DNA from: Candidatus Hydrogenedentota bacterium
Lineage (GTDB): Bacteria > Hydrogenedentota > Hydrogenedentia > Hydrogenedentales > CAITNO01
Direction of reading: 5' to 3'
DNA: 54,170 bases
NCBI GenBank assembly: GCA_012730105.1
Contig: JAAYBJ010000046.1
Span: 1 to 54,170, forward strand
Shown here: one piece after another, positions 1 through 54,170 of the stretch
Numbering within the stretch: the stretch's first letter is position 1
How the letters are laid out: each line of letters begins with the position of its first letter
Position numbers and translations under genes: made by a program
The notes under the pieces: model-generated
What the model was told of the DNA's origin: nothing
The model's input: only the letters and a program-made list of their open reading frames with translations
The model's database searches: none

Positions 1-2
1 CC

Positions 3-299
3 AAGAGCATCAAGCCGCACAAGAAATTTGAAGGCGAAGTGTACGTGCTGACCAAGGAGGAAGGCGGCCGTCATACGCCGTTCTTCAACGGGTACCGTCC
101 GCAGTTTTACTTCCGCACGACGGACGTAACGGGCGCGCTGGACCTTCCGGAAGGCGTGGAAATGATCATGCCGGGCGACAATGTGCGGATTAATGCGGAA
201 TTGATCATGCCCATCGCCATGGATGCGGAACTGCGTTTCGCCATCCGCGAAGGCGGCCGCACGGTCGGCGCCGGCGTGGTAACGAAAATTCTGGAGTAA
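3..299 (+). CDS. tuf: Elongation factor Tu, C-terminal part (5' end outside window)
   Basis: The open frame at the left edge encodes the last 98 residues of EF-Tu, the GTPase that delivers aminoacyl-tRNA to the ribosome. What is present is the C-terminal beta-barrel (domain 3), including [18 protein letters not shown], the PGDNV turn and the terminal [14 protein letters not shown], all highly characteristic of the family. The GTP-binding domain lies upstream of the window. It is followed by a tRNA-Trp gene and secE-nusG-rplKA, the widely conserved bacterial order, so the assignment is secure. A short stem with a CGAA loop (312-327) follows the stop, but it has no T-tract, so transcription probably continues toward the tRNA. 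Confidence 0.97.
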
Positions 300-412
300 C
301 CGTCCTGCCGGCATTCCCGAAGGAATGTTCGTCAAACGACAATTGAATCCGCGCGGCATCCCACCCGACAGTTAAGGCGGGATAGACGCGTGTTACGAGA
401 GCGACTTCGTGC

Positions 413-488
413 AGGGGTGTAGCACAATGGCTAGTGCAGCGGCCTCCAAAGCCGAAGGTTGGGGGTTCGAGTCCCTCCACCCCTGCCA
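413..488 (+). tRNA. trpT: tRNA-Trp (anticodon CCA)
   Basis: The sequence folds as a complete cloverleaf. The acceptor stem AGGGGTG/CACCCCT has 7 bp, the D stem is GCAC/GTGC, and the anticodon loop CTCCAAA carries CCA. The T stem closes a TTCGAGT loop. Discriminator base G485 is followed by an encoded CCA (486-488). The first anticodon-stem pair is a G-A mismatch. A tRNA-Trp gene between tuf and secE is a classical arrangement and supports the call. Confidence 0.96.
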
Positions 489-547
489 GTTTTATAGTGA
501 TAACGTATTACGATGGTGCGTGTACCTTTCAGGCACAGGAAGAGACT

Positions 548-781
548 ATGGCAAAGCAGATTACCACAGCCGATGCGGGTCCGGGCTTTATACAACGAAT
601 CCAGATTTTTTTTGAAGATATCATCAGTGAGCTGAAAAAAGTCACCTGGCCCACCCGGGAGGACCTGATGGCGTCCACCAAGGTGACCCTGTATCTGCTC
701 TTGATTATGGGAATCGTCACGTTTGTGTTTGACCGCGTATCCGCTTTCGCGGTCATGCTTATTTTGAATTTTGCCAGTTAG
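548..781 (+). CDS. secE: Protein translocase subunit SecE
   Basis: This encodes a 77-residue single-span subunit of the SecYEG protein-conducting channel. The conserved amphipathic segment FFEDIISELKKVTWPTREDL (about residues 21-40) is the SecE signature, followed by one hydrophobic span (LYLLLIMGIVTFVF). The chosen ATG is preceded by AGGAAGA at proper spacing. The frame is open further upstream, but that part runs through the tRNA gene and is not coding. It belongs to the tuf-tRNA-secE-nusG-rplKA block, with nusG starting 10 bp after its stop. Confidence 0.95.
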   Translation: MAKQITTADAGPGFIQRIQIFFEDIISELKKVTWPTREDLMASTKVTLYLLLIMGIVTFVFDRVSAFAVMLILNFAS

Positions 782-791
782 GAGAATCTTC

Positions 792-1445
792 GTGGCGGAA
801 AACGATTACATAGACCAGCCGGTTGCCAATTCCGGAGACATTCCGGGGGACGAGCCGGAGTTGGAAGATGGCTTCCACCTGAACGAAACGCCACAGGATG
901 GCATCAAGCGCCGGTGGTATGTGCTGCACGCCCATTCCGGCCAGGAAGGCGCCGTCAAGGAAATGTTGCTCGCCCGGGCCCAGCAGTTGGAAAATCCGAA
1001 GTGGCTTTCCAATGTGTTTGTGCCTATTGAACAAGTAGAGGTGGTGAAGTCCGGCCAGAAGCGTATTTCCAAGCATAAGTGTTTTCCCGGTTATGTTCTT
1101 CTGCAACTGCCTGAACATCCTGAAACATACGCCGAATTATGGCATATGATTAAAGACACCCCCAGCGTAACCGGCTTTATCGGCTCACGAAACACACCTG
1201 TGCCGCTTGAGGACAGCGAAGTGCTGTCCATTGTTGAAGTGGTGCGCGGAGAGCGTGAACGCCCGAAGCCTAAGCTGGATTTTGAGGTGGGCGAACGCAT
1301 TCGAATTACAGAGGGCCCGTTCGCGAATTTCCTCGGACAGATAGAGGATATTGACGGCGACAGGGGCATTGTAAAAGTAATGGTGGAAATATTCGAGCGC
1401 CAGACAAGCGTTGAAGTCGAATTCTGGCAAGTCGAACAAATATAG
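792..1445 (+). CDS. nusG: Transcription termination/antitermination protein NusG
   Basis: NusG binds RNA polymerase and couples it to Rho or to the ribosome. The 217-residue product has an NGN domain starting at about residue 41 (RRWYVLHAHSGQE) and a C-terminal KOW domain (FEVGERIRITEGPFANFLG). An acidic N-terminal extension of about 40 residues precedes the NGN domain, so the protein is somewhat longer than the E. coli form. I chose the GTG at 792 because TAGGAG lies about 8 nt upstream; a TTG at 771 would overlap secE. The gene is followed 16 bp later by rplK, as in most bacteria. Confidence 0.95.
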   Translation: MAENDYIDQPVANSGDIPGDEPELEDGFHLNETPQDGIKRRWYVLHAHSGQEGAVKEMLLARAQQLENPKWLSNVFVPIEQVEVVKSGQKRISKHKCFPGYVLLQLPEHPETYAELWHMIKDTPSVTGFIGSRNTPVPLEDSEVLSIVEVVRGERERPKPKLDFEVGERIRITEGPFANFLGQIEDIDGDRGIVKVMVEIFERQTSVEVEFWQVEQI

Positions 1446-1461
1446 ATGGAGTTAGGATAAC

Positions 1462-1896
1462 ATGGCCCCCAAGAAGAAGAAAATCAAAGCCCAGGTAAAA
1501 TTGCAGGTCAAGGCCGGCCAGGCCAATCCGGCCCCGCCGGTGGGTCCCGCCCTGGGTCAGCACGGCGTTAATATCATGGATTTCTGCAACCAGTTCAATG
1601 AACGCACCCGCGAGCAGCAGGGACTGGTCATTCCCGTGATAATTACCATCTTTGACGACCGCAGTTTTAGCTTCATCACCAAGACGCCGCCGGCGGCGGT
1701 TCTGCTCAAGCGTGCCGCCAAACTGGCCAAAGCGTCCAGTGAACCCAATAAAAACAAGGTTGGCACGGTTTCCGATGCGCAGGTGGAGGAAATCGCCGCG
1801 CTGAAGATGCCCGACTTGAACGCGGCCAGCCTGGACACCGCCAAGAGCATGATTCGTGGCACCGCCCGGAGCATGGGCCTCATTGTCGAAAACTAA
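1462..1896 (+). CDS. rplK: 50S ribosomal protein L11
   Basis: L11 (144 residues) forms the GTPase-associated centre of the large subunit by binding 23S rRNA. The N-terminal domain shows the Pro/Gly-rich [19 protein letters not shown] stretch, and the C-terminal rRNA-binding domain shows [13 protein letters not shown] and the terminal [12 protein letters not shown]. Length and motifs match the family exactly. The ATG is preceded by a TAGGATA ribosome-binding site. It lies between nusG and rplA, presumably in one transcript. Confidence 0.97.
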
Positions 1897-1992
1897 TTCG
1901 CCGAATTTAGTGTGGTCCGGCGTTTACTCAACCCTTTAACTTGTACTGTGGGAGGAACATTAGTTCCGTTCGCACCACTGGAGGACACTGTA

Positions 1993-2700
1993 ATGGCAAA
2001 AAACAGCAAACGGGTGGAAGCCCTCAAAAAAAAGATCGATACCGATCGTTTCTACACCCTGGAAGAATCCGCGGCATTGGTAAAGGAAGGCGCCACGGCT
2101 AAATTCGATGAAACTATCGAACTGGCCTTCCTGCTGGGCGTTGACCCACGCCATGCCGACCAGATGGTCCGGGGTTCGGTGGCGCTGCCGCACGGCACGG
2201 GCAAAAAAGTACGCGTAGTCGTATTCTGCGACCAGGAAGACCAGATTAAGGCAGCCACCGAAGCGGGCGCCGAAGCTGTCGGCGGCGAAGATCTGGTTAC
2301 CCGTGTTCAGGGCGGCTGGACTGATTTCGACGCCGCAGTCGCCACCCCGGCCATGATGCGCCTTGTCGGCCGTCTCGGTAAAGTACTGGGCCCCCGCGGC
2401 CTGATGCCCAGCCCGAAAGCCGGCACCGTCACCAACGACGTGGGCCAGGCCGTCAATGAGATCAAGGCCGGTAAAATCGAATTCCGCGTGGACAAGAACG
2501 CCAACATCCATGTTCCCGTCGGCAAGGCCTCCTTTTCCAAGGAGCAGATTTACGAAAACGCGGCCAGCGTAGTCGAAACCATTTTGAAGGCGCGGCCAAG
2601 CGCATGCAAAGGAACCTACCTGAAAGCCTGCACCATGAGCAGCACCATGGGTCCCGGCCTGCGCATGGATCCCGCCGGACTGGTGGCGCAGTTCCGCTAG
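1993..2700 (+). CDS. rplA: 50S ribosomal protein L1
   Basis: L1 (235 residues) forms the mobile L1 stalk near the ribosomal E site and in many bacteria represses its own operon. Recognisable segments are [10 protein letters not shown], the signature [20 protein letters not shown] and the C-terminal [12 protein letters not shown]. The ATG at 1993 follows GGAGGAC at good spacing; the frame is open back to 1912, but the upstream stretch has no L1 homology. The 96-bp spacer after rplK is longer than the other gaps in this block and could hold a control site; I see no clear structure in it. The usual next gene, rplJ, is absent. Confidence 0.96.
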
Positions 2701-2846
2701 GAACACCATTCCCGGACAGGCATCTATCCCCAACAAGCGAAAATTACGCGGGTTGTCCGCTGCGATGGCAGCAGGCAGCCCGTTTCCTTTATCATATGGG
2801 GGTCGGGAAAGGTTCCCGTTTTCAGGCGCCGATATAGGAGTTCCAT

Positions 2847-3020
2847 ATGAAAGTGCAGGATTTTGCCTACCAAGTAAGCGTACGCACCATGGACCTGCTG
2901 GAAAATACCCAGCATTACAAGATCAACGAAAACCACCGCAAGGAAGTGCTGGCCGCGGTGCTGAAGGAGATTGACCTGCTGATTCAGAAATCTTCAGCGC
3001 CACACAAGGACAAAAAGTAA
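2847..3020 (+). CDS. Small conserved-looking protein, 57 residues, function unknown
   Basis: The ATG at 2847 is preceded by TAGGAG (2835-2840) and opens a 57-codon frame that ends in TAA. The product is soluble and highly charged. It starts MKVQDFAYQVSVRTMDLL, has a central helical stretch with HRKEVLAAVLKEIDLLIQ, and ends in a Lys-rich tail (HKDKK). Codon choice resembles its neighbours and the reading frame fits the whole space between rplA and argH. I do not recognise the family. Its position, where rplJ would be expected, does not make it a ribosomal protein; L10 and L7/L12 are much larger. Confidence 0.6.
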   Translation: MKVQDFAYQVSVRTMDLLENTQHYKINENHRKEVLAAVLKEIDLLIQKSSAPHKDKK

Positions 3021-3102
3021 CCGGGCGGACACAAGAGCACCGGATGCCTGACTGTCCGGTTTCCGACTGTACGGCAACCCCCTACCAGGAGAAATGACGA
3101 CA

Positions 3103-4485
3103 ATGACCAAGCTATGGGGAGGACGTTTTGAGGACGCGACACACGCGCTCATGGAACAACTGGGCGAATCCATCTCTTTTGACGCACGGCTGGCGCCGTG
3201 GGACATCCGCGCCAGTATCGCCCACGCGCGCATGCTGGGCGCTTCCGGCATCATCCCCCGGGAGGAATCCGATGCCATTATCGCCGCCCTGGAGGAGATC
3301 GGCCGGGAGATCGACGACGGCAAGACCACCTGGGACATGGGACTTGAAGACGTACACGGCAACATCGAGTCCATGCTCGTCAAAAAAATCGGGGAAGCTG
3401 GCAAGAAACTGCATACCGCGCGCAGCCGGAATGACCAGATCGCGACCGACATGCGCCTGTACACACGGGACCAGACCGATACGCTCATCCGCTTGCTTCA
3501 CGGCCTGCAACGCGCCATTCTCAGCTGCGCGGAAAAACATGTCGACTTTATCATGCCCGGATACACCCATCTGCAGCCCGCACAGCCCGTGCTGCTGGCC
3601 CACCATCTCCTGGCTTATTTTGAAATGTTCGACAGGGATAGGGAACGCCTTGCCCAAATCCGCCGCAGGATCAACGTCCTGCCCCTCGGTTCGGCCGCGC
3701 TCGCCGGCACTCCCCACCCCATCAACCGCGAACAGGTCGCCCGTGAACTGGGCTTTGAGTCACTCTCGCGAAACAGCATGGATGCCGTGTCCGACCGTGA
3801 TTACCTGATTGAATTCTGCGCCGAGGCCGCCCTGCTCATGATGCATTTGTCACGGTGGAGCGAGGAATTGGTGCTCTGGAGCAGTCCGGCTTTCGGCTTC
3901 ATCGAAATCGGCGACGCGTTTACCACGGGCTCAAGCATTATGCCGCAAAAAAAGAACCCGGACGCCGCCGAGTTGACGCGCGGCAAAACCAGCCGCGTCT
4001 ACGGGGATCTGTTGGCCCTGCTCACCCTTATGAAGGGGCTGCCGCTCACCTATAACCGGGATCTCCAGGAGGACAAGGAACCGGTGTTCCATGCTTCCGA
4101 CACCACGCAATTGTGCCTGGCCGTTTTCGCGGAAATGCTGCCCACCATAACCTTCAAGCGGGAAACCCTGCGAAAAGCCGTGGGCCAGGGATTCATGAAT
4201 GCCACCGACCTGGCGGATTACCTGGCCGGAAAGGGCGTCCCCTTCCGCAAAGCCCACCAGATTGTGGGCGAAATCGTTCGCTATTGCATCCAAAAGGACA
4301 AGACCCTCGACGATCTCGGCCTGGAGGAATTGCACCGATTTTGTGAGGTTTTCAGCAAAGACGTCTTCAACGCCCTCAATATCACCACCGTGTTGACCCG
4401 CCGGAACCAGCCGGGCGCGACCGCCCCGGAACAGGTGCGGGAGGCACTGCGGGAGGCACGCGAAAAACTTGCCACGCACCAGTAG
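3103..4485 (+). CDS. argH: Argininosuccinate lyase
   Basis: ArgH catalyses the last step of arginine synthesis, splitting argininosuccinate into arginine and fumarate. The 460-residue product starts MTKLWGGRF, as in many homologues, and carries the fumarase/aspartase superfamily signature GSSIMPQKKNPD at about residues 278-289. The upstream regions with HTARSRNDQIATD and GYTHLQPAQP, which contribute to the active site, are also present. An ATG nine bases earlier (3094) is only 2 nt from the AGGAG site, so the ATG at 3103 is preferred. No other arginine genes are nearby. It converges on the minus-strand gene ending at 4518. Confidence 0.95.
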   Translation: MTKLWGGRFEDATHALMEQLGESISFDARLAPWDIRASIAHARMLGASGIIPREESDAIIAALEEIGREIDDGKTTWDMGLEDVHGNIESMLVKKIGEAGKKLHTARSRNDQIATDMRLYTRDQTDTLIRLLHGLQRAILSCAEKHVDFIMPGYTHLQPAQPVLLAHHLLAYFEMFDRDRERLAQIRRRINVLPLGSAALAGTPHPINREQVARELGFESLSRNSMDAVSDRDYLIEFCAEAALLMMHLSRWSEELVLWSSPAFGFIEIGDAFTTGSSIMPQKKNPDAAELTRGKTSRVYGDLLALLTLMKGLPLTYNRDLQEDKEPVFHASDTTQLCLAVFAEMLPTITFKRETLRKAVGQGFMNATDLADYLAGKGVPFRKAHQIVGEIVRYCIQKDKTLDDLGLEELHRFCEVFSKDVFNALNITTVLTRRNQPGATAPEQVREALREAREKLATHQ

Positions 4486-4517
4486 CGGATGGCGCAGCCG
4501 CGGAACCCGCTCTCTCC

Positions 4518-5447
4518 TCAGTCCCCGGCGGCAACCGCGTCCAATTTCAAATGCTTCAAATGGACGGCACAATCATAGGTTCCCGGCACCTCCCACCCCA
4601 GGTTGAATCCGCTTACCGCGAGGTCTTTTATTCTGGTGTCCTTGAGAAACCCTTTTGACTGCGACGCTTCCAGCGCCTCCTCCAGCAGCGGCAGCAGGTC
4701 GCAGGCAATCCCGTGCCACGCGCCAATTGTAACCGGTCCATCATGGAAACGGGCGCCCTCCAGGGTACAAATGAATTTGCCTGAGGCGTCCGCCTGCCCC
4801 GCATCCACCGCCTGGTGCCCGTGTGGCACGGGATAGCGCGCATCAAAAAGGGGCACACCGAACCAGATCATGTCCTGAAAATCCCCGCTTTGGGCATTTC
4901 GGTTATGAACGGTCCAGAAAGCCGTAATATGGGCGGTATGCAAGGCGGGATCCATTCCCTTGTCCGTCTCCGGAACACATTGATCCACCCTGGATTCCAA
5001 CGCGAAATTCAAAGAAGCGAGTCCGTCGAGCCCCAGGTTCTGTATCTTCTGCTCTACAAGCAGGTGGGGCCATGCCTGGCCTTGCACACGTAAAGCGTTG
5101 CCATATTCCACACCCCCATGAACGGTCAGCCGAAGACCGTCGCCCGCCAGGCCGCCCGGAAAAACAACCACTTCCTTGGCCGCGTTGGCCAGTACACGGG
5201 TATCCCCCGGAACTACGGTGGGTGCCACCCCTTCCAGGCTGTAGCCTGTTCCCCACTGGCACAAGCGCCACTTCGGCGGACGTGATTCGTCCAAGGCCAA
5301 CACCCGGCCGATTTCCACGGGTTTTATGGACGCCCTTACCGCTGAAAGGTTGAATCCCCCGTCAAGAGTGGTATCCGCCAGGACCGGCAGCGGTTGAACA
5401 ACTGCCTGCGTTAGAATCATCATGCTGCACACAAAAAACGCGCCCAT
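4518..5447 (-). CDS. Secreted protein of unknown function, 309 residues
   Basis: I do not recognise this protein. The N-terminus (MGAFFVCSMMILTQAVVQ, then a possible cleavage after PVLA) looks like a signal peptide, and the rest is beta-rich and soluble. It contains many aromatic and Gly residues (for example WGTGYSLEGVAPTVVPGD and TIGAWHGIACDLLP), which suggests a jelly-roll or carbohydrate-binding fold; that is only inference. The ATG at 5447 has AGGA eight bases upstream. The frame is open to a TTG at 5534, and a longer form would add basic residues before the hydrophobic stretch, so the start is uncertain. It converges with argH and is divergent from the pentapeptide gene. Confidence 0.65.
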   Translation of the reverse strand: MGAFFVCSMMILTQAVVQPLPVLADTTLDGGFNLSAVRASIKPVEIGRVLALDESRPPKWRLCQWGTGYSLEGVAPTVVPGDTRVLANAAKEVVVFPGGLAGDGLRLTVHGGVEYGNALRVQGQAWPHLLVEQKIQNLGLDGLASLNFALESRVDQCVPETDKGMDPALHTAHITAFWTVHNRNAQSGDFQDMIWFGVPLFDARYPVPHGHQAVDAGQADASGKFICTLEGARFHDGPVTIGAWHGIACDLLPLLEEALEASQSKGFLKDTRIKDLAVSGFNLGWEVPGTYDCAVHLKHLKLDAVAAGD

Positions 5448-5828
5448 TGTTTGTATCCTATTCCATTTCCACAAATCGCTATTATGAATATCGATGCCCT
5501 GCCATGCCGGCATCCTGAATGCACTCTTCCGCAACGGGTTGCACGCTTAGAGTACAGCACCGCATGCGTTCGGCCATAATTTTTAAAGTGGAACCTGCAA
5601 GTAGCGGCAGGCTATCCGCTCCAAAATCAGATGATACGTTTATCTGTTACCCTGCAGGAACACTGTTTGCGTATCATCGGCAATAAAACTAGAAACCTCC
5701 CTTTTAAAGTTCGCCATCCCCTGTTGAATATTTTCAATTGCCGTGCTATACTTCATCGCGCCTTGTGCGTATTATTATTTATATTAATTTCTTGCGCATT
5801 ATCGCTTAAAACATTTAAGGATCCCGTG
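5448..5828. other. Intergenic region with one clear plus-strand promoter
   Basis: This 381-bp spacer separates a minus-strand secreted-protein gene from a plus-strand pentapeptide gene. It is AT-richer than the flanking genes. A frame is open from 5631 into the pentapeptide gene, but the promoter at 5724-5752 lies inside it, so its first part is probably not translated. I see no second gene or structured RNA. Confidence 0.55.
5724..5752 (+). promoter_or_regulatory. Sigma70-type promoter of the pentapeptide-repeat gene
   Basis: TTGAAT (5724-5729) and TATACT (5747-5752) are separated by exactly 17 bp. The expected start of transcription is about 70 nt before the ATG at 5829, which supports that ATG over the upstream alternatives. 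Confidence 0.7.
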
Positions 5829-6476
5829 ATGCCCTATACACAACACCTGCAATGTATGCAACAAGGGGTGGATGCCTGGAATGAATGGCGTCAATCGTGT
5901 CCCAAGTCCATGCCGGATTTAAGCGGGGCCAATTTAGCCGGAATGGATCTGTCACGGGCTTATCTGACACACACCAATTTTAACCGGGCCAATCTTTCAA
6001 ATGTGAATTTGCAGGGCGTCAATCTGGACCACTGCAACTTTTTCCAGGCGGTGCTGTTAAACGCGAATCTTCGCGGCGCCCACCTGCATGGCGCCGACCT
6101 GAGCTACGCCGAGATGCGCAACGCGAAACTGGAGGAGGCCAGTTTTGAAAACGCCACCATGAACCACGTTTCCCTGCGCTCTCTTGTCCTTCAGGGACTG
6201 AATTTCCACAACGCGAACCTTTTTGCGGCCGATCTTGCGGATACGGATTTTACCAATGCGGATCTTTCCGGTGCGGTTCTTTCCGAGTCAAATCTTGACC
6301 TCGCCTGTTTCTTCAGGGCAAATCTCAGCAATGCCAATCTTACCGGTGCGAGCGTCAAGAAAACGTTGTTCAAAGAAGCGAATCTCGAGGGAGCCTGTTT
6401 CCAGAAAGTCAATTTGCTGGACGCGAATCTCACTTTCATGGAACGGCTTCGGTTCAGGACAACCGGCAAGTTCTGA
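5829..6476 (+). CDS. Pentapeptide-repeat protein
   Basis: The 215-residue product consists mostly of tandem A(D/N)LXX pentapeptides from about residue 28 to the end (ANLAGMDLSRAYL, ANLSNVNLQGVNL, ADLADTDFTNADLSGAVL, and so on). Such repeats build a right-handed quadrilateral beta-helix. Known members mimic DNA (QnrA, MfpA) or have unknown roles; nothing here decides between them. There is no clear signal peptide if translation starts at the ATG at 5829 (AAGG upstream). A longer version from 5631 would begin before the predicted transcript start. Many repeats are near-identical at DNA level, with the GCGAATCT motif recurring, which suggests growth by duplication. Confidence 0.85.
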   Translation: MPYTQHLQCMQQGVDAWNEWRQSCPKSMPDLSGANLAGMDLSRAYLTHTNFNRANLSNVNLQGVNLDHCNFFQAVLLNANLRGAHLHGADLSYAEMRNAKLEEASFENATMNHVSLRSLVLQGLNFHNANLFAADLADTDFTNADLSGAVLSESNLDLACFFRANLSNANLTGASVKKTLFKEANLEGACFQKVNLLDANLTFMERLRFRTTGKF

Positions 6477-6584
6477 TTCCTCCCCGTGTTTTCCTTTTGC
6501 CCAAGGCAACAGCCCATCAGGGCCAAGTGGAACCCATACGCACACCCGCCATCCGTTCCGCGCGGTTAACCCTAAGAAATGGAT

Positions 6585-6613
6585 TTGTTACCGCGCGTTC
6601 TTTTTTGTATACT
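6585..6613 (+). promoter_or_regulatory. Sigma70-type promoter of the PspC-like gene
   Basis: TTGTTA (6585-6590) and TATACT (6608-6613) are 17 bp apart. Transcription would start about 20 nt before the ATG at 6640, giving a very short leader. Confidence 0.7.
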
Positions 6614-6639
6614 GGATTCCATTCAACTGGGGAATTGCG

Positions 6640-7563
6640 ATGGAATTAACGGAAAAACATATCCTGCATGTTTCGCGCTATATCAGCGAGATCGAAGAAA
6701 AAATCGGCGACCAGCTCAGTGCCAATCAGCGTGAACGCGCCCTGGCACGGCTGCACGCGCGTATCGAGGAAAAATTAAAGACGTCGTTGACCTCCGAAAT
6801 GGAGGATGCGGAAATAATGCAACTGTTGTACAAGATGGGGCAGCCGGAAACCCAGGCAGCCATCCTGGTTCGCGTGTGGGGTGACGCTTCGGCCAGCGAC
6901 ACCGCGTCTACGTCACCGGAGGACCGCCAGGAACCTGGCTCTCGAACGGGCGCGGAAAAGCCTGCGACCGGAAGCAGTGCGACACCTGCCGGCGCATCCT
7001 TGCCGCAAAGCGCGGACAATGCGGTGTGGCTGGGGGTGGCCGGTTACATTGCCGAAAAGAATAAGTGGCCGACATGGGCGCTGCGTTTTCTTTTCGTGTT
7101 GATGGGCCTCATTTCAGGTCCTGTAGCCCTGATGCTGTACATGCTCGTCTTCGTTGTGCTGCGGGCGCGGGGTTCCATACAATCCCCGGCCCGGTTTCAT
7201 CCAACGCGGATTGTACTCAATCCCCTGTTTACGGGGGCGGTGATGACCCTGTTCTATTTGGGCGGCATCTATGGCATCCAGGGCATCCGCATGGCCCACG
7301 AAAAATACCTGGAGCGCCCCGTTCCCCCGCTCAATGAATGGGCGTGGCTTGAAATTGAGGCGGGACGCATGTTCTTCGGCGCATTGCTCTTTCTGCTGCC
7401 CCTAGCCCTGTTCAGCGCAATGCCCCTGGCCAACCGCTGGGACTACAGCCTGAAACGTTTCACCCAGTCCGGCGTGGTCCTCTATGCCATCTCCGTCTCC
7501 TTCGGCCTGGCCTCGTTCATCACCGGCATCATTATCAATTTCGTAAACGAATTCGCCGGATGA
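6640..7563 (+). CDS. Membrane protein with PspC-like domain
   Basis: The 307-residue product begins with a charged helical region (residues 1-75, with SANQRERALARLHARIEEKL) followed by a Pro/Ser/Thr/Glu-rich linker. Residues about 125-180 (WLGVAGYIAEKNKWPTWALR, then a membrane span ending LVFVVLRARG) match the layout of PspC domains, which in other bacteria take part in membrane-stress responses. Three further hydrophobic spans follow. The start is fixed by the promoter just upstream and by GGGGA before the ATG. Its stop lies 4 bp from the convergent glgX stop. No other phage-shock genes are visible, so a stress role is only suggested. Confidence 0.7.
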   Translation: MELTEKHILHVSRYISEIEEKIGDQLSANQRERALARLHARIEEKLKTSLTSEMEDAEIMQLLYKMGQPETQAAILVRVWGDASASDTASTSPEDRQEPGSRTGAEKPATGSSATPAGASLPQSADNAVWLGVAGYIAEKNKWPTWALRFLFVLMGLISGPVALMLYMLVFVVLRARGSIQSPARFHPTRIVLNPLFTGAVMTLFYLGGIYGIQGIRMAHEKYLERPVPPLNEWAWLEIEAGRMFFGALLFLLPLALFSAMPLANRWDYSLKRFTQSGVVLYAISVSFGLASFITGIIINFVNEFAG

Positions 7564-7567
7564 ACGC

Positions 7568-9616
7568 TTATGGAAGCGGCGCTGTAAGGACAACCACGCT
7601 GCGCGCAGCAACATGCATTGAAGCGGCATTCACCGGGGGCGCGTCATCCGAGGCATGGTAGTCTTTTCCCGAAGTTGCGGCGCTGTCAATCCTCAACCGC
7701 CAGGATCCGGGCGGCAACACGAAATCCCGGTCGTCCATTGTGGCGTTAAACATCATGTAGATGCCCGCGCCTTCGTTTTCCCGGGGATGAATATGGCAGG
7801 CAAGCAGGTTTTCCACCTCGTTCCATTCCGGTGCGACGCCCTTGCCGTCGTACCAGTTCACATCCCGCTCCCCGACTTCCGATTCCAATGTTTCACCCAG
7901 GAAATGACGGCTTCGCCGCAATACGGGGTTTTCGAAACGAAAGGCGATCAGGCCGCGGTAGAATTCAAACAATTCCCGATAGTCCTCCAACCGGGACCAG
8001 TCGAACCATGAAATTTCATTGTCCTGGCAATAAGCGTTGTTGTTCCCCCGCTGGGTGCGGCCAAGTTCGTCGCCTCCAAGCATCATCGGCACGCCCAGGG
8101 ACAGGAAGAGACTTGCCGCGAGACTTTTCTTGCAGCGCATCCGCATCGCGTTAATGTCCGGATTGCCGGATTCACCTTCCTCGCCGCAGTTCCAACTGTA
8201 ATTTTCATTCGCACCGTCCAGGTTTTCTTCACCGTTCGCCTCATTATGCTTGCGTTCATAGGCGACCAGGTCGTGCAGGGTAAATCCGTCATGACTGGTG
8301 ATGAAATTAATGCTGTGTTCAGGGCTGCGGTCGCTGTGCTGGTACAAGTCGGCGCTCCCCGTGAGCCGGGTGGCGAAGGCGCCCTTCATACCGGCATCAC
8401 CGCGCCAGAAACGCCGGACATCATCACGATATTTGCCGTTCCACTCCGCCCAGCGCACTCCGCCGAAAGAGCCCACCTGGTAGGCGCCGCCCGCGTCCCA
8501 CGCTTCCGCAATCAGCTTGGTGTCCCGCAGCACGGGATCCTCCGCGATGCGCGCGATCAGCGGCGCATCTTCCAGGATGTTACCCTCCTGGTCGCGTCCC
8601 AGTATGGAGGCCAGGTCAAAGCGGAACCCGTCGATATGCATGACCGCCACCCAGTACCGCAGACAATCGAGAATGAAATCGCGCACCAGGGGATGGTTGC
8701 AGTTTACGGTGTTGCCGCATCCGGAATAATTCAGATATTTCCCGTCCTCAAGCAGGTAATAGACGGCGTTGTCAATACCCCTGAAAGAAAGGGTCGGCCC
8801 CTTTTCGTTGCCCTCGGAGGTATGGTTGAAAACGACATCAAGGATGATTTCAATCCCGGCAGCGTGCAACGCCTCCACCATCTCGCGAAATTCATGGAGG
8901 TGTTCCAGACGGACAGATTTGACCGCATAGCGCGCACTGGGAGCGAAAAACCCAATGTTGCTGTAACCCCAGTAATTCGTCAGTTCCTCCCCCGTTTCCG
9001 GGCTACGCCGGCCAAGGTACGTCTCCCCGAATTCCTGAATGGGCAGCAGTTCCACGGCATTAACGCCCAACGCCTTTAAATGGGAAATCTTTTCCGTCAC
9101 GCCGCGGTACGTCCCGGCATGAGCCGCGCCGGAAGTGACGTCGCAGGTAAATCCCTTGACATGCATCTCATAGATGACAAGATCCCTGATGGGAATACGC
9201 GGACGCACATCCCCGTTCCAATCCATTGTGTCGTGGACCGCCACGCATTTCATGGTGCCTTTGTGGATGTCCCCCACAAAGGCCTTCGCGTAAGGGTCAA
9301 GCAGGTAGACTGCCGGATCGTAATGGTGTCCTTCCGCGGGGTCATGGGGCCCGTCCATACGGTACATAAAATAGACCCCCTCATGAAGGCCTTCAACAAA
9401 GATGGACCAGATATCACCGGTGCGGTGATGATGGGCATTAAACTCATATTCCCAGACCGGGGCCCGGTCTTCAATAGTATCAAACACCGCAATCCACACC
9501 CGGGTTGCATGACGACTGAAAATCGTGAAACGAATGCCGTTATCGTAGACAATGGGCCCCATAGGATAGGGACGGCCCACGGTAACGCGCAATCGTTCGG
9601 GATTGATTTTTCTCAT
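7568..9616 (-). CDS. glgX: Glycogen debranching enzyme GlgX (GH13 family)
   Basis: GlgX hydrolyses the alpha-1,6 branches left on glycogen after phosphorylase. The 682-residue protein has an N-terminal CBM48-like domain (about 10-130) and a GH13 barrel. All four GH13 regions are visible: DVVFNH (260-265), GFRFDLAS with the nucleophile Asp334, EAWD with the acid/base Glu371, and SHDG (441-444). The stretch after region IV (KHNEANGEENLDG, NYSWNCGEEG) is typical of GlgX and isoamylases. Length and start (ATG after AAAGGTGG) fit the family. No other glycogen genes lie beside it. Confidence 0.93.
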   Translation of the reverse strand: MRKINPERLRVTVGRPYPMGPIVYDNGIRFTIFSRHATRVWIAVFDTIEDRAPVWEYEFNAHHHRTGDIWSIFVEGLHEGVYFMYRMDGPHDPAEGHHYDPAVYLLDPYAKAFVGDIHKGTMKCVAVHDTMDWNGDVRPRIPIRDLVIYEMHVKGFTCDVTSGAAHAGTYRGVTEKISHLKALGVNAVELLPIQEFGETYLGRRSPETGEELTNYWGYSNIGFFAPSARYAVKSVRLEHLHEFREMVEALHAAGIEIILDVVFNHTSEGNEKGPTLSFRGIDNAVYYLLEDGKYLNYSGCGNTVNCNHPLVRDFILDCLRYWVAVMHIDGFRFDLASILGRDQEGNILEDAPLIARIAEDPVLRDTKLIAEAWDAGGAYQVGSFGGVRWAEWNGKYRDDVRRFWRGDAGMKGAFATRLTGSADLYQHSDRSPEHSINFITSHDGFTLHDLVAYERKHNEANGEENLDGANENYSWNCGEEGESGNPDINAMRMRCKKSLAASLFLSLGVPMMLGGDELGRTQRGNNNAYCQDNEISWFDWSRLEDYRELFEFYRGLIAFRFENPVLRRSRHFLGETLESEVGERDVNWYDGKGVAPEWNEVENLLACHIHPRENEGAGIYMMFNATMDDRDFVLPPGSWRLRIDSAATSGKDYHASDDAPPVNAASMHVAARSVVVLTAPLP

Positions 9617-9983
9617 ACCACCTTTATACCTCTCATATACATATCGAACAAGTTAGTGCTGAAAATTTAAAGATATCGGGGACAAACCCGGATTATATCA
9701 TGAAGGCTCCAAGAATCCCCGAACAATTGAGACGAGGTATCTTTTTCGCCCTTCACAGGAACGCTACTACAAAGGGATGCAAGTTACCGGGATGTAATGG
9801 AACCCCCGGTGCCCCCCTCCCCCCCGAAATAACAAATAACATACCGCTTCTTTCGCCCAAATCCTGTCGGGTGAAAGCAAAGACACTACTGACAGAGAAC
9901 GCACTTATGCGCCACCACGTTGCATCCGGATGGCTTGATGGGGTATACTGTTTCGTACACAAAATATATGGGAGCAAAACAAT
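9617..9983. other. Divergent intergenic region between glgX and the MarR-GNAT gene
   Basis: This 367-bp spacer carries the start regions of two divergent genes. On the plus strand there is a good promoter (9920-9949). On the minus strand a perfect TATAAT (9697 down to 9692) lies about 76 bp before the glgX ATG but has no recognisable -35. A homopolymer-like C-rich run occurs near 9814-9826. A frame open from 9700 to 9999 crosses the promoter and is not considered a gene. Confidence 0.5.
9920..9949 (+). promoter_or_regulatory. Promoter of the MarR-GNAT/racemase/symporter operon
   Basis: TTGCAT (9920-9925) and TATACT (9944-9949) are separated by 18 bp, about 35 bp before the first ATG. As the first gene encodes a MarR-type DNA-binding domain, this stretch is the likely place for autoregulation; I cannot point to a specific operator palindrome. 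Confidence 0.62.
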
Positions 9984-11015
9984 ATGCCTGAAGTTTTAAA
10001 TTATGAAATGTGTGATAATATACTGATCAGCCTCCGAAAAATCGTACATGCCATGGGAATACACTCCCGGCAGTTACAACGGACCTACGCCTTGACAGGT
10101 CCCCAGTTGGTCTTGCTCCGCGAAATTTTTCGCACCGAAACCATAAGCATCGGACGGCTGGCACAGGAGGTCAGCCTGAGTAATGCCACCGTTACGGGCA
10201 TTATTGACCGGCTGGAACAATTGGGATATGTTTCCAGAGCACGCAACGGTCAGGACCGCAGACAGGTATTTCTGTCATGCACAGACAGGGGGAAAAAGGT
10301 TTTGCAGGAGATGCCTCCCCTGTTTCAGGAGCACTTTATTTCCGCCCTTTCCAATCTTCGTGACTGGGAGCAGGGCCAGATGCTTGCCGTGGTATCGCGC
10401 TTGGCCGCGATGATGGGCGGCAATGGGTCCGCAGGAGAGGATCCCGCGGTCACACCGGCCCTGTCGGAGCCCGATGGGTTTATCGATTCCTGCCGAATGC
10501 TGCTGGACAACACGGTCGGGGATGATGGCGCTTCTGCGGCGTCAGAGACACAGGAATCGCTCCGGGTTATCCGCAGCGACGGTGATCTTCCCGGCGGCAT
10601 GGATCGTCCGCGCCTCGCGGCGTTCCTGCATGAACACCTGCAGCCCTATGAAGACACACCGGAGGATATCGAAGCCGGCTTGGACTATGCCCTGAATAAT
10701 CTGACCGGGCCCGGCGGCTTTATGGTGCTCGCCCTGGATGGGGACACCCTGCAGGGCGCTCTCGTCATGTTAAATACCGGCATGACAGGGTACATACCCG
10801 AACATGTCCTGTTGTTTGTGGCGGTACATCGGGAACTGCGCGGCAAGGGAATCGGCGCCGAACTAATCCGGCGCGCGCAGCGGGAATGCGCCGGCAACAT
10901 CAAACTTCATGTGGAATATGACAACCCGGCGCGCCGCCTGTATGAACGGCTTGGCTTTTCAAGCAAATATGCGGAAATGAGGTGGACCCGTGAATCATCT
11001 GACCATAAATCTTGA
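9984..11015 (+). CDS. MarR-family regulator fused to GNAT acetyltransferase
   Basis: The 343-residue protein joins two domains. Residues about 10-145 form a MarR-type winged helix (ISIGRLAQEVSLSNATVTGI as helix-turn-helix, RNGQDRRQVFLSCTDRG as wing). Residues about 190-335 form a GNAT acetyltransferase, with the acetyl-CoA loop RGKGIG at 286-291 and the terminal NPARRLYERLGF. A low-complexity linker (145-190) separates them. Fusions of MarR and GNAT domains are known elsewhere in bacteria. The gene overlaps the racemase gene by 26 bp, so the three downstream products are probably made together. I infer that it senses or acetylates the operon's substrate; the ligand cannot be read from sequence. 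Confidence 0.85.
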   Translation: MPEVLNYEMCDNILISLRKIVHAMGIHSRQLQRTYALTGPQLVLLREIFRTETISIGRLAQEVSLSNATVTGIIDRLEQLGYVSRARNGQDRRQVFLSCTDRGKKVLQEMPPLFQEHFISALSNLRDWEQGQMLAVVSRLAAMMGGNGSAGEDPAVTPALSEPDGFIDSCRMLLDNTVGDDGASAASETQESLRVIRSDGDLPGGMDRPRLAAFLHEHLQPYEDTPEDIEAGLDYALNNLTGPGGFMVLALDGDTLQGALVMLNTGMTGYIPEHVLLFVAVHRELRGKGIGAELIRRAQRECAGNIKLHVEYDNPARRLYERLGFSSKYAEMRWTRESSDHKS

Positions 11016-12150
11016 GGCCCTGCTTCACAATTATCTTGCCATTGAAGCGTTGATGCGCAAGCACGGCAGCCGCTGGACCATGGTTACCAAGGTGCTCTGC
11101 GGAAACCGGCCGGTATTGCAGGCCCTGGCCGCCATGGGCATGCGCGCCGCGGGCGATTCGCGCCTTACCAACCTGAAAGCGGTAAAGAGGATTGCCTCGG
11201 CGACGGAGTGCTGGTACCTGCGTGTTCCGGGCCCCTCGGTAATCGACCAGGTGGCCCAGCTCTCCGATGTCAGTCTGAACAGCGAGATAAAAACCATAAG
11301 CGCCCTCAATGAATCGGCGGGCCGCATGGGCCGGAAACACCGTGTGATCATCATGATCGAGCTCGGTGATTTGCGCGAGGGTATTTTGCCCGGATCGCTG
11401 ATCAACTTCTATCAGTCGGTATTCAATCTCCCCCACATTGAAGTGCTGGGGATCGGCGCCAACCTGGGCTGTCTCGCGGGGGTCGCTCCCAACATAGACC
11501 AGTTCATGCAGCTCATCCTGTACCGCGAACTGCTCGAACTGAAATTCGAGCGGCGCCTGCCGCTGGTTTCCGCAGGATCGAGTTCGTCACTGCCCCTGCT
11601 CATAGAAGGCTCCGTACCCAAAGGCATCAACCATTTCCGTATCGGTGAAGCGTTGTTTCTGGGCACGGACCTGATACATGGCGGCACGCTGGCGGGATTC
11701 CGCAACGACGTTTTTCTTCTGAACACCGAAATCGCGGAACTGAAGGAGAAGAGCCTGCAGCCGCCCACGGATGCGACCAGCATCGCGCCTTTTGCCACGC
11801 CCCAGGGCAATGACGCCCAGCCCGGCCAGCGAGGCTGGCGCGCATTGGTGGGCGTGGGCCAACTGGACACGGACATCACCGGGCTGGCCCCGCTCAACCC
11901 GGACTATGAAATCGCCGGCGCAAGCAGCGACATCACGGTGGTAAACCTTGGCGACCACGATGACGGACTCAAAGTGGGCGACAGTATTCAGTTCCGCCTG
12001 AACTACGCCGCGCTGCTCCGCCTGATGAACTGCCGGTATATCACGAAGCAACTGGCACCTTCCGTAGACGAATTTAGGGAACGCATGAAAGAGGAAGGCC
12101 GCATCCAAAACGGTGTAGTCATCACGGACGGTCCGGAAGCGCGGGAATAG
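10990..12150 (+). CDS. Alanine/ornithine racemase-family PLP enzyme
   Basis: This is a fold-type III PLP enzyme of 386 residues. The N-terminal alanine racemase-like barrel carries the PLP lysine in MVTKVLCGN (Lys34), followed by the ornithine-racemase-type motif MIELGDLREG (about 122-131) and SAGSSSSLPLL. This matches the branch that includes ornithine racemase, rather than peptidoglycan alanine racemase, whose dimer-forming C-terminal domain looks different. The GTG start has GAGG at good spacing and overlaps the previous gene. Substrate is undecided: alanine, ornithine or another amino acid. A linker of about 35 residues (SLQPPTDATSIAPFATPQG onward) interrupts the C-terminal half and is unusual. 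Confidence 0.85.
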   Translation: MNHLTINLEALLHNYLAIEALMRKHGSRWTMVTKVLCGNRPVLQALAAMGMRAAGDSRLTNLKAVKRIASATECWYLRVPGPSVIDQVAQLSDVSLNSEIKTISALNESAGRMGRKHRVIIMIELGDLREGILPGSLINFYQSVFNLPHIEVLGIGANLGCLAGVAPNIDQFMQLILYRELLELKFERRLPLVSAGSSSSLPLLIEGSVPKGINHFRIGEALFLGTDLIHGGTLAGFRNDVFLLNTEIAELKEKSLQPPTDATSIAPFATPQGNDAQPGQRGWRALVGVGQLDTDITGLAPLNPDYEIAGASSDITVVNLGDHDDGLKVGDSIQFRLNYAALLRLMNCRYITKQLAPSVDEFRERMKEEGRIQNGVVITDGPEARE

Positions 12151-12160
12151 GGAGAACTGA

Positions 12161-14023
12161 ATGGCGCACCCTTGGATTTTGTGGATAATTATCCTGGGCT
12201 ACATGGTATTCATTTTCTTCAAAGGCGTCAGCAAAGTCAACAAGATTGAAAGCGCCGACGACTTCCTGGTGGCGGGACGCTCTATTGGCTGGTTTGCCCT
12301 GGCCTGCACCATGGGAGCGACGGTGATCGGCGGCGGCGCCTCCATAGGCGCCATAGCGCGCACCTACGAGTGGGGCGTGCTGATGCTGCTGGTTTCATCG
12401 GGCGTCTATGTACATTTCATTTTCGCCGGCCTGGTAGTGGCCCCCCATTTCCGTAAAGCGGAAGTCTACACGGTGGCCGGTTATTTCGGACACCGCTTTG
12501 GCGAAGGCCCCCGCTTCTTCACATTGATCCTCTCGCTGCTCTTTTCCGTGTTTATCATTGCGGCTCAAATGGCCGCTTTCGGCAGTGTCATGTCGGCCGT
12601 CCTGCCCCAGTTCGCCGACGTCGAGGTGGTCCTGCGCCTGGCAATCATCATCGGGGGCAGCATGGTCGTCATTTACAGCACTGCCGGCGGATTGCTGGCC
12701 GTGATCCATACCGACGTGTATCAGTTCATTATCCTGCTTCTCGGGTTCTTCATCACCCTGGCCTTTTGCGTGCCAGACATTTTCACCTCCTACAACGCGG
12801 AACAAGGTCAATTCGTGCCGACCCGTTTCGGCGCGATGGATATACAGGATGCGCCCTTGCTGGCGGCGGCGCTGACAGACGAGAACAACCCCATCTCGCG
12901 GCACATTCTCGAAACAACGGCCATGACGCCCCCGGAAATTTCCGCCGGAGAGCGCAAACCCAAGCCTAAAATTCGAAAACTGGTAACCCTGCTCAATACG
13001 GCGCTGGACGATACCACCCTGTACACACCGGAACGCTTCGCGCGCATAACCCTTTCAGAGCAAACGCGCGCGTTACTGGCCAAAGATCGTGATAGGGTGC
13101 GCATCAGGCGCCTGAACCTTTCCCTGGTTCAGGACGCCTACCGGGAAGCCATCGCCCCGAACCGGACCATTCCCGCAACATTCTTCCATCCCCACGGCGG
13201 CAAAGGCTGGATCTTTTTGGTTACCACCTTCTGCGCCTTTCTGCTGGGCGAAGCGTTTGCCCCGGGATACGCAACCCGTTACTGCGTGGGCAGGAACATT
13301 CAGGAAACCCGCTATGGCATTGCCGGGGTGGGCCTTTTTCTGGCGCTGGTCTTTCCGGCAGTACTCCTTTTTATCGCCCTCTACGCGCGCATCCATTTTC
13401 CCGACATCGAGCCGCAGCAGGCGCTGCCCATGGTTGTAAAACAATTGAATAATCCCATCATCGGCGGCCTGATCATCGGCGCGCTGCTTATGGCGGTCAT
13501 GTCGTCCGCCGACTCCGCGCTGAACAGCGCCACAGCCATCTTCGTCAAGGATTTATTTGAGCATCAACTCGGCTGGCGCAATACCGGCGACGGGCGCCTG
13601 CTGAAATTGGCACGTCTCTGCAGCGGCATCCTAGGCGGCACCGCCATCCTGGTAGCGGTCCTCTGGTCCGACATCATCGGGCTACTGCTCTTCACCTATC
13701 ACGTTTGGGCACCCGCCATTATTCTGCCCGTATGCATCGGCACCCTGTCGCGCCGGCGATCGCAACGGCTTAACAGGATCATAACCGCCAGCATGGTTAT
13801 CGCCACCGTCGGGACGCTGTTGTACCGGGCACCGCCAATGTTACGGAATTATTTTGATTTGGTCCTGTTCAATGCGGATGTCTATGCGCAACTGGAAAGT
13901 TTCGACCCGGCCGTATTTGGCGTGCTGCTATCTATCGCCACCTATACCCTGTTAAAGGCGGGGGGCCGACTGGTATACGGCAAAGATGCTCCTGGTACCG
14001 GCCAAGACATCGTTCGCACATGA
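12161..14023 (+). CDS. Sodium:solute symporter (SSS family) with large internal insertion
   Basis: The 620-residue membrane protein belongs to the sodium/solute symporter family. Evidence includes the N-terminal DDFLVAGRSIGW, the unwound-helix motif with GGGASIGAIARTYEWG, and the signature around residues 446-465 (VMSSADSALNSATAIFVKD). About 13 hydrophobic spans are visible. Residues about 205-347 form a charged, non-membrane stretch between two spans (RKPKPKIRKLVTLLNTALDD and on), much longer than usual at this place. It starts 10 bp after the racemase gene, so it probably imports the substrate of that enzyme. The transported solute is unknown. Confidence 0.88.
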   Translation: MAHPWILWIIILGYMVFIFFKGVSKVNKIESADDFLVAGRSIGWFALACTMGATVIGGGASIGAIARTYEWGVLMLLVSSGVYVHFIFAGLVVAPHFRKAEVYTVAGYFGHRFGEGPRFFTLILSLLFSVFIIAAQMAAFGSVMSAVLPQFADVEVVLRLAIIIGGSMVVIYSTAGGLLAVIHTDVYQFIILLLGFFITLAFCVPDIFTSYNAEQGQFVPTRFGAMDIQDAPLLAAALTDENNPISRHILETTAMTPPEISAGERKPKPKIRKLVTLLNTALDDTTLYTPERFARITLSEQTRALLAKDRDRVRIRRLNLSLVQDAYREAIAPNRTIPATFFHPHGGKGWIFLVTTFCAFLLGEAFAPGYATRYCVGRNIQETRYGIAGVGLFLALVFPAVLLFIALYARIHFPDIEPQQALPMVVKQLNNPIIGGLIIGALLMAVMSSADSALNSATAIFVKDLFEHQLGWRNTGDGRLLKLARLCSGILGGTAILVAVLWSDIIGLLLFTYHVWAPAIILPVCIGTLSRRRSQRLNRIITASMVIATVGTLLYRAPPMLRNYFDLVLFNADVYAQLESFDPAVFGVLLSIATYTLLKAGGRLVYGKDAPGTGQDIVRT

Positions 14024-14074
14024 GACGTGGCATACCCTTATTCCAATCGTTTACCCTATTCGTTCCACCTGCTG

Positions 14075-14353
14075 GTTGGCGAGTAGAAGTTCCCTTCGCA
14101 AGGCGCCCTTCTCTCAGAACCGTGCTTGCGCTATTTACCTACACGGCGCCCAGTACGTTCGTTCACTCTGAAGTTGGGCAGGTATCCTTGCTTCAGTGGC
14201 GTTGGCTTCTCAAACATGTTTACGCGAATAGTTGGGCGAGCAAATGGAAAACGTTCCTCCATCTTATTGAACTCTTCCCATGTCATGCGTTTACGACCGC
14301 CTCGCCTGTTCAGCCATTTAAATAACAGCTTTGGGGCGTGCTTGCCGTATCTT
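14075..14353 (-). mobile_element. Group II intron remnant: 3' end of maturase gene plus domains V-VI
   Basis: On the minus strand a frame ending with TAG at 14131 encodes the C-terminus of a group II intron reverse transcriptase/maturase: KLLFKWLNRRGGRKRMTWEE, then FNKMEERFPFARPTIRVNMF. Right behind it, 14149 down to 14117, is a 33-nt domain V-like hairpin with the conserved lower stem GCCGTG/CACGGT, ending in GGTTC. Its catalytic triad is CGC rather than AGC. The maturase stop codon lies inside this hairpin. A domain VI-like fold follows, with CTTCTACTCGCC near the expected 3' end (about 14075). Everything upstream of the maturase tail is missing, so the element is dead. It abuts the methyltransferase remnant. 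Confidence 0.75.
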
Positions 14354-14360
14354 GCGAGAG

Positions 14361-14629
14361 CTATCGGGTTGGGGCGGGGTTCAGCGGTGCGGTGAGTTGT
14401 TCATATTGTTGGAAGAGATATTCCACCCTTCCCGTTCGCTGGTGAATTTGGCGCAGCGGTAGCAGCGGTCCACGACGCGGTCGAGAGCCTGGTACGCCTT
14501 CAACAGCGGCGCGGGCATGTACAGCGGATCATAGAGGTCGGCCAGGGTGCAACCGTCGTAAAGATAGCCCTGCCGCACCTCCAACACCCCTTGCGCGCAG
14601 GACTCCACCTGGGCATTCTCGTAATCCAT
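14361..14629 (-). pseudogene. C-terminal remnant of an MmeI-like (type IIG/IIL) DNA methyltransferase, frameshifted
   Basis: The minus-strand frame from 14629 reads AQGVLEVRQGYLYDGCTLAD, then LYDPLYMPAPLLKAYQALDR, then VVDRCYR and KFTSERE. This is the end of the large methyltransferase/restriction proteins of the MmeI type (usually SLADLYDPLTMPPALLKAHQ). After SERE the frame breaks: restoring one base gives RVEYLFQQYEQLTAPLNP and a stop at 14361, which is the normal ending. So one base has been lost near 14436-14441. Only about 90 of roughly 900 codons remain. It marks a former restriction-modification locus. Confidence 0.75.
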
Positions 14630-14706
14630 TTGTCAGAACATTCTTCTCGATAAAAGGTTGTGAGACAGTCTCCAAAAATTTGGGAACCACAGAAAGACCG
14701 TCAAGA

Positions 14707-14995
14707 GGACTCTCGGCCAATTCGATGGTTTGCCTCGGACACCCTATATCCTTGAGGTAAATATATTGCTTGATGGATCGGTGCTCATGCCGGCAAGCCC
14801 CCGAATTGTTGTGCAGCTCCAATCGGAGGAATACCTGGGCGTACGCGTAATTGCAGTAATGATGACTGCACTCGCTATATGGCTCACAGTAATTGGTGTC
14901 CCATGGCTATTATTTGAGGCTGCGTGCATGTATTTTCTGCCGGGGAAATCCTGACCAGACATTACAGGACAATGCTCCGCAAGCGGTAAATTAAG
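14707..14995 (+). pseudogene. Truncated copy of the 15.2/16.7 kb orphan membrane protein
   Basis: From 14707 the plus strand reads RTLGQFDGLPRTPYILEVNI, then LLDGSVLMPASPRIVVQLQS. This matches the C-terminal third of the two complete copies downstream (RTLGRFDGVPRIPYVLELTI in the second). A hydrophobic tail span follows. The frame stops at 14952-14954, but DNA similarity to the third copy continues to about 14995 (GCTCCGCAAGCGG), so the end has also shifted frame. The N-terminal two thirds are absent. It is best read as a decayed first member of a tandem family. Confidence 0.75.
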
Positions 14996-15143
14996 CCTTC
15001 AAATGAAGTGTACGGACTTTTAAAGGCGGGTTCCGCTTTGTCGAATGTACCTGTTAAGGCGACCCCGCATTGTCAGAATCTGTTTCGGCTGTTAAATGAT
15101 GATGGATGGTTTCGCTCCGCCCGGCCTACGAAAAAGCCTTATG

Positions 15144-15221
15144 AATCGTATTGGTGAATTTCTGTTTAGGAACCAGAGGAACCCTCGTGTTATTCTTAAA
15201 TTCCAGGCAAAGCAGAAGGAG
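15144..15221 (+). repeat. Duplicated upstream region, copy A
   Basis: The leader of the gene at 15230 is nearly identical to that of the gene at 16666. Shared blocks are ATCGTATTGGTG, TTTAGGAACCAGAGGAACCC and GTGTTATTCTTAAATTCCAG, up to the AGGAG ribosome-binding site. The duplication therefore included regulatory DNA, and this block probably holds the promoter. Confidence 0.8.
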
Positions 15222-15229
15222 ATTTTGCC

Positions 15230-15898
15230 ATGGTATACAAATATGTAAAGATGCTTCGATTACCTGTACTAATAGTTGGATCTTATGTGGTTCTCTACGC
15301 GGCTTTGCATTTCGGCGGTTGCGGAGGCGGTTACCAAGCGCCCGAATTTGCCATCGACCTCAAGCCAGGAACCATCACATTACCAGAGTTTCAAGTGGAT
15401 AAGAAGGGTATCCACTTGATTGAATTGGCGGTTGAGCGCAATATGCCTCTTGATGACCTCGAATGTCTACTCGAGTTTCCGCGTGAAAAAAATCCGTCTC
15501 TTGAGCCGGTCGTTGACATCGAATGGACGCTGACGAGTGGCAATAGTATGGTCGCAACGGGTTCTTCCCGAAAGGAAAAAGGCGGAGGGTGGGGACAGTA
15601 TATCTTTAGGACTCTCGGTCGGTTCGATGGTGTGCCACGAATACCTTACGTCCTTGAGTTAACTATATTACGTGATGGATCAGCGCTCGCACCCGCAAAC
15701 CCCCGGATTGTTTTGGATCTGTATAAGGATGATTACATACGCGAAATCATAATTCCACGGACGAAGGCTTACTTCATTGTAGCAATCGTAGCAATCATTA
15801 TCGCGTGGCTAGCGGCTTTTCTGGGCGGTCCTGTATATGTTCTGCTGAGGAGAAGGTGCGCTCACTTACAGGAAAACGCTCCGCAAACGGAAAACTAA
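15230..15898 (+). CDS. Orphan membrane-anchored protein, paralogue 1 (222 residues)
   Basis: I do not recognise this family. The product has an N-terminal span (about residues 8-27), then an extracytoplasmic-looking domain of about 140 residues with APEFAIDLKPGTITLPEFQV, WTLTSGNSMVATGSSRKEKG and RFDGVPRIPYVLELTILRDG. A second span follows (YFIVAIVAIIIAWLAAFLGG), then a charged tail. Cysteines at 31 and 48 could hold the domain or a lipid, but there is no clear lipobox. The ATG has GAAGGAG upstream. It is about 60 percent identical by eye to the gene at 16666 and to the fragment at 14707. Base composition is more AT-rich than the surrounding operons. Confidence 0.75.
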   Translation: MVYKYVKMLRLPVLIVGSYVVLYAALHFGGCGGGYQAPEFAIDLKPGTITLPEFQVDKKGIHLIELAVERNMPLDDLECLLEFPREKNPSLEPVVDIEWTLTSGNSMVATGSSRKEKGGGWGQYIFRTLGRFDGVPRIPYVLELTILRDGSALAPANPRIVLDLYKDDYIREIIIPRTKAYFIVAIVAIIIAWLAAFLGGPVYVLLRRRCAHLQENAPQTEN

Positions 15899-16030
15899 GT
15901 CATTACGAGCAGACCACCCCAACGCGTCGGCGTGCAGATTCGTTTTTCCGAATAGAAAATGGTTTTTCCGCCGGAAAAAAGACGGAGAAAACAGAACAAG
16001 CCCTTTTCCCCCTTGCATAAACATCCCAAT

Positions 16031-16110
16031 TGACGTCATTCCGGTTTTTTCGCGGCCTCCGGCTTGGGTCGAAGAACAGTACTGTATAACGCGAAAAAGA
16101 CCGGAATCCA
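16031..16110. repeat. Inverted repeat, REP/MITE-like
   Basis: ATTCCGGTTTTTTCGCG (16038-16054) is matched by its reverse complement with one extra base, 16090-16107 (CGCGAAAAAGACCGGAAT). The flanks GACGTC and CCAG lie outside the arms. The overall form, a CATTCCGG-type arm closing on a GGAATCC-type arm, resembles widespread bacterial interspersed repeats. Confidence 0.65.
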
Positions 16111-16258
16111 GATTCAGCCTGCTGCAAAAAAACCAGTTCCTTCCTCGAAAAATTAAGTGCTAAGGCTTATATTAAACGGCATCGCCAGTCCCATATTGGC
16201 TGACACTGGGTCGATACGTACCAAGCAATGGCCATAATTGAGTGAGACTACTCCGTGG

Positions 16259-16548
16259 CACGGGCGTCTCGCCCGTGGACCAAATCAGCAGATACGTACC
16301 CAGCGATGGCACGTGATTTATATCTAAGACCATGGGCAGGATGCCCATGCCACGCTTTGTGTGTGCAATTAAGCGAACACGGGCTGTTCTCCCACTTCTC
16401 TCGTTCCCAAATTCCATTTGGGAACGTAATCTCTCTTGAAATTCTATTTCCCATTTCGCGTCGGTCCGACCGCTATATTCCGGCACTCGACCATGGTTGC
16501 GAAGTAGAACTTCGCGAACAAGTGCGTTCCCAAATGGAATTTGGGAAC
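16259..16548. repeat. Cluster of five perfect hairpins with 3-nt loops
   Basis: Five perfect palindromes occur within 290 bp: 16259-16277 (stem CACGGGCG, loop TCT), 16331-16349 (CATGGGCA, GGA), 16402-16426 (CGTTCCCAAAT, TCC), 16499-16515 (GCGAAGT, AGA) and 16526-16548 (GTTCCCAAAT, GGA). Every loop reads TCY on one strand. The third and fifth are the same palindrome family in the two orientations of the loop. This looks like a REP-type repeat cluster rather than terminators, because none is followed by a T-run. Confidence 0.75.
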
Positions 16549-16567
16549 AAGAGAAAAAGTGTTGCGG

Positions 16568-16653
16568 ATCGTATTGGTGGGTTATAATAAAAATTCCTCT
16601 TTAGGAACCAGAGGAACCCTTGTGTTATTCTTAAATTCCAGTTAAAGCAGGAG
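16568..16653 (+). repeat. Duplicated upstream region, copy B
   Basis: This is the second copy of the leader described at 15144. It carries the same blocks (TTTAGGAACCAGAGGAACCC at 16600 and TTATTCTTAAATTCCAG) and leads into the AGGAGGG ribosome-binding site of the gene at 16666. Confidence 0.8.
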
Positions 16654-16665
16654 GGAATTCCGCAC

Positions 16666-17307
16666 ATGCTAAGCAGATATATCAAGTATCTCCAAGGGCC
16701 TGCGCTTATACTTGTCTCGGTGATTGCCATGTACATAGCTGTCCGACCAAGCGGCGATTCGCCCGAGTTTGCCGTCAACCTCAAGCCTGGAACCATCACA
16801 TTACCGGAGTTTCAGGTGAACATGGAGGGGCAGTACGAAATTGTATTGGCGGTTGAACGCAATTTGCCTCGTGATGATCTCGATGATCTGCTGGGCGGTC
16901 AGCCCACCCTAAACTCTCCTGGGTCGGTCGTTGACCTTAAATGGACGCTGACGAGCGGTAACAGTATAGTCGCCTCGGGTTCTTCCCGGAATGAAAAAGG
17001 CGGAGGGTGGGGACAATATGTCTATAGGACTATCGGTCGGTTCGATGGTTTGCCTCAGACCCCTTACGTCCTTGAGGTCAATATATTGCGTGACGGATCA
17101 GCCCTCGCACCCGCAAACCCCCGGATTGCTGTGTGGCTTGCTCATGAGGAGGTCTTAGACAAAATCACAATTCCACGGATGAGGGCTGCATGCCATACGC
17201 TGATCGCGGTGATCGGTATCTTATGCCTGTGGACGGTCATGGGTCTGCTTTTTCGAGGAAATCCTGACAAGGACGTAAAAGGCGACGCTCCGCAAGCGGA
17301 AAATTAA
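16666..17307 (+). CDS. Orphan membrane-anchored protein, paralogue 2 (213 residues)
   Basis: The architecture is the same as in the gene at 15230: an N-terminal span (ALILVSVIAMYIAV), an extracytoplasmic domain (PEFAVNLKPGTITLPEFQVN, TLTSGNSIVASGSSRNEKGG, LPQTPYVLEVNILRDGSALA), a second span (HTLIAVIGILCLWTVMGLLF) and a charged tail ending in ...APQAEN. The central domain is the conserved part; the spans have diverged, which suggests selection on the outside domain. The CysGly-rich segment after the first span in paralogue 1 is shortened here. The start is set by AGGAGGG. Function is unknown. Confidence 0.75.
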   Translation: MLSRYIKYLQGPALILVSVIAMYIAVRPSGDSPEFAVNLKPGTITLPEFQVNMEGQYEIVLAVERNLPRDDLDDLLGGQPTLNSPGSVVDLKWTLTSGNSIVASGSSRNEKGGGWGQYVYRTIGRFDGLPQTPYVLEVNILRDGSALAPANPRIAVWLAHEEVLDKITIPRMRAACHTLIAVIGILCLWTVMGLLFRGNPDKDVKGDAPQAEN

Positions 17308-17398
17308 GTCATTGTGAGGAGGGCGAGGCCCGACAAAGCAATCTCGTTTACCCTGAGACGATTCCAGGGAGAGATTGCTTCGCTATGCTCGCAATGAC
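17308..17398. repeat. 91-bp inverted repeat of the GTCATTGYGAG type
   Basis: GTCATTGTGAG (17308-17318) is mirrored by CTCGCAATGAC (17388-17398), and the inner AAGCAATCTC is mirrored by GAGATTGCTT (17371-17380). The element begins directly after the stop codon of the preceding gene. Repeats of exactly this form are common in many bacterial genomes, often in non-coding positions, and may be mobile miniature elements or a folded RNA end. Confidence 0.8.
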
Positions 17399-17473
17399 GT
17401 AGTGGCACTCGTAATGGCGGGGCAGGCATTGGGTACCCTGTTGCTGTTATGACGGGCGGTGTTTAGGCGGGTT

Positions 17474-17674
17474 TTACGCTCTTCCCCTGACTGAATGAAT
17501 AGTCAATAGGACCGAGTTCCACAAGGACAAAATCGTTGCACCAGCCAGCCAATAATCAAGGCCAATGTCCACGGAGTATACTTTTTCACAGACAAACAGC
17601 ACAAAACCCAACACCATCGCCTGAATAAATGTCCTGCCAACGACGTCTGAGATGGTTTTTATTCGTCTGAACAT
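17474..17674 (-). CDS. Small membrane protein, 66 residues
   Basis: The product has two hydrophobic stretches (FIQAMVLGFVLFVCEKV and LDYWLAGATILSLWNSVLLT) with basic ends, so it is probably a two-span inner-membrane protein. The ATG is preceded by AAAGGA at suitable spacing, which favours a real gene. I do not recognise a family. It sits alone at the edge of the repeat-rich patch and its transcription direction differs from the orphan paralogues. Confidence 0.5.
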   Translation of the reverse strand: MFRRIKTISDVVGRTFIQAMVLGFVLFVCEKVYSVDIGLDYWLAGATILSLWNSVLLTIHSVRGRA

Positions 17675-17853
17675 GCCGGGTTCCTTTCAAACTAAACCGG
17701 ATTGACTTCCTTCACTTTCCTTAATGAGGATTATACACACCCACCAATTGTCCAGGATAGTGTGTCATCGTGTTTTCGTCGCTCCATACACCGTCGATAC
17801 TTTTCGACTTCATTTTCCTTTATTGCAGTTCTTTTGTTTTCTTCTACATCTCC

Positions 17854-20800
17854 TTACGGGAACATGGCCTGACGGAACAAGGGTTCGATGGTGCTGACAG
17901 GGACGGACGGGGATGCTATCGTGGCCAGCTGGTCGCGCATCATGCCGGTAAGCAGCAGGAAAACAGGATTCTTTTCTTTGCCCGCGTTCCGCATGGCCTC
18001 CAGGGTCGCCAAGCCGCCGTCCCAGTCCACACGGTCGGCGGTCATGCCGGGGACGGGATTAAAGTCTATCTTGTCGGTGAAAAAACCAGTGATAAACAAG
18101 CCGTCCACACCCTGCTCCGCCAGCGCGCGCACCTGTTCAACCAGCAGATTGCGCAGTGCCGGCGCGCCGGGATTGAGCCCTACCCGCCGGGTGCCGTCCC
18201 AGGTGAAGGGAATGCCCCAGCGGTCTGTGCAAACGCACCCGGCTGTATGGGCCTTGTGGAATTCCGTATCGGGATCGGCATACTGCAGGTTAAACGTCAG
18301 GAAAAGCCTGAGGCCCGCCTCGTGGCATGCCTCCGCCGCAGAGGCCAGGCCTTCAACTCCGCCGAGCCCATCATCGGGACGAAAATCGGCGATACCGTTG
18401 TGCTGCCCGCCCGCCTTCCAGTCCTTCAGCAGGAGCGCGTCGCATCCGCTCGTTTGTGCTTCCCGTGCCGTGGCCGAAATGTCCGCAAAGGGGGTGCGGT
18501 CCACTTCCCGAACCTTCGCGGGCACGGAAGCGGCTTCAACAGAGCCGAAGGTGTCCTTGAACCAGGCGCCGTAGAAACGCGCGGCCTCAGAGGCGTCTCC
18601 GTCATGGAACCGGAGCACCACGGGCGATGCCGTGAACCGTTCCCCCGCCGGTTGGTAGGCAAAATGTACAACGTTCAGAGACACACCCGCCGGCATGCAG
18701 CCCAGTTCTTCCGGTCGCGGCCAGTTGCCGTCAGCACGGTTGGAGGCGATGCCGGGGTACTGCAGCAGTTGCACGGCCTTCATCCTGCGCACCGGGTCAT
18801 GGGCGCCCAGATACACGCCCCGGTTCAGCTGCGGGCTGTACAGATGCAGCCACGGCATGGACAGTGTGTGGGGATACACATAGACCTGTTCGGGATAAAG
18901 TTCACCGAAGGGTGTCATGTTCGCGAAGGTGTGATAGATCCGCTGTGCGTCCACGCCAGTACTCATCGGCACAGTCCGCACCGTGGCGCGCCGCTGATGG
19001 GCCTTCGCACCCAGGCCGTTGGTGCCCCCGATAATGGGATAATAGACTTCGCCGATCTCCAAGTCCGTCTCATTGTCTATAGTCATTTCAAAAACGACCT
19101 GGTCTCCCTGTAGTGTGATGGTCATTTCCACAGCGGTCTCATAGAAGATGCCGAAGACGGAAACCAGCGGTCCGTCCCAACGCAAGGTCAGGCTGTTGTT
19201 TTCAAGGGTATGACTGGTCAGGGCCTGGGATTTGCCCTGGATACGATTGGCCTCGGTATTGGTCCACGCCTCTTTGCCCACAATGGGCAGGGCAAACGTC
19301 CAGTTGTCGGCCAGACGCGGTTCCAGCACCAGGTCCAAATTACCCGTTTTGTCGTAAATGCGCGCGATAACACCATTACTCCTGCCGACTTCAATGGAAT
19401 ACATCTCATTTTCAAGATGAATATAATCATTCGCGTCAAAGGCCTCCGGGCCGGGCGTTTCGGGCAGGTCCACCGTTCTGACCGTATCCAGGCACAGCAT
19501 GGAATAAGTGCCTTCGGGCGCGTCGTCCACCGCTTCGATATACACCGGCTGATCCCGATGGCCGGAACCGTCCAGCACCAGCGGCGTGAATGTGGTGGTA
19601 TTCGGGGCGTACACCCGGTCCAGTTCCGTGCCGTCTTCCAGGTGGAGGGTGATGTAATTCCAGCGGTTCCAGGTACGGCCCTGTATATCCGCCCAGCCCG
19701 CCGCCAGCACTTCCACGCCGTCCTTGTCGAGGGGAAACGCAGGCGAGCGGAGCTTCCCCGTTGCCGCCTCGCCGCCATTGCCGCTCCACGCGTACCCGTT
19801 GCCCTGCCAACCCGCATACCAGCCGCCCGCGCTGTTATTGTCGACCGTCCAGTTGGGGTCGCCCTGCCAGTCGCCAAGACTGCCGGATTCAAAATCCCAG
19901 GCATAAGGGGTGCCACCCTGCTCCTGAATGGATAACGGCGCGGATTCGCGTTCCCCCGGGGACGGGGAAGCCACGTCAGGATCCTCAACGACCAACGCGA
20001 ACTGTTCTCCGGGAATCAGGACATCCGCGGGCAATGCGGTCCGCCGCGCCTCACTGAAGGGCGTTATGATTCTCACAATGGCCGTTGTCCCGCCTTCAAA
20101 CCCGGTTACGGACACGGGCAGGGCATTCCGGGCGGTATTGGTAAATACAACAGCCTGACGTCCGTCCGCCGGGTTGCGCCAGGCCTCCCAGGCGATGCTG
20201 CCGGGCAACGGCGCTTGTCCGAAAAGCACGCCTTTGCCATACAAGCGTTCCCCGAGGAAAATGGTATCGGCGTATTGATCACAGATACGTTTGGCCTCCG
20301 CCACGTAAGTGGACATGCGTTTCCAGGGTTCGTACCCCATGCCCCGGTTGAACTTGTGGGGCGACAGCATGACCGCCCAGCCTTCGCGCACGGCCGTGTT
20401 GATGCCGAAGAGGTCATAAGGCCAATAGTGTCCCACGGTCTCGGTCAGTTCCGGGAACACCTTGCGTGCGGTGGACATGTTGCCCGCCCACCAAGTCGCC
20501 GTGCCATAAGACAGAAACCGGTCCCAGTTGCACTCGAAGGAAATGGCAAAGTCCGGTTTCACCGCGCGGCATTCCCGGTCAATACGCGCGACGAGATCGA
20601 GCGCGCCCTGCCAGGGCGCGGCATCGGGACTGCGGCCCAGTTCAACCACCCCTGGATTGTATTCAAGGGCGTTGGGGAAGCACTTGTCAATATGCAGACC
20701 ATCCGCGCCGAGCGCCGCCAGTTTCCGAAAATAACCCGCTGTCGGATCCGCAATGCCCGGAAAATTCACATCCACAAAAGCCATGCTCGGCACGGTGTAC

Positions 20801-22350
20801 GCCAGCCGCGAACCCACGGTGCCCATGCCCCAGTAGCCGATCCAGTTCGTTTTTCCCTGAGCGTTCAGCGACACATACCGATGCAGTTCCTCCTTGAACC
20901 AGTCCAGGTCCTGCATGGCGCAATGGATGTTCGCGAAGAAGTAAATCCGGACCCCCAGGTCATGACAGGCGCGTATGGCCTTTTCTACATCCTCCCAGGT
21001 ACCCAGCCTCGGGTCGGGCTCGTAATAAGGATACCCGTTGTCATGGCCGCCCCGCTGCCATCCGGCCAGCTGCAACGAGTCCACGCCATAGGCCAGACCC
21101 TGCCGGGCAAGGTCCGGCACATCTTCAAAACGATAGTTAATGTTACCTTCGGGAAGCATCATCATAATCATTTGGTAGAAATGCTTGTCCCGAATCCAGT
21201 CGTCTTTCCTCGGGCGTATACCGAAGGTCTTCACGAACCAGTCGCGGTACCGCTGACCGCCGTCCACCCAGCCGCCGTCATGAAACGCAAGCACCCAGGG
21301 CGCGCCCGTAAAGAGCTGTCCCGTCTGGGAATGGGGAAAATGGGTCAGGGATGCGGCGATCTCGGGGGCCCCTTCCGGACCAACTGCCTCGAAACGCCAT
21401 TGTTTTAAACGGGCAACCCCGTCATGGGCTCCCATGTAAAATCCCCGTCCCAAAGCGTCATTCACCGCTGTAACAAAGCCCATGTTCAGGCCGCCGGGGT
21501 AGTTGACATGAACGGCGTTGAAGGGTACATTCAGAACCGGCGCGCTCGGGATCGGTTCCAGCCGGCCGAGGGCATCATCGCCTTCCATCCGGAATCCCGC
21601 CAGCCCCGGCACCTGGGGATATCGAACTTCGAGGATGGTGGCGCCGGAATGGTTTTCGGACTGGACCGTAACGGTAACGGCATCCTTCGCAAGTTCATAA
21701 TTCGCTGTAACGGCAATGTCATGCGTTTCCCCGCCGTCATCGGACAAAGGCGGATTCCATACCATGCGGCAGCGATTTTCCTGAACTAAGATGGCAGGCT
21801 TGTTCTGTTGACTGCCATGTATTTGCCGGACCTTGTCTCCGGTTTTCACCAGCAGGCTGAATCCCTGAACACCGGACCCGCCAGACATCGTCAGCGCCCG
21901 ACCGCTTTTCTTGTCCAGAAGAGAACTTATCGCCCCGGATTCATTCCAGGCGACCTTAAGAGCCTCCCCGTTCAGAACATACCCGGTCGAAGCAGCTGGT
22001 TGAGGCGTCTCTTGCGCGGGTTTCATGTTTTGGTATAAGCGCACGGCCTGAGACGTGCGCAATGGCCGGTCATACGCCCGCAGTGATTTTACGGCGGGAT
22101 GGACGTGCAGGACGGGCGCGCCCGGCACGACGGTACATTCAGGGGCAAAGCGATGCCAGCCGAACTGCCCGGCATCGGCGCCGTCACACAGGCGACCGTT
22201 CACCACAAAGCTAATGATGTTGGGTCCGCCGTCCACGGTAACCACCAGATGAACCGGTCCTTTGCACGGGTCAGGCGCGCCGACAAACGGCGCTTCACAG
22301 GCATGCGTACCGTCATTCAGCAGGACGCTTCCTGTTCCGGTCAGGGCCAT
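17854..22350 (-). CDS. LamG tail plus tandem DUF6259-like TIM-barrel glycosidase (separated C-terminal part)
   Basis: The 1498-residue frame starts inside a domain. Residues 1-106 are the second half of a LamG/concanavalin-like domain (VHLVVTVDGGPNIISFVVNG, LRAYDRPLRTSQAV). Then come a beta-sandwich (125-370), a TIM barrel resembling DUF6259/alpha-galactosidase-like enzymes (385-700, with GADGLHIDKC and Asp555 as candidate catalytic residue), a CBM-like jelly roll (815-960), and a second sandwich and barrel (970-1498). The second barrel reads DGLFITGFF at the equivalent place, so it is probably inactive. There is no signal peptide. The frame is in phase with the sialidase gene upstream, from which a single TGA separates it. 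Substrate is presumably an extracellular glycan. Confidence 0.75.
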   Translation of the reverse strand: MALTGTGSVLLNDGTHACEAPFVGAPDPCKGPVHLVVTVDGGPNIISFVVNGRLCDGADAGQFGWHRFAPECTVVPGAPVLHVHPAVKSLRAYDRPLRTSQAVRLYQNMKPAQETPQPAASTGYVLNGEALKVAWNESGAISSLLDKKSGRALTMSGGSGVQGFSLLVKTGDKVRQIHGSQQNKPAILVQENRCRMVWNPPLSDDGGETHDIAVTANYELAKDAVTVTVQSENHSGATILEVRYPQVPGLAGFRMEGDDALGRLEPIPSAPVLNVPFNAVHVNYPGGLNMGFVTAVNDALGRGFYMGAHDGVARLKQWRFEAVGPEGAPEIAASLTHFPHSQTGQLFTGAPWVLAFHDGGWVDGGQRYRDWFVKTFGIRPRKDDWIRDKHFYQMIMMMLPEGNINYRFEDVPDLARQGLAYGVDSLQLAGWQRGGHDNGYPYYEPDPRLGTWEDVEKAIRACHDLGVRIYFFANIHCAMQDLDWFKEELHRYVSLNAQGKTNWIGYWGMGTVGSRLAYTVPSMAFVDVNFPGIADPTAGYFRKLAALGADGLHIDKCFPNALEYNPGVVELGRSPDAAPWQGALDLVARIDRECRAVKPDFAISFECNWDRFLSYGTATWWAGNMSTARKVFPELTETVGHYWPYDLFGINTAVREGWAVMLSPHKFNRGMGYEPWKRMSTYVAEAKRICDQYADTIFLGERLYGKGVLFGQAPLPGSIAWEAWRNPADGRQAVVFTNTARNALPVSVTGFEGGTTAIVRIITPFSEARRTALPADVLIPGEQFALVVEDPDVASPSPGERESAPLSIQEQGGTPYAWDFESGSLGDWQGDPNWTVDNNSAGGWYAGWQGNGYAWSGNGGEAATGKLRSPAFPLDKDGVEVLAAGWADIQGRTWNRWNYITLHLEDGTELDRVYAPNTTTFTPLVLDGSGHRDQPVYIEAVDDAPEGTYSMLCLDTVRTVDLPETPGPEAFDANDYIHLENEMYSIEVGRSNGVIARIYDKTGNLDLVLEPRLADNWTFALPIVGKEAWTNTEANRIQGKSQALTSHTLENNSLTLRWDGPLVSVFGIFYETAVEMTITLQGDQVVFEMTIDNETDLEIGEVYYPIIGGTNGLGAKAHQRRATVRTVPMSTGVDAQRIYHTFANMTPFGELYPEQVYVYPHTLSMPWLHLYSPQLNRGVYLGAHDPVRRMKAVQLLQYPGIASNRADGNWPRPEELGCMPAGVSLNVVHFAYQPAGERFTASPVVLRFHDGDASEAARFYGAWFKDTFGSVEAASVPAKVREVDRTPFADISATAREAQTSGCDALLLKDWKAGGQHNGIADFRPDDGLGGVEGLASAAEACHEAGLRLFLTFNLQYADPDTEFHKAHTAGCVCTDRWGIPFTWDGTRRVGLNPGAPALRNLLVEQVRALAEQGVDGLFITGFFTDKIDFNPVPGMTADRVDWDGGLATLEAMRNAGKEKNPVFLLLTGMMRDQLATIASPSVPVSTIEPLFRQAMFP

Positions 22351-22371
22351 CCCCTGCCCGGCCTCGGTGCG

Positions 22372-23784
22372 TCAGTCTATGAGCAGGCCTTCTTCCATGG
22401 GGAAACGGTCCAAAACGAATTCCAGGGAAAATCCTTGGTTCTCGAGGTTGGGCGAACCCAGCATGGGTATTTCAACCGGGGCGGCGTCCGCCATGATATC
22501 AGGACTGCGATCATAGGTCGCAATGGCCTTCGGCACTTCCATGGGATAGTCGTCCGGGAGCAATTGTCTCCAAAGCCCTTCCAACAGGTCCGCATCCACC
22601 TCATGCACGGACGCGCGGGTTTTCTGGGTCGTCGTGATCCAATAGCGCCCGTCCGCTTCAATGAGGTCCGGGTAGCTGTAACGCACTTCCTTCCCGGGCG
22701 GGTCGTTGCTGTACAACACAATTTCCGGTTCCGACCAGAGGATGCGCCCGTCCCGTTCCACGCCGCCGGACAGCCACGCCGGGTTCCGGCCATTAAAGTC
22801 CTTGCCGCTGTGGTTGTGGAACCAGAACAGGTACCGACCGTTGGCGCAACGCCAGAGTCTCGGGCAGGCCCTCGGATTTTTCACCGGCCGCCCGTCGGCG
22901 TACCGCATGCGTTCCGGCAGGCTCCAACTGCGGCCACCGTCACGGCTGTAGGACTCCACCGCGTACCCCTGCGTGGCGCGATAGACGCAATAGAGGCTGC
23001 CGTCGGACAAGGGCACGAGGTTCTGTTCTTCCTGAACCGAGCCGAAGTCCGGGCGGCGTAAACCGAAATCGCCGTCAGGCAGCAATTCCCAGATAACCTT
23101 GCTGATATCCGGTTCCGTAAGCACATTATCCGACCGGTAAAACCAGCCTTCCCCGTCCTCCAGGAAATAGCGGGCCAACTTTGTAAAGGCGAACCAGGCC
23201 GTGTCCCCGTGCGTGACCGGTTTGCCGATACCCCAGAACATCTGCACCGCGCCCCCGAAATCATTGCCCCGGTCGCAGGCCGTCACGCGCATGGGCAGCC
23301 GCCCACGCTCCGACCAGGTGATGCCGTTGTCGTCCGAATACCGGTAACAGTACCAGCCGTGCGTGTCGGCGCGCATTGGCTTGCCGTTTGGCAGAGTACG
23401 GATATTGTCGCCGTTGTAGACATAGAACACATAAATGCGCCCGTACTTGGTCAGCAAGGGCATGCCCCAGGAGGCCTCCGGCCCGTCCGGCGGCTCAATG
23501 GGCACGGGCGGGCTCCACGTCTGCCCATGATCCGTGCTGCGCGTGCAGACAATATACTGCGAAGCAGCGCCCTCCTTCTCCGCGCTGGTTGTAAAGACGC
23601 ACACCCAGGCCCCGTCCGGCGCCACCACCACGTAAGGCTGGTCGCAATATCCATGCTCGTAAATGGATACACCGTTAGTAACATCGCGCGGGTCGTTGAC
23701 GGATATCTGACCCAGGGACAGGCCGGATGCAAGCATACACAACACCGCCAAAACAGGAACGATCTGGTTTGCGTACCGGTTCAT
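22372..23784 (-). CDS. Secreted sialidase/neuraminidase-type propeller with start of a LamG domain
   Basis: The 470-residue product has a signal peptide (IVPVLAVLCMLASGLSLGQ) and a six-bladed sialidase-like propeller. Three Asp boxes are visible: STDHGQTW (83-90), SDDNGITW (150-157) and SRDGGRSW (280-287). Residues from about 445 (LENQGFSLEFVLDRFPMEEG) begin a LamG domain that stops after LLID at a TGA (22372-22374). The rest of that domain continues in the same frame in the next gene, so the natural protein was probably about 1970 residues long. Whether it cleaves sialic acid or another sugar is open. The ATG has a purine-rich AAGGGAAG upstream. Confidence 0.8.
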   Translation of the reverse strand: MNRYANQIVPVLAVLCMLASGLSLGQISVNDPRDVTNGVSIYEHGYCDQPYVVVAPDGAWVCVFTTSAEKEGAASQYIVCTRSTDHGQTWSPPVPIEPPDGPEASWGMPLLTKYGRIYVFYVYNGDNIRTLPNGKPMRADTHGWYCYRYSDDNGITWSERGRLPMRVTACDRGNDFGGAVQMFWGIGKPVTHGDTAWFAFTKLARYFLEDGEGWFYRSDNVLTEPDISKVIWELLPDGDFGLRRPDFGSVQEEQNLVPLSDGSLYCVYRATQGYAVESYSRDGGRSWSLPERMRYADGRPVKNPRACPRLWRCANGRYLFWFHNHSGKDFNGRNPAWLSGGVERDGRILWSEPEIVLYSNDPPGKEVRYSYPDLIEADGRYWITTTQKTRASVHEVDADLLEGLWRQLLPDDYPMEVPKAIATYDRSPDIMADAAPVEIPMLGSPNLENQGFSLEFVLDRFPMEEGLLID

Positions 23785-24146
23785 AATCTTCTTCCCTTCT
23801 TATCAAGGTAAATGTAACGATTGAAAACCCGGCCATACCCCTATGATAGAGCAAGCAAGCGCTGGTTCACAAAGCCTGCGGGAAAAAGCGGACAAGCGTC
23901 TTTTTCTGTCCACCGGTTCCACCCATCCCATTGTGCCGTTTACGTCCTCTTGATCGCACCAATCTCTCGTGAAACAAAGATGTATAGATAAACTAACTTT
24001 TTTGACGGCATCCACAGGAGTACCTATTGTGAAGATTCGATAGACTAAAAGGATTGACTATTATATTCGCTTGTGCTAGACTGCTATTAGTATGACTCAG
24101 CATTGAGGGCAGGCCTGTTGTAACTTGGCCCATTGAGGAAGACATC
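23785..24146. other. Divergent intergenic region, sialidase / TPR-membrane gene
   Basis: The 362-bp spacer holds a good plus-strand promoter (24054-24082). I find no clear sigma70 promoter for the minus-strand sialidase gene and no structured RNA or small gene. Confidence 0.5.
24054..24082 (+). promoter_or_regulatory. Promoter of the TPR/membrane protein gene
   Basis: TTGACT (24054-24059) and TAGACT (24077-24082) are 17 bp apart, with an extended TGC just before the -10. The leader to the ATG at 24147 would be about 60 nt. Confidence 0.65.
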
Positions 24147-24995
24147 ATGGAAAAAGGCGAGGCGGAATTCTATTTTCACGAAGCGGACCGGCTATTTAAA
24201 GAGGGGCACTATCTGGAAGCGCTGCAGCATTTATCCGTTCTGGAAGGTGAATTCCCGGGAAACTTTAACATTCTCTTTCCTATGGCCTTGTGTTGTGAAC
24301 AACTGGGACGCACCGATGAAGCCTATGAGCGGTGCGCCCGTATGTTCGAGCAATTTACCTCGGAAAAGCAACAGGAAAAACTGCGTGGACTATTCAGCCG
24401 CGTCTGCCGTCAACAACAGGCCGGCAAGGGCATCGGGGGACAAGTGCCCGCGCCTTTCCCCGCCCATGAATTCATAGAGGACACCCCGAAACATACGGAA
24501 CTGAACCGGACGGGAACAATGGCGCTGGGCAGTTGGGACATTCCCTGGCCAAGTATTTTAATGGGCTTGGCCGTGTTGGCGGTATTCTTCCTTCTGCTTG
24601 CCGGCCTCACATATTTTGTCAGGCAAGGGGCGGCGGCACAAAATCCCCATGCCGTTTACTGGGGCATGGCCTTGTTGGCCCTTGCCCAGTTCATGCTGAC
24701 CTGCATAATCGCCTACGCCGTGCTGTGGGTGATGAATAAGCTCCTCCATGAAGAACTCATCCGGGACGCGGTCGATGTCTGTATCGCCATGTTTATCGCC
24801 TCGCTTATCAGCGGCTTTTTACCTTTCATCGGCTTCTTTGTCGCCATCTACTATCTTGCCAAGCACTACGAAATGGGTTTTGGCGAGGCGATTATTTTTC
24901 TGTTGCTCCAGGCGGCCTTCAACATGCTCTTCCTGTACATGATGCTGCCCCTGATCTTCGGCGAAACAGCCCTGGACCTGATGCAGATGCTGTAG
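24147..24995 (+). CDS. TPR-containing multi-span membrane protein, unknown function
   Basis: The 282-residue protein starts with two or three TPR-like helices (residues 3-80: AEFYFHEADRLFKEGHYLEA, FPMALCCEQLGRTDEAYERC), a usual protein-interaction module. A linker follows, and then about four to five membrane spans from residue 130 (SILMGLAVLAVFFLLLAGLT, GMALLALAQFMLTCIIAYAV, VCIAMFIASLISGFLPFIGF, IIFLLLQAAFNMLFLYMMLP). The membrane part resembles small bacterial membrane families of unknown role. The ATG has GAGGAAG upstream. It stands alone in its own transcription unit. Confidence 0.7.
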   Translation: MEKGEAEFYFHEADRLFKEGHYLEALQHLSVLEGEFPGNFNILFPMALCCEQLGRTDEAYERCARMFEQFTSEKQQEKLRGLFSRVCRQQQAGKGIGGQVPAPFPAHEFIEDTPKHTELNRTGTMALGSWDIPWPSILMGLAVLAVFFLLLAGLTYFVRQGAAAQNPHAVYWGMALLALAQFMLTCIIAYAVLWVMNKLLHEELIRDAVDVCIAMFIASLISGFLPFIGFFVAIYYLAKHYEMGFGEAIIFLLLQAAFNMLFLYMMLPLIFGETALDLMQML

Positions 24996-25135
24996 GCGCT
25001 CAGTAGAAATTCCGCCCCACAATCACCTCTGTATAAAGTGAACCTAAAATAACTACCCGGTGATTACCACGTACAAACCTCACGCATGATCGCATACAGT
25101 ACTGGTGGCATTTTCGGGCAGCTGAAAATCAATCA

Positions 25136-25387
25136 TCACACATCGTCCTTATGGGCACCCCCGTTTGAATCTTTGGCGGCATTGTCCCCATCCAACGGGT
25201 GGGCGCCCTGTTCTTCCTGCACGCCCGCCACCGGGGGCGGCATTTCCCACACGGCCTTGCCGTCCCGCCAGACAGCCAGGGGCGCGCCGCGCCTGCGATG
25301 GTCTTCCACGACCTTTTCCACGGCGCCTTCCAACGCGGCCAAGGCTTTTTTCGCCATTGGTGACTTGATCTCCGGCATCGGGTCCAT
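25136..25387 (-). CDS. Small partner protein of the zeta-like toxin, possible antitoxin
   Basis: The 83-residue product contains ALAALEGAVEKVVEDHRRRG followed by APLAVWRDGKAVWEMPP. This helix-then-WRDGK strand pattern is common in small proteins encoded next to zeta-like kinases. Its ATG overlaps the stop codon of the kinase gene by one base (TAATG), so the two are translationally coupled. I infer that it neutralises or assists the kinase; the sequence alone does not prove antitoxin activity. The C-terminal 30 residues (EEQGAHPLDGDNAAKD) are hydrophilic and probably disordered. Confidence 0.6.
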   Translation of the reverse strand: MDPMPEIKSPMAKKALAALEGAVEKVVEDHRRRGAPLAVWRDGKAVWEMPPPVAGVQEEQGAHPLDGDNAAKDSNGGAHKDDV

Positions 25388-25962
25388 TACTTTACCTCGT
25401 TTGTGATACGTTCATAAACTGAACGATTGTAGACAGTAACCAATCCGTCTTCTTCGAAAAATATCAATTGCGGCTTACGCCTGGCGTTATCAAAAAAATA
25501 AACGGCATCGAGCCGTTTTCTATATAAGCGAAACAGGTTGGACAGGGAACGGACATAACGCCTTCGCACATCCATCTCCGGAACATCATGTCCGCCTGCT
25601 TCAACACGATTATGTATTCTCATCAATGCCAATTCCGGGGACGGCACCCACAAATAGTACAGACACACCCGGTATCCCCGCGCGCGCAACATGTCAATCG
25701 TGCGGGCGTATAGGCGGCCGGACAGGGTAGTTTCAAAGCCAAAGGACTCTCCCCGAGTTGCCCGATCCCGGATTTCTCCGATGACCAACCGCCCCGCTTT
25801 GCTCATGGCAAGGCTCGCGTCAAAGGGGGAAAGCCCTGCGGCGATCAGGTCGGGATTGATGAAGTTCAGGCAATCCACATAGTTGGGAAGAAACTCCCTG
25901 GCAAAGGTGGTTTTACCGGCGCCGTTCGGCCCGGCGATAATATGGCACTCAGGCATGGGCAT
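25387..25962 (-). CDS. Zeta toxin-like P-loop kinase
   Basis: The protein (191 residues from the chosen ATG) has a Walker A loop IIAGPNGAGKTTFA at its start, the zeta-family NFINPDLIAAGLSPF and the segment GESFGFETTLSGR. Typical zeta toxins phosphorylate UDP-N-acetylglucosamine and block cell-wall synthesis; other relatives have unrelated substrates. I prefer the ATG at 25962, which follows GGAG, although the frame is open to 25986. A small downstream gene is coupled to it. Order toxin-first with a downstream partner differs from the classical epsilon-zeta arrangement, in which the antitoxin comes first. Confidence 0.75.
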   Translation of the reverse strand: MPMPECHIIAGPNGAGKTTFAREFLPNYVDCLNFINPDLIAAGLSPFDASLAMSKAGRLVIGEIRDRATRGESFGFETTLSGRLYARTIDMLRARGYRVCLYYLWVPSPELALMRIHNRVEAGGHDVPEMDVRRRYVRSLSNLFRLYRKRLDAVYFFDNARRKPQLIFFEEDGLVTVYNRSVYERITNEVK

Positions 25963-26334
25963 CCCGCTCCGTAACGCGTTCACCATCCCGTTTCAAATTG
26001 TCAAAAATCCGCGGCATGTCGTTCCCTTTGAGTCTCTTTGTTGCCAACCACTTCTCCCACAGACACAGCCAACATTCTAAGTTCGACTCCCTTTCCATAA
26101 ACGAATATAATGCAAACGGTTCGGGAGCCGTCAAAACCGTTCCAATACCTATACGTATGGTAACATGGCAATACTTTCTTTTTGAACTGGTACTTCCGCG
26201 TAACGCCTGGCGCTTTCTCAACCACGCCCCATCCCAGTCTTTTTCAGGAATCTTGTTGCCTTTTTCAGCGTTACCATGATACTGTATTTCCCAGTGGGGG
26301 ATTCTCATAATCAACATGTTACAGGAGTATCACC
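25963..26334. other. Region upstream of the zeta-like gene, no firm gene
   Basis: A minus-strand frame of 122 codons (26317 down to 25949) spans most of this stretch and overlaps the zeta start. Its translation is rich in Trp, Lys and Arg and looks unlike a folded protein, apart from its last 22 residues (MPRIFDNLKRDGERVTERD), which resemble the N-terminus of several small bacterial proteins. It may be a decayed upstream gene. No promoter was recognised. Confidence 0.35.
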
Positions 26335-27576
26335 GTGAAATATATCGTGTTATTGGGCGACGGCATGGCGGACCACCCGCTGGACGCGTGCGGCGGACGC
26401 ACCGCCATTGAAGCGGCGCGCACCCCCAATATGGACCGCATCGCGGCGCTGGGCTGTTCCGGCCTGTTCTGCCCGGTGCCAGAAGGCATGCCCCCCGGCA
26501 GCGATGTGGGCAACCTGTCCGTGTTCGGCTATGATCCCCGCAAGGTGTTCTCAGGCCGCGCGGCCATCGAAGCGGCCAACCAGGGCATCGCCCTGGCCGA
26601 AGATGAGGTCGCTTTCCGCTGCAACCTGGTGTCCCTCGACCATGGAACCATGAAAGACTTCACTTCGGGTCATATCACGACGGAGGAAGCGCGGCTTCTT
26701 GTAGAAAGCTTGAATGAAGCGCTTGCCGACCGCTTTCCCATACGGTTATATACCGGCGTCAGTTACCGGCACACGGGTGTGATCAAGGCAACGGCCGCCG
26801 CGTCCGTGGACCAGATGGTTGCCACGGAGTGTGAGCCACCCCACAACATCACAGGACAGGCCTGTGCCCCTTACCTGCCGAAAGGCCCGGCAGCCGGGTT
26901 GCTGCGCGACCTGATGGACGCATCCGTGCCGGTACTGCGCGATCACCCGGTCAACCTGAAGCGCATCGAGGCGGGCAAGTTGCCAGCCACATCCCTGTGG
27001 CCCTGGGGCCAAGGCCGCGCACTCACGCTGGAATCCTACCGGGACCGCTTCGGCCTTTCCGGCGCGGTCATCTCGGCGGTGGACCTGGTCAAGGGCATCG
27101 GTGTCTGCGCGGGCCTGGAAGTGATCAATGTTCCGGGCGCCACCGGCTGGATTGACACGGACTACGAAGGAAAGGTGGCGGCCGGCCTGGACGCCCTTGC
27201 GCGTCATGATTTTCTTTACCTGCATGTGGAAGCGCCGGACGAAGCGGCCCACCAGGGCAGCGTTGAGTTGAAGGTGCAGGCCATAGAACAATTTGACGCG
27301 CGCATTGTGGGCCCCTTCCTGGAGTATCTGAACACCCACCCGGATACGCGGCTGCTCGCCACGCCCGACCACTTCACGCTGATCAGCACCAAAACCCACG
27401 CGGGCGGACCGGTACCCTTTGCCATGTGCGGCGCGGGCGTCGAACAGGACAGCAGCACCCGGTACGGCGAACGTGATGCCAGGGCAAGCGACATCCTGAT
27501 TACCGACGGTTATTTATTGACCCACCGTTTCATTAAGGACAACCCGCTGCCGCTCGCGGCCTTGCGGGGGGAATAG
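26335..27576 (+). CDS. Archaeal-type cofactor-independent phosphoglycerate mutase family protein (ApgM-like; possible homoserine kinase)
   Basis: The 413-residue protein belongs to the alkaline-phosphatase superfamily branch of ApgM. Metal and active-site motifs are visible: LLGDGMADHPL with Asp9, PGSDVGNLSVFGYDP with the nucleophile Ser56, VEAPDEAAHQG, and TPDHFTLISTKTHAGGPVPF for the last metal ligands. Family members act either as 3-phosphoglycerate mutase in glycolysis or, in some bacteria, as an alternative homoserine kinase in threonine synthesis. The neighbour is citramalate synthase, an isoleucine-pathway enzyme, which tips the balance slightly to the second role. Translation starts at GTG, eight bases after AGGAG. 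Confidence 0.85.
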   Translation: MKYIVLLGDGMADHPLDACGGRTAIEAARTPNMDRIAALGCSGLFCPVPEGMPPGSDVGNLSVFGYDPRKVFSGRAAIEAANQGIALAEDEVAFRCNLVSLDHGTMKDFTSGHITTEEARLLVESLNEALADRFPIRLYTGVSYRHTGVIKATAAASVDQMVATECEPPHNITGQACAPYLPKGPAAGLLRDLMDASVPVLRDHPVNLKRIEAGKLPATSLWPWGQGRALTLESYRDRFGLSGAVISAVDLVKGIGVCAGLEVINVPGATGWIDTDYEGKVAAGLDALARHDFLYLHVEAPDEAAHQGSVELKVQAIEQFDARIVGPFLEYLNTHPDTRLLATPDHFTLISTKTHAGGPVPFAMCGAGVEQDSSTRYGERDARASDILITDGYLLTHRFIKDNPLPLAALRGE

Positions 27577-27593
27577 GCGAAAACCCCGTTTTT

Positions 27594-27602
27594 TGCTATA
27601 CT
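27594..27602 (+). promoter_or_regulatory. Possible extended -10 promoter of cimA
   Basis: TGCTATACT lies 95 bp before the cimA ATG, in the gap after the ApgM-like gene. No -35 is recognisable, so it would depend on the extended TGC element. Read-through from upstream is equally possible. Confidence 0.35.
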
Positions 27603-27696
27603 AGGCATGGTCAGGACGGTGCGCCGCCCTGACGCCGCAACCCTCTCGAATCAACTTCTCCAGCATCGGGGCAGGTTCCACAGGAGTTTTTAACGC

Positions 27697-29310
27697 ATGA
27701 AGAAAAAAATTTACATGTACGATACCACGCTGCGCGACGGCGCGCAGGGCCCGGGCGTCAAGTTTTCCACGATCGACCAGGTACAGGTGGTCAAAGCGCT
27801 GGACACACTGGGCATTGCCTATATCGAGGGCGGACAACCGGGCGCCAACCCCAAGGCGGCGGAGCTGTTCAAGCGGGTGCGCGACATTGACCTGAAAAAT
27901 AGCACCATGGTCGCCTTCGGCAGCACCCGCCATATCAAGCATGCCTGTGACAATGATCCAAACCTCAACGCCCTGGTCGATGCACAGACACCCGTGGTCA
28001 CTATCTTCGCCAAAAGCGCCGTCTCCCACGTGCGCGATGTACTGGGCATTTCCCTGGAAGAAAACCTGGCCCTGGTGCGCGAATCCGTGGTGTGGCTCAA
28101 AGGCCACGACCGCCGGGTGTTTCTGGATGCGGAACATTTCTTCGACGCCTTTTACGAAGATGAAGCCTACGCGCTCGAAGTAATCACCTGCGCAACCGAT
28201 GCCGGCGCGGAAGTGATCGTGCTTTGCGACACCAACGGGGGCCGGCTGCCTGAGGAAATCGCGGACATCACCAAGGCCGCCCGAAAGAAGATCAAGAACA
28301 CGGCGCTGGGCATTCACACCCACAACGACAGCGGGTGCGGCGTGGCCAATGTGTTTGCGGCGGTCAGGCAGGGCGCCATTCAGGTCCAGGGAACCATGAA
28401 CGGGTACGGGGAGCGCTGCGGCAACGCGGACCTCTGCGCCATCATCCCCGCCCTCCAGCTGAAAATGGGGTATGACGTGCTTACCGATGACCAGCTGGCG
28501 CGCCTGACACGCAAGTCCCATCTCATCGCCGAACTGGCGAACATGTCGCCCCGCGACAACGCCCCCTACGTGGGCCGGTACGCCTTCACCCACAAGGCGG
28601 GCATGCACGCGGACGCGGTGGGCAAACGCAAAAGCAGTTACGAGCACATCACCCCCGAGCAAGTGGGCAACACCACGCGCATCGCGGTAAGCGAAATGGC
28701 GGGACGGTCCAGCCTGATCCAGAAAGCCGCCGAACTGGGCATCCAACTGGAGAAAGACGGGCCCGAAACCCGGATGATCCTGAACCGGGTCAAGGAACTT
28801 GAAAACGAAGGCTATGAATTTGAAGGCGCCGACGCCTCCCTGGAACTCATCATACGGAAAGTGACCAACCGCTCCCGCTGCTTCTTCCAGACCCTGGGCT
28901 TCCACGCGCGGGTAAACCGGCCCCGGGTCGAAGAACCCATCATGTCAGAGGTGACCGTCAAAGTGGAACTGCCCAACGGCACAGTGGAACACACGGTGGC
29001 CGAAGGCCACGGCCCCGTGGACGCCATGAACAACGCCCTGCGCAAAGCCCTGCGCACTTCTTATCCGTGCATAGAAGACATGCACCTGGAAGACTACAAG
29101 GTCCGCATACTGGACGGGAAACTGGCCACCAAGGCGAAAACGCGGGTGCTTATAGAAACGTCCGACAAAGAGGACTCCTGGTACACGGTGGGCGTTTCGG
29201 AAAACATCATTGCGGCGTCCTTCGTCGCACTTCTCGACAGCATCGAGTACTTCCTGCTCAGGCGCTACGGCATGGCGGGCGACAAAAAAACGGCAACAAA
29301 CGACGCTTAA
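27697..29310 (+). CDS. cimA: (R)-citramalate synthase
   Basis: CimA condenses pyruvate and acetyl-CoA to citramalate, opening the threonine-independent route to isoleucine. The 537-residue protein has the catalytic DRE-TIM barrel start YDTTLRDGAQGPGVKFS, metal ligands in GIHTHNDSGCGVANVF, and GTMNGYGERCGNADL. IEGGQPGANPK matches the CimA group better than LeuA, which usually has IEAGFP. Residues about 430-520 form the LeuA-type allosteric dimer domain, where isoleucine would act as feedback inhibitor. The ATG is about 10 nt after AGGAG. It converges on the TPR gene ending at 29346. Confidence 0.9.
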   Translation: MKKKIYMYDTTLRDGAQGPGVKFSTIDQVQVVKALDTLGIAYIEGGQPGANPKAAELFKRVRDIDLKNSTMVAFGSTRHIKHACDNDPNLNALVDAQTPVVTIFAKSAVSHVRDVLGISLEENLALVRESVVWLKGHDRRVFLDAEHFFDAFYEDEAYALEVITCATDAGAEVIVLCDTNGGRLPEEIADITKAARKKIKNTALGIHTHNDSGCGVANVFAAVRQGAIQVQGTMNGYGERCGNADLCAIIPALQLKMGYDVLTDDQLARLTRKSHLIAELANMSPRDNAPYVGRYAFTHKAGMHADAVGKRKSSYEHITPEQVGNTTRIAVSEMAGRSSLIQKAAELGIQLEKDGPETRMILNRVKELENEGYEFEGADASLELIIRKVTNRSRCFFQTLGFHARVNRPRVEEPIMSEVTVKVELPNGTVEHTVAEGHGPVDAMNNALRKALRTSYPCIEDMHLEDYKVRILDGKLATKAKTRVLIETSDKEDSWYTVGVSENIIAASFVALLDSIEYFLLRRYGMAGDKKTATNDA

Positions 29311-29345
29311 AAATACCGTTTGAAAGCGCAACACACACAGGGCGG

Positions 29346-30113
29346 TCACATAGCAGCCGTTTCCTCCAGAATGCGTGCGTAGAGATCCTGCAAAGCGGCA
29401 TTCTCCCCTTCGGGAGCGCCAAGTAGAAAATACCGCTCCAAGTAGGAGACCGCTTTTTCGCGTTCCCCCTTTTCCGCCAGAAGTTCCCCCAGCCTGCCTG
29501 CGCTCAATGCAACCGCGTACCGTTCGACGCAGCGTTCGTAAATTTCCATGGCGCCGTTCACATCGCCCCGGGACTCCGCCAATCGGGCCTCAGCATGGCA
29601 CGCCTTGCCCTCTTCTTCGACTGTCGTTGCCGCCTCAAGCCACCGGCCAATGAAATTTTCGGCCTCGTCCAGGCGGTTGAGGTGCAACAGCGAATCCACA
29701 AGCCCCTCATAAGGCGCGACAGTCGCACCCGGCCCCTCGAGCGCGCGGGTAAGATGGTCCACCCCTTCCTCGAAGCGTCCCTCCTTCCACAAAAGCAGCC
29801 CGGCCCGTTCCAGGGTATAGGTACGGTTTTCGGGGCCGTTAAACCGCGCCTTCAGGGCGCGTTCATAGGTCGCCAGCGCCAGGGCGTACTCATAGGAAGC
29901 CTCCTGGCGCTTCCCTTCGCGCATCAGCATGTCGCCCACCGAATCATCCCGCCGCCGTATAAAATCCTCGCCGTAACGGGCGAATCCCAGGAACATGAGA
30001 ACAAGCACGCCGGTCACCAGCACGGCAAGCGCCATGACCAGCACCCATTGCCGCGAAGCGTCGTTCGCAGGATTTTCCGGCCCGTTCGCCGGTTGTTCAT
30101 TGACAGCATTCAT
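29346..30113 (-). CDS. Membrane-anchored TPR protein
   Basis: This is a 255-residue protein with a short cytoplasmic N-terminus, one span (WVLVMALAVLVTGVLVLMFL) and about four TPR units behind it (ASYEYALALATYERALKARF, EEGVDHLTRALEGPGATVAP, AMEIYERCVERYAVALSAGR, KAVSYLERYFLLGAPEGENA). The ATG at 30113 lies one base after the stop of the O-antigen ligase gene, so the two form an operon and probably work together, perhaps as an assembly or chain-length partner. The frame is open further upstream inside the preceding gene, and that part is ignored. Confidence 0.75.
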   Translation of the reverse strand: MNAVNEQPANGPENPANDASRQWVLVMALAVLVTGVLVLMFLGFARYGEDFIRRRDDSVGDMLMREGKRQEASYEYALALATYERALKARFNGPENRTYTLERAGLLLWKEGRFEEGVDHLTRALEGPGATVAPYEGLVDSLLHLNRLDEAENFIGRWLEAATTVEEEGKACHAEARLAESRGDVNGAMEIYERCVERYAVALSAGRLGELLAEKGEREKAVSYLERYFLLGAPEGENAALQDLYARILEETAAM

Positions 30114-30114
30114 T

Positions 30115-33084
30115 TCATAATTCCAGTTTCGTCGCGGAAAGATTCTGCCTGGCACGCATCGACTCCAATTCGCGCTGGGCCTGCGCCTTGAGCGGTGTCT
30201 TGTCGGGAAGTGAATTAATCGCCGCGGTATAAGCAAAGACCGCCTCGTCGAAGCGTTCCCCGCCGCGGAGCAGACGCGCGTAAGTCAGTTGAACTATCGG
30301 ATCATTCGGCGCCAAGCGTACCGCTTCACTTACGAGACTCATGGCCTCTTCGGATCGTCCCAATCCCTCAACCGCACGGGCGCGGGCGGACAGGAGGCGT
30401 CCCCTGTCCTTCTGAGGCAGGTTATCAATGGCAAAGGCGAAATCCCGGTCCGCCTCGGCATACCGTTCCGCCTCAAGATAGGCGGTCGCCAGATTGGCCC
30501 GGATTCCGGCTTCGTGCGACGGCGGCAGCGTCATTCCGGCCATACGCATGGTCAAAAAGTCCGCGGCGCCGCCGAAGTCTTTGGCCGCCGGCTGCCCCTG
30601 TGACTGCATCGCCAGGCGCGCAAGTTCCCGGGAGGATTCCCCGATTTGCGGACTTTCGCCCTGTTCGGGGCATAAGCCCTTCACAAATACGGGTACTTTC
30701 CCGGATGACGCATGGCGCCGGGCCTCACCGCAAAGTATTGCGGGGTCCTTCCTGTCCGCGGCGATTTCCGCCAGCAGCGCCCATGTTTCGGGCGGGCCGG
30801 GCGCTTTGCCCAGGCCGTGACTGACAACACGAGCGGCGGCGGACGAAGCCCGGTTCAAGCCTTTCCACCCATGGGCCAGGCGGCGTACCGTGGCTATAAA
30901 CGCATTCTCTGTTTCGGGAAGCTTCTCCGCGAGAAGGGCATAATTTTTGTAGGACAGGTTCAGCAGCGTTCCCGTGTTGCCGGATTCGTGCGCGGCCGTT
31001 TCCATCATGGACCACGTCATCTCATCCTCCGTTTTCAATTCAAGTGCACGGGAAAAAGCCTCCATCGCCCGGCCCGGCTGGTTAAGTTTGACATAGGCCG
31101 AACCCAGGGCGCGGTACGTGCCTGCAATATCGGTGGCCCCGCAGGCCAGCGCTTCCTGTATCTGCTGCGAAACTTTCTGCCAATAGGGTATCGCGTCCTG
31201 TTGCTGCTCCTCGGCCAAAACAGCCTCGGCGCGGGTTACCCGCCAGCGGACATCCTGCACATACGGCGAAATACCGCAATACACTTCCGCCTGTTCGGCG
31301 AGCCGCCGCGCTTCATCGAGCAGATGGCCCACCTGGACATAATCCGGAGAAGTATTGTCCCGCGCGAAACGAAGCGCGTGACTAAGATAGGCCCTGGCGA
31401 GATTCGCCGCCTTGTGCGGATGGTGCGGGTCGGACGCGAGCGCCCGGGTATAATAGCCGACGGCCTCCTCCGTCTTTCCTCCCAGCATCGCGATGTGGCC
31501 GAGCAGATCGGAATACCGTTCATCCCAGGATACCAGCCGCCGGCCGATCAGGAGGTTTTCTTCGCCCTGTTTCAATGCCTGCCCCAGGTGGGGGGAACTC
31601 GGATTTTCCTCGATGAACAGCCTGGCTGCCGTACCCCGCTGGTAGTACATTTCCCCGACAAGAACGACGGCGGACACAACCAAGCAGAATAGGGCCGCAC
31701 CGCAAAGCATAAGGCTGGACAACACCCGCGGCTGGGTTTCCGGATCAGGAGGGGGTTCTACGGGAGTTATCCTCTTCTTTTTCTTTTTATCCGGTTGCGC
31801 CACCGGCTCCGAAAAGATGACAGGCGCTGAAATGCCTTCGAGCACGCCGGCCATCAAAAAGAACAAGCCTCCTGAGACGGGCACACGCAAATTAAAGCCG
31901 AACAAACCATCCACGGTAAATGCCAAAAAAAAGACGGCCAGTGCATATCCGATACGGCGCCTGTCCGGGTCGCCCCCGGCGAAGGCCAGAGAGAGGCTCC
32001 GGACCAGCAAGGCCATCAGCAGCGCCACATGAAGGGCAAGTCCCGGCACCCCGCTTTCCGTGGCGGTTTCAAGCAAATCACAATGGGTGCGCATATTCCG
32101 TTTCTGCTGATCGGCAAACCATCGTTTTTCGTAAAGCGTCCAGTGGGCGATTGCTTCGCGGCCGTAATTGCCCGGGCCCACCCCCAGGACAGGATCGTCC
32201 GCCACCATTTTGGCCGCCCCGTAATACCCGTTATAACGCAAAATCAACGACCCGTCCGTGGGCACATAAAAACCGGTAAGTATTTTTGACACCGGCAGAA
32301 GCGCCAGGATGGCAATGATGCCGATTACCGCCGTGGCGCCCAGCGCGGCCGCTGTCTTGAGTTCTTTGTTCACCCGTAAATACCTGGAAACAACGATCGC
32401 GCAAAACAGCAGCACGCAGCCTGCGGCCAGCGCCAGCGGCGCTCCGCGCATGTGCGTCAGGTATAAATGAGCGGCGACAGGCACGAGCAAAACAACAACC
32501 CATCGAAACGAACGCGTCATCACAAGACTTCCGCCAACAACCAGTGTGAGCATCAGCGTGTGACCGGCGAAATTCGGATTGGCGTAAGTGGACGGTAACC
32601 CCCGGTATTCTTCAATGTTCCGCGTGGACCACGGAAATATATCCAAGCCCATATACTGCATAAATCCGTAAACACTGGACAAAAAGACGGCGCCGCAAAC
32701 CGCCAGGAAGAGGGAGTTGACATGACGGGGCTCGCGAAACACACGCGCGGCGAACAGGGCAATCAGGAACCAGGTGATGTACACGCGAAGTTCATCCACG
32801 CCCGCCATTTTAAACTCCGAGAACAGGGCGCACAACAGTCCCCACAACAGCCAGGCTCCCGCCAAGAACAAGGCCGGCATCCGGCGCCAGTCGTAGGGCT
32901 CCCCGGGCCTCACTGGCTGCGCAAGCATCGTGACCGCCAGTAAAAGAACCGCTATGGATGAGACCAGTTCCTTGATATGTTTGACCGGGTTGGCGTTCAA
33001 CGGGAACAGCGCGAGAACAAGAGCAAACACCCATACATAAATGATCAGGCGATGAACAAAGGCTAGTTGTGCTTGTTTTTTCAT
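30115..33084 (-). CDS. O-antigen ligase/polymerase family protein with C-terminal TPR domain
   Basis: The 989-residue protein has two halves. Residues about 10-440 contain about 12 spans and the O-antigen ligase (Wzy_C/WaaL) loop with MRTHCDLLETATESGVPGL and VLGVGPGNYG. These proteins join or polymerise surface polysaccharide at the outer face of the inner membrane. After a Lys/Pro linker and one more span (VLSSLMLCGAALFCLVVSAV), residues about 520-989 form a long series of TPR repeats (GYYTRALASDPHHPHKAANL, AMEAFSRALELKTEDEMTWS). The start at 33084 was chosen because the basic MKKQAQLAFVHRL leads into the first span, although a weak ribosome-binding site makes it uncertain. Confidence 0.8.
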   Translation of the reverse strand: MKKQAQLAFVHRLIIYVWVFALVLALFPLNANPVKHIKELVSSIAVLLLAVTMLAQPVRPGEPYDWRRMPALFLAGAWLLWGLLCALFSEFKMAGVDELRVYITWFLIALFAARVFREPRHVNSLFLAVCGAVFLSSVYGFMQYMGLDIFPWSTRNIEEYRGLPSTYANPNFAGHTLMLTLVVGGSLVMTRSFRWVVVLLVPVAAHLYLTHMRGAPLALAAGCVLLFCAIVVSRYLRVNKELKTAAALGATAVIGIIAILALLPVSKILTGFYVPTDGSLILRYNGYYGAAKMVADDPVLGVGPGNYGREAIAHWTLYEKRWFADQQKRNMRTHCDLLETATESGVPGLALHVALLMALLVRSLSLAFAGGDPDRRRIGYALAVFFLAFTVDGLFGFNLRVPVSGGLFFLMAGVLEGISAPVIFSEPVAQPDKKKKKRITPVEPPPDPETQPRVLSSLMLCGAALFCLVVSAVVLVGEMYYQRGTAARLFIEENPSSPHLGQALKQGEENLLIGRRLVSWDERYSDLLGHIAMLGGKTEEAVGYYTRALASDPHHPHKAANLARAYLSHALRFARDNTSPDYVQVGHLLDEARRLAEQAEVYCGISPYVQDVRWRVTRAEAVLAEEQQQDAIPYWQKVSQQIQEALACGATDIAGTYRALGSAYVKLNQPGRAMEAFSRALELKTEDEMTWSMMETAAHESGNTGTLLNLSYKNYALLAEKLPETENAFIATVRRLAHGWKGLNRASSAAARVVSHGLGKAPGPPETWALLAEIAADRKDPAILCGEARRHASSGKVPVFVKGLCPEQGESPQIGESSRELARLAMQSQGQPAAKDFGGAADFLTMRMAGMTLPPSHEAGIRANLATAYLEAERYAEADRDFAFAIDNLPQKDRGRLLSARARAVEGLGRSEEAMSLVSEAVRLAPNDPIVQLTYARLLRGGERFDEAVFAYTAAINSLPDKTPLKAQAQRELESMRARQNLSATKLEL

Positions 33085-33247
33085 TATGATTCTGCGTCTG
33101 GGTTGCTTAGCTAAGCGTCCGGGGCAAGCCGACAACCCGGCCCGGACTCCGTAAGGCCATTGCAAGGATGGCAAGGAAAGTATACAGAAATATATCGGCG
33201 GTTTAAAGGAAGCCTGCCGCGGCACTCCTTAGCGGCCGGACCAGAAT

Positions 33248-35527
33248 TTAGGGATTCTCATTGGTCTGCAATGCTCTCAACAGCAACAGCCGGGTTTCTC
33301 CCGTTCTCAGGGGCAGAAGGATGTTATCCTTCTGATACCAGCCGATGTTGGAGTCTATCTGGTCTTCAATATCACAAAAATACCCCAGGCCCAGGGACCG
33401 TTTCCCGCTGCGGCTGGCATGGAGCGTGATAAACGGCGGCCGGGCGAAAACGACGTCGTAATAGGCACGTTCCAGCGTGTTCGGATACATGGGCTGTTCA
33501 AGGATTTTCAACAGGGCACTAACCAATGCCGGTGTCACTTCCGGTTCGGCAATATACAAAGACGTCCAGCCTTCCGGAAGCGTCAGCATGGCGATGCTAC
33601 CCCTCTTTTCACTACCGGTGTAATCGGCAAGCAGGTCCACTTCTTCACTGGGCTCCACGTAAAAAAGCGGGTCCCAGAGTTCCTGCGTGCCAATATTTTC
33701 ATCGGCCTGGAGATACTGCCCGCCGGCCAGGATATACCTGGAGCCGGACTGGGTGGGATTTTCAAAGGCCTTCACCTTCATTCCGGTTACGGCGCTGATA
33801 TTTTCCACGGCAGGCCCGGAGCCGAAATAACCGGGGGCATAAACCCAGATGGCGCAGGACTGTTCCTGTGTAAAGCGCGCGTGAAGCCGGCCGCGCTCAT
33901 CATTGGTCAGGGAAAAGGCATTTAAAAAGAGGTAGACCGGCGTGGGCGGCGCGATACCATCCACCACATCGCTCAACAGATGGAATCGTGTGCTCGCACC
34001 CGAACGCAAAACGGCATCCCGGCCCCGCTGCAGCAGCACCGAGTTCATATGTTCGGCGCATTGCAGATAAAAATTCACCGACTCGTCAACCACCACGGTA
34101 ATGGTCGCCTCGTTCTCCTGGTCATTGCCCTGTCCCGTATCGCCGAGGCGCTTTGCGTAAATATCCTTCAGCCGCCCCAATTGGACCCACTGCTCCTGGT
34201 CATTCAACCATCCCTCCCCCTGGGGATCGGACCAGATGAGGCCAAGCCCGTAGGTGATGGCCATGGCAAAATTGCGGCGCTGCACTTCATACACGTCCTC
34301 GGCGCGCACCCCCTTAATCCGTCCGAATTCACCCGTCTCTTCCGACCGTTCCACACCGGTCCTGGTATCGTCAATGATATACCACTTTTTCCCCCGGAGA
34401 TTCAGGCTGTCTATGGCGCCCATCATGCCGCCGACGCCGCCCAGTCCGCGGTCAAAATAGGAGACCGGAGAAACGAATCCTGTAATCTCACTATCAAGCA
34501 GCAATTCCAAGGCGAAATGGCCGGAAGCACTAGACTGCGCTTCAAAGGAATAGCCATAGGGCGCCAGTATCATTGGCTCAATGGCGGAAACCCGGGCGGT
34601 CAACGAGGCCATACCGGCAAGAACATCAGCAACCCGTTCTGAACAGAAACGATAAAAGTCCACGAGCGGCTGTTGTTCAGGCAGAACGACCAGGGCATTA
34701 CATCCATCCTCCGTTTCCGGACGTGCCGGTATCACGGCCGTGTCGAAGGCGGCGTCCGGACTGCCCCAGGCGCTGCGGAACGCGTCCTCATTAACGTACG
34801 TCTGCCGCAGCCAAGTTCTAAACCCGGCTTCGTTGGCAGCCGAACGGTCAAATTCGTTGGTCAGCATCCAGCGCTGGTCTGTCAGCGCGGTCAACATGTA
34901 TCCCTGCAGATGTTCCTTATACGGACCGGACTCCACTTCGTGAATCATTTGTTCAAGCAGTCGTTGCGCCGTCTCAATCCACAAGGGGGAACTGATAGAA
35001 GGGTAGGCCTGTAATGACTCGTTGATCATGATGGCCGCTTCCGGATGGCGCTCCAGCCAGTGAACCGGCGGGTTAAGGTCCACGCTGAGCAGCAACCCTG
35101 CCTTTTCATTCACTTGGAGATATTTTTCGAGCACGGCATTGTAGCCGCCGGCCGCGGCACCGGATTCCTCCGCCTCGGACCAGTCCAAAGCGAGGGGAAC
35201 AACGAAACGATTAAGCCCGGCACTTGATGCCAGCGCCAATTGCGCCCCGGTAACTTCCCAATTCTCCTGTACCTTGCCGCCCACATATAGAAAAATGGGG
35301 GCATGGTCACCGGATTCCTCCCCCTGCGCGTCATCCGCCTGGCCGGAATTCGAACTCAACGCCGCTGTCGGCGCATCGGATGGTTCCCGGGTAATCGCCG
35401 GGGACACGGCAGGCACTGATTTTTTTCCGAGATACAATCCCGCCAGAATGGCCAATACCACAAGAACGAGAAAAATAACCGTTCGCGGTAGCAATCCTTT
35501 TTGAAATAATCTAAGAAATGACCTCAT
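33248..35527 (-). CDS. Membrane-anchored GH42-like putative glycoside hydrolase
   Basis: The 759-residue protein has an N-terminal anchor (TVIFLVLVVLAILAGLYLG), a Ser/Glu/Asp-rich linker, then a TIM-barrel domain of beta-galactosidase (GH42) type. It includes FRTWLRQTYVNEDAFRSAWG, a stretch often seen in GH42 enzymes, and FVSPVSYFDRGLGGVGG. A Rossmann-like second domain with YLFLNAFSLTNDERGRLHA resembles the glutamine-amidotransferase-like trimerisation domain of that family. I cannot place both catalytic glutamates with confidence, so activity is uncertain. The ATG at 35527 has GAGGG upstream and lies 77 bp downstream of a clear promoter; a longer frame would begin before that transcript. 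Confidence 0.7.
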   Translation of the reverse strand: MRSFLRLFQKGLLPRTVIFLVLVVLAILAGLYLGKKSVPAVSPAITREPSDAPTAALSSNSGQADDAQGEESGDHAPIFLYVGGKVQENWEVTGAQLALASSAGLNRFVVPLALDWSEAEESGAAAGGYNAVLEKYLQVNEKAGLLLSVDLNPPVHWLERHPEAAIMINESLQAYPSISSPLWIETAQRLLEQMIHEVESGPYKEHLQGYMLTALTDQRWMLTNEFDRSAANEAGFRTWLRQTYVNEDAFRSAWGSPDAAFDTAVIPARPETEDGCNALVVLPEQQPLVDFYRFCSERVADVLAGMASLTARVSAIEPMILAPYGYSFEAQSSASGHFALELLLDSEITGFVSPVSYFDRGLGGVGGMMGAIDSLNLRGKKWYIIDDTRTGVERSEETGEFGRIKGVRAEDVYEVQRRNFAMAITYGLGLIWSDPQGEGWLNDQEQWVQLGRLKDIYAKRLGDTGQGNDQENEATITVVVDESVNFYLQCAEHMNSVLLQRGRDAVLRSGASTRFHLLSDVVDGIAPPTPVYLFLNAFSLTNDERGRLHARFTQEQSCAIWVYAPGYFGSGPAVENISAVTGMKVKAFENPTQSGSRYILAGGQYLQADENIGTQELWDPLFYVEPSEEVDLLADYTGSEKRGSIAMLTLPEGWTSLYIAEPEVTPALVSALLKILEQPMYPNTLERAYYDVVFARPPFITLHASRSGKRSLGLGYFCDIEDQIDSNIGWYQKDNILLPLRTGETRLLLLRALQTNENP

Positions 35528-35603
35528 CAGACAGCCCTCGTAAACCTTTCTAGGTATCAGCCGCCTCATGCGGATACGTGATATCCAAGACTGATAAGGT
35601 TGC

Positions 35604-35633
35604 ATTCTATCCTTGTTCAAAGCGGAAGGTCAA
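35604..35633 (-). promoter_or_regulatory. Promoter of the GH42-like gene
   Basis: On the minus strand TTGACC (35633 to 35628) and TAGAAT (35609 to 35604) are 18 bp apart. The predicted transcript starts inside the longest open frame, which favours the ATG at 35527. Confidence 0.68.
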
Positions 35634-35678
35634 TGTTGGCCCCCCGCCTGACACGCGTTTTGGGCGGTTAACCGGCTT

Positions 35679-35708
35679 TTAAGACATTCACTCCCGCTCA
35701 TGTATAAT
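35679..35708 (+). promoter_or_regulatory. Promoter of the DUF4091 gene
   Basis: TTAAGA (35679-35684) and a perfect TATAAT (35703-35708) are 18 bp apart. The resulting leader is about 235 nt. Confidence 0.5.
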
Positions 35709-35949
35709 ATAGGAATCGTTTCCATCACGGGCGTTGCACGCAACCGGGAAACCATTTCAAAAGTATGCTATGTAGCCCTCGGTGGCCTGTGACGCATGGC
35801 CCTTTGGGAACAGGATAAAACGTAAGCATCCTGCAAATCTTCTTGTTTCAATCGCGGCAGATTCAAAAACAGGGTGCGGACGATAACTGACGATTGAATC
35901 TCATATCCGCTCAAACCAGTACATCTTAACTTATAAACGGAGCCTTTCC

Positions 35950-38673
35950 ATGACCTGTCAAAGGATGTTCAACAAGCCCGCCTTTGTTATCGTCGTATCG
36001 GCGCTTCTTTCACTAACGTACGGCGCTTTTTGCGACATGATAGCCGACGATGATGTGCATATACAGGGCAACTTTCTCGAGTGGTATTTTGCACAGGATG
36101 ACGGCGGGATACTGAGCGCGCTCCGTATCCTGGGTGTGGACGCCAATCTTGCCGGGGAAGAAGGTCTCGCGCAGGAAGGTTTCGGTGTGGGCAGCCATTA
36201 CGTGCCCAACCGCAGGCTGAATGAGCGGTTGGAAATGGTTGAACAGACCTCCTCCCGGCCGATGCTCCGTTACCAGTATGAGTGTGACGGGCCCAACATA
36301 AAGGGGCTGCACATCTCCCGCATCATGGAACCCCTTCCGGAGGAATCCTCCATGCGGGTCACATGGACAGTGGAAAACAAGGGCGATGAAAACCAGTGGA
36401 TCGCGCCCTGGATAAGAAACGATATGCGGGTTGACAGTGCGGCGCGCCTGGACCTGCCCGCGTTAAGCGGCATCATCGTGCCTGATAAGGAAGGTTACTA
36501 TCCCGCGGCGCGCAATTGGGCCGCCCTGACCAATTCAAAAGACCGCAGCTCTATATATATCGTAACGCATGCCGACCATACGCACGCGTTTCTTGCCCTG
36601 AATAACGGAAAGGAGACTCCGGGAGCCGTGCAGGTCAATTACGTTCCACGATTTCTCAAACCGGGGGAGGCATGGACAACCCTGTACCGGCTGAATGTGG
36701 CCCGGGGCCTGGAACATGTGGATTTTGCCTGCGACGAATTCGCCGTGCAACTGGATTATAAGGAAGGCCGGATTTCAGCGCTGTTTGCCCCGGCAAAACC
36801 CATGGAAAATGTGCATATTGAGGCCCGGGTTCTGGCGAGTAACAAACGGGTCTGGCGCCTTCCGCGCAAGCGTTTCAACGCGTCCCCCGCGCAATTGGCA
36901 CGCTGCACCTACGACTGGGAGCCGCCCGGAGACGGGGTCTATGAGTTCATGGCGCAACTCATTATAAACGACACTCCCATGGCCTTGGGAAGCGATACCG
37001 GTTCGCCGCACGGGGGCATCGACACCCAATTCGTGGTGGGAACTCCGCGCACGGCGGCCATGCAGGCATGGACAGACGCGCCCCATCTGCTCGACCGGGG
37101 GCCGCGTGTATTAAAACGCGGCCTTGCCGTTGACGGAGAAACCAAAATCTGGTTCGCGTCTTCCTTGGAAAAGATTTTTCAGGAAGATACTGTCGCAGCC
37201 GAAGGTCCCGCGAACCCGATACTGAAACTGGCCCTGGCCCGTAATGAATCCGAATCATTTCAACTCTGCCTGCGCCCCCCGACCGACATGATGCTGGCCA
37301 ACGTCAAGGTTGAGGCCGCCGATCTTGCCAATGAGAAGGGCACCGGGCGTATTTCTGAAAACGACATAAGCATTTATAATGTGCATTATCATCACGTCCC
37401 CATCCCCAGCCATTACGAAGGGCCTACGGGATGGTGGCCCGATGCCCTCCCCGCCCATGTACCCTTTAACGCGGAAGCGGGCAGAACCACGCCGGTCTGG
37501 ATAACGGTTTATGCCCCTTCGAATCTGCCTGCCGGAATTTACCGGGGCTCCCTGACACTGTCCGCCTCCAACGGGGGGCCTTGGGAACTGGGTTTGGAAG
37601 TCACGGTTTACGACTTCGGTCTGCCTGAGAAACCCGCTCTGAAAACGGATTTCGGCTTCTCCATGGATGCCTTGTCTCGCTATGCCGATTCGGTGAACGT
37701 GAGTCCGGACAAACTCGCCCGGGGGTACTTGGAAAACGCCCTGACGCACCGGGTCACCCTGCGTGAACTCTGCCAGATGCCACGAGAAAGTGCCGATTAT
37801 CAAAAGAGTCTGGCCCGCTACAAAGAACAACTGGGCGTCCTCCTGAAATCCGGTGTTTCAACGCTTTATGTGCCTGCATCTCTGCTGGATGTGCCGGCCC
37901 AGCTCCAGGAAGTCAACGCATTTGTAAAAGAAAATGGTCTTGCAAACATGGCTTTCACCCAGTTGGCTTACGAACCCGAAGAACCGGCCTGGAACCGGGT
38001 TCTTGAAAAAATGCAACTATGGAAAAACACCGCGCCCGACATTCCCATCACCGTCAGCACCATGGGCCTTCGCCCATTCATCCCAGCCGCCTTGGATATA
38101 TGGTCACTCCATGCGCAGGTGCTCGACACCACCCACAACGCGGCGGTGCTGCAGCGCGCCTCCGGGGGAGGAGAGGTCTGGTGGTACGTTAATCATACAC
38201 CGCCGCGCCCCTATGGCAACTTCTTTTTGGACTTTGCCGCCATAGAACACCGCATCCTTTTCTGGCAAGCCTGGGCGTTGGGAATGCGCGGCATGCAATA
38301 CTGGAATATCAACTACTGGCCCACGGAAGGAAATCCTTATGACAGCCTGCTGGATATCACGCCGGTGAACGGCGACGGCGTCCTGGTTTACCCGGATCCC
38401 CGGGGTCCGGTCAATTCCATCCGCTGGGAAGTCATCCGGGACGGCATCGAGGATTACGACTACATGGCCCTCTTCATGGAGCGCGTTCGCGCCCTGCGAA
38501 ACAAGACCGGCAGCGATGCCCTCCTGAAGCGCGCCGCCGATGTGTACAATTTACAGGACATTGTGCCCAGCCTGGTCACATTCACACGCGAACCGGAGAC
38601 CTTGTTGAAAAAACGCGATGAAATCGCCTCGGTGATTCAGGAAATAGACAAGATGCTGAACCCGTCGCGCTGA
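35950..38673 (+). CDS. Secreted DUF4091 (GH123-like) glycosidase-family protein
   Basis: The 907-residue protein has a signal peptide (FVIVVSALLSLTYGAFC), a long beta-rich N-terminal region, a beta-sandwich (about 400-555, ending in LGLEVTVYDFGLPEKP) and a C-terminal TIM-barrel part. The end matches DUF4091: GGGEVWWYVNHTPPRPYGNF, LGMRGMQYWNINYW, YPDPRGPVNSIRWEVIRDGI and EDYDYMALF. DUF4091 is related to GH123 beta-N-acetylgalactosaminidases, which suggests a role in cutting amino-sugar glycans; the substrate here is unknown. The ATG follows GGAGCC. The next gene starts 40 bp later on the same strand, so the two may be cotranscribed. Confidence 0.82.
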   Translation: MTCQRMFNKPAFVIVVSALLSLTYGAFCDMIADDDVHIQGNFLEWYFAQDDGGILSALRILGVDANLAGEEGLAQEGFGVGSHYVPNRRLNERLEMVEQTSSRPMLRYQYECDGPNIKGLHISRIMEPLPEESSMRVTWTVENKGDENQWIAPWIRNDMRVDSAARLDLPALSGIIVPDKEGYYPAARNWAALTNSKDRSSIYIVTHADHTHAFLALNNGKETPGAVQVNYVPRFLKPGEAWTTLYRLNVARGLEHVDFACDEFAVQLDYKEGRISALFAPAKPMENVHIEARVLASNKRVWRLPRKRFNASPAQLARCTYDWEPPGDGVYEFMAQLIINDTPMALGSDTGSPHGGIDTQFVVGTPRTAAMQAWTDAPHLLDRGPRVLKRGLAVDGETKIWFASSLEKIFQEDTVAAEGPANPILKLALARNESESFQLCLRPPTDMMLANVKVEAADLANEKGTGRISENDISIYNVHYHHVPIPSHYEGPTGWWPDALPAHVPFNAEAGRTTPVWITVYAPSNLPAGIYRGSLTLSASNGGPWELGLEVTVYDFGLPEKPALKTDFGFSMDALSRYADSVNVSPDKLARGYLENALTHRVTLRELCQMPRESADYQKSLARYKEQLGVLLKSGVSTLYVPASLLDVPAQLQEVNAFVKENGLANMAFTQLAYEPEEPAWNRVLEKMQLWKNTAPDIPITVSTMGLRPFIPAALDIWSLHAQVLDTTHNAAVLQRASGGGEVWWYVNHTPPRPYGNFFLDFAAIEHRILFWQAWALGMRGMQYWNINYWPTEGNPYDSLLDITPVNGDGVLVYPDPRGPVNSIRWEVIRDGIEDYDYMALFMERVRALRNKTGSDALLKRAADVYNLQDIVPSLVTFTREPETLLKKRDEIASVIQEIDKMLNPSR

Positions 38674-38713
38674 CCGGTCGCGCGACAGGCGCCGCACGTG
38701 GGAGGTGTGTGTC

Positions 38714-39685
38714 ATGGGCATCGCACTTAACAAGACACGACTGCAGCTCGTTATCGTCGTCATCCCTTTGGTATTGATACTTGCCGGGGGAAGCTATTAC
38801 TACTTTTTCATCCGGCCGCGACAGGGTGTGTCCCATGAAAGGTTCCTGGTTCCCGACACCGCTGTGCGCGCGGTGGTCAAGCCTGTGCTGGTGCAACACT
38901 ATGTTTCCTCCCTCGCGCCCGCCGGCACCCGCTTTATCAAAGGCGTGCCAAAGGTAACTTCAATGCAACAGTTTTCCTTTCGCACGGAATGGATACATAA
39001 GATGCCCTTTGAATTCACGTTTCTTCTGGATCAGCGCTCTCCTGACTTTCAGGGCGTCACCTTGTTTATTCAAGAACACCCTTCCGCCGAGTCCTTCGAG
39101 GAATTGGTTAACGACGATATGTTCTTCCGCACGCTCCATCCCGTCCAATGGAAATCGGGAACGATGATGCGCCAAGGCCGCAATGACCTCATCGCATTGG
39201 GTACGTTGCCTGTTCCCGTGTGGACACGGGATGCCGTTTCCGACACGTTCCCCAATTATGTTCCCCTGGATCCGCCTTCGGTGTCAGGCAAACACTTCGT
39301 CGAAATCGCGGTCAACAACCGGAACGGCGCGCTTATGGAGTTACAGGGCGCCCTGCCGGGGCTGGTAGGCGTGTTGGATGACCCGGGGCTCGAAGAAAGA
39401 ATGCGGCACGCCTGGGGATCGGTGGGATCCGCCCGATTCACGGCCGACCTCGGCGCGGAGGACCGGCTCGACATGCATATCGAGATCCTGTGCGGAAACA
39501 CGGAACAGGCTTTTGAAGCCGCAACCATCCTCCAGGAGGCGGCCCAACGTATCCAAACCTACCTGAACGGGCGCTTCGGCTTCACCCTGGAAGGCACCGC
39601 ACACCCGCTGGAAGACGGTACTGCGCATGGTGACTATATCCTGACCGGTTTTGAAAACCGACTGCGGCGGGCGGTGGGCGGATAA
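38714..39685 (+). CDS. Membrane-anchored protein of unknown function, 323 residues
   Basis: One N-terminal span (LQLVIVVIPLVLILAGGSYY) is followed by an extracytoplasmic domain with no motif I recognise. Visible segments are FLVPDTAVRAVVKPVLVQHY, SMQQFSFRTEWIHKMPFEFT and VSGKHFVEIAVNNRNGALME. The layout of alternating strands and helices with an LMELQGALPG turn suggests a folded periplasmic domain used twice. The ATG at 38714 has GGAGG at good spacing; a GTG at 38705 lies too close to it. The position right after the DUF4091 gene suggests a shared transcript and perhaps a shared substrate or export task. Confidence 0.65.
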   Translation: MGIALNKTRLQLVIVVIPLVLILAGGSYYYFFIRPRQGVSHERFLVPDTAVRAVVKPVLVQHYVSSLAPAGTRFIKGVPKVTSMQQFSFRTEWIHKMPFEFTFLLDQRSPDFQGVTLFIQEHPSAESFEELVNDDMFFRTLHPVQWKSGTMMRQGRNDLIALGTLPVPVWTRDAVSDTFPNYVPLDPPSVSGKHFVEIAVNNRNGALMELQGALPGLVGVLDDPGLEERMRHAWGSVGSARFTADLGAEDRLDMHIEILCGNTEQAFEAATILQEAAQRIQTYLNGRFGFTLEGTAHPLEDGTAHGDYILTGFENRLRRAVGG

Positions 39686-39723
39686 GCAGCCCCAATAGGG
39701 CTTCACGATATCACCAGCATCCG

Positions 39724-40776
39724 TTATTTGCCTTCCGCGCCCAAATCCACAACCCAAATGTTGCGGTACTGCACATAATGATTGCGATGTGACTGTAATT
39801 TGATGGCGCCGGGTTCCACTGGTGGCGGTTGGAGGCGTTCATTTTCTTTCCACGCCGTAATCTGCGGAATTTCCTGATCCTGCTGAATAACAAACCCGTT
39901 GTGCAGCACCGTCATGCGCGGATAAGACTTGACGGAGCCGTCCTCGTTAAAACGGGCGGCATGGTAGGTGATGTCGTATGCTTGCCATTCCGTCGGCGGC
40001 AGACAGGCATTGACCCGAGGGGGTGACACCTTGTAAAGGGCGCCACATTCATCATAATAACCTTCAAGTCCAAAACTGTCCAAGACCTGCACTTCATATA
40101 CATCCTGGACAAAGACCCCGCTGTTTCCCCTGGACTGGCCGCGTTCATTGGGCATGAACGGCGTCCGAAATTCCACATGCAACTGCACATCCTTGTACTT
40201 TGCCTTGGAAACCAGGTCACCGGCATCAGGTGTCACCATCATGGCATTACCTTCCGCGGGCACCCAACCTTTCGCATCCTCCCAGGCATCAAAACCAGTG
40301 CCGTCGAACAAGATCTGTGCGTTTGCCGGCGGCGCGGCGCCCAGCGTGGGGGGCGCATAGGCTATCCGTTGCATTTCAAATGTCTTCTGTCCGGAGCGGC
40401 GTCCACCCACGAAATGCCCGTCGCGCACTTCGCCCTTAAAATCTTCAGCATCAAAGACAAGACCATCTTTTTGTGCTTTGACTTCAATGGAAGCGACCAC
40501 CGGGCTGCGCATAAAAAGCCTGGAAGCCAACCGGATGCGATATAAGCCGCGGCCAAGGGGAATTATTTGGGCGCTGATGTCCGGGTCCACATCCTCATCC
40601 CCGGACCAACGTCCCTGCCAGTTCCCCATAAAGGGATCCCCTTCCGCCGGGTAATATTTTCCGGCATCCACTTGCGCCCAGGCGCAATTGGTAAACAGGG
40701 CAATTATGCCCGAACAAACAAAAATGGACAGCAAAGCCACTGCCAGCATGCTGAACCTGCCAAAATATTTTCCCAT
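39724..40776 (-). CDS. Secreted DUF1080 (3-keto-disaccharide hydrolase-like) protein
   Basis: The 350-residue protein has a signal sequence (MLAVALLSIFVCSGIIALFT, cleavage likely after CAWA) and a C-terminal concanavalin-like DUF1080 domain from about residue 155: LFDGTGFDAWEDAKGWVPAE, QLHVEFRTPF, RGNSGVFVQDVYEVQVLDSF. DUF1080 proteins are abundant in Planctomycetes and relatives; some cleave 3-keto-glycosides. An extra N-terminal domain of about 100 residues (YPAEGDPFMGNWQGRWSGDE) precedes it, as in some planctomycete versions. The start was set by AAGGGA before the ATG at 40776. Confidence 0.85.
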   Translation of the reverse strand: MGKYFGRFSMLAVALLSIFVCSGIIALFTNCAWAQVDAGKYYPAEGDPFMGNWQGRWSGDEDVDPDISAQIIPLGRGLYRIRLASRLFMRSPVVASIEVKAQKDGLVFDAEDFKGEVRDGHFVGGRRSGQKTFEMQRIAYAPPTLGAAPPANAQILFDGTGFDAWEDAKGWVPAEGNAMMVTPDAGDLVSKAKYKDVQLHVEFRTPFMPNERGQSRGNSGVFVQDVYEVQVLDSFGLEGYYDECGALYKVSPPRVNACLPPTEWQAYDITYHAARFNEDGSVKSYPRMTVLHNGFVIQQDQEIPQITAWKENERLQPPPVEPGAIKLQSHRNHYVQYRNIWVVDLGAEGK

Positions 40777-40800
40777 GATATTTTTCCCTTCATACGAGTT

Positions 40801-40828
40801 TACATAACACAAGCGAACAATGTATCAA
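40801..40828 (-). promoter_or_regulatory. Possible promoter of the DUF1080 gene
   Basis: TTGATA (40828 to 40823) and TATGTA (40806 to 40801) on the minus strand are 16 bp apart, about 25 bp before the ATG. The -10 match is only moderate. Confidence 0.4.
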
Positions 40829-40877
40829 CCGGAAAGGGTGCCATACAAGTTGTCGTTTTCATCCTTTCCGCAAACGA

Positions 40878-43829
40878 CTACTGCGGAGGCTCAAGGCGAT
40901 CCAGGCGCAAGGGAGCGTCCGGCAACAGGTCGCGCCGCACGTTCAGACCTCGAATGCCGTGGCCCATGTCTCCGGCAACGCACCTATAGGCGCCGGAGCC
41001 TGACTCCCCTTCAAGAACGGCCAGACTGCTTATCGCGCCCATGCCGCCGTGATCTTCCCACATAAGCGCGCCGGAGGCGTTTAGTGCATAAATGGCCCCG
41101 CCTGCCGATCCAATGGCAACCCCTTCACCGGCGGGAAGGGCTGACAAGGCCGTAGGTTGGGATACCGCGATACGCCAGGGTTCGGAAACTTTTCCCTGAA
41201 AGGAATCACCGGCGACGGGTTGGGCGTACAGGTGTTCACCACTGATGAAAAACACCCACGAACAAGCATCGCCACCGGCCCCGGCGCCCGCCAGATGCCT
41301 CACGCTGCCGTCATTCGCCTTCCACTCGCCAACAACGGCGCCATCACGCGCGTCCAAACAGATAATGCGGCCGTCGACATCACCCAGACAAAGAAGGATG
41401 CGGCCGCCATCCGGTTCCTCAATAAAGGACGGGGGACAGGAAAGGCTTCGCGTAAGTTCCTTCTCCCAAAGAATTCTGCCTTCAATGTCAACGGCCTCCA
41501 CCCGGCATGCCTGTTCCGCCGTGGATGAAACAGGCTTATCCTTATCATGCTTGGGGACACCATCGGATGAAAGATTCAGGGCGACAAAAAACGTGTTCGG
41601 ACACATTCGAGTTGTAAGCAGACAGGTCATGGATGTCGACAACGCAATGCGCCGAACCAGTTGACCGCGCGTGTCGTATATGGAAACGCGGTTGCCTTCA
41701 TCACCGGTAAGCAGCATGCTTCCCAAATGGGGCGGGCCGGCGGGCAAGGCCGCCACAATATGAATGCGTCGTTCTTCACTCCACAAAGCCAGTTTCTCTT
41801 TCCCCTGCAGGTCGTATAAACGCAGACGCCCTTGGTCGCTTACCACGCCGATGCTGACATTCCCCTTATCGTCTTCCACGAGCACGGGAGCTTGTGAATA
41901 ACTGCCGGCAAGCCGCCTGTGCCAAAGGCTTTTCCCGGAACGGACGTCGAAACAGGTCAGTCTGCCGCGGGAATCACACCAGAACAGCAGATGGGAATCA
42001 TTGGTTTCCTTTTGCCGCAAGAACACCGGGGAGACAGGCATCGGGCCATCCAGCCAGTCGCTGAAATACGTTTCAGGCGTAGTCGTAACGGCATAGTTGC
42101 GTGTAATGACCGGGTCGGCGGCTATGGCGAGATTAATCTGAAATTGGGGGCGCGCCCCGTAACTGGAAATTCCCCGAAGTGTGCGACTATAGAAAGCTTC
42201 TTCCCCGGGCGCCAGATTCAGGGAGAATGTAGTTTCACCAAGCGCATAATGGGCATCCGTAACCAAAGCAATTGATCCTCGCAGCGGGGCCGCGAGCGGA
42301 TTCCTTATCCCAAAGCTGAGTTCAGCAAGGCTGACTCCGCCCAGGAGAGGGCTTTGAAGGCCCAGACGCATGGCCGCGGGCAGGGCATAGGCGTTCAGCG
42401 GCATACCATCTATCAGGACCGGGCCAGACAGGACAGGTATGCGGATTGTACCGTCCCGGGGTAAAAAATGTTCCGTTTCCCCGGTAACCAAATGCGTTGC
42501 CGATATCATGTTTGTGCGCCCCGCCAGGGACATTTCCTTCGAGGTGCCCTCCCAGACCAGGAGCGCCGCCCCCCCCTCCCCTTTCAGTACCTCGGCATCC
42601 CGGCCGTCTATCGTCAGCGAGCCGATGTTTACCGCGTCCGCGTAAAGCAGCCTCGGCGAATAGGCATCCAGCGTACGGGGCACGGGTGGGGCGAATTGGA
42701 CACGGGCGCGCCCCCCCTGCTTCAAGTGCTGAAATTGTTCCACGATGTCAGGTGGGATTTGCCACCATCCTCCTTGAGGCGCACGTATCAGCACATAGTC
42801 GCCGGCATAAAGGGCGGATGCATACAGCGCAACGCGGTACGCTTCAAGAAGATATCGGGCTGTCGGTATGTCCCCTTCATAATAAACCGGTTCTAAAGAA
42901 AATAAAACGTCGCGCGCGGTTATGGCATTCTCTTTAGTTCCTCTGGAGGATCGTTTGGACAGCAACCGCGCGAGAATGGAGGGATACTGGCGATAATGCG
43001 TCCGGGACCGGATATCGGGTGAATCGAACAGCGCCAGGCTGACTTGAATACCGCTCGCCGCTCCCGGCGCGTCCAGCGCTCCTTCAATCATATCAAACCA
43101 AAGCGGCCTGGAAAGGGAGACATCCCCCGTTATCAATATGATTTCTCCCGCAGGAAAGTGCCGAATGAAGGCGCGCAGCACACGAAGCCCGAAAGTATAG
43201 GCGCCTTCCGCCAGCGATTCGGGAGAAGTTTCCGGTGAATACCCGTCCCAGAGATAATCATAAATAAGACTGCTGTTTTGGGTATCGATCGCAATACCCC
43301 GCAGATTCGCCTCGCTGCAAAACTGGCCGGCAAGCCGAAAACGCTGTTCCGCAACCGCCATCAACGCGGCATCAGTGAACCAGGCATCTTCCGGGGCAAG
43401 GGCTATGCGCAAAAAATTGCGGTCCACACCGGCAGCCCTAAGCCGATTACACGCACCGTTGATTTCTCTGCCAAGTTCGTTCCAATGGACCGGCACCAGC
43501 ATCTCATTCCCGGTGAAACCTTCAGCAGCGTAGTCACGCTCCGAGCGGAGGGGCGCAGTGTTGTCTTCCATGCCGCCGGTAAGGCTTTCCCGGCGCATCT
43601 TTTCAAGTTCACTGGGAAACAGGCGAAGGTCATCCAGAATACCTTCAAACAGAAATCCCCGGAATCCCCTTTCCCGCCATTCTTCAGCGTGATTTGCCGC
43701 CCAGGTCGCATTGATCGGCGCGGCCAGCAAAGGCATGGCCGGGCGCGGTTCCTCCCCTTGAGCCACAACGGACAATAGCGCCATTAAAATAAATACATTC
43801 AACATATTCAAGTAACGAAAACTTAGCAT
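40878..43829 (-). CDS. Secreted chimera: N-terminal TIM-barrel-like domain and C-terminal PQQ-type beta-propeller
   Basis: The 983-residue protein has a signal peptide (NVFILMALLSVVAQGEE). Residues about 30-400 look like a (beta/alpha)8 glycosidase-like domain (WRERGFRGFLFEGILDDLRL, NLRGIAIDTQNSSLIYDYLW). Residues about 400-590 are beta-sandwich. Residues about 600-983 form a PQQ/WD40-like propeller of about seven blades (LTCFDVRSGKSLWHRRLAGS, IICLDARDGAVVGEWKANDG, GGAIYALNASGALMWEDHGG). Such propellers usually bind proteins or ligands, often without PQQ itself. The combination is unfamiliar to me. The ATG at 43829 has AGCAGG upstream. Confidence 0.7.
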   Translation of the reverse strand: MLSFRYLNMLNVFILMALLSVVAQGEEPRPAMPLLAAPINATWAANHAEEWRERGFRGFLFEGILDDLRLFPSELEKMRRESLTGGMEDNTAPLRSERDYAAEGFTGNEMLVPVHWNELGREINGACNRLRAAGVDRNFLRIALAPEDAWFTDAALMAVAEQRFRLAGQFCSEANLRGIAIDTQNSSLIYDYLWDGYSPETSPESLAEGAYTFGLRVLRAFIRHFPAGEIILITGDVSLSRPLWFDMIEGALDAPGAASGIQVSLALFDSPDIRSRTHYRQYPSILARLLSKRSSRGTKENAITARDVLFSLEPVYYEGDIPTARYLLEAYRVALYASALYAGDYVLIRAPQGGWWQIPPDIVEQFQHLKQGGRARVQFAPPVPRTLDAYSPRLLYADAVNIGSLTIDGRDAEVLKGEGGAALLVWEGTSKEMSLAGRTNMISATHLVTGETEHFLPRDGTIRIPVLSGPVLIDGMPLNAYALPAAMRLGLQSPLLGGVSLAELSFGIRNPLAAPLRGSIALVTDAHYALGETTFSLNLAPGEEAFYSRTLRGISSYGARPQFQINLAIAADPVITRNYAVTTTPETYFSDWLDGPMPVSPVFLRQKETNDSHLLFWCDSRGRLTCFDVRSGKSLWHRRLAGSYSQAPVLVEDDKGNVSIGVVSDQGRLRLYDLQGKEKLALWSEERRIHIVAALPAGPPHLGSMLLTGDEGNRVSIYDTRGQLVRRIALSTSMTCLLTTRMCPNTFFVALNLSSDGVPKHDKDKPVSSTAEQACRVEAVDIEGRILWEKELTRSLSCPPSFIEEPDGGRILLCLGDVDGRIICLDARDGAVVGEWKANDGSVRHLAGAGAGGDACSWVFFISGEHLYAQPVAGDSFQGKVSEPWRIAVSQPTALSALPAGEGVAIGSAGGAIYALNASGALMWEDHGGMGAISSLAVLEGESGSGAYRCVAGDMGHGIRGLNVRRDLLPDAPLRLDRLEPPQ

Positions 43830-43884
43830 GAATTACCTGCTTCGGAATGTGCGTCTCACATGATAACGCCGGGGCAACCTGTTA

Positions 43885-43914
43885 AGTATACCTTCATCCA
43901 CGCTTGTATTTACA
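43885..43914 (-). promoter_or_regulatory. Possible promoter of the propeller gene
   Basis: Minus-strand TGTAAA (43914 to 43909) and TATACT (43890 to 43885) are 18 bp apart. The -35 is weak but the -10 matches the form seen elsewhere in this window. Confidence 0.42.
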
Positions 43915-44089
43915 GGGATGAAATGTGATCCATGGCGGGAATAGGGAAAAAGCGCCCTCTTGCTCTGTCACGTGAAAAAAAGTCCGCACCTGCAGTTCCC
44001 CCTCCCAATCAGAAAAACCCGCCCGGCTTGCAACCTCGCCACGAACGTAAAACGCTGCACACAGCATTCCCCTACCATTTCGAAGAGGT

Positions 44090-44121
44090 AAAAAAAACGC
44101 TGTCCTCTATGCGGAAACGCG
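44090..44121 (-). terminator. Possible terminator of the cold-shock gene
   Basis: On the minus strand an imperfect stem (CGCGTTTCC pairing with GGACAGCG) overlaps the stop codon and is followed by eight T (44097 down to 44090). The stem contains a bulge and one mismatch. Confidence 0.5.
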
Positions 44122-44334
44122 ATTTACATTTACGGCACTTGCGCCCTTCTCGCTGACTATCAGCTCATAGGTAACCTCCTCACCTTCCCGCAGGGTCCGA
44201 AAACCCTCCATATTGATTACGGAATGGTGAACAAAAACGTCAGCTTCGTTCTCCCGCGCGATAAATCCGAAACCTTTTTGATCATTAAACCATTTGACTT
44301 TGCCCCGTACCACGGGTTCGCTCACATCCGTCAT
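44107..44334 (-). CDS. Cold-shock domain protein (CspA family)
   Basis: A 75-residue single cold-shock domain binds single-stranded RNA and DNA and melts RNA structure. RNP1 (KGFGFIA) and RNP2 (VFVHHS) are intact, and KWFNDQKGF begins the domain in the usual way. A short N-terminal extension (MTDVSEPVVRG) is slightly longer than in E. coli CspA. The ATG is preceded by AGGAG. A leader of nearly 100 nt precedes it, as in cold-regulated members; whether it acts as a cold sensor cannot be told by eye. It stands alone between secreted-protein genes. Confidence 0.95.
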   Translation of the reverse strand: MTDVSEPVVRGKVKWFNDQKGFGFIARENEADVFVHHSVINMEGFRTLREGEEVTYELIVSEKGASAVNVNRVSA

Positions 44335-44437
44335 GACCCCCGACTCCTGTCATGTTACGGCACGCCGATGGCACATAGTGTATCGGCAACACCATTCTTC
44401 TTTACACAATTTCAATGACTCCTACGTGCCAATATAT

Positions 44438-44466
44438 AGGATATACTAAAAAGTGGTGTTTGTCAA
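44438..44466 (-). promoter_or_regulatory. Promoter of the cold-shock gene
   Basis: A consensus TTGACA (44466 to 44461) and TATCCT (44443 to 44438) lie 17 bp apart on the minus strand. The transcript would have a leader of about 97 nt. Confidence 0.6.
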
Positions 44467-44513
44467 TGTGATTTTTACCAAAAAAGAGTTTTTAATTTAT
44501 TTATCGGACGATC

Positions 44514-44557
44514 AAAAAAATGAAACAGTTGCCTGTCCCTGGAGACAGACAACTGTT
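44514..44557 (-). terminator. Intrinsic terminator of the SGNH hydrolase gene
   Basis: AACAGTTGCCTGTC (44524-44537) pairs with GACAGACAACTGTT (44544-44557) with one mismatch and a 6-nt loop. On the minus strand it follows the stop codon of the SGNH gene by 21 bp and runs into a T-tract (forward A run 44514-44520). Confidence 0.85.
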
Positions 44558-44578
44558 ATAATAAAATTTATTGAAAAA

Positions 44579-46897
44579 TTAACGCTTTCTGCGAGCCACC
44601 CAAGCGCCACCAGCGCTCAAGGTCAGGATAAGCATGGAGAGCGTGGCAAGGCCACCCACCGGCATGGGCCCTACCTCGCGAACCGATACCTTTATGGGGC
44701 CATAGGTCTTTTCAGGATATATGCCGCCGACCTTTGTCGGCCCCAAATACACACAGGAGTAGTCTCCGGCGTCGCCCAGTTCGGCGGCCGCGATGTCCAG
44801 CGTGCGGGAGTCAGCGCCCGTAATATGCCCATCCTTGTCGTTCGCCAGGGGAACCCCATTACGATACCATTGGTAGGTGGATTTATAATAGGGGCGCTCC
44901 ATAAGGGCAATACGCACGAAATCACCCGTCACGTAATTTCCTTCTCCCGTCTTGGGGGTCAAATTAGGATCAAGCGTCGCGTTAACATAGGCCGCCATCC
45001 CATCCCGGGCAAAGTAGGCGTATTCCTGGAAATTTCTCCACGTATCACCATCGGCATCGCCGAAAAAGGCAAGGAATCGGCTCAAAAACTGTTCCGTATT
45101 CGAAATATCAAAGGGCGTCAATGCGGAGGGGTCCGTATTGGTCGGGAATTCTTCAATAGTATCCAAGAGCATTACCAGGGTGGACACCAGGAATGTCGAG
45201 TAATTATCCCCGACGGTATAGAATCCGGCCAAGACAGTATCTATACCCGGCAGAATAATGTCCGCCAGTCCGCCCACGCCGCCGAGGGCCGTCTGGACAC
45301 TGGCGATATTGAGATCCCAAGCGGTACGCACGTCCTGGTAGGTCAGACCGCCCGTAGCGCTCAAATCAAGGTCAGGCCGTTTTAAAACAGCATCAATCAC
45401 CATGAACTCGTACAAATCCAACAACCCGTTTCCGGGAATAACAAAGGGATCTTCGAGGCTTCCATCCTGTGTAAAATTGCCGTTGACATCGAAATGGTCC
45501 GGATTAAAACTGAAGCCATACTCACTGAGAAGATGCTCATAGGCCTGCGACGCCATGTACAGGAATTGCATAGAACCCGCGAAATCTTCATCCGTGGCTG
45601 CCGGGATGTCTTGAAACTCATAGGTGCCGTTGTACACGAAAAGGCCGTTGCCCGCGCCCGGGCCGCCAAGAGCGACACCAGTGTCCGCGCGGAGGATGGA
45701 GTCATCATCGAGCACCTTGATCTGGGCCGCTTCCATGGAACTGCCCATGTCCACAGTGACCATATACACGTCCGCGGGGCCGGACGCCGGCTCCACGCTG
45801 ACCACGTCCATGGCCTTCATGCCCGCCTTGGTATTGATATAGACCTCAAAATCGCTCACGTCTACCCCCGTAACCGGGTGCGTAAAGGTTACCTGGAATT
45901 GATAGGTGGCCTTATTGCTCAGCGGAAGAATCTCCAGCGCCTTGGGATAATTTAGCCATTCCTCAATATGCAGGCCAATGGCACGTCGCGCCACATGGGC
46001 ATACCCTTCGGCCGTCAAATGAATATCCTGGTCAATGTAGGAAGCCATCGGCGACAGATATTGGGGATAGCCTCCCGGCCAGAAGGTGCACTCCGGATCC
46101 GCAGGATCGTTGCAGGGATAGGGTGCCACGCCCGGGGCAATATCTTCAGGAGGATAGCCATCTTCGGGATAATCTCCCGTCGGAATCCCGAACGTGTGCT
46201 GCATCAGGCCGAAGTTCATGACAAACTCGACCCGGTCACGTTCGAGGGCAAGCTCACGCATGCGCTCCTGTACGGCCACAAAAGACAAATGCATATCCTC
46301 AACCGTGTAGGACCCTTCAGGTTCGCGGGCGCCGTAATCGTAACTGAGAATCACTACGCGGATATCCGGTCGAACACTAAGGATGTGATCAACAAGGATT
46401 CCCACCTTTTCCTTGACGCTAAGGGCCAGCCAATCCATACATTCAGTCGGAGTTGTCCAAGGGGGACCGTTGGGGTATCGGTAACAGTCTTCAAACTCCA
46501 CCTCCCGATAATAATCCGTAGGGTCAACACCAACGGTGCCGCGTAATATGTCGTTGCCGCCCAAGGTCATGACCACTACGTCTATGTTGGGGTACTTGGT
46601 CAGTTCCTCTGTTAGTACTTGTTGATAATTACGTTCGATCATCTCATAGACGCGCGCGCCCATCTCCGCCGTCCGATTGCCCACTTCGATCCAGCGCTCA
46701 AGGCCCGGATACTCCGGCAACACATTCTTGAACGTCCTGAAAGCCAGAAGGAAACCCGTCCAACTATCACCAGCCAGCATAATCCGGGGGACAGGTTCCG
46801 CTGACGCGGGACTGGCACCCCCGCACAAAACTGCGGCAATAACCACCACCATCATTCTCATCATCCAAAGATACATAGAATTTCGTTTTTTTGACAT
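44579..46897 (-). CDS. Secreted SGNH/GDSL hydrolase with Ig-like domain and C-terminal sorting signal
   Basis: The 772-residue protein starts with a signal peptide (MMVVVIAAVLCGGASPASA). Residues about 38-310 form an SGNH esterase/lipase domain: GDS in IMLAGDSWTGF, GGND in VVMTLGGNDILRG, and the catalytic Asp-His in DQDIHLTAEGYAHVA. A beta domain (about 320-430) and a helical region follow. Residues about 665-740 resemble an Ig fold (YQWYRNGVPLANDKDG, DAGDYSCVYLGP). The end, PMPVGGLATLSMLILTLSAG then ARRKR, is a Pro-Gly motif, hydrophobic span and basic tail, like CTERM-type sorting signals. AAGGAG precedes the ATG. Ester substrate unknown, perhaps acetylated glycans. Confidence 0.82.
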   Translation of the reverse strand: MSKKRNSMYLWMMRMMVVVIAAVLCGGASPASAEPVPRIMLAGDSWTGFLLAFRTFKNVLPEYPGLERWIEVGNRTAEMGARVYEMIERNYQQVLTEELTKYPNIDVVVMTLGGNDILRGTVGVDPTDYYREVEFEDCYRYPNGPPWTTPTECMDWLALSVKEKVGILVDHILSVRPDIRVVILSYDYGAREPEGSYTVEDMHLSFVAVQERMRELALERDRVEFVMNFGLMQHTFGIPTGDYPEDGYPPEDIAPGVAPYPCNDPADPECTFWPGGYPQYLSPMASYIDQDIHLTAEGYAHVARRAIGLHIEEWLNYPKALEILPLSNKATYQFQVTFTHPVTGVDVSDFEVYINTKAGMKAMDVVSVEPASGPADVYMVTVDMGSSMEAAQIKVLDDDSILRADTGVALGGPGAGNGLFVYNGTYEFQDIPAATDEDFAGSMQFLYMASQAYEHLLSEYGFSFNPDHFDVNGNFTQDGSLEDPFVIPGNGLLDLYEFMVIDAVLKRPDLDLSATGGLTYQDVRTAWDLNIASVQTALGGVGGLADIILPGIDTVLAGFYTVGDNYSTFLVSTLVMLLDTIEEFPTNTDPSALTPFDISNTEQFLSRFLAFFGDADGDTWRNFQEYAYFARDGMAAYVNATLDPNLTPKTGEGNYVTGDFVRIALMERPYYKSTYQWYRNGVPLANDKDGHITGADSRTLDIAAAELGDAGDYSCVYLGPTKVGGIYPEKTYGPIKVSVREVGPMPVGGLATLSMLILTLSAGGAWVARRKR

Positions 46898-47352
46898 TAG
46901 TTATCACTCCTTTTAAAAGACATATTATTTATTGTGCACATAACCCATCAAATGTCTTATAGAGAAATCCCTCTATTCAAGATACTTTGTGTCGGAGATA
47001 TCCCCACGTTTCGATAAGCATAACGCACCTGCATGCAGTGTTTCAGAAAAAAGTTGGCTCGATTTAACATACTCTTATCCAAATGATAACACAACATACA
47101 TCAAAATGAAAGCTTTTCGGCGATGTTTTCTTCCGATCATTTCCTTTGAAGCTACTGCAGTCCGGAAGCAACATTTTCAGGAACAAGTCTGTTTAGGAAT
47201 GCTTTGTGCTTTTCTTTTTCAAACCACCGCACTCGGGCCCTGATCGGGTAGGAACATTTGTGATACAATAAAGACACGGAATTTAGGAACATCTTGGTCG
47301 TGTTCTTATAGTAGAGCCGTTGCGCGAATTTATAAGGATTTTCCGTATAGTC
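46898..47352. other. AT-rich divergent intergenic region, SGNH / hemolysin III genes
   Basis: This 455-bp stretch is clearly richer in A and T than the genes beside it. On the minus strand AAGGAG precedes the SGNH ATG. On the plus strand TGATACAAT (47261-47269) is an extended -10 candidate for the hemolysin III gene. A frame open from 46989 to 47243 has no ribosome-binding site and no recognisable content. I see no RNA gene. Confidence 0.5.
47261..47269 (+). promoter_or_regulatory. Possible extended -10 promoter of the hemolysin III family gene
   Basis: TGATACAAT has the extended TGn and a TACAAT hexamer, about 85 bp before the ATG. No good -35 is present. Confidence 0.35.
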
Positions 47353-48015
47353 ATGAGTACACAGGTGAAACATAAACATTACAGCATCTTGGAGGAAATC
47401 CTTAACAGTGTTACCCATGGTATTGGCGCGGGCTTGAGTATAGCAGGTCTGGTATGGCTGATAGTGCGGGCTGTGCGTGTCGGTGACACGACAAGTATAG
47501 TGGCCGTTATTGTTTTCGGCAGCTCGCTATTTCTGCTCTATCTTGCCTCCACCCTGTACCATGCCATCCCTTTTATCAATGTTAAACGGGTTTTAAGGGT
47601 TTTCGACCACTGCGCCATTTATCTTTTGATTGCGGGAACCTATACGCCTTTCCTCCTTATATCGATGCGCGGCACGCTGGGCTGGACCTTGTTCGGAATC
47701 CTCTGGGGCATCGCTTGTGTCGGCTGCGCTTTCAAGGCTTTTTTTACGGGGCGTTTCGACCGTGTTTCCACGGCGATGTATGTGGCTATGGGATGGTTCG
47801 TGCTGGTGGCGATTAAGCCTGCAATCACCTATGTGCCCGTTGGCGCGCTGGTGATGATGGCCATCGGCGGACTGGCCTACACCTCCGGCGTATTTTTTTA
47901 TATCTATAACCGGATTCCCTACAATCACGCCATATGGCATTGTTTCGTCATGGCTGGGAGTGCCATTCATTTCTTCGCCGTTATCATTTATGTGCTTGAC
48001 AAGCCGATGGTCTAA
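47353..48015 (+). CDS. Hemolysin III family (PAQR/YqfA-like) membrane protein
   Basis: The 220-residue protein has seven spans and the PAQR motifs: EEILNSVTHGIGAGLSIAGL at the start, the STLYHAIPF histidine, DHCAIYLLIAGTYTPFLL, and a final HCFVMAGSAIHFFAVIIYVL. These residues bind a metal and suggest membrane-embedded hydrolase activity, as in the ceramidase-related superfamily. Bacterial members are called hemolysin III for historical reasons and mostly affect membrane lipid homeostasis, so toxin activity should not be assumed. The ATG at 47353 fits the family start; its ribosome-binding site is weak (AAGGA lies about 16 bases away). Confidence 0.9.
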   Translation: MSTQVKHKHYSILEEILNSVTHGIGAGLSIAGLVWLIVRAVRVGDTTSIVAVIVFGSSLFLLYLASTLYHAIPFINVKRVLRVFDHCAIYLLIAGTYTPFLLISMRGTLGWTLFGILWGIACVGCAFKAFFTGRFDRVSTAMYVAMGWFVLVAIKPAITYVPVGALVMMAIGGLAYTSGVFFYIYNRIPYNHAIWHCFVMAGSAIHFFAVIIYVLDKPMV

Positions 48016-48167
48016 TCCAAAGTGTATGCGGGGCGCGAGGCAGTGTACTTCGGTTATTTGTGGCGAGAAATAATTTTGTAGACCGGGCGAAGCGTGAACA
48101 GCATACCACTTTACAAAAACACGAAAACGCTGTCAGACAGGTACAAAAAGAAAAATAGGGCATGTGA

Positions 48168-49739
48168 ATGAAAAACGGCTGGGCATGGCTTCATGCGGCG
48201 CTGGTGGTGATGTTGCTGTTACTTGCGGCGGGAGTCCGCCTGTATCGCCTGGATGAAGAGTCCCTGTGGCTGGACGAAAATATCACGTGGGACAAGATTG
48301 AATCCCCCGGGTTACAGGACTATATTTCCCAGTTGCGCACCCGCGACACAACCTTTGTACCCGCCTATTACGCCATTCTGTATTACTTTGGGAAAGTCTC
48401 GAACCATAATGTGACGGCGGCGCGGGCACTTTCCGTGGGCTTCGGCATGCTTACGGTTCTTCTTGTATACCTGATCGCCAGGCGCGCTTTCGGCCCGTCC
48501 GCAGGTATTGCGGCGTTACTGATGGCGGCTTTTTCCAACACTCACGTGTATTATGCCCAGGAGATACGTGTCTATGCCTTGTATTCCACGGCGGCGTTGT
48601 TGTCTATCTGGACGCTGGAAAACGCACTGCGTCAGCCTCATTTCCTGAAGTGGGCTGCGCACCTGTGCGCTAACGCTTTACTGGTGTTCTCCCATTATTT
48701 CGGCGCCCTGTTCCTGATAACAGAAGGCTGTTATCTGCTACTGTTCCATCGCGCCTCGAAGAAGCGCCTGGCGGGGTGGTTTTTCGCCCAGGCGATCCTG
48801 GCGCTGTTGCTGGGCTTGTGGATGCTGGGCATCCGCAGGGACGTGCTGGAGGTCACCACCGGTTTTTTGCAGGTTCCAAAGGCGGAAACGATTGAGTACG
48901 CCCTTACCTGGACGGCCTTGTACTGGCCGCGTTTCTTATATCCCCTCTCCTTCTTGTCGCGTATCCTTCTGGATATGATATTACTGCTGGGCTTCTATTG
49001 TTATTGGACCCGGCAAAATTCCGGTCCAAACAATAGACGATGGCAACAGATGGTGGTATATGTTTTGCTCATGGTCGCACCGGTAGTAGCAGCCCTTGCC
49101 GCCTGCTATCTGGTACGCCCTGTCCTTACCCTTAGGTATGTCATTCCCGCTTCACTCCTGTTCTTCATTCTTGTCGGCGGCGCGGTAGGCTCCCTGCCCT
49201 CCCGCCCGTTGCGTTGGGGGGCGGTGGTATTGCTGGCTTGCCTGATGGGGGCGCATCATCTTGAGGCCGCCCGTCCCTATCGCCCGAACCTGAAAACTGC
49301 GGGCGCAATCCTGAACCAGTCGCAAAGCCCGAATGACGGGCTGGTTCTTGAAAGCGTTGTGGATGCCTTCGCGCGGCGCAGGTACATCCAGTTTCCTGAA
49401 GAACGCACGATCGTCTGCGCCTCCAAAGAAGACTTGCTGGGATCGGTCGCTTCCCTGCTTACCCGCCACGCTGTGGTGTGGGTGCTGTGCGAGTTTGGCT
49501 ATTCGCGCAATTATGCCTCCCTGGAGGAGCTGGAGGCCGTCCTCAAGCAAGGAGACACTACCGTGGAGCGCATGGAACTGTCCTCGGGACATTACACGTT
49601 TATGACGAACTCGAACTGGCCGGATTTAAGCGATATCGGGCAAAGCATCGTGCTCTACCGGGTATCTGGCGCCCGTCTCGAAGAACGAAACCAAGAGCGC
49701 AACATCCTGCCCGCGGCCATTTCCATCTTCAGTTCGTAA
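48168..49739 (+). CDS. GT39-type (ArnT/PMT-like) membrane glycosyltransferase
   Basis: The 523-residue protein has about 11 spans and the signs of dolichyl/undecaprenyl-phosphate-sugar mannosyltransferases. The first extracytoplasmic loop contains EESLWLDENITWDKIE, with the acidic pair expected at the catalytic site, and further on it has HVYYAQEIRVYALYSTAALL, typical of this group. It would transfer a lipid-linked sugar to a protein or lipid acceptor at the periplasmic face. Residues about 370-523 form a soluble C-terminal domain. The ATG is preceded by AGGG. Its last 85 bp overlap the convergent radical-SAM gene. Confidence 0.85.
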   Translation: MKNGWAWLHAALVVMLLLLAAGVRLYRLDEESLWLDENITWDKIESPGLQDYISQLRTRDTTFVPAYYAILYYFGKVSNHNVTAARALSVGFGMLTVLLVYLIARRAFGPSAGIAALLMAAFSNTHVYYAQEIRVYALYSTAALLSIWTLENALRQPHFLKWAAHLCANALLVFSHYFGALFLITEGCYLLLFHRASKKRLAGWFFAQAILALLLGLWMLGIRRDVLEVTTGFLQVPKAETIEYALTWTALYWPRFLYPLSFLSRILLDMILLLGFYCYWTRQNSGPNNRRWQQMVVYVLLMVAPVVAALAACYLVRPVLTLRYVIPASLLFFILVGGAVGSLPSRPLRWGAVVLLACLMGAHHLEAARPYRPNLKTAGAILNQSQSPNDGLVLESVVDAFARRRYIQFPEERTIVCASKEDLLGSVASLLTRHAVVWVLCEFGYSRNYASLEELEAVLKQGDTTVERMELSSGHYTFMTNSNWPDLSDIGQSIVLYRVSGARLEERNQERNILPAAISIFSS

Positions 49740-51124
49740 CGGCCGCGCAGGATATTTACAGCGGAACGCAGACAGCCGAAAAACTGGTACCGTAGTTTTG
49801 TCATGGCCCAAGCACAATACAGCCGGTTTCGAAACCCCATTAGTACCCGGTAGTTGCCGCGCCAGCGGGGGGTCCAATTCAACTCCTCATAACGCTTCCA
49901 GCCGGTTTCACTTTCAAAAGCGTCCGAGCCGGGCAGGGGCGACCAGATGAACAGGCTGATTTCATCCACACCCAGACGGGTGAGTTCCAGCGCGAGGTTG
50001 CGGGTCAGCCTGCGGTCTTCATCGTTCTCGTCCTCGAAACCCAGGACAAACACGCAGTTAAGGCGAATGCCCAGTTTTTGGGAAAACATGACCAGGCGGC
50101 GCAATTTGTCGAAGTCCATGGGTTTGTTCATGTTTTTCAATACACGTGGGGAACCGCTTTCCGGTGCGAAGACGAGATACCGCAATCCCACACGATGGAG
50201 CAGCGCTATCGTTTCTTCATCCATGGTTTCCACTTTGACACCTGACGGGGTGGACAAGCGCACCTGGATGTCGCGCCTCAGCAATTCCTCCGCGAACGCG
50301 GCCGCCTGCTCCCGACGGCAGCCAAACAGTTCATCCTGGATGATAACGTCCGTGATGCCGTGACATTCTTGGGCGTGCTCAATTTCGTCGGCCACGTGCG
50401 CGGCGGACCGGGTGCGCCATTGTCGCCCCCACACCTTGGGCGTGGTGCAGAAGCGGCAGTTATAGATACAGCCTCGCGAGGTGGTCAACACCATGAACCG
50501 TCCCTGCACGGGCGCGTGTTGCATGCCCAAGCCCCAGTAGTTCTCCAGGGGAAGCAGATGCAGGGCCGCAAAGCCGAAACGGTCCAGATCTTCCTCAAAG
50601 GGCGCGGGCGGCGCGGCAAAATCCGGTCCGGCCAGTCCCGGAATGGCACGCGGATCCCCTGTGCCGTCACGAAGACAACGCGCAAGCGCCTCCAGGGGGT
50701 ATTCCCCTTCGCCTATGCATACATAATCGAAACCGCCCTCGATGAACCGTTGCGGCACCACACTTACATGATTCCCCCCGGCAATCAAAATGGTGTCGGG
50801 ATAGTTATCCTTGATGGCGCGGGCTAGCCGCAATACATACTCATGGGACATACCGGAATGCACGCCGATACCGATGAGGGGCGCATCGTCCAGCCGTTCC
50901 ACAATCTCCGTTTCCGTGAGGCCGAAGCCGCTGAGCTGGTCATCTATCCGGAACAGGCGCCGCGGCGCAAGGCCGAACCCATCCAAAATGGAAACGGGAA
51001 TCTCCTTTTTTTCAAGGTATCCCGCAAGGTACAGCAGACCTGTGGGCATAAAGGGAATGCTGCTATACGGGTCACCGGTCAAATGGACCAGGGCGGGATT
51101 GATCAATGTCACCTTGAAGGCCAT
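49655..51124 (-). CDS. B12-binding-domain radical SAM protein
   Basis: The 489-residue protein has an N-terminal cobalamin-binding-like domain (residues 1-170: FMPTGLLYLAGYLEKKEIPV, DYVCIGEGE) and a radical SAM core with the cluster motif GCIYNCRFCTTPK (CxxxCxxC). The core continues with FAPESGSPRVLKNMNKPMD and CVFVLGFEDENDEDR. Relatives carry out methylations or rearrangements on lipids, sugars and antibiotics. The ATG at 51124 lies one base after the methyltransferase stop, in an operon with the FAD enzyme. The C-terminal 28 residues are encoded in DNA that also codes the end of the GT39 gene on the other strand. The substrate is unknown. Confidence 0.85.
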   Translation of the reverse strand: MAFKVTLINPALVHLTGDPYSSIPFMPTGLLYLAGYLEKKEIPVSILDGFGLAPRRLFRIDDQLSGFGLTETEIVERLDDAPLIGIGVHSGMSHEYVLRLARAIKDNYPDTILIAGGNHVSVVPQRFIEGGFDYVCIGEGEYPLEALARCLRDGTGDPRAIPGLAGPDFAAPPAPFEEDLDRFGFAALHLLPLENYWGLGMQHAPVQGRFMVLTTSRGCIYNCRFCTTPKVWGRQWRTRSAAHVADEIEHAQECHGITDVIIQDELFGCRREQAAAFAEELLRRDIQVRLSTPSGVKVETMDEETIALLHRVGLRYLVFAPESGSPRVLKNMNKPMDFDKLRRLVMFSQKLGIRLNCVFVLGFEDENDEDRRLTRNLALELTRLGVDEISLFIWSPLPGSDAFESETGWKRYEELNWTPRWRGNYRVLMGFRNRLYCAWAMTKLRYQFFGCLRSAVNILRGRYELKMEMAAGRMLRSWFRSSRRAPDTR

Positions 51125-51125
51125 A

Positions 51126-51875
51126 TCAGTTCCGTTCGGCCTTAACGCCCAGCCATACCTGCCGGGGATAACATCCTTCGCACTTGGTCCACCGCCACAG
51201 GGCAAGATAAGTGTCGAGCAGGCGGCGACGCAGGCCCGTAGTCTCCGTAATTAACGCGCATATCCCCTGCCAGCGCAGCGTATGGAAACGATTCTCGAGT
51301 AGGGCGCGCAGCGTGTCCGGTCGGTTTCTGCGCAGCGCAAGGCGTTCTTCCCGGGGAAACGCGTGGGCGCACCACACCAGTGGATTCAGGATATTCGGCT
51401 CAAACACAAAAAACGTTCCGCCGGGTTTCAACACCCGGTAAACTTCGTCAAGCACCTGGTCGGCCGACGGTACATGGTGCAGCACGTCCATGGCAATCAC
51501 GGTGTCGAAGGTATCAGCCGGATAAGGAAGGCGCTCCGCGCTGCCCGCGACGGCCAGGAAATGGTCCAGTCGTCGCTCGCGGCAAAAGGCGCGCGCCACC
51601 GCAATCATTTCCGGCGAGCTGTCCACCCCATGCACAGAGCCCGCGCGCGGGGCCAGGGCTTCAAAGTAAATGCCCGAACCGCAACCGATATCAAGCAGCA
51701 TCCCGCACGGACTTTCGCCAAGAAATTCCACGAACATGTTTTCATACAACCGGCGCAGCCGGGGAATCCCGCTCAACCAGAACGGGTCGAACCGGTCATT
51801 AAAGCCGCACCGCGCGAAACGCGTCCCTTTGCCCGCCGCCACGGTTCTTGAATAATGGTCGTCACTGCCGGTCAT
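51126..51875 (-). CDS. Class I SAM-dependent methyltransferase
   Basis: The 249-residue protein has a seven-strand methyltransferase fold: motif I MLLDIGCGSGIYFEAL, motif II VHGVDSSPEMIAVAR, the following acidic loop with FDTVIAMDVLHHV, and motif III LKPGGTFFVFEPN. It resembles small-molecule methyltransferases of the UbiE/COQ5 type. Its ATG overlaps the stop codon of the FAD gene (ATGA), and its stop lies one base before the radical-SAM start, so translation is coupled. The combination of FAD enzyme, methyltransferase and B12 radical SAM protein suggests tailoring of a lipid or sugar. Confidence 0.88.
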   Translation of the reverse strand: MTGSDDHYSRTVAAGKGTRFARCGFNDRFDPFWLSGIPRLRRLYENMFVEFLGESPCGMLLDIGCGSGIYFEALAPRAGSVHGVDSSPEMIAVARAFCRERRLDHFLAVAGSAERLPYPADTFDTVIAMDVLHHVPSADQVLDEVYRVLKPGGTFFVFEPNILNPLVWCAHAFPREERLALRRNRPDTLRALLENRFHTLRWQGICALITETTGLRRRLLDTYLALWRWTKCEGCYPRQVWLGVKAERN

Positions 51876-53281
51876 GGGGATGCGCCCTCAAGATATCGAT
51901 CTTCCGCCTCATAGTCGCGCCCGTGTCGAAGGCGCCCGCCGGCCTTGTCAGCAAGAAAATGATCCGCCACCGTCAGCGAGGCTTCAATGGAATGGTCCAT
52001 GTTGTTATACCAGAAACGGCCGCAGCGGCCGAGGAGGCTCAGATTGTCCCAACTGTCATGGGCCCAGGCGAACATACCCCGCAGTTTGCGCGGATAATTG
52101 AGCACGTACAGGGGGTAGGTGTCGTGGATATGTTCCACATGATAGTCCTCAATGTCTTCCAGGCTGCGCAACATCTTCGCGTGCAGCAGAAACGTCTCCA
52201 CGACACAGTCGAGCCTGGCAGGGTCCCGCCAGGCCGCGGCGTCTTCCGAACAGGAAATTTCCACGCAGATGCCCTCCTTGCCTTCAGGTACAAGGGCGGA
52301 ATTAAAACATCGGGGTAGACAGGCCCGGGACGCCTCCATGGCCTTGTCACCGAAATAACACCATTGAAACTCCGGCTCAACCCGTTTCCGGGTAACGTAA
52401 TTGAAAAGGACGGTGGACATGTAATGCAGCCTGGGCACCGATTCCGGCGCGCAGCCGATGGTCCGCAGTGTATCGAGCGAACCCGACCAGAACACATGCG
52501 ATGCGGGCACTGTTTCTCCCGTTTCTGTGCGCACCGCCGTAATCCGCCCCGCTTCGGAAAGAAGTGCCGCCACGGGCGCGGAAGTCAGAATCCGGCCGCC
52601 CAGCCGCGTGATGCGTTCGGCCAGCCTTTCCGAAAACACGCCGATCCCCCCGGACCGGGGATATATAAATTGCGTGTCCGGCGCGTTGGATCGGAGCACG
52701 GACTTGGCAACCCCCCACAGTGACCCGGTATCCACGCGCTTGTCGATGGTGGCCCGGTCAATACCCGTTACCGCCCAGTCCCGGTGCAGGTTGGAACAGG
52801 TGTAGTCCAGAAATTTTTCCGTATAAGGCTGAAAAAACGTTCGGTATAAAACACGGCCATACCGTTCGATAATATAGTCCTCGAAAGAATCCGTGCGCGC
52901 TTTGCGCCTGCGAAACAAATCGAGGCCCGCCTGAACGAGCAGCGGCAAGGGCAGAGAAACAACGTTCGCAAGCGTCATGGGCCAGGGAAGATACTTGCCA
53001 AAAAGAAACAGGGTGGAATTGCGGCGTATCCAGTGATAATCCTCGCCAAGAATTTCAAACACGAAGCGGTTCACCCGGTCACTGTCTGAATGGAAACGGT
53101 GCGGACCGATATCAAAGGTGGCGCCGTTCGCGTATGAAAAACTTCTTGCCAGGCCGCCGACCGTCTTTTCTCTTTCAAGAATTACTACAGGCACGCCGGC
53201 CTCCGCCAATTTCAATCCCAACGTGAGACCGGCAACACCCGCGCCGACAATGACGACCGGAAGGTCCTGATGATTTTCCAT
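51872..53281 (-). CDS. FAD-dependent UDP-galactopyranose mutase/protoporphyrinogen-oxidase-like enzyme
   Basis: The 469-residue protein starts with a dinucleotide-binding fold (PVVIVGAGVAGLTLGLKLAE then VVILEREKTVGGLARSF). ATFDIGPHRFHSDSDRV and FIYPRSGGIGVFSERLAERI, in the FAD-binding region, are typical of the amine-oxidase/UDP-galactopyranose mutase superfamily. It could interconvert a nucleotide sugar or oxidise a lipid; the sequence does not settle this. AGGAG lies five to six bases before the ATG at 53281. The frame is open to 53569 but that part has no homology and crosses a terminator-like hairpin. It is the first gene of an operon with the methyltransferase and radical-SAM genes. Confidence 0.82.
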   Translation of the reverse strand: MENHQDLPVVIVGAGVAGLTLGLKLAEAGVPVVILEREKTVGGLARSFSYANGATFDIGPHRFHSDSDRVNRFVFEILGEDYHWIRRNSTLFLFGKYLPWPMTLANVVSLPLPLLVQAGLDLFRRRKARTDSFEDYIIERYGRVLYRTFFQPYTEKFLDYTCSNLHRDWAVTGIDRATIDKRVDTGSLWGVAKSVLRSNAPDTQFIYPRSGGIGVFSERLAERITRLGGRILTSAPVAALLSEAGRITAVRTETGETVPASHVFWSGSLDTLRTIGCAPESVPRLHYMSTVLFNYVTRKRVEPEFQWCYFGDKAMEASRACLPRCFNSALVPEGKEGICVEISCSEDAAAWRDPARLDCVVETFLLHAKMLRSLEDIEDYHVEHIHDTYPLYVLNYPRKLRGMFAWAHDSWDNLSLLGRCGRFWYNNMDHSIEASLTVADHFLADKAGGRLRHGRDYEAEDRYLEGASP

Positions 53282-53491
53282 GGATACTCCTGCTGGTTGG
53301 CGCAGTCCCGATTCAGGAACTCGGCACACGCTTGTACGCCCTGGAATATGGCGGTAACGGGCCAGGCTGTCCCAAACGCTTCCGGAAAGACAACGGCCTT
53401 GGATCCCATTGCCAAACCACTTTACAACAACGCATGCCTCTCTCACAAGCGCAGACGACGGGCTGGCGGATACAAAAAAGTAGACAGTAAA

Positions 53492-53517
53492 CGGGGCCGC
53501 AACCAGGTGCGGCCCCG
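53492..53517 (-). terminator. GC-rich terminator-like hairpin after the EGEGE-repeat gene
   Basis: CGGGGCCGCA (53492-53501) pairs perfectly with TGCGGCCCCG (53508-53517) around a 6-nt loop, 26 bp after the stop of the minus-strand gene. The following T-run is only three long, so termination may be inefficient and some transcripts may enter the FAD operon. Confidence 0.5.
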
Positions 53518-53543
53518 CGATAATACAGGCAGTTCTAAATGGC

Positions 53544-54170
53544 TCAACGGTTGCCGAGTTTACTAACAACCGTCAAGGATGCAAGGCAAAGCCCAATGAG
53601 CAGCCAGTCACCCAGAAGACGCTTAACCGCAGCCGGCGACATCTCCTTCGAACCACATCCGGAGAAGCAACCACAACTGTCTTCACCTTCACCTTCAGAC
53701 GGCGTCTCCCCTTCGCCTTCGCCCGGTGTTTCCCCTTCGCCTTCTACAGGCGTTTCACCTTCGCCTTCGGCGGGCACTTCTGCTTCACCTTCTGCAGGTG
53801 TTTCTCCTTCACCTTCAATCAGCGTTTCACCCTCGCCTTCGGCAGGCACTTCGCCTTCGGCAGGCACTTCGCCTTCGCCTTCGGCAGGCACTTCGCCTTC
53901 ACCTTCGGCAGGTACTTCGCCTTCACCTTCGGCAGGCACTTCGCCTTCACCTTCGGCAGGGACTTCACCCTCGCCTTCAACCGGCATTTCACCTTCACCC
54001 TCAACCGGTGTTTCACCTTCACCCTCAACCGGTGTTTCACCCTCGCCTTCGCTGGGCACTTCGCCTTCACCTTCTAAGGGGGCTTCACCCTCACCTTCAA
54101 GAGGCACTTCACCCTCACCTTCAAGAGGCACTTCACCCTCACCTTCAAGAGGCACTTCACCCTCACCTTC
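53544..54170 (-). CDS. EGEGE-repeat surface protein, C-terminal part (5' end outside window)
   Basis: The open frame reaches the window edge. It encodes about 20 units of an 8-residue acidic repeat ([16 protein letters not shown] and variants), one of them shortened to six residues (PAEGEV), matching 24-bp and 18-bp DNA units. The end is [20 protein letters not shown] followed by [20 protein letters not shown] and KLGNR: a Cys-rich motif, a hydrophobic span and a basic tail. EGEGE linkers with such an end are typical of surface proteins in Lentisphaerota and Hydrogenedentota-like genomes and are thought to be sorting signals. The functional domain lies outside the window. Confidence 0.85.
53690..54170. 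repeat. 24-bp coding tandem repeat (EGEGE)
   Basis: The forward strand shows CTTCACCTTCGGCAGGCA-like units repeated about 20 times, mostly 24 bp long, one 18 bp. Codon variants differ between units, so it is an old array with local, more recent duplications (four PAEGEGEV units in a row at 53874-53969). Confidence 0.9.

Follow-up and report, generated by a model that had tools for sequence, protein, structure and literature searches.

The question raised by this locus is what a MarR-GNAT fusion, a PLP enzyme of the alanine/ornithine racemase family and a sodium:solute symporter do together when their genes lie packed side by side in a Hydrogenedentota genome (5.6 Mb, with the racemase in single copy). 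All three were located on the forward strand of the window, i.e. the whole analysed stretch of 54,170 nucleotides. The MarR-GNAT fusion gene occupies positions 9984–11015 (343 aa; assigned from the ORF, Pfam matches, an AlphaFold model and motifs), the gene for a fold-type III PLP enzyme of the GNAT-linked clade of the racemase family positions 10990–12150 (386 aa, GTG start), and the symporter gene positions 12161–14023 (620 aa, PF00474). The first two ORFs overlap by 26 bp and the third follows after a gap of 10 bp. The preliminary description had read the three genes as one unit; overlap and gap were found as described there, and the trio co-occurs elsewhere.

The first protein was matched by the Pfam models MarR (PF01047; residues 37–95, 54.3 bits, cut-off 24.6) and Acetyltransf_1 (PF00583; residues 219–325, 46.6 bits, cut-off 20.7). 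Its AlphaFold model showed two confident domains, an N-terminal MarR winged helix (residues about 30–145) and a C-terminal GNAT acetyltransferase (residues about 192–336), joined by a low-confidence linker (residues about 148–188, with low-confidence segments at 148–170 and 175–188); PDB matches of the model were MarR proteins and GNATs. The acetyl-CoA (pyrophosphate) loop RGKGIG and the C-terminal motif LHVEYDNPAxxLYExxGF of the GNAT were conserved across 25 aligned members. In the open-access literature, a search returned nothing directly on fusions of MarR with GNAT or on the combination of a racemase with a GNAT.

Occurrence of the genes was determined in 68 Hydrogenedentota and 395 Bacteroidota genomes. 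The racemase family was present in 9/68 Hydrogenedentota genomes, eight of the proteins being close (61–100% identity), and the GNAT subfamily of the window in 8/68, each time directly beside the racemase (8/8). This GNAT lies immediately upstream of all eight close racemases and, in every case where the contig reaches far enough, is fused to MarR. In the seven genomes other than that of the window, racemase homologues of 61–73% identity keep the same MarR-GNAT/racemase order, so the arrangement is not due to chance. The ninth racemase (G045; 34% identity) falls in a different branch, and its genome lacks such a GNAT. Among the Bacteroidota, the GNAT-domain profile gave one match each in 62/395 genomes, the racemase profile matched in 63/395, and both matched together in 61/395. 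The p-values for this co-occurrence (Fisher, about 3e-68 for Bacteroidota; about 1e-9 for Hydrogenedentota) count genomes without correction for kinship, not independent events, and overstate the evidence. The pair was less than 200 bp apart in 53 of the 61 Bacteroidota genomes; six of the remaining eight pairs lay on the same strand within 2.5 kb and two reflected a broken assembly, and where the interrupting genes were read, these were the M20 and Alr genes, the symporter, or another gene. Divergence of GNAT and racemase was correlated across 26 loci (r = 0.86, 0/5000 permutations), partly through species phylogeny. The search for the trio in other genomes thus came out strongly in favour of the proposed grouping of importer, racemase-family enzyme and acetyltransferase, the three kinds going together in at least three phyla. 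That a conserved module of adjacent genes exists as such and is widespread in bacteria is highly probable.

The Bacteroidota GNAT carries no MarR part. Because a GNAT alone adjoins the racemase there, the GNAT is probably an active pathway enzyme and not merely part of a regulator, in line with the earlier suggestion that the regulator may itself be an acetyltransferase. The MarR part was probably gained in the Hydrogenedentota line, though this direction is an inferred one and the tree is unrooted. Symporter, M20, Alr and M23 genes are optional members of the cassette. An M20 deacylase together with a second, Alr-type racemase was encoded at 12 of the 38 mapped Bacteroidota loci; the M20 protein, whose nearest models include DoeB2 N-acetyl-diaminobutyrate deacetylase, scored above the cut-off of TIGR01891, and the Alr-type protein above that of TIGR00492. 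Nine of the 38 loci encode an M23-like protein with no obvious signal peptide. At the locus of Persicobacter sp. JZB09 the order is SSF-GNAT-M20-Alr-racemase. A divergent ornithine aminotransferase (TIGR01885) was found in four related Bacteroidota loci, adjoined by a lysine 6-transaminase (TIGR03251; confirmed in L063). In the genome of the window, an M20 relative away from the cassette reached only 30% identity, so the Bacteroidota deacylase has not simply been relocated there. A SAM methyltransferase is encoded in the cassettes of four Hydrogenedentota relatives of the window and of the Sumerlaeota contig L005, between racemase and symporter or, if the symporter is missing, after the racemase. 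This methyltransferase could not be placed in any known family, was absent from the window's genome, and was not found in Hydrogenedentota outside these cassettes.

The second protein was matched by Ala_racemase_N (PF01168, 62 bits). Its closest NCBIfam model was NF040742 ('ornithine racemase Orr'), which aligned over the whole length of the enzyme at 290.5 bits, below the curated cut-off of 480. The PLP lysine K34 (T-K-x-x-x-G) was invariant in 25 sequences. In an unrooted maximum-likelihood tree of 43 sequences, comprising 28 GNAT-linked enzymes and 15 from outside that clade, the 28 fell on one side of a branch with support 100/100. All 15 outside sequences, among them Orr from the aminomutase operon of Acetoanaerobium noterae, carry SDH and have Gln, Glu or Ala preceding the Asp of a GxxD motif. 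In the GNAT-linked clade the position before this Asp is Leu or Ile, rarely Met, and the position after SD is Met, Ile or Leu, rarely Val or Glu; the window enzyme reads GQLD with L292 in place of GxQD and SSDI with I315 in place of SDH, and the family core is otherwise conserved. In a second round, based partly on the same sequences as the tree, the His of SDH occurred in 0/46 clade members. GxQD plus SDH as a criterion for the Orr family was defined in this analysis from the 15 sequences. In a low-confidence profile alignment made with hhalign, the two changed positions fall in the catalytic Tyr and CMDQ regions of alanine racemase, and the clade has no conserved Tyr at the catalytic Tyr position of Alr. 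The two positions presumably have a catalytic role, and with His and polar residue missing, the reaction of the clade may not be racemisation. Since the SDH His and the GxQD polar residue are replaced, the name 'ornithine racemase' cannot, on these motifs, be transferred to the GNAT-linked clade; of the label given in the preliminary description, the alanine/ornithine racemase family stands and the ornithine assignment is weakened.

The AlphaFold model of the PLP enzyme was of good confidence (pLDDT 87.6). In a fold search its best PDB match was D-threonine aldolase, with alanine and serine racemases closely behind at nearly equal rank. A PDB search with the single racemase sequence gave no match at E 0.01, and a profile search matched alanine, lysine and serine racemases weakly; designed repeat proteins matched by the same profile were discarded as chance matches.

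The third protein was matched by SSF (PF00474) at 119.7 bits (cut-off 22.8), and none of the NCBIfam substrate-level models reached its cut-off. The window symporter contains an insertion of about 110–130 residues, at residues about 225–340, that its Bacteroidota relative L104 (468 aa) lacks. Symporters of Hydrogenedentota and Bacteroidota share 25–30% identity, with the exception of L104, which is of the window type (~50% identity). A symporter adjoins the GNAT/racemase pair at 24/38 mapped Bacteroidota loci and at 5/9 other loci. As the symporters come from two distant SSF branches, import function has been added to the pair more than once.

Known systems resemble the module in part. Orr of amino-acid-fermenting Clostridia (NF040742; L087, A. 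noterae) belongs to the same PLP-enzyme family, with full-length alignment and the PLP lysine, and is ~33% identical to a Bacteroidota clade member; the window enzyme differs from it in its sub-cut-off score (290 against 480), its separate clade and the replaced SDH His and GxQD polar residue. By sequence likeness, A. noterae Orr adjoins the D-ornithine aminomutase genes oraS/oraE, whereas the window cassette is without these and has GNAT and symporter genes instead. A second group comprises alanine/ornithine racemases of Vibrio and Roseobacter plasmids, whose genes overlap with a DUF1611 gene (L089, L092, L114, L115, L119). These five enzymes belong to the same racemase family and were placed outside the GNAT-linked clade, in a different part of the tree, and their partner is not a GNAT. 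DUF1611 is the family to which DgcN, a D-glutamate N-acetyltransferase, belongs. A pathway of irreversible racemisation has been described with dgcN as its key gene (PMC12363236). DgcN/DgcA D-glutamate catabolism shares with the module the logic of N-acetylation plus racemisation for use of a D-amino acid; DUF1611 and enolase-family genes are, however, absent from the window cassette, which has the GNAT and the PLP enzyme in their place. The Pfam scan of the three window proteins gave MarR, GNAT, the PLP racemase fold and SSF only, with no DUF1611.

The reading that we favour, with a probability of about 0.5, is an operon for amino-acid import, conversion by the PLP enzyme and N-acetylation; in the kind of chemistry it agrees with the preliminary description. 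The SSF symporter would take up an amino acid coupled to Na+; the PLP enzyme, to judge from its fold, family and PLP lysine, would invert or otherwise act on the alpha-carbon; and the GNAT domain, with its intact motifs and near-obligate pairing with the PLP enzyme, would N-acetylate the substrate or product from acetyl-CoA. In Bacteroidota, the M20 deacylase encoded there may take the acetyl group off again, and the Alr-type racemase may join the pathway. A free amino acid is the most likely substrate, with one of the basic, ornithine or lysine type as a weak favourite, because the family is near Orr, the M20 protein is DoeB2-like, and ornithine aminotransferase and lysine 6-transaminase genes are neighbours; these hints are circumstantial and none is decisive, and the ornithine/lysine link, which comes from four related loci, is weak. 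The methyltransferase of the window's relatives is unexplained by a simple catabolic scheme.

An alternative is a compatible-solute system, in which an amino acid N-acetylated through the action of PLP enzyme and GNAT (with the methyltransferase also N-methylated) accumulates under osmotic stress, the symporter importing product or precursor. Acetylated diamino acids are known osmolytes, and the methyltransferase lies within the cassette at five loci and nowhere else in the phylum. MarR and GNAT genes are moreover known from one osmolyte operon, the MarR-regulated PA3458–PA3461 of Pseudomonas aeruginosa for N-acetylglutaminylglutamine amide (NAGGN); as in the window, one cluster holds both, whereas the MarR gene there is separate and divergent and the operon has neither racemase nor symporter (PMC8070244). 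The cassette lacks asnO/ngg-type genes, and Bacteroidota operons that combine two racemases with a deacylase suit turnover better than accumulation, which makes this explanation rather unlikely.

Detoxification or self-protection, in which racemase and acetyltransferase clear a D- or non-protein amino acid that is toxic and is sensed by the MarR domain, is compatible with conservation of the trio; toxic small molecules are frequent triggers of MarR regulators, and inactivation of amines is common among GNATs. It is distinctly unlikely, as a dedicated importer in most loci would be odd for pure detoxification and the MarR-less GNAT of Bacteroidota indicates that the pair does not need a MarR sensor. 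The loss of two conserved family residues, together with D-threonine aldolase as top structural match, would also suit an enzyme of this fold that is no racemase (a decarboxylase, an aldolase or a lyase), the GNAT acetylating the amine formed; yet racemases and aldolases rank almost equally in the fold search, the remaining core is that of the family and NF040742 aligns at full length, and we consider such an enzyme quite improbable. Across 463 genomes from two phyla, and at one Sumerlaeota locus, GNAT and PLP enzyme hardly ever occur separately, which points to an apparently undescribed amino-acid pathway; the open-access literature search found no paper on the GNAT/PLP-enzyme module. Automatic 'ornithine racemase' names are unsafe in these organisms. 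The module offers a clean gene set, a short candidate operator and, with Persicobacter sp. JZB09, a carrier that is named and cultivable.

Under the import, conversion and acetylation reading, the MarR domain of the window protein would repress the operon at a site next to the -10 box, and binding of substrate or acetyl-CoA to the fusion may feed back on transcription. A bolder version, which we hold to be doubtful, makes the MarR-GNAT protein a trigger enzyme, i.e. an active amino-acid N-acetyltransferase whose occupancy switches its own operator binding, next to a new PLP subfamily with chemistry unlike ornithine racemisation. The Rfam scan of the window matched a tRNA only, so no known riboswitch accounts for the regulation. 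A sigma-70-type promoter, TTGCAT-N18-TATACT, was predicted by consensus match at 9920–9949 on the forward strand, where it begins 64 bp upstream of the start codon. A stricter consensus promoter scan performed no better than on shuffled sequences and did not return the 9920–9949 promoter, nor did inverted-repeat scores computed promoter by promoter reach significance (shuffle fractions 0.05–0.43). Promoter and half-site were revealed only by comparison between genomes, and their recurrence is the evidence. In the other four MarR-GNAT genes with readable upstream DNA (L016, L019, L020, L021), a similar TTG...TATRAT element starts 63–70 bp before the start codon. Directly 3' of the -10 box of the window, a candidate MarR operator was delimited at 9944–9969 as an imperfect inverted repeat around CAAAATAT (9960–9967), the second arm being the imperfect one. 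The exact half-site ATATTTTG, of which the entire 54 kb window holds three exact copies, occurs at most 45 bp from the start codon in 5/5 MarR-GNAT promoters with readable upstream DNA, after the -10 box in all five. The regulator site that had been proposed within 9920–9983 has support from this conserved half-site at 9960–9967, with which autoregulation by the MarR-GNAT protein would fit.

Genes for a SAM methyltransferase lie at positions 8796-9842 (minus strand) of L019, 9323-10366 of L020 and 1607-2818 of L018, loci from relatives of the window, and at 2804-3880 of the Sumerlaeota locus L005. Among the 68 Hydrogenedentota genomes sampled, occurrences of this family were confined to the GNAT/racemase cassette, and no close known family was found for it. 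The symporter of the window carries a hydrophilic-looking insertion of approximately 110-130 residues (12833-13180), which is common to the Hydrogenedentota and Sumerlaeota copies and absent from that of Bacteroidota locus L104.

Two similar membrane-anchored proteins, neither with a Pfam match, are encoded in tandem at 15230-15898 and 16666-17307 of the window, in a stretch of reduced G+C content (~0.47-0.51). At locus L015, from genome G007 of the same genus, the GNAT/racemase pair lacks a downstream symporter; by eye, type III CRISPR-like genes adjoin the pair there (607-6968).

The Bacteroidota version of the operon includes an M23-like protein at L062-L066, L068-L070 and L076. This protein has no obvious signal peptide and most resembles the M23 portion found in PRK06148 fusion proteins.

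On Vibrio and Roseobacter plasmids (L089, L092, L114, L115, L119), the gene for an Orr-family racemase overlaps that for a DUF1611 protein, a parallel case of a possible N-acetyltransferase coupled with a racemase; the DUF1611-linked racemases lie in a different clade from the GNAT-linked ones. A further import-plus-racemase unit, in which two racemases adjoin two amino-acid permeases, was observed on a Salmonella plasmid (L091, 1084-6568); its Orr-family member differs from that of the cassette.

Fusions of GNAT relatives were also noted. At L078 (3-1367), an IspE-like kinase frame carries a GNAT relative fused at its end and is followed by a gene resembling, by eye, a class IV aminotransferase, and in Acetoanaerobium noterae (L120, 6134-7411) a distant relative of the GNAT is fused to an apparent fold-type II PLP enzyme.

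Follow-up and report, generated by a model that had tools for sequence, protein, structure and literature searches.

The window analysed in this study is a whole contig (C330) of 54170 bases from a metagenome-assembled genome of the phylum Hydrogenedentota, and the frame of a tail-bearing protein runs off its end. The partial coding sequence occupies positions 53547-54170 on the minus strand and its stop codon lies at 53544-53546 (-). There are 208 residues of the protein to be seen, while the 5' end is lost at the contig end. Because the contig ends inside the frame, the N-terminus of the protein and any signal peptide are missing. The part that is present begins with an acidic repeat of approximately 19 units of the form [VTMA]P[VALSG]EGEGE (53682-54170, -), likely a flexible spacer. 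It is followed by the cysteine motif SCGCFSGC (53655-53678, -; first Cys codon at 53673-53675, -), which was assigned from the sequence and from its conservation in the family. Further, there is a linker of 14 residues with the common KR pair (53613-53654, -), a hydrophobic span of 17 residues with the family signature GD(W/L/F/Y)LLxGL (53562-53612, -) and the basic C-terminal end KLGNR (53547-53561, -). The first-pass annotation had described an EGEGE repeat with a Cys-rich C-terminal tail at 53544-54170; its coordinates were exact, and the KLGNR end and the CGC...GDWLL form had been read correctly from the sequence.

The EGEGE repeat of this protein has a period of 24 bp and its synonymous codons vary (GAA 52 and GAG 11; GGT 27 and GGC 15). 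An antisense frame over the repeat reads SPSPSP and is a by-product of it. Two contig ends of the host genome fall inside EGEGE repeats, that of the window and that of contig C342 (L093). Such repeats appear to break short-read assembly, therefore both the counts of tail proteins and their N-termini are incomplete. Downstream of the tail gene and on the same strand (49655-53281, -) there are genes for a protein resembling FAD-dependent oxidoreductases or UDP-galactopyranose mutase, for a methyltransferase and for a B12-binding radical SAM protein, none of which scored above an NCBIfam cut-off.

We compared the tail with the rest of the host genome. A single tail of 45 residues, used as a BLAST query, found 33 further places in its own genome, 20 of them at E values between 1.5e-8 and 1.4e-3 and 19 below 1.3e-3, and a profile built from 27 tails (A1) gave 37 own-genome matches at E 1.8e-4 or better. 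In almost every case the match formed the C-terminal end of an open frame. Similarity of this degree over 45 residues is far above chance. A genome-wide collection of GDWLL-type tails had been proposed on the basis of the window, and it yielded approximately 37 tail-bearing proteins in the host genome, mostly secreted.

The consensus of the tail consists of an acidic stretch, a [G/A/S]-C-[G/C]-C motif, a linker of approximately 10-20 residues that often ends with KR, the span (L)GD(W/L/F/Y)LLxGL and a short basic end. When only the hydrophobic part was used as a profile over all collected loci, we obtained 83 distinct tails. A cysteine was present within 25 residues upstream of the span in 82 of these 83, against a background Cys frequency of 0.5%; the count is partly circular and an upper estimate, since the loci were mostly picked with Cys-containing queries. 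A partial guard against this circularity is provided by L024, L026 and L030, in which own-genome BLAST aligned only residues 15/16-40 of the query, past the cysteines, and the upstream Cys was nevertheless there. The tail is thus neither confined to a single protein nor devoid of conserved cysteines, the outcome that the first-pass annotation had named as adverse to its reading.

Other positions were scored in 79 tails. Glycine directly preceded the first Cys in 53, and the G, the D and the second G of the span were kept in 71. The distance from the start of the span to the C-terminal end was 18-26 residues in nearly all tails. Lysine or arginine was found among the last 8 residues of all 79, and several own-genome tails were weakly basic at the end. 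Each tail had between 1 and 6 cysteines, which for the most part lay 10-24 residues upstream of the span, and 12 of the 79 tails had only one.

The segment before the tail was of the EGE type in 50 of the 79 cases, EF-hand or dockerin-like in 13 and of another kind in 16. The acidic repeat had been taken as a spacer through the envelope; as a common element this holds, but it is not a required one, because the spacers vary (EGEGE, EF-hand or dockerin-like, or none). The acidic EGEGE spacer is therefore common but optional.

The bodies that carry the tail are unrelated to one another. They include a C25 gingipain-like peptidase with PASTA, a papain-type peptidase with PKD and a trypsin-like peptidase, as well as beta-helix/NosD, GLUG, InlB-type B repeat, Fn3, Ig-like and CHRD proteins. 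A simple rule detected an N-terminal signal peptide in 16 of 24 carrier frames. The misses were mostly frames cut at contig or region ends, and in one further miss (L080) a signal peptide was present by eye. Nearly all full-length carriers have an N-terminal signal peptide, and the window protein is too truncated to show one. Since the module is common to unrelated secreted proteins and holds a fixed C-terminal place, we regard the tail as a sorting domain.

We also looked for the tail in related genomes, another check that had been suggested. Profile A1 detected it in every one of the 17 genomes that make up the host's family, in which there are 3-37 copies each. The host's relatives contain approximately 300 more matching tails. 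A broader profile built from 44 tails (A3) was run on 68 Hydrogenedentota genomes and matched in 35 of them. By family, the A3 copies numbered 3-37 in that of the host (f1), 9-27 in five genomes of f11, 3-6 in two of f10, 6 in f9 and 1-2 in f3, and the large family f5 was nearly devoid of them. The closest named sequences were those of the Candidatus Hydrogenedentota genomes UR.bin34 (L069), where two tail proteins stand in tandem, and CSSed162cmB_64 (L070). A scan of 84,980 species with the narrow pattern [TSL][LI]GDWLLIG returned matches in Hydrogenedentota only, plus one doubtful match in Sulfurovum (L071); no open frame of any notable length contains a tail at that locus, and the match was taken as chance. 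The tail is likely restricted to the phylum Hydrogenedentota, as far as a scan with this narrow, strict pattern indicates. In the f3 genomes G018 and G026 (L203, L204), which have one or two tails, a conserved gene immediately precedes a tail gene; it looks by eye like a PilT-type ATPase and is 88% identical between the two. A dedicated protease beside the tail was sought in both genomes, and no protease was adjacent.

Next to known sorting signals the tail stands apart in several respects. An LPXTG-like motif is plainly absent from it, and neither a PEP nor an IPTL motif precedes the span, where only scattered matches below model thresholds were seen. When 27 and 44 tails were searched against NCBIfam (June 2026), and the 44 also against Pfam, the only matches to models of other sorting signals were weak and scattered, and no such match recurred in more than 4 tails. 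The kind of signal is already known, and no public family model (NCBIfam, Pfam) describes the Hydrogenedentota tail. None of the papers searched links Hydrogenedentes to PEP-CTERM or to the sorting of proteins by their C-terminus, and we found nothing on Hydrogenedentota surface proteins. The proposal of a lineage-restricted tripartite signal, with cysteine in the place of LPXTG or PEP, is supported by the 37 proteins in the host genome and by the 35 of 68 Hydrogenedentota genomes.

The closest likeness is to MYXO-CTERM, the target of the myxosortase MrtX in Myxococcota (PMC11980579). Both signals have a short GCGC-type Cys motif, a hydrophobic span and a basic end, both occur in dozens per genome, and the carriers of both are secreted adhesins and hydrolases (PMC11980579). 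In Myxococcota the cleavage of TraA by MrtX depends on the Cys, and lipidation has been proposed, as yet unproven (PMC11980579). The span of the Hydrogenedentota tail differs by its GD(W/L/F/Y)LLxGL signature and is often preceded by a KR pair, and the basic end is weaker. We did not place it in the MYXO-CTERM class because both a match to the model and the enzyme were looked for and neither was found: the MYXO-CTERM model TIGR03901 matched none of 44 tails even with E values up to 10 allowed, and there was no myxosortase passing its model. JDVT-CTERM, the target of MrtJ, is also tripartite and contains Cys, and one CPBP protein of the host (C199) is nearest to MrtJ. However, the host has many targets per genome and not one adjacent target, and the best E value of the JDVT-CTERM model was 0.23, in 1 of the 44 tails. 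The IPTL-CTERM consensus contains LSEWGLI. Its enzyme, exosortase H (XrtH), is present in the host genome, and an acidic-aromatic pair heads the span in both signals (EW in IPTL, DW in the tail), whereas the tail has the Cys motif and no IPTL motif, and the presence of XrtH does not clearly track it. GlyGly-CTERM, the target of rhombosortase, is tripartite like the tail, but a GlyGly motif is not a signature of the latter.

The tail is real, widespread and undescribed; most likely it represents a new form, particular to this lineage, of the Cys-type signals for C-terminal sorting. With reasonable though not high confidence, we interpret it as an invariant-cysteine-type sorting and anchoring signal, confined to Hydrogenedentota as far as tested, with modification of the Cys and removal of the span. 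It looks like the MYXO-CTERM class and, by analogy, probably works like it too. Carriers would be exported by the N-terminal signal peptide seen in the sequences of the full-length ones. Their C-terminal span would halt them in the inner membrane, leaving the basic end on the cytoplasmic side. The G-C-G-C motif would be displayed at the outer face, where a membrane enzyme would most likely modify the first Cys, presumably with a lipid as proposed for MYXO-CTERM. An intramembrane protease would then cut off the GDWLLxGL span, and adhesins and hydrolases would be left anchored on the cell surface. In the window protein the EGEGE repeat would serve as a flexible acidic spacer. C-terminal sorting signals show which proteins a bacterium displays on its surface, and Hydrogenedentota are known mainly from metagenomes. 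With the tail as a guide, 37 proteins of the host genome can be listed as probable adhesins and hydrolases of the surface. No known protease was clearly co-distributed with it, and this makes the tail well suited to a search for a new sorting enzyme, as well as for the enzyme that modifies the Cys of such signals.

A protease or sortase co-occurring with the tail had been expected. We identified four CPBP genes, one exosortase and one rhomboid as candidates in the host genome. The single rhomboid reached 34.5 bits with the rhombosortase model, below the cut-off of 84. No protein in the 68 Hydrogenedentota genomes passed the Mrt_core cut-off (host best 30.3 vs 100 bits), and the best score came from a tail-less genome, so this family was rejected. 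The MrtJ-like CPBP C199 scored 40.8 bits against a cut-off of 75; it was discarded as an obligate enzyme, as it is absent from the tail-rich, near-complete genomes G001, G005, G008 and G013. Another CPBP, C126, was uninformative as a marker, since it occurs in nearly all sampled genomes, with the tail and without it alike. The expectation was not supported: no CPBP, Mrt_core or XrtH protein clearly tracks the tail, and its partner is therefore either an enzyme of general function or one yet to be recognised. That the Gly-Cys and GDxLLxGL signal belongs to a system of Hydrogenedentota's own, and that the membrane enzyme serving it falls into none of the known sortase, exosortase, rhombosortase and myxosortase families, is a tentative proposal on our part. 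It is similarly doubtful, though conceivable, that the tail is a true relative of MYXO-CTERM and JDVT-CTERM cut by a CPBP-family protease which current models miss. The shared architecture and Gly-Cys-Gly-Cys motif, the nearness of C199 to MrtJ and the one core CPBP gene in nearly all genomes sampled speak for such a relationship. Against it, of 27 tail-rich genomes no more than 5 had a clear C199 orthologue, the core CPBP is equally frequent in tail-less genomes, and none of the tails passes the MYXO-CTERM or JDVT-CTERM model, nor any protein of the phylum the Mrt_core cut-off.

The core CPBP gene C126 (L066) is conserved across the order and lies beside GNAT genes, an ABC transporter pair and mnmE/jag-like genes; a protein of 622 residues near it looks by eye like a peptide-maturation enzyme. 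At another locus (L067, G000 C7) there are two CPBP-like genes, whose products are probably inactive as glutamic proteases, because the EExxxR motif reads PQQFFL or PQQFVL in their sequences.

The readings with a CPBP protease or XrtH as the enzyme overlap with the sorting-signal interpretation; its true competitor is a permanent, uncleaved membrane anchor, whose cysteines, through disulfides or bound metal, would only stiffen the membrane-proximal stalk. The varying number (1-6) and spacing of the cysteines would agree with this, as would the lack of a tail-specific protease among the CPBP, Mrt_core and XrtH candidates compared. We nevertheless consider it unlikely. Such an anchor would not need the conserved G-D-x-L-L-x-G-L signature or the Gly-Cys motif, the tails recur on unrelated bodies with a constant spacing to the C-terminus, and the 12 single-Cys tails allow no pairing within the tail.

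The host exosortase passed the XrtH model (87.3 vs cut-off 86 bits). XrtH was present in 24 of 27 genomes with at least two tails and in 23 of 33 with no or one tail (60 genomes; p = 0.06-0.11, Fisher p = 0.11 for at least two vs fewer tails, uncorrected for ancestry). The latter include the near-complete G017 and G025, and XrtH was not found in the tail-rich G030 (95% complete, 21 tails) and G016. One tail gene of G024 is situated approximately 550 bp upstream of XrtH, and G024 is alone in this among about 25 XrtH neighbourhoods; XrtH, not being clearly co-distributed with the tail, was rejected as its dedicated partner. Despite the model match, the frequency in tail-rich genomes and the G024 arrangement, it is thus quite improbable that the tail is a divergent XrtH substrate with GDWLLIGL in place of the LSEWGLI of IPTL-CTERM, given this distribution and a separate MPxxG-type tail in the host genome that suits an exosortase better.

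At one locus (L094, G000 C23:23078-24577) exosortase H is fused to the XrtH-associated membrane domain in one gene of 500 residues, and the two are separate adjacent genes in many relatives. The MPxxG-type tail is likelier than the Cys tail to be the better-suited XrtH target. It is seen in the window in a GDSL-like protein (44579-46897, -), which ends with VGPMPVGGLATLSMLILTLSAGGAWVARRKR. This end represents a second class of C-terminal signal, with [MV]PxxG, a hydrophobic span and a basic end, and the same class was observed in L065, L090 and L208.
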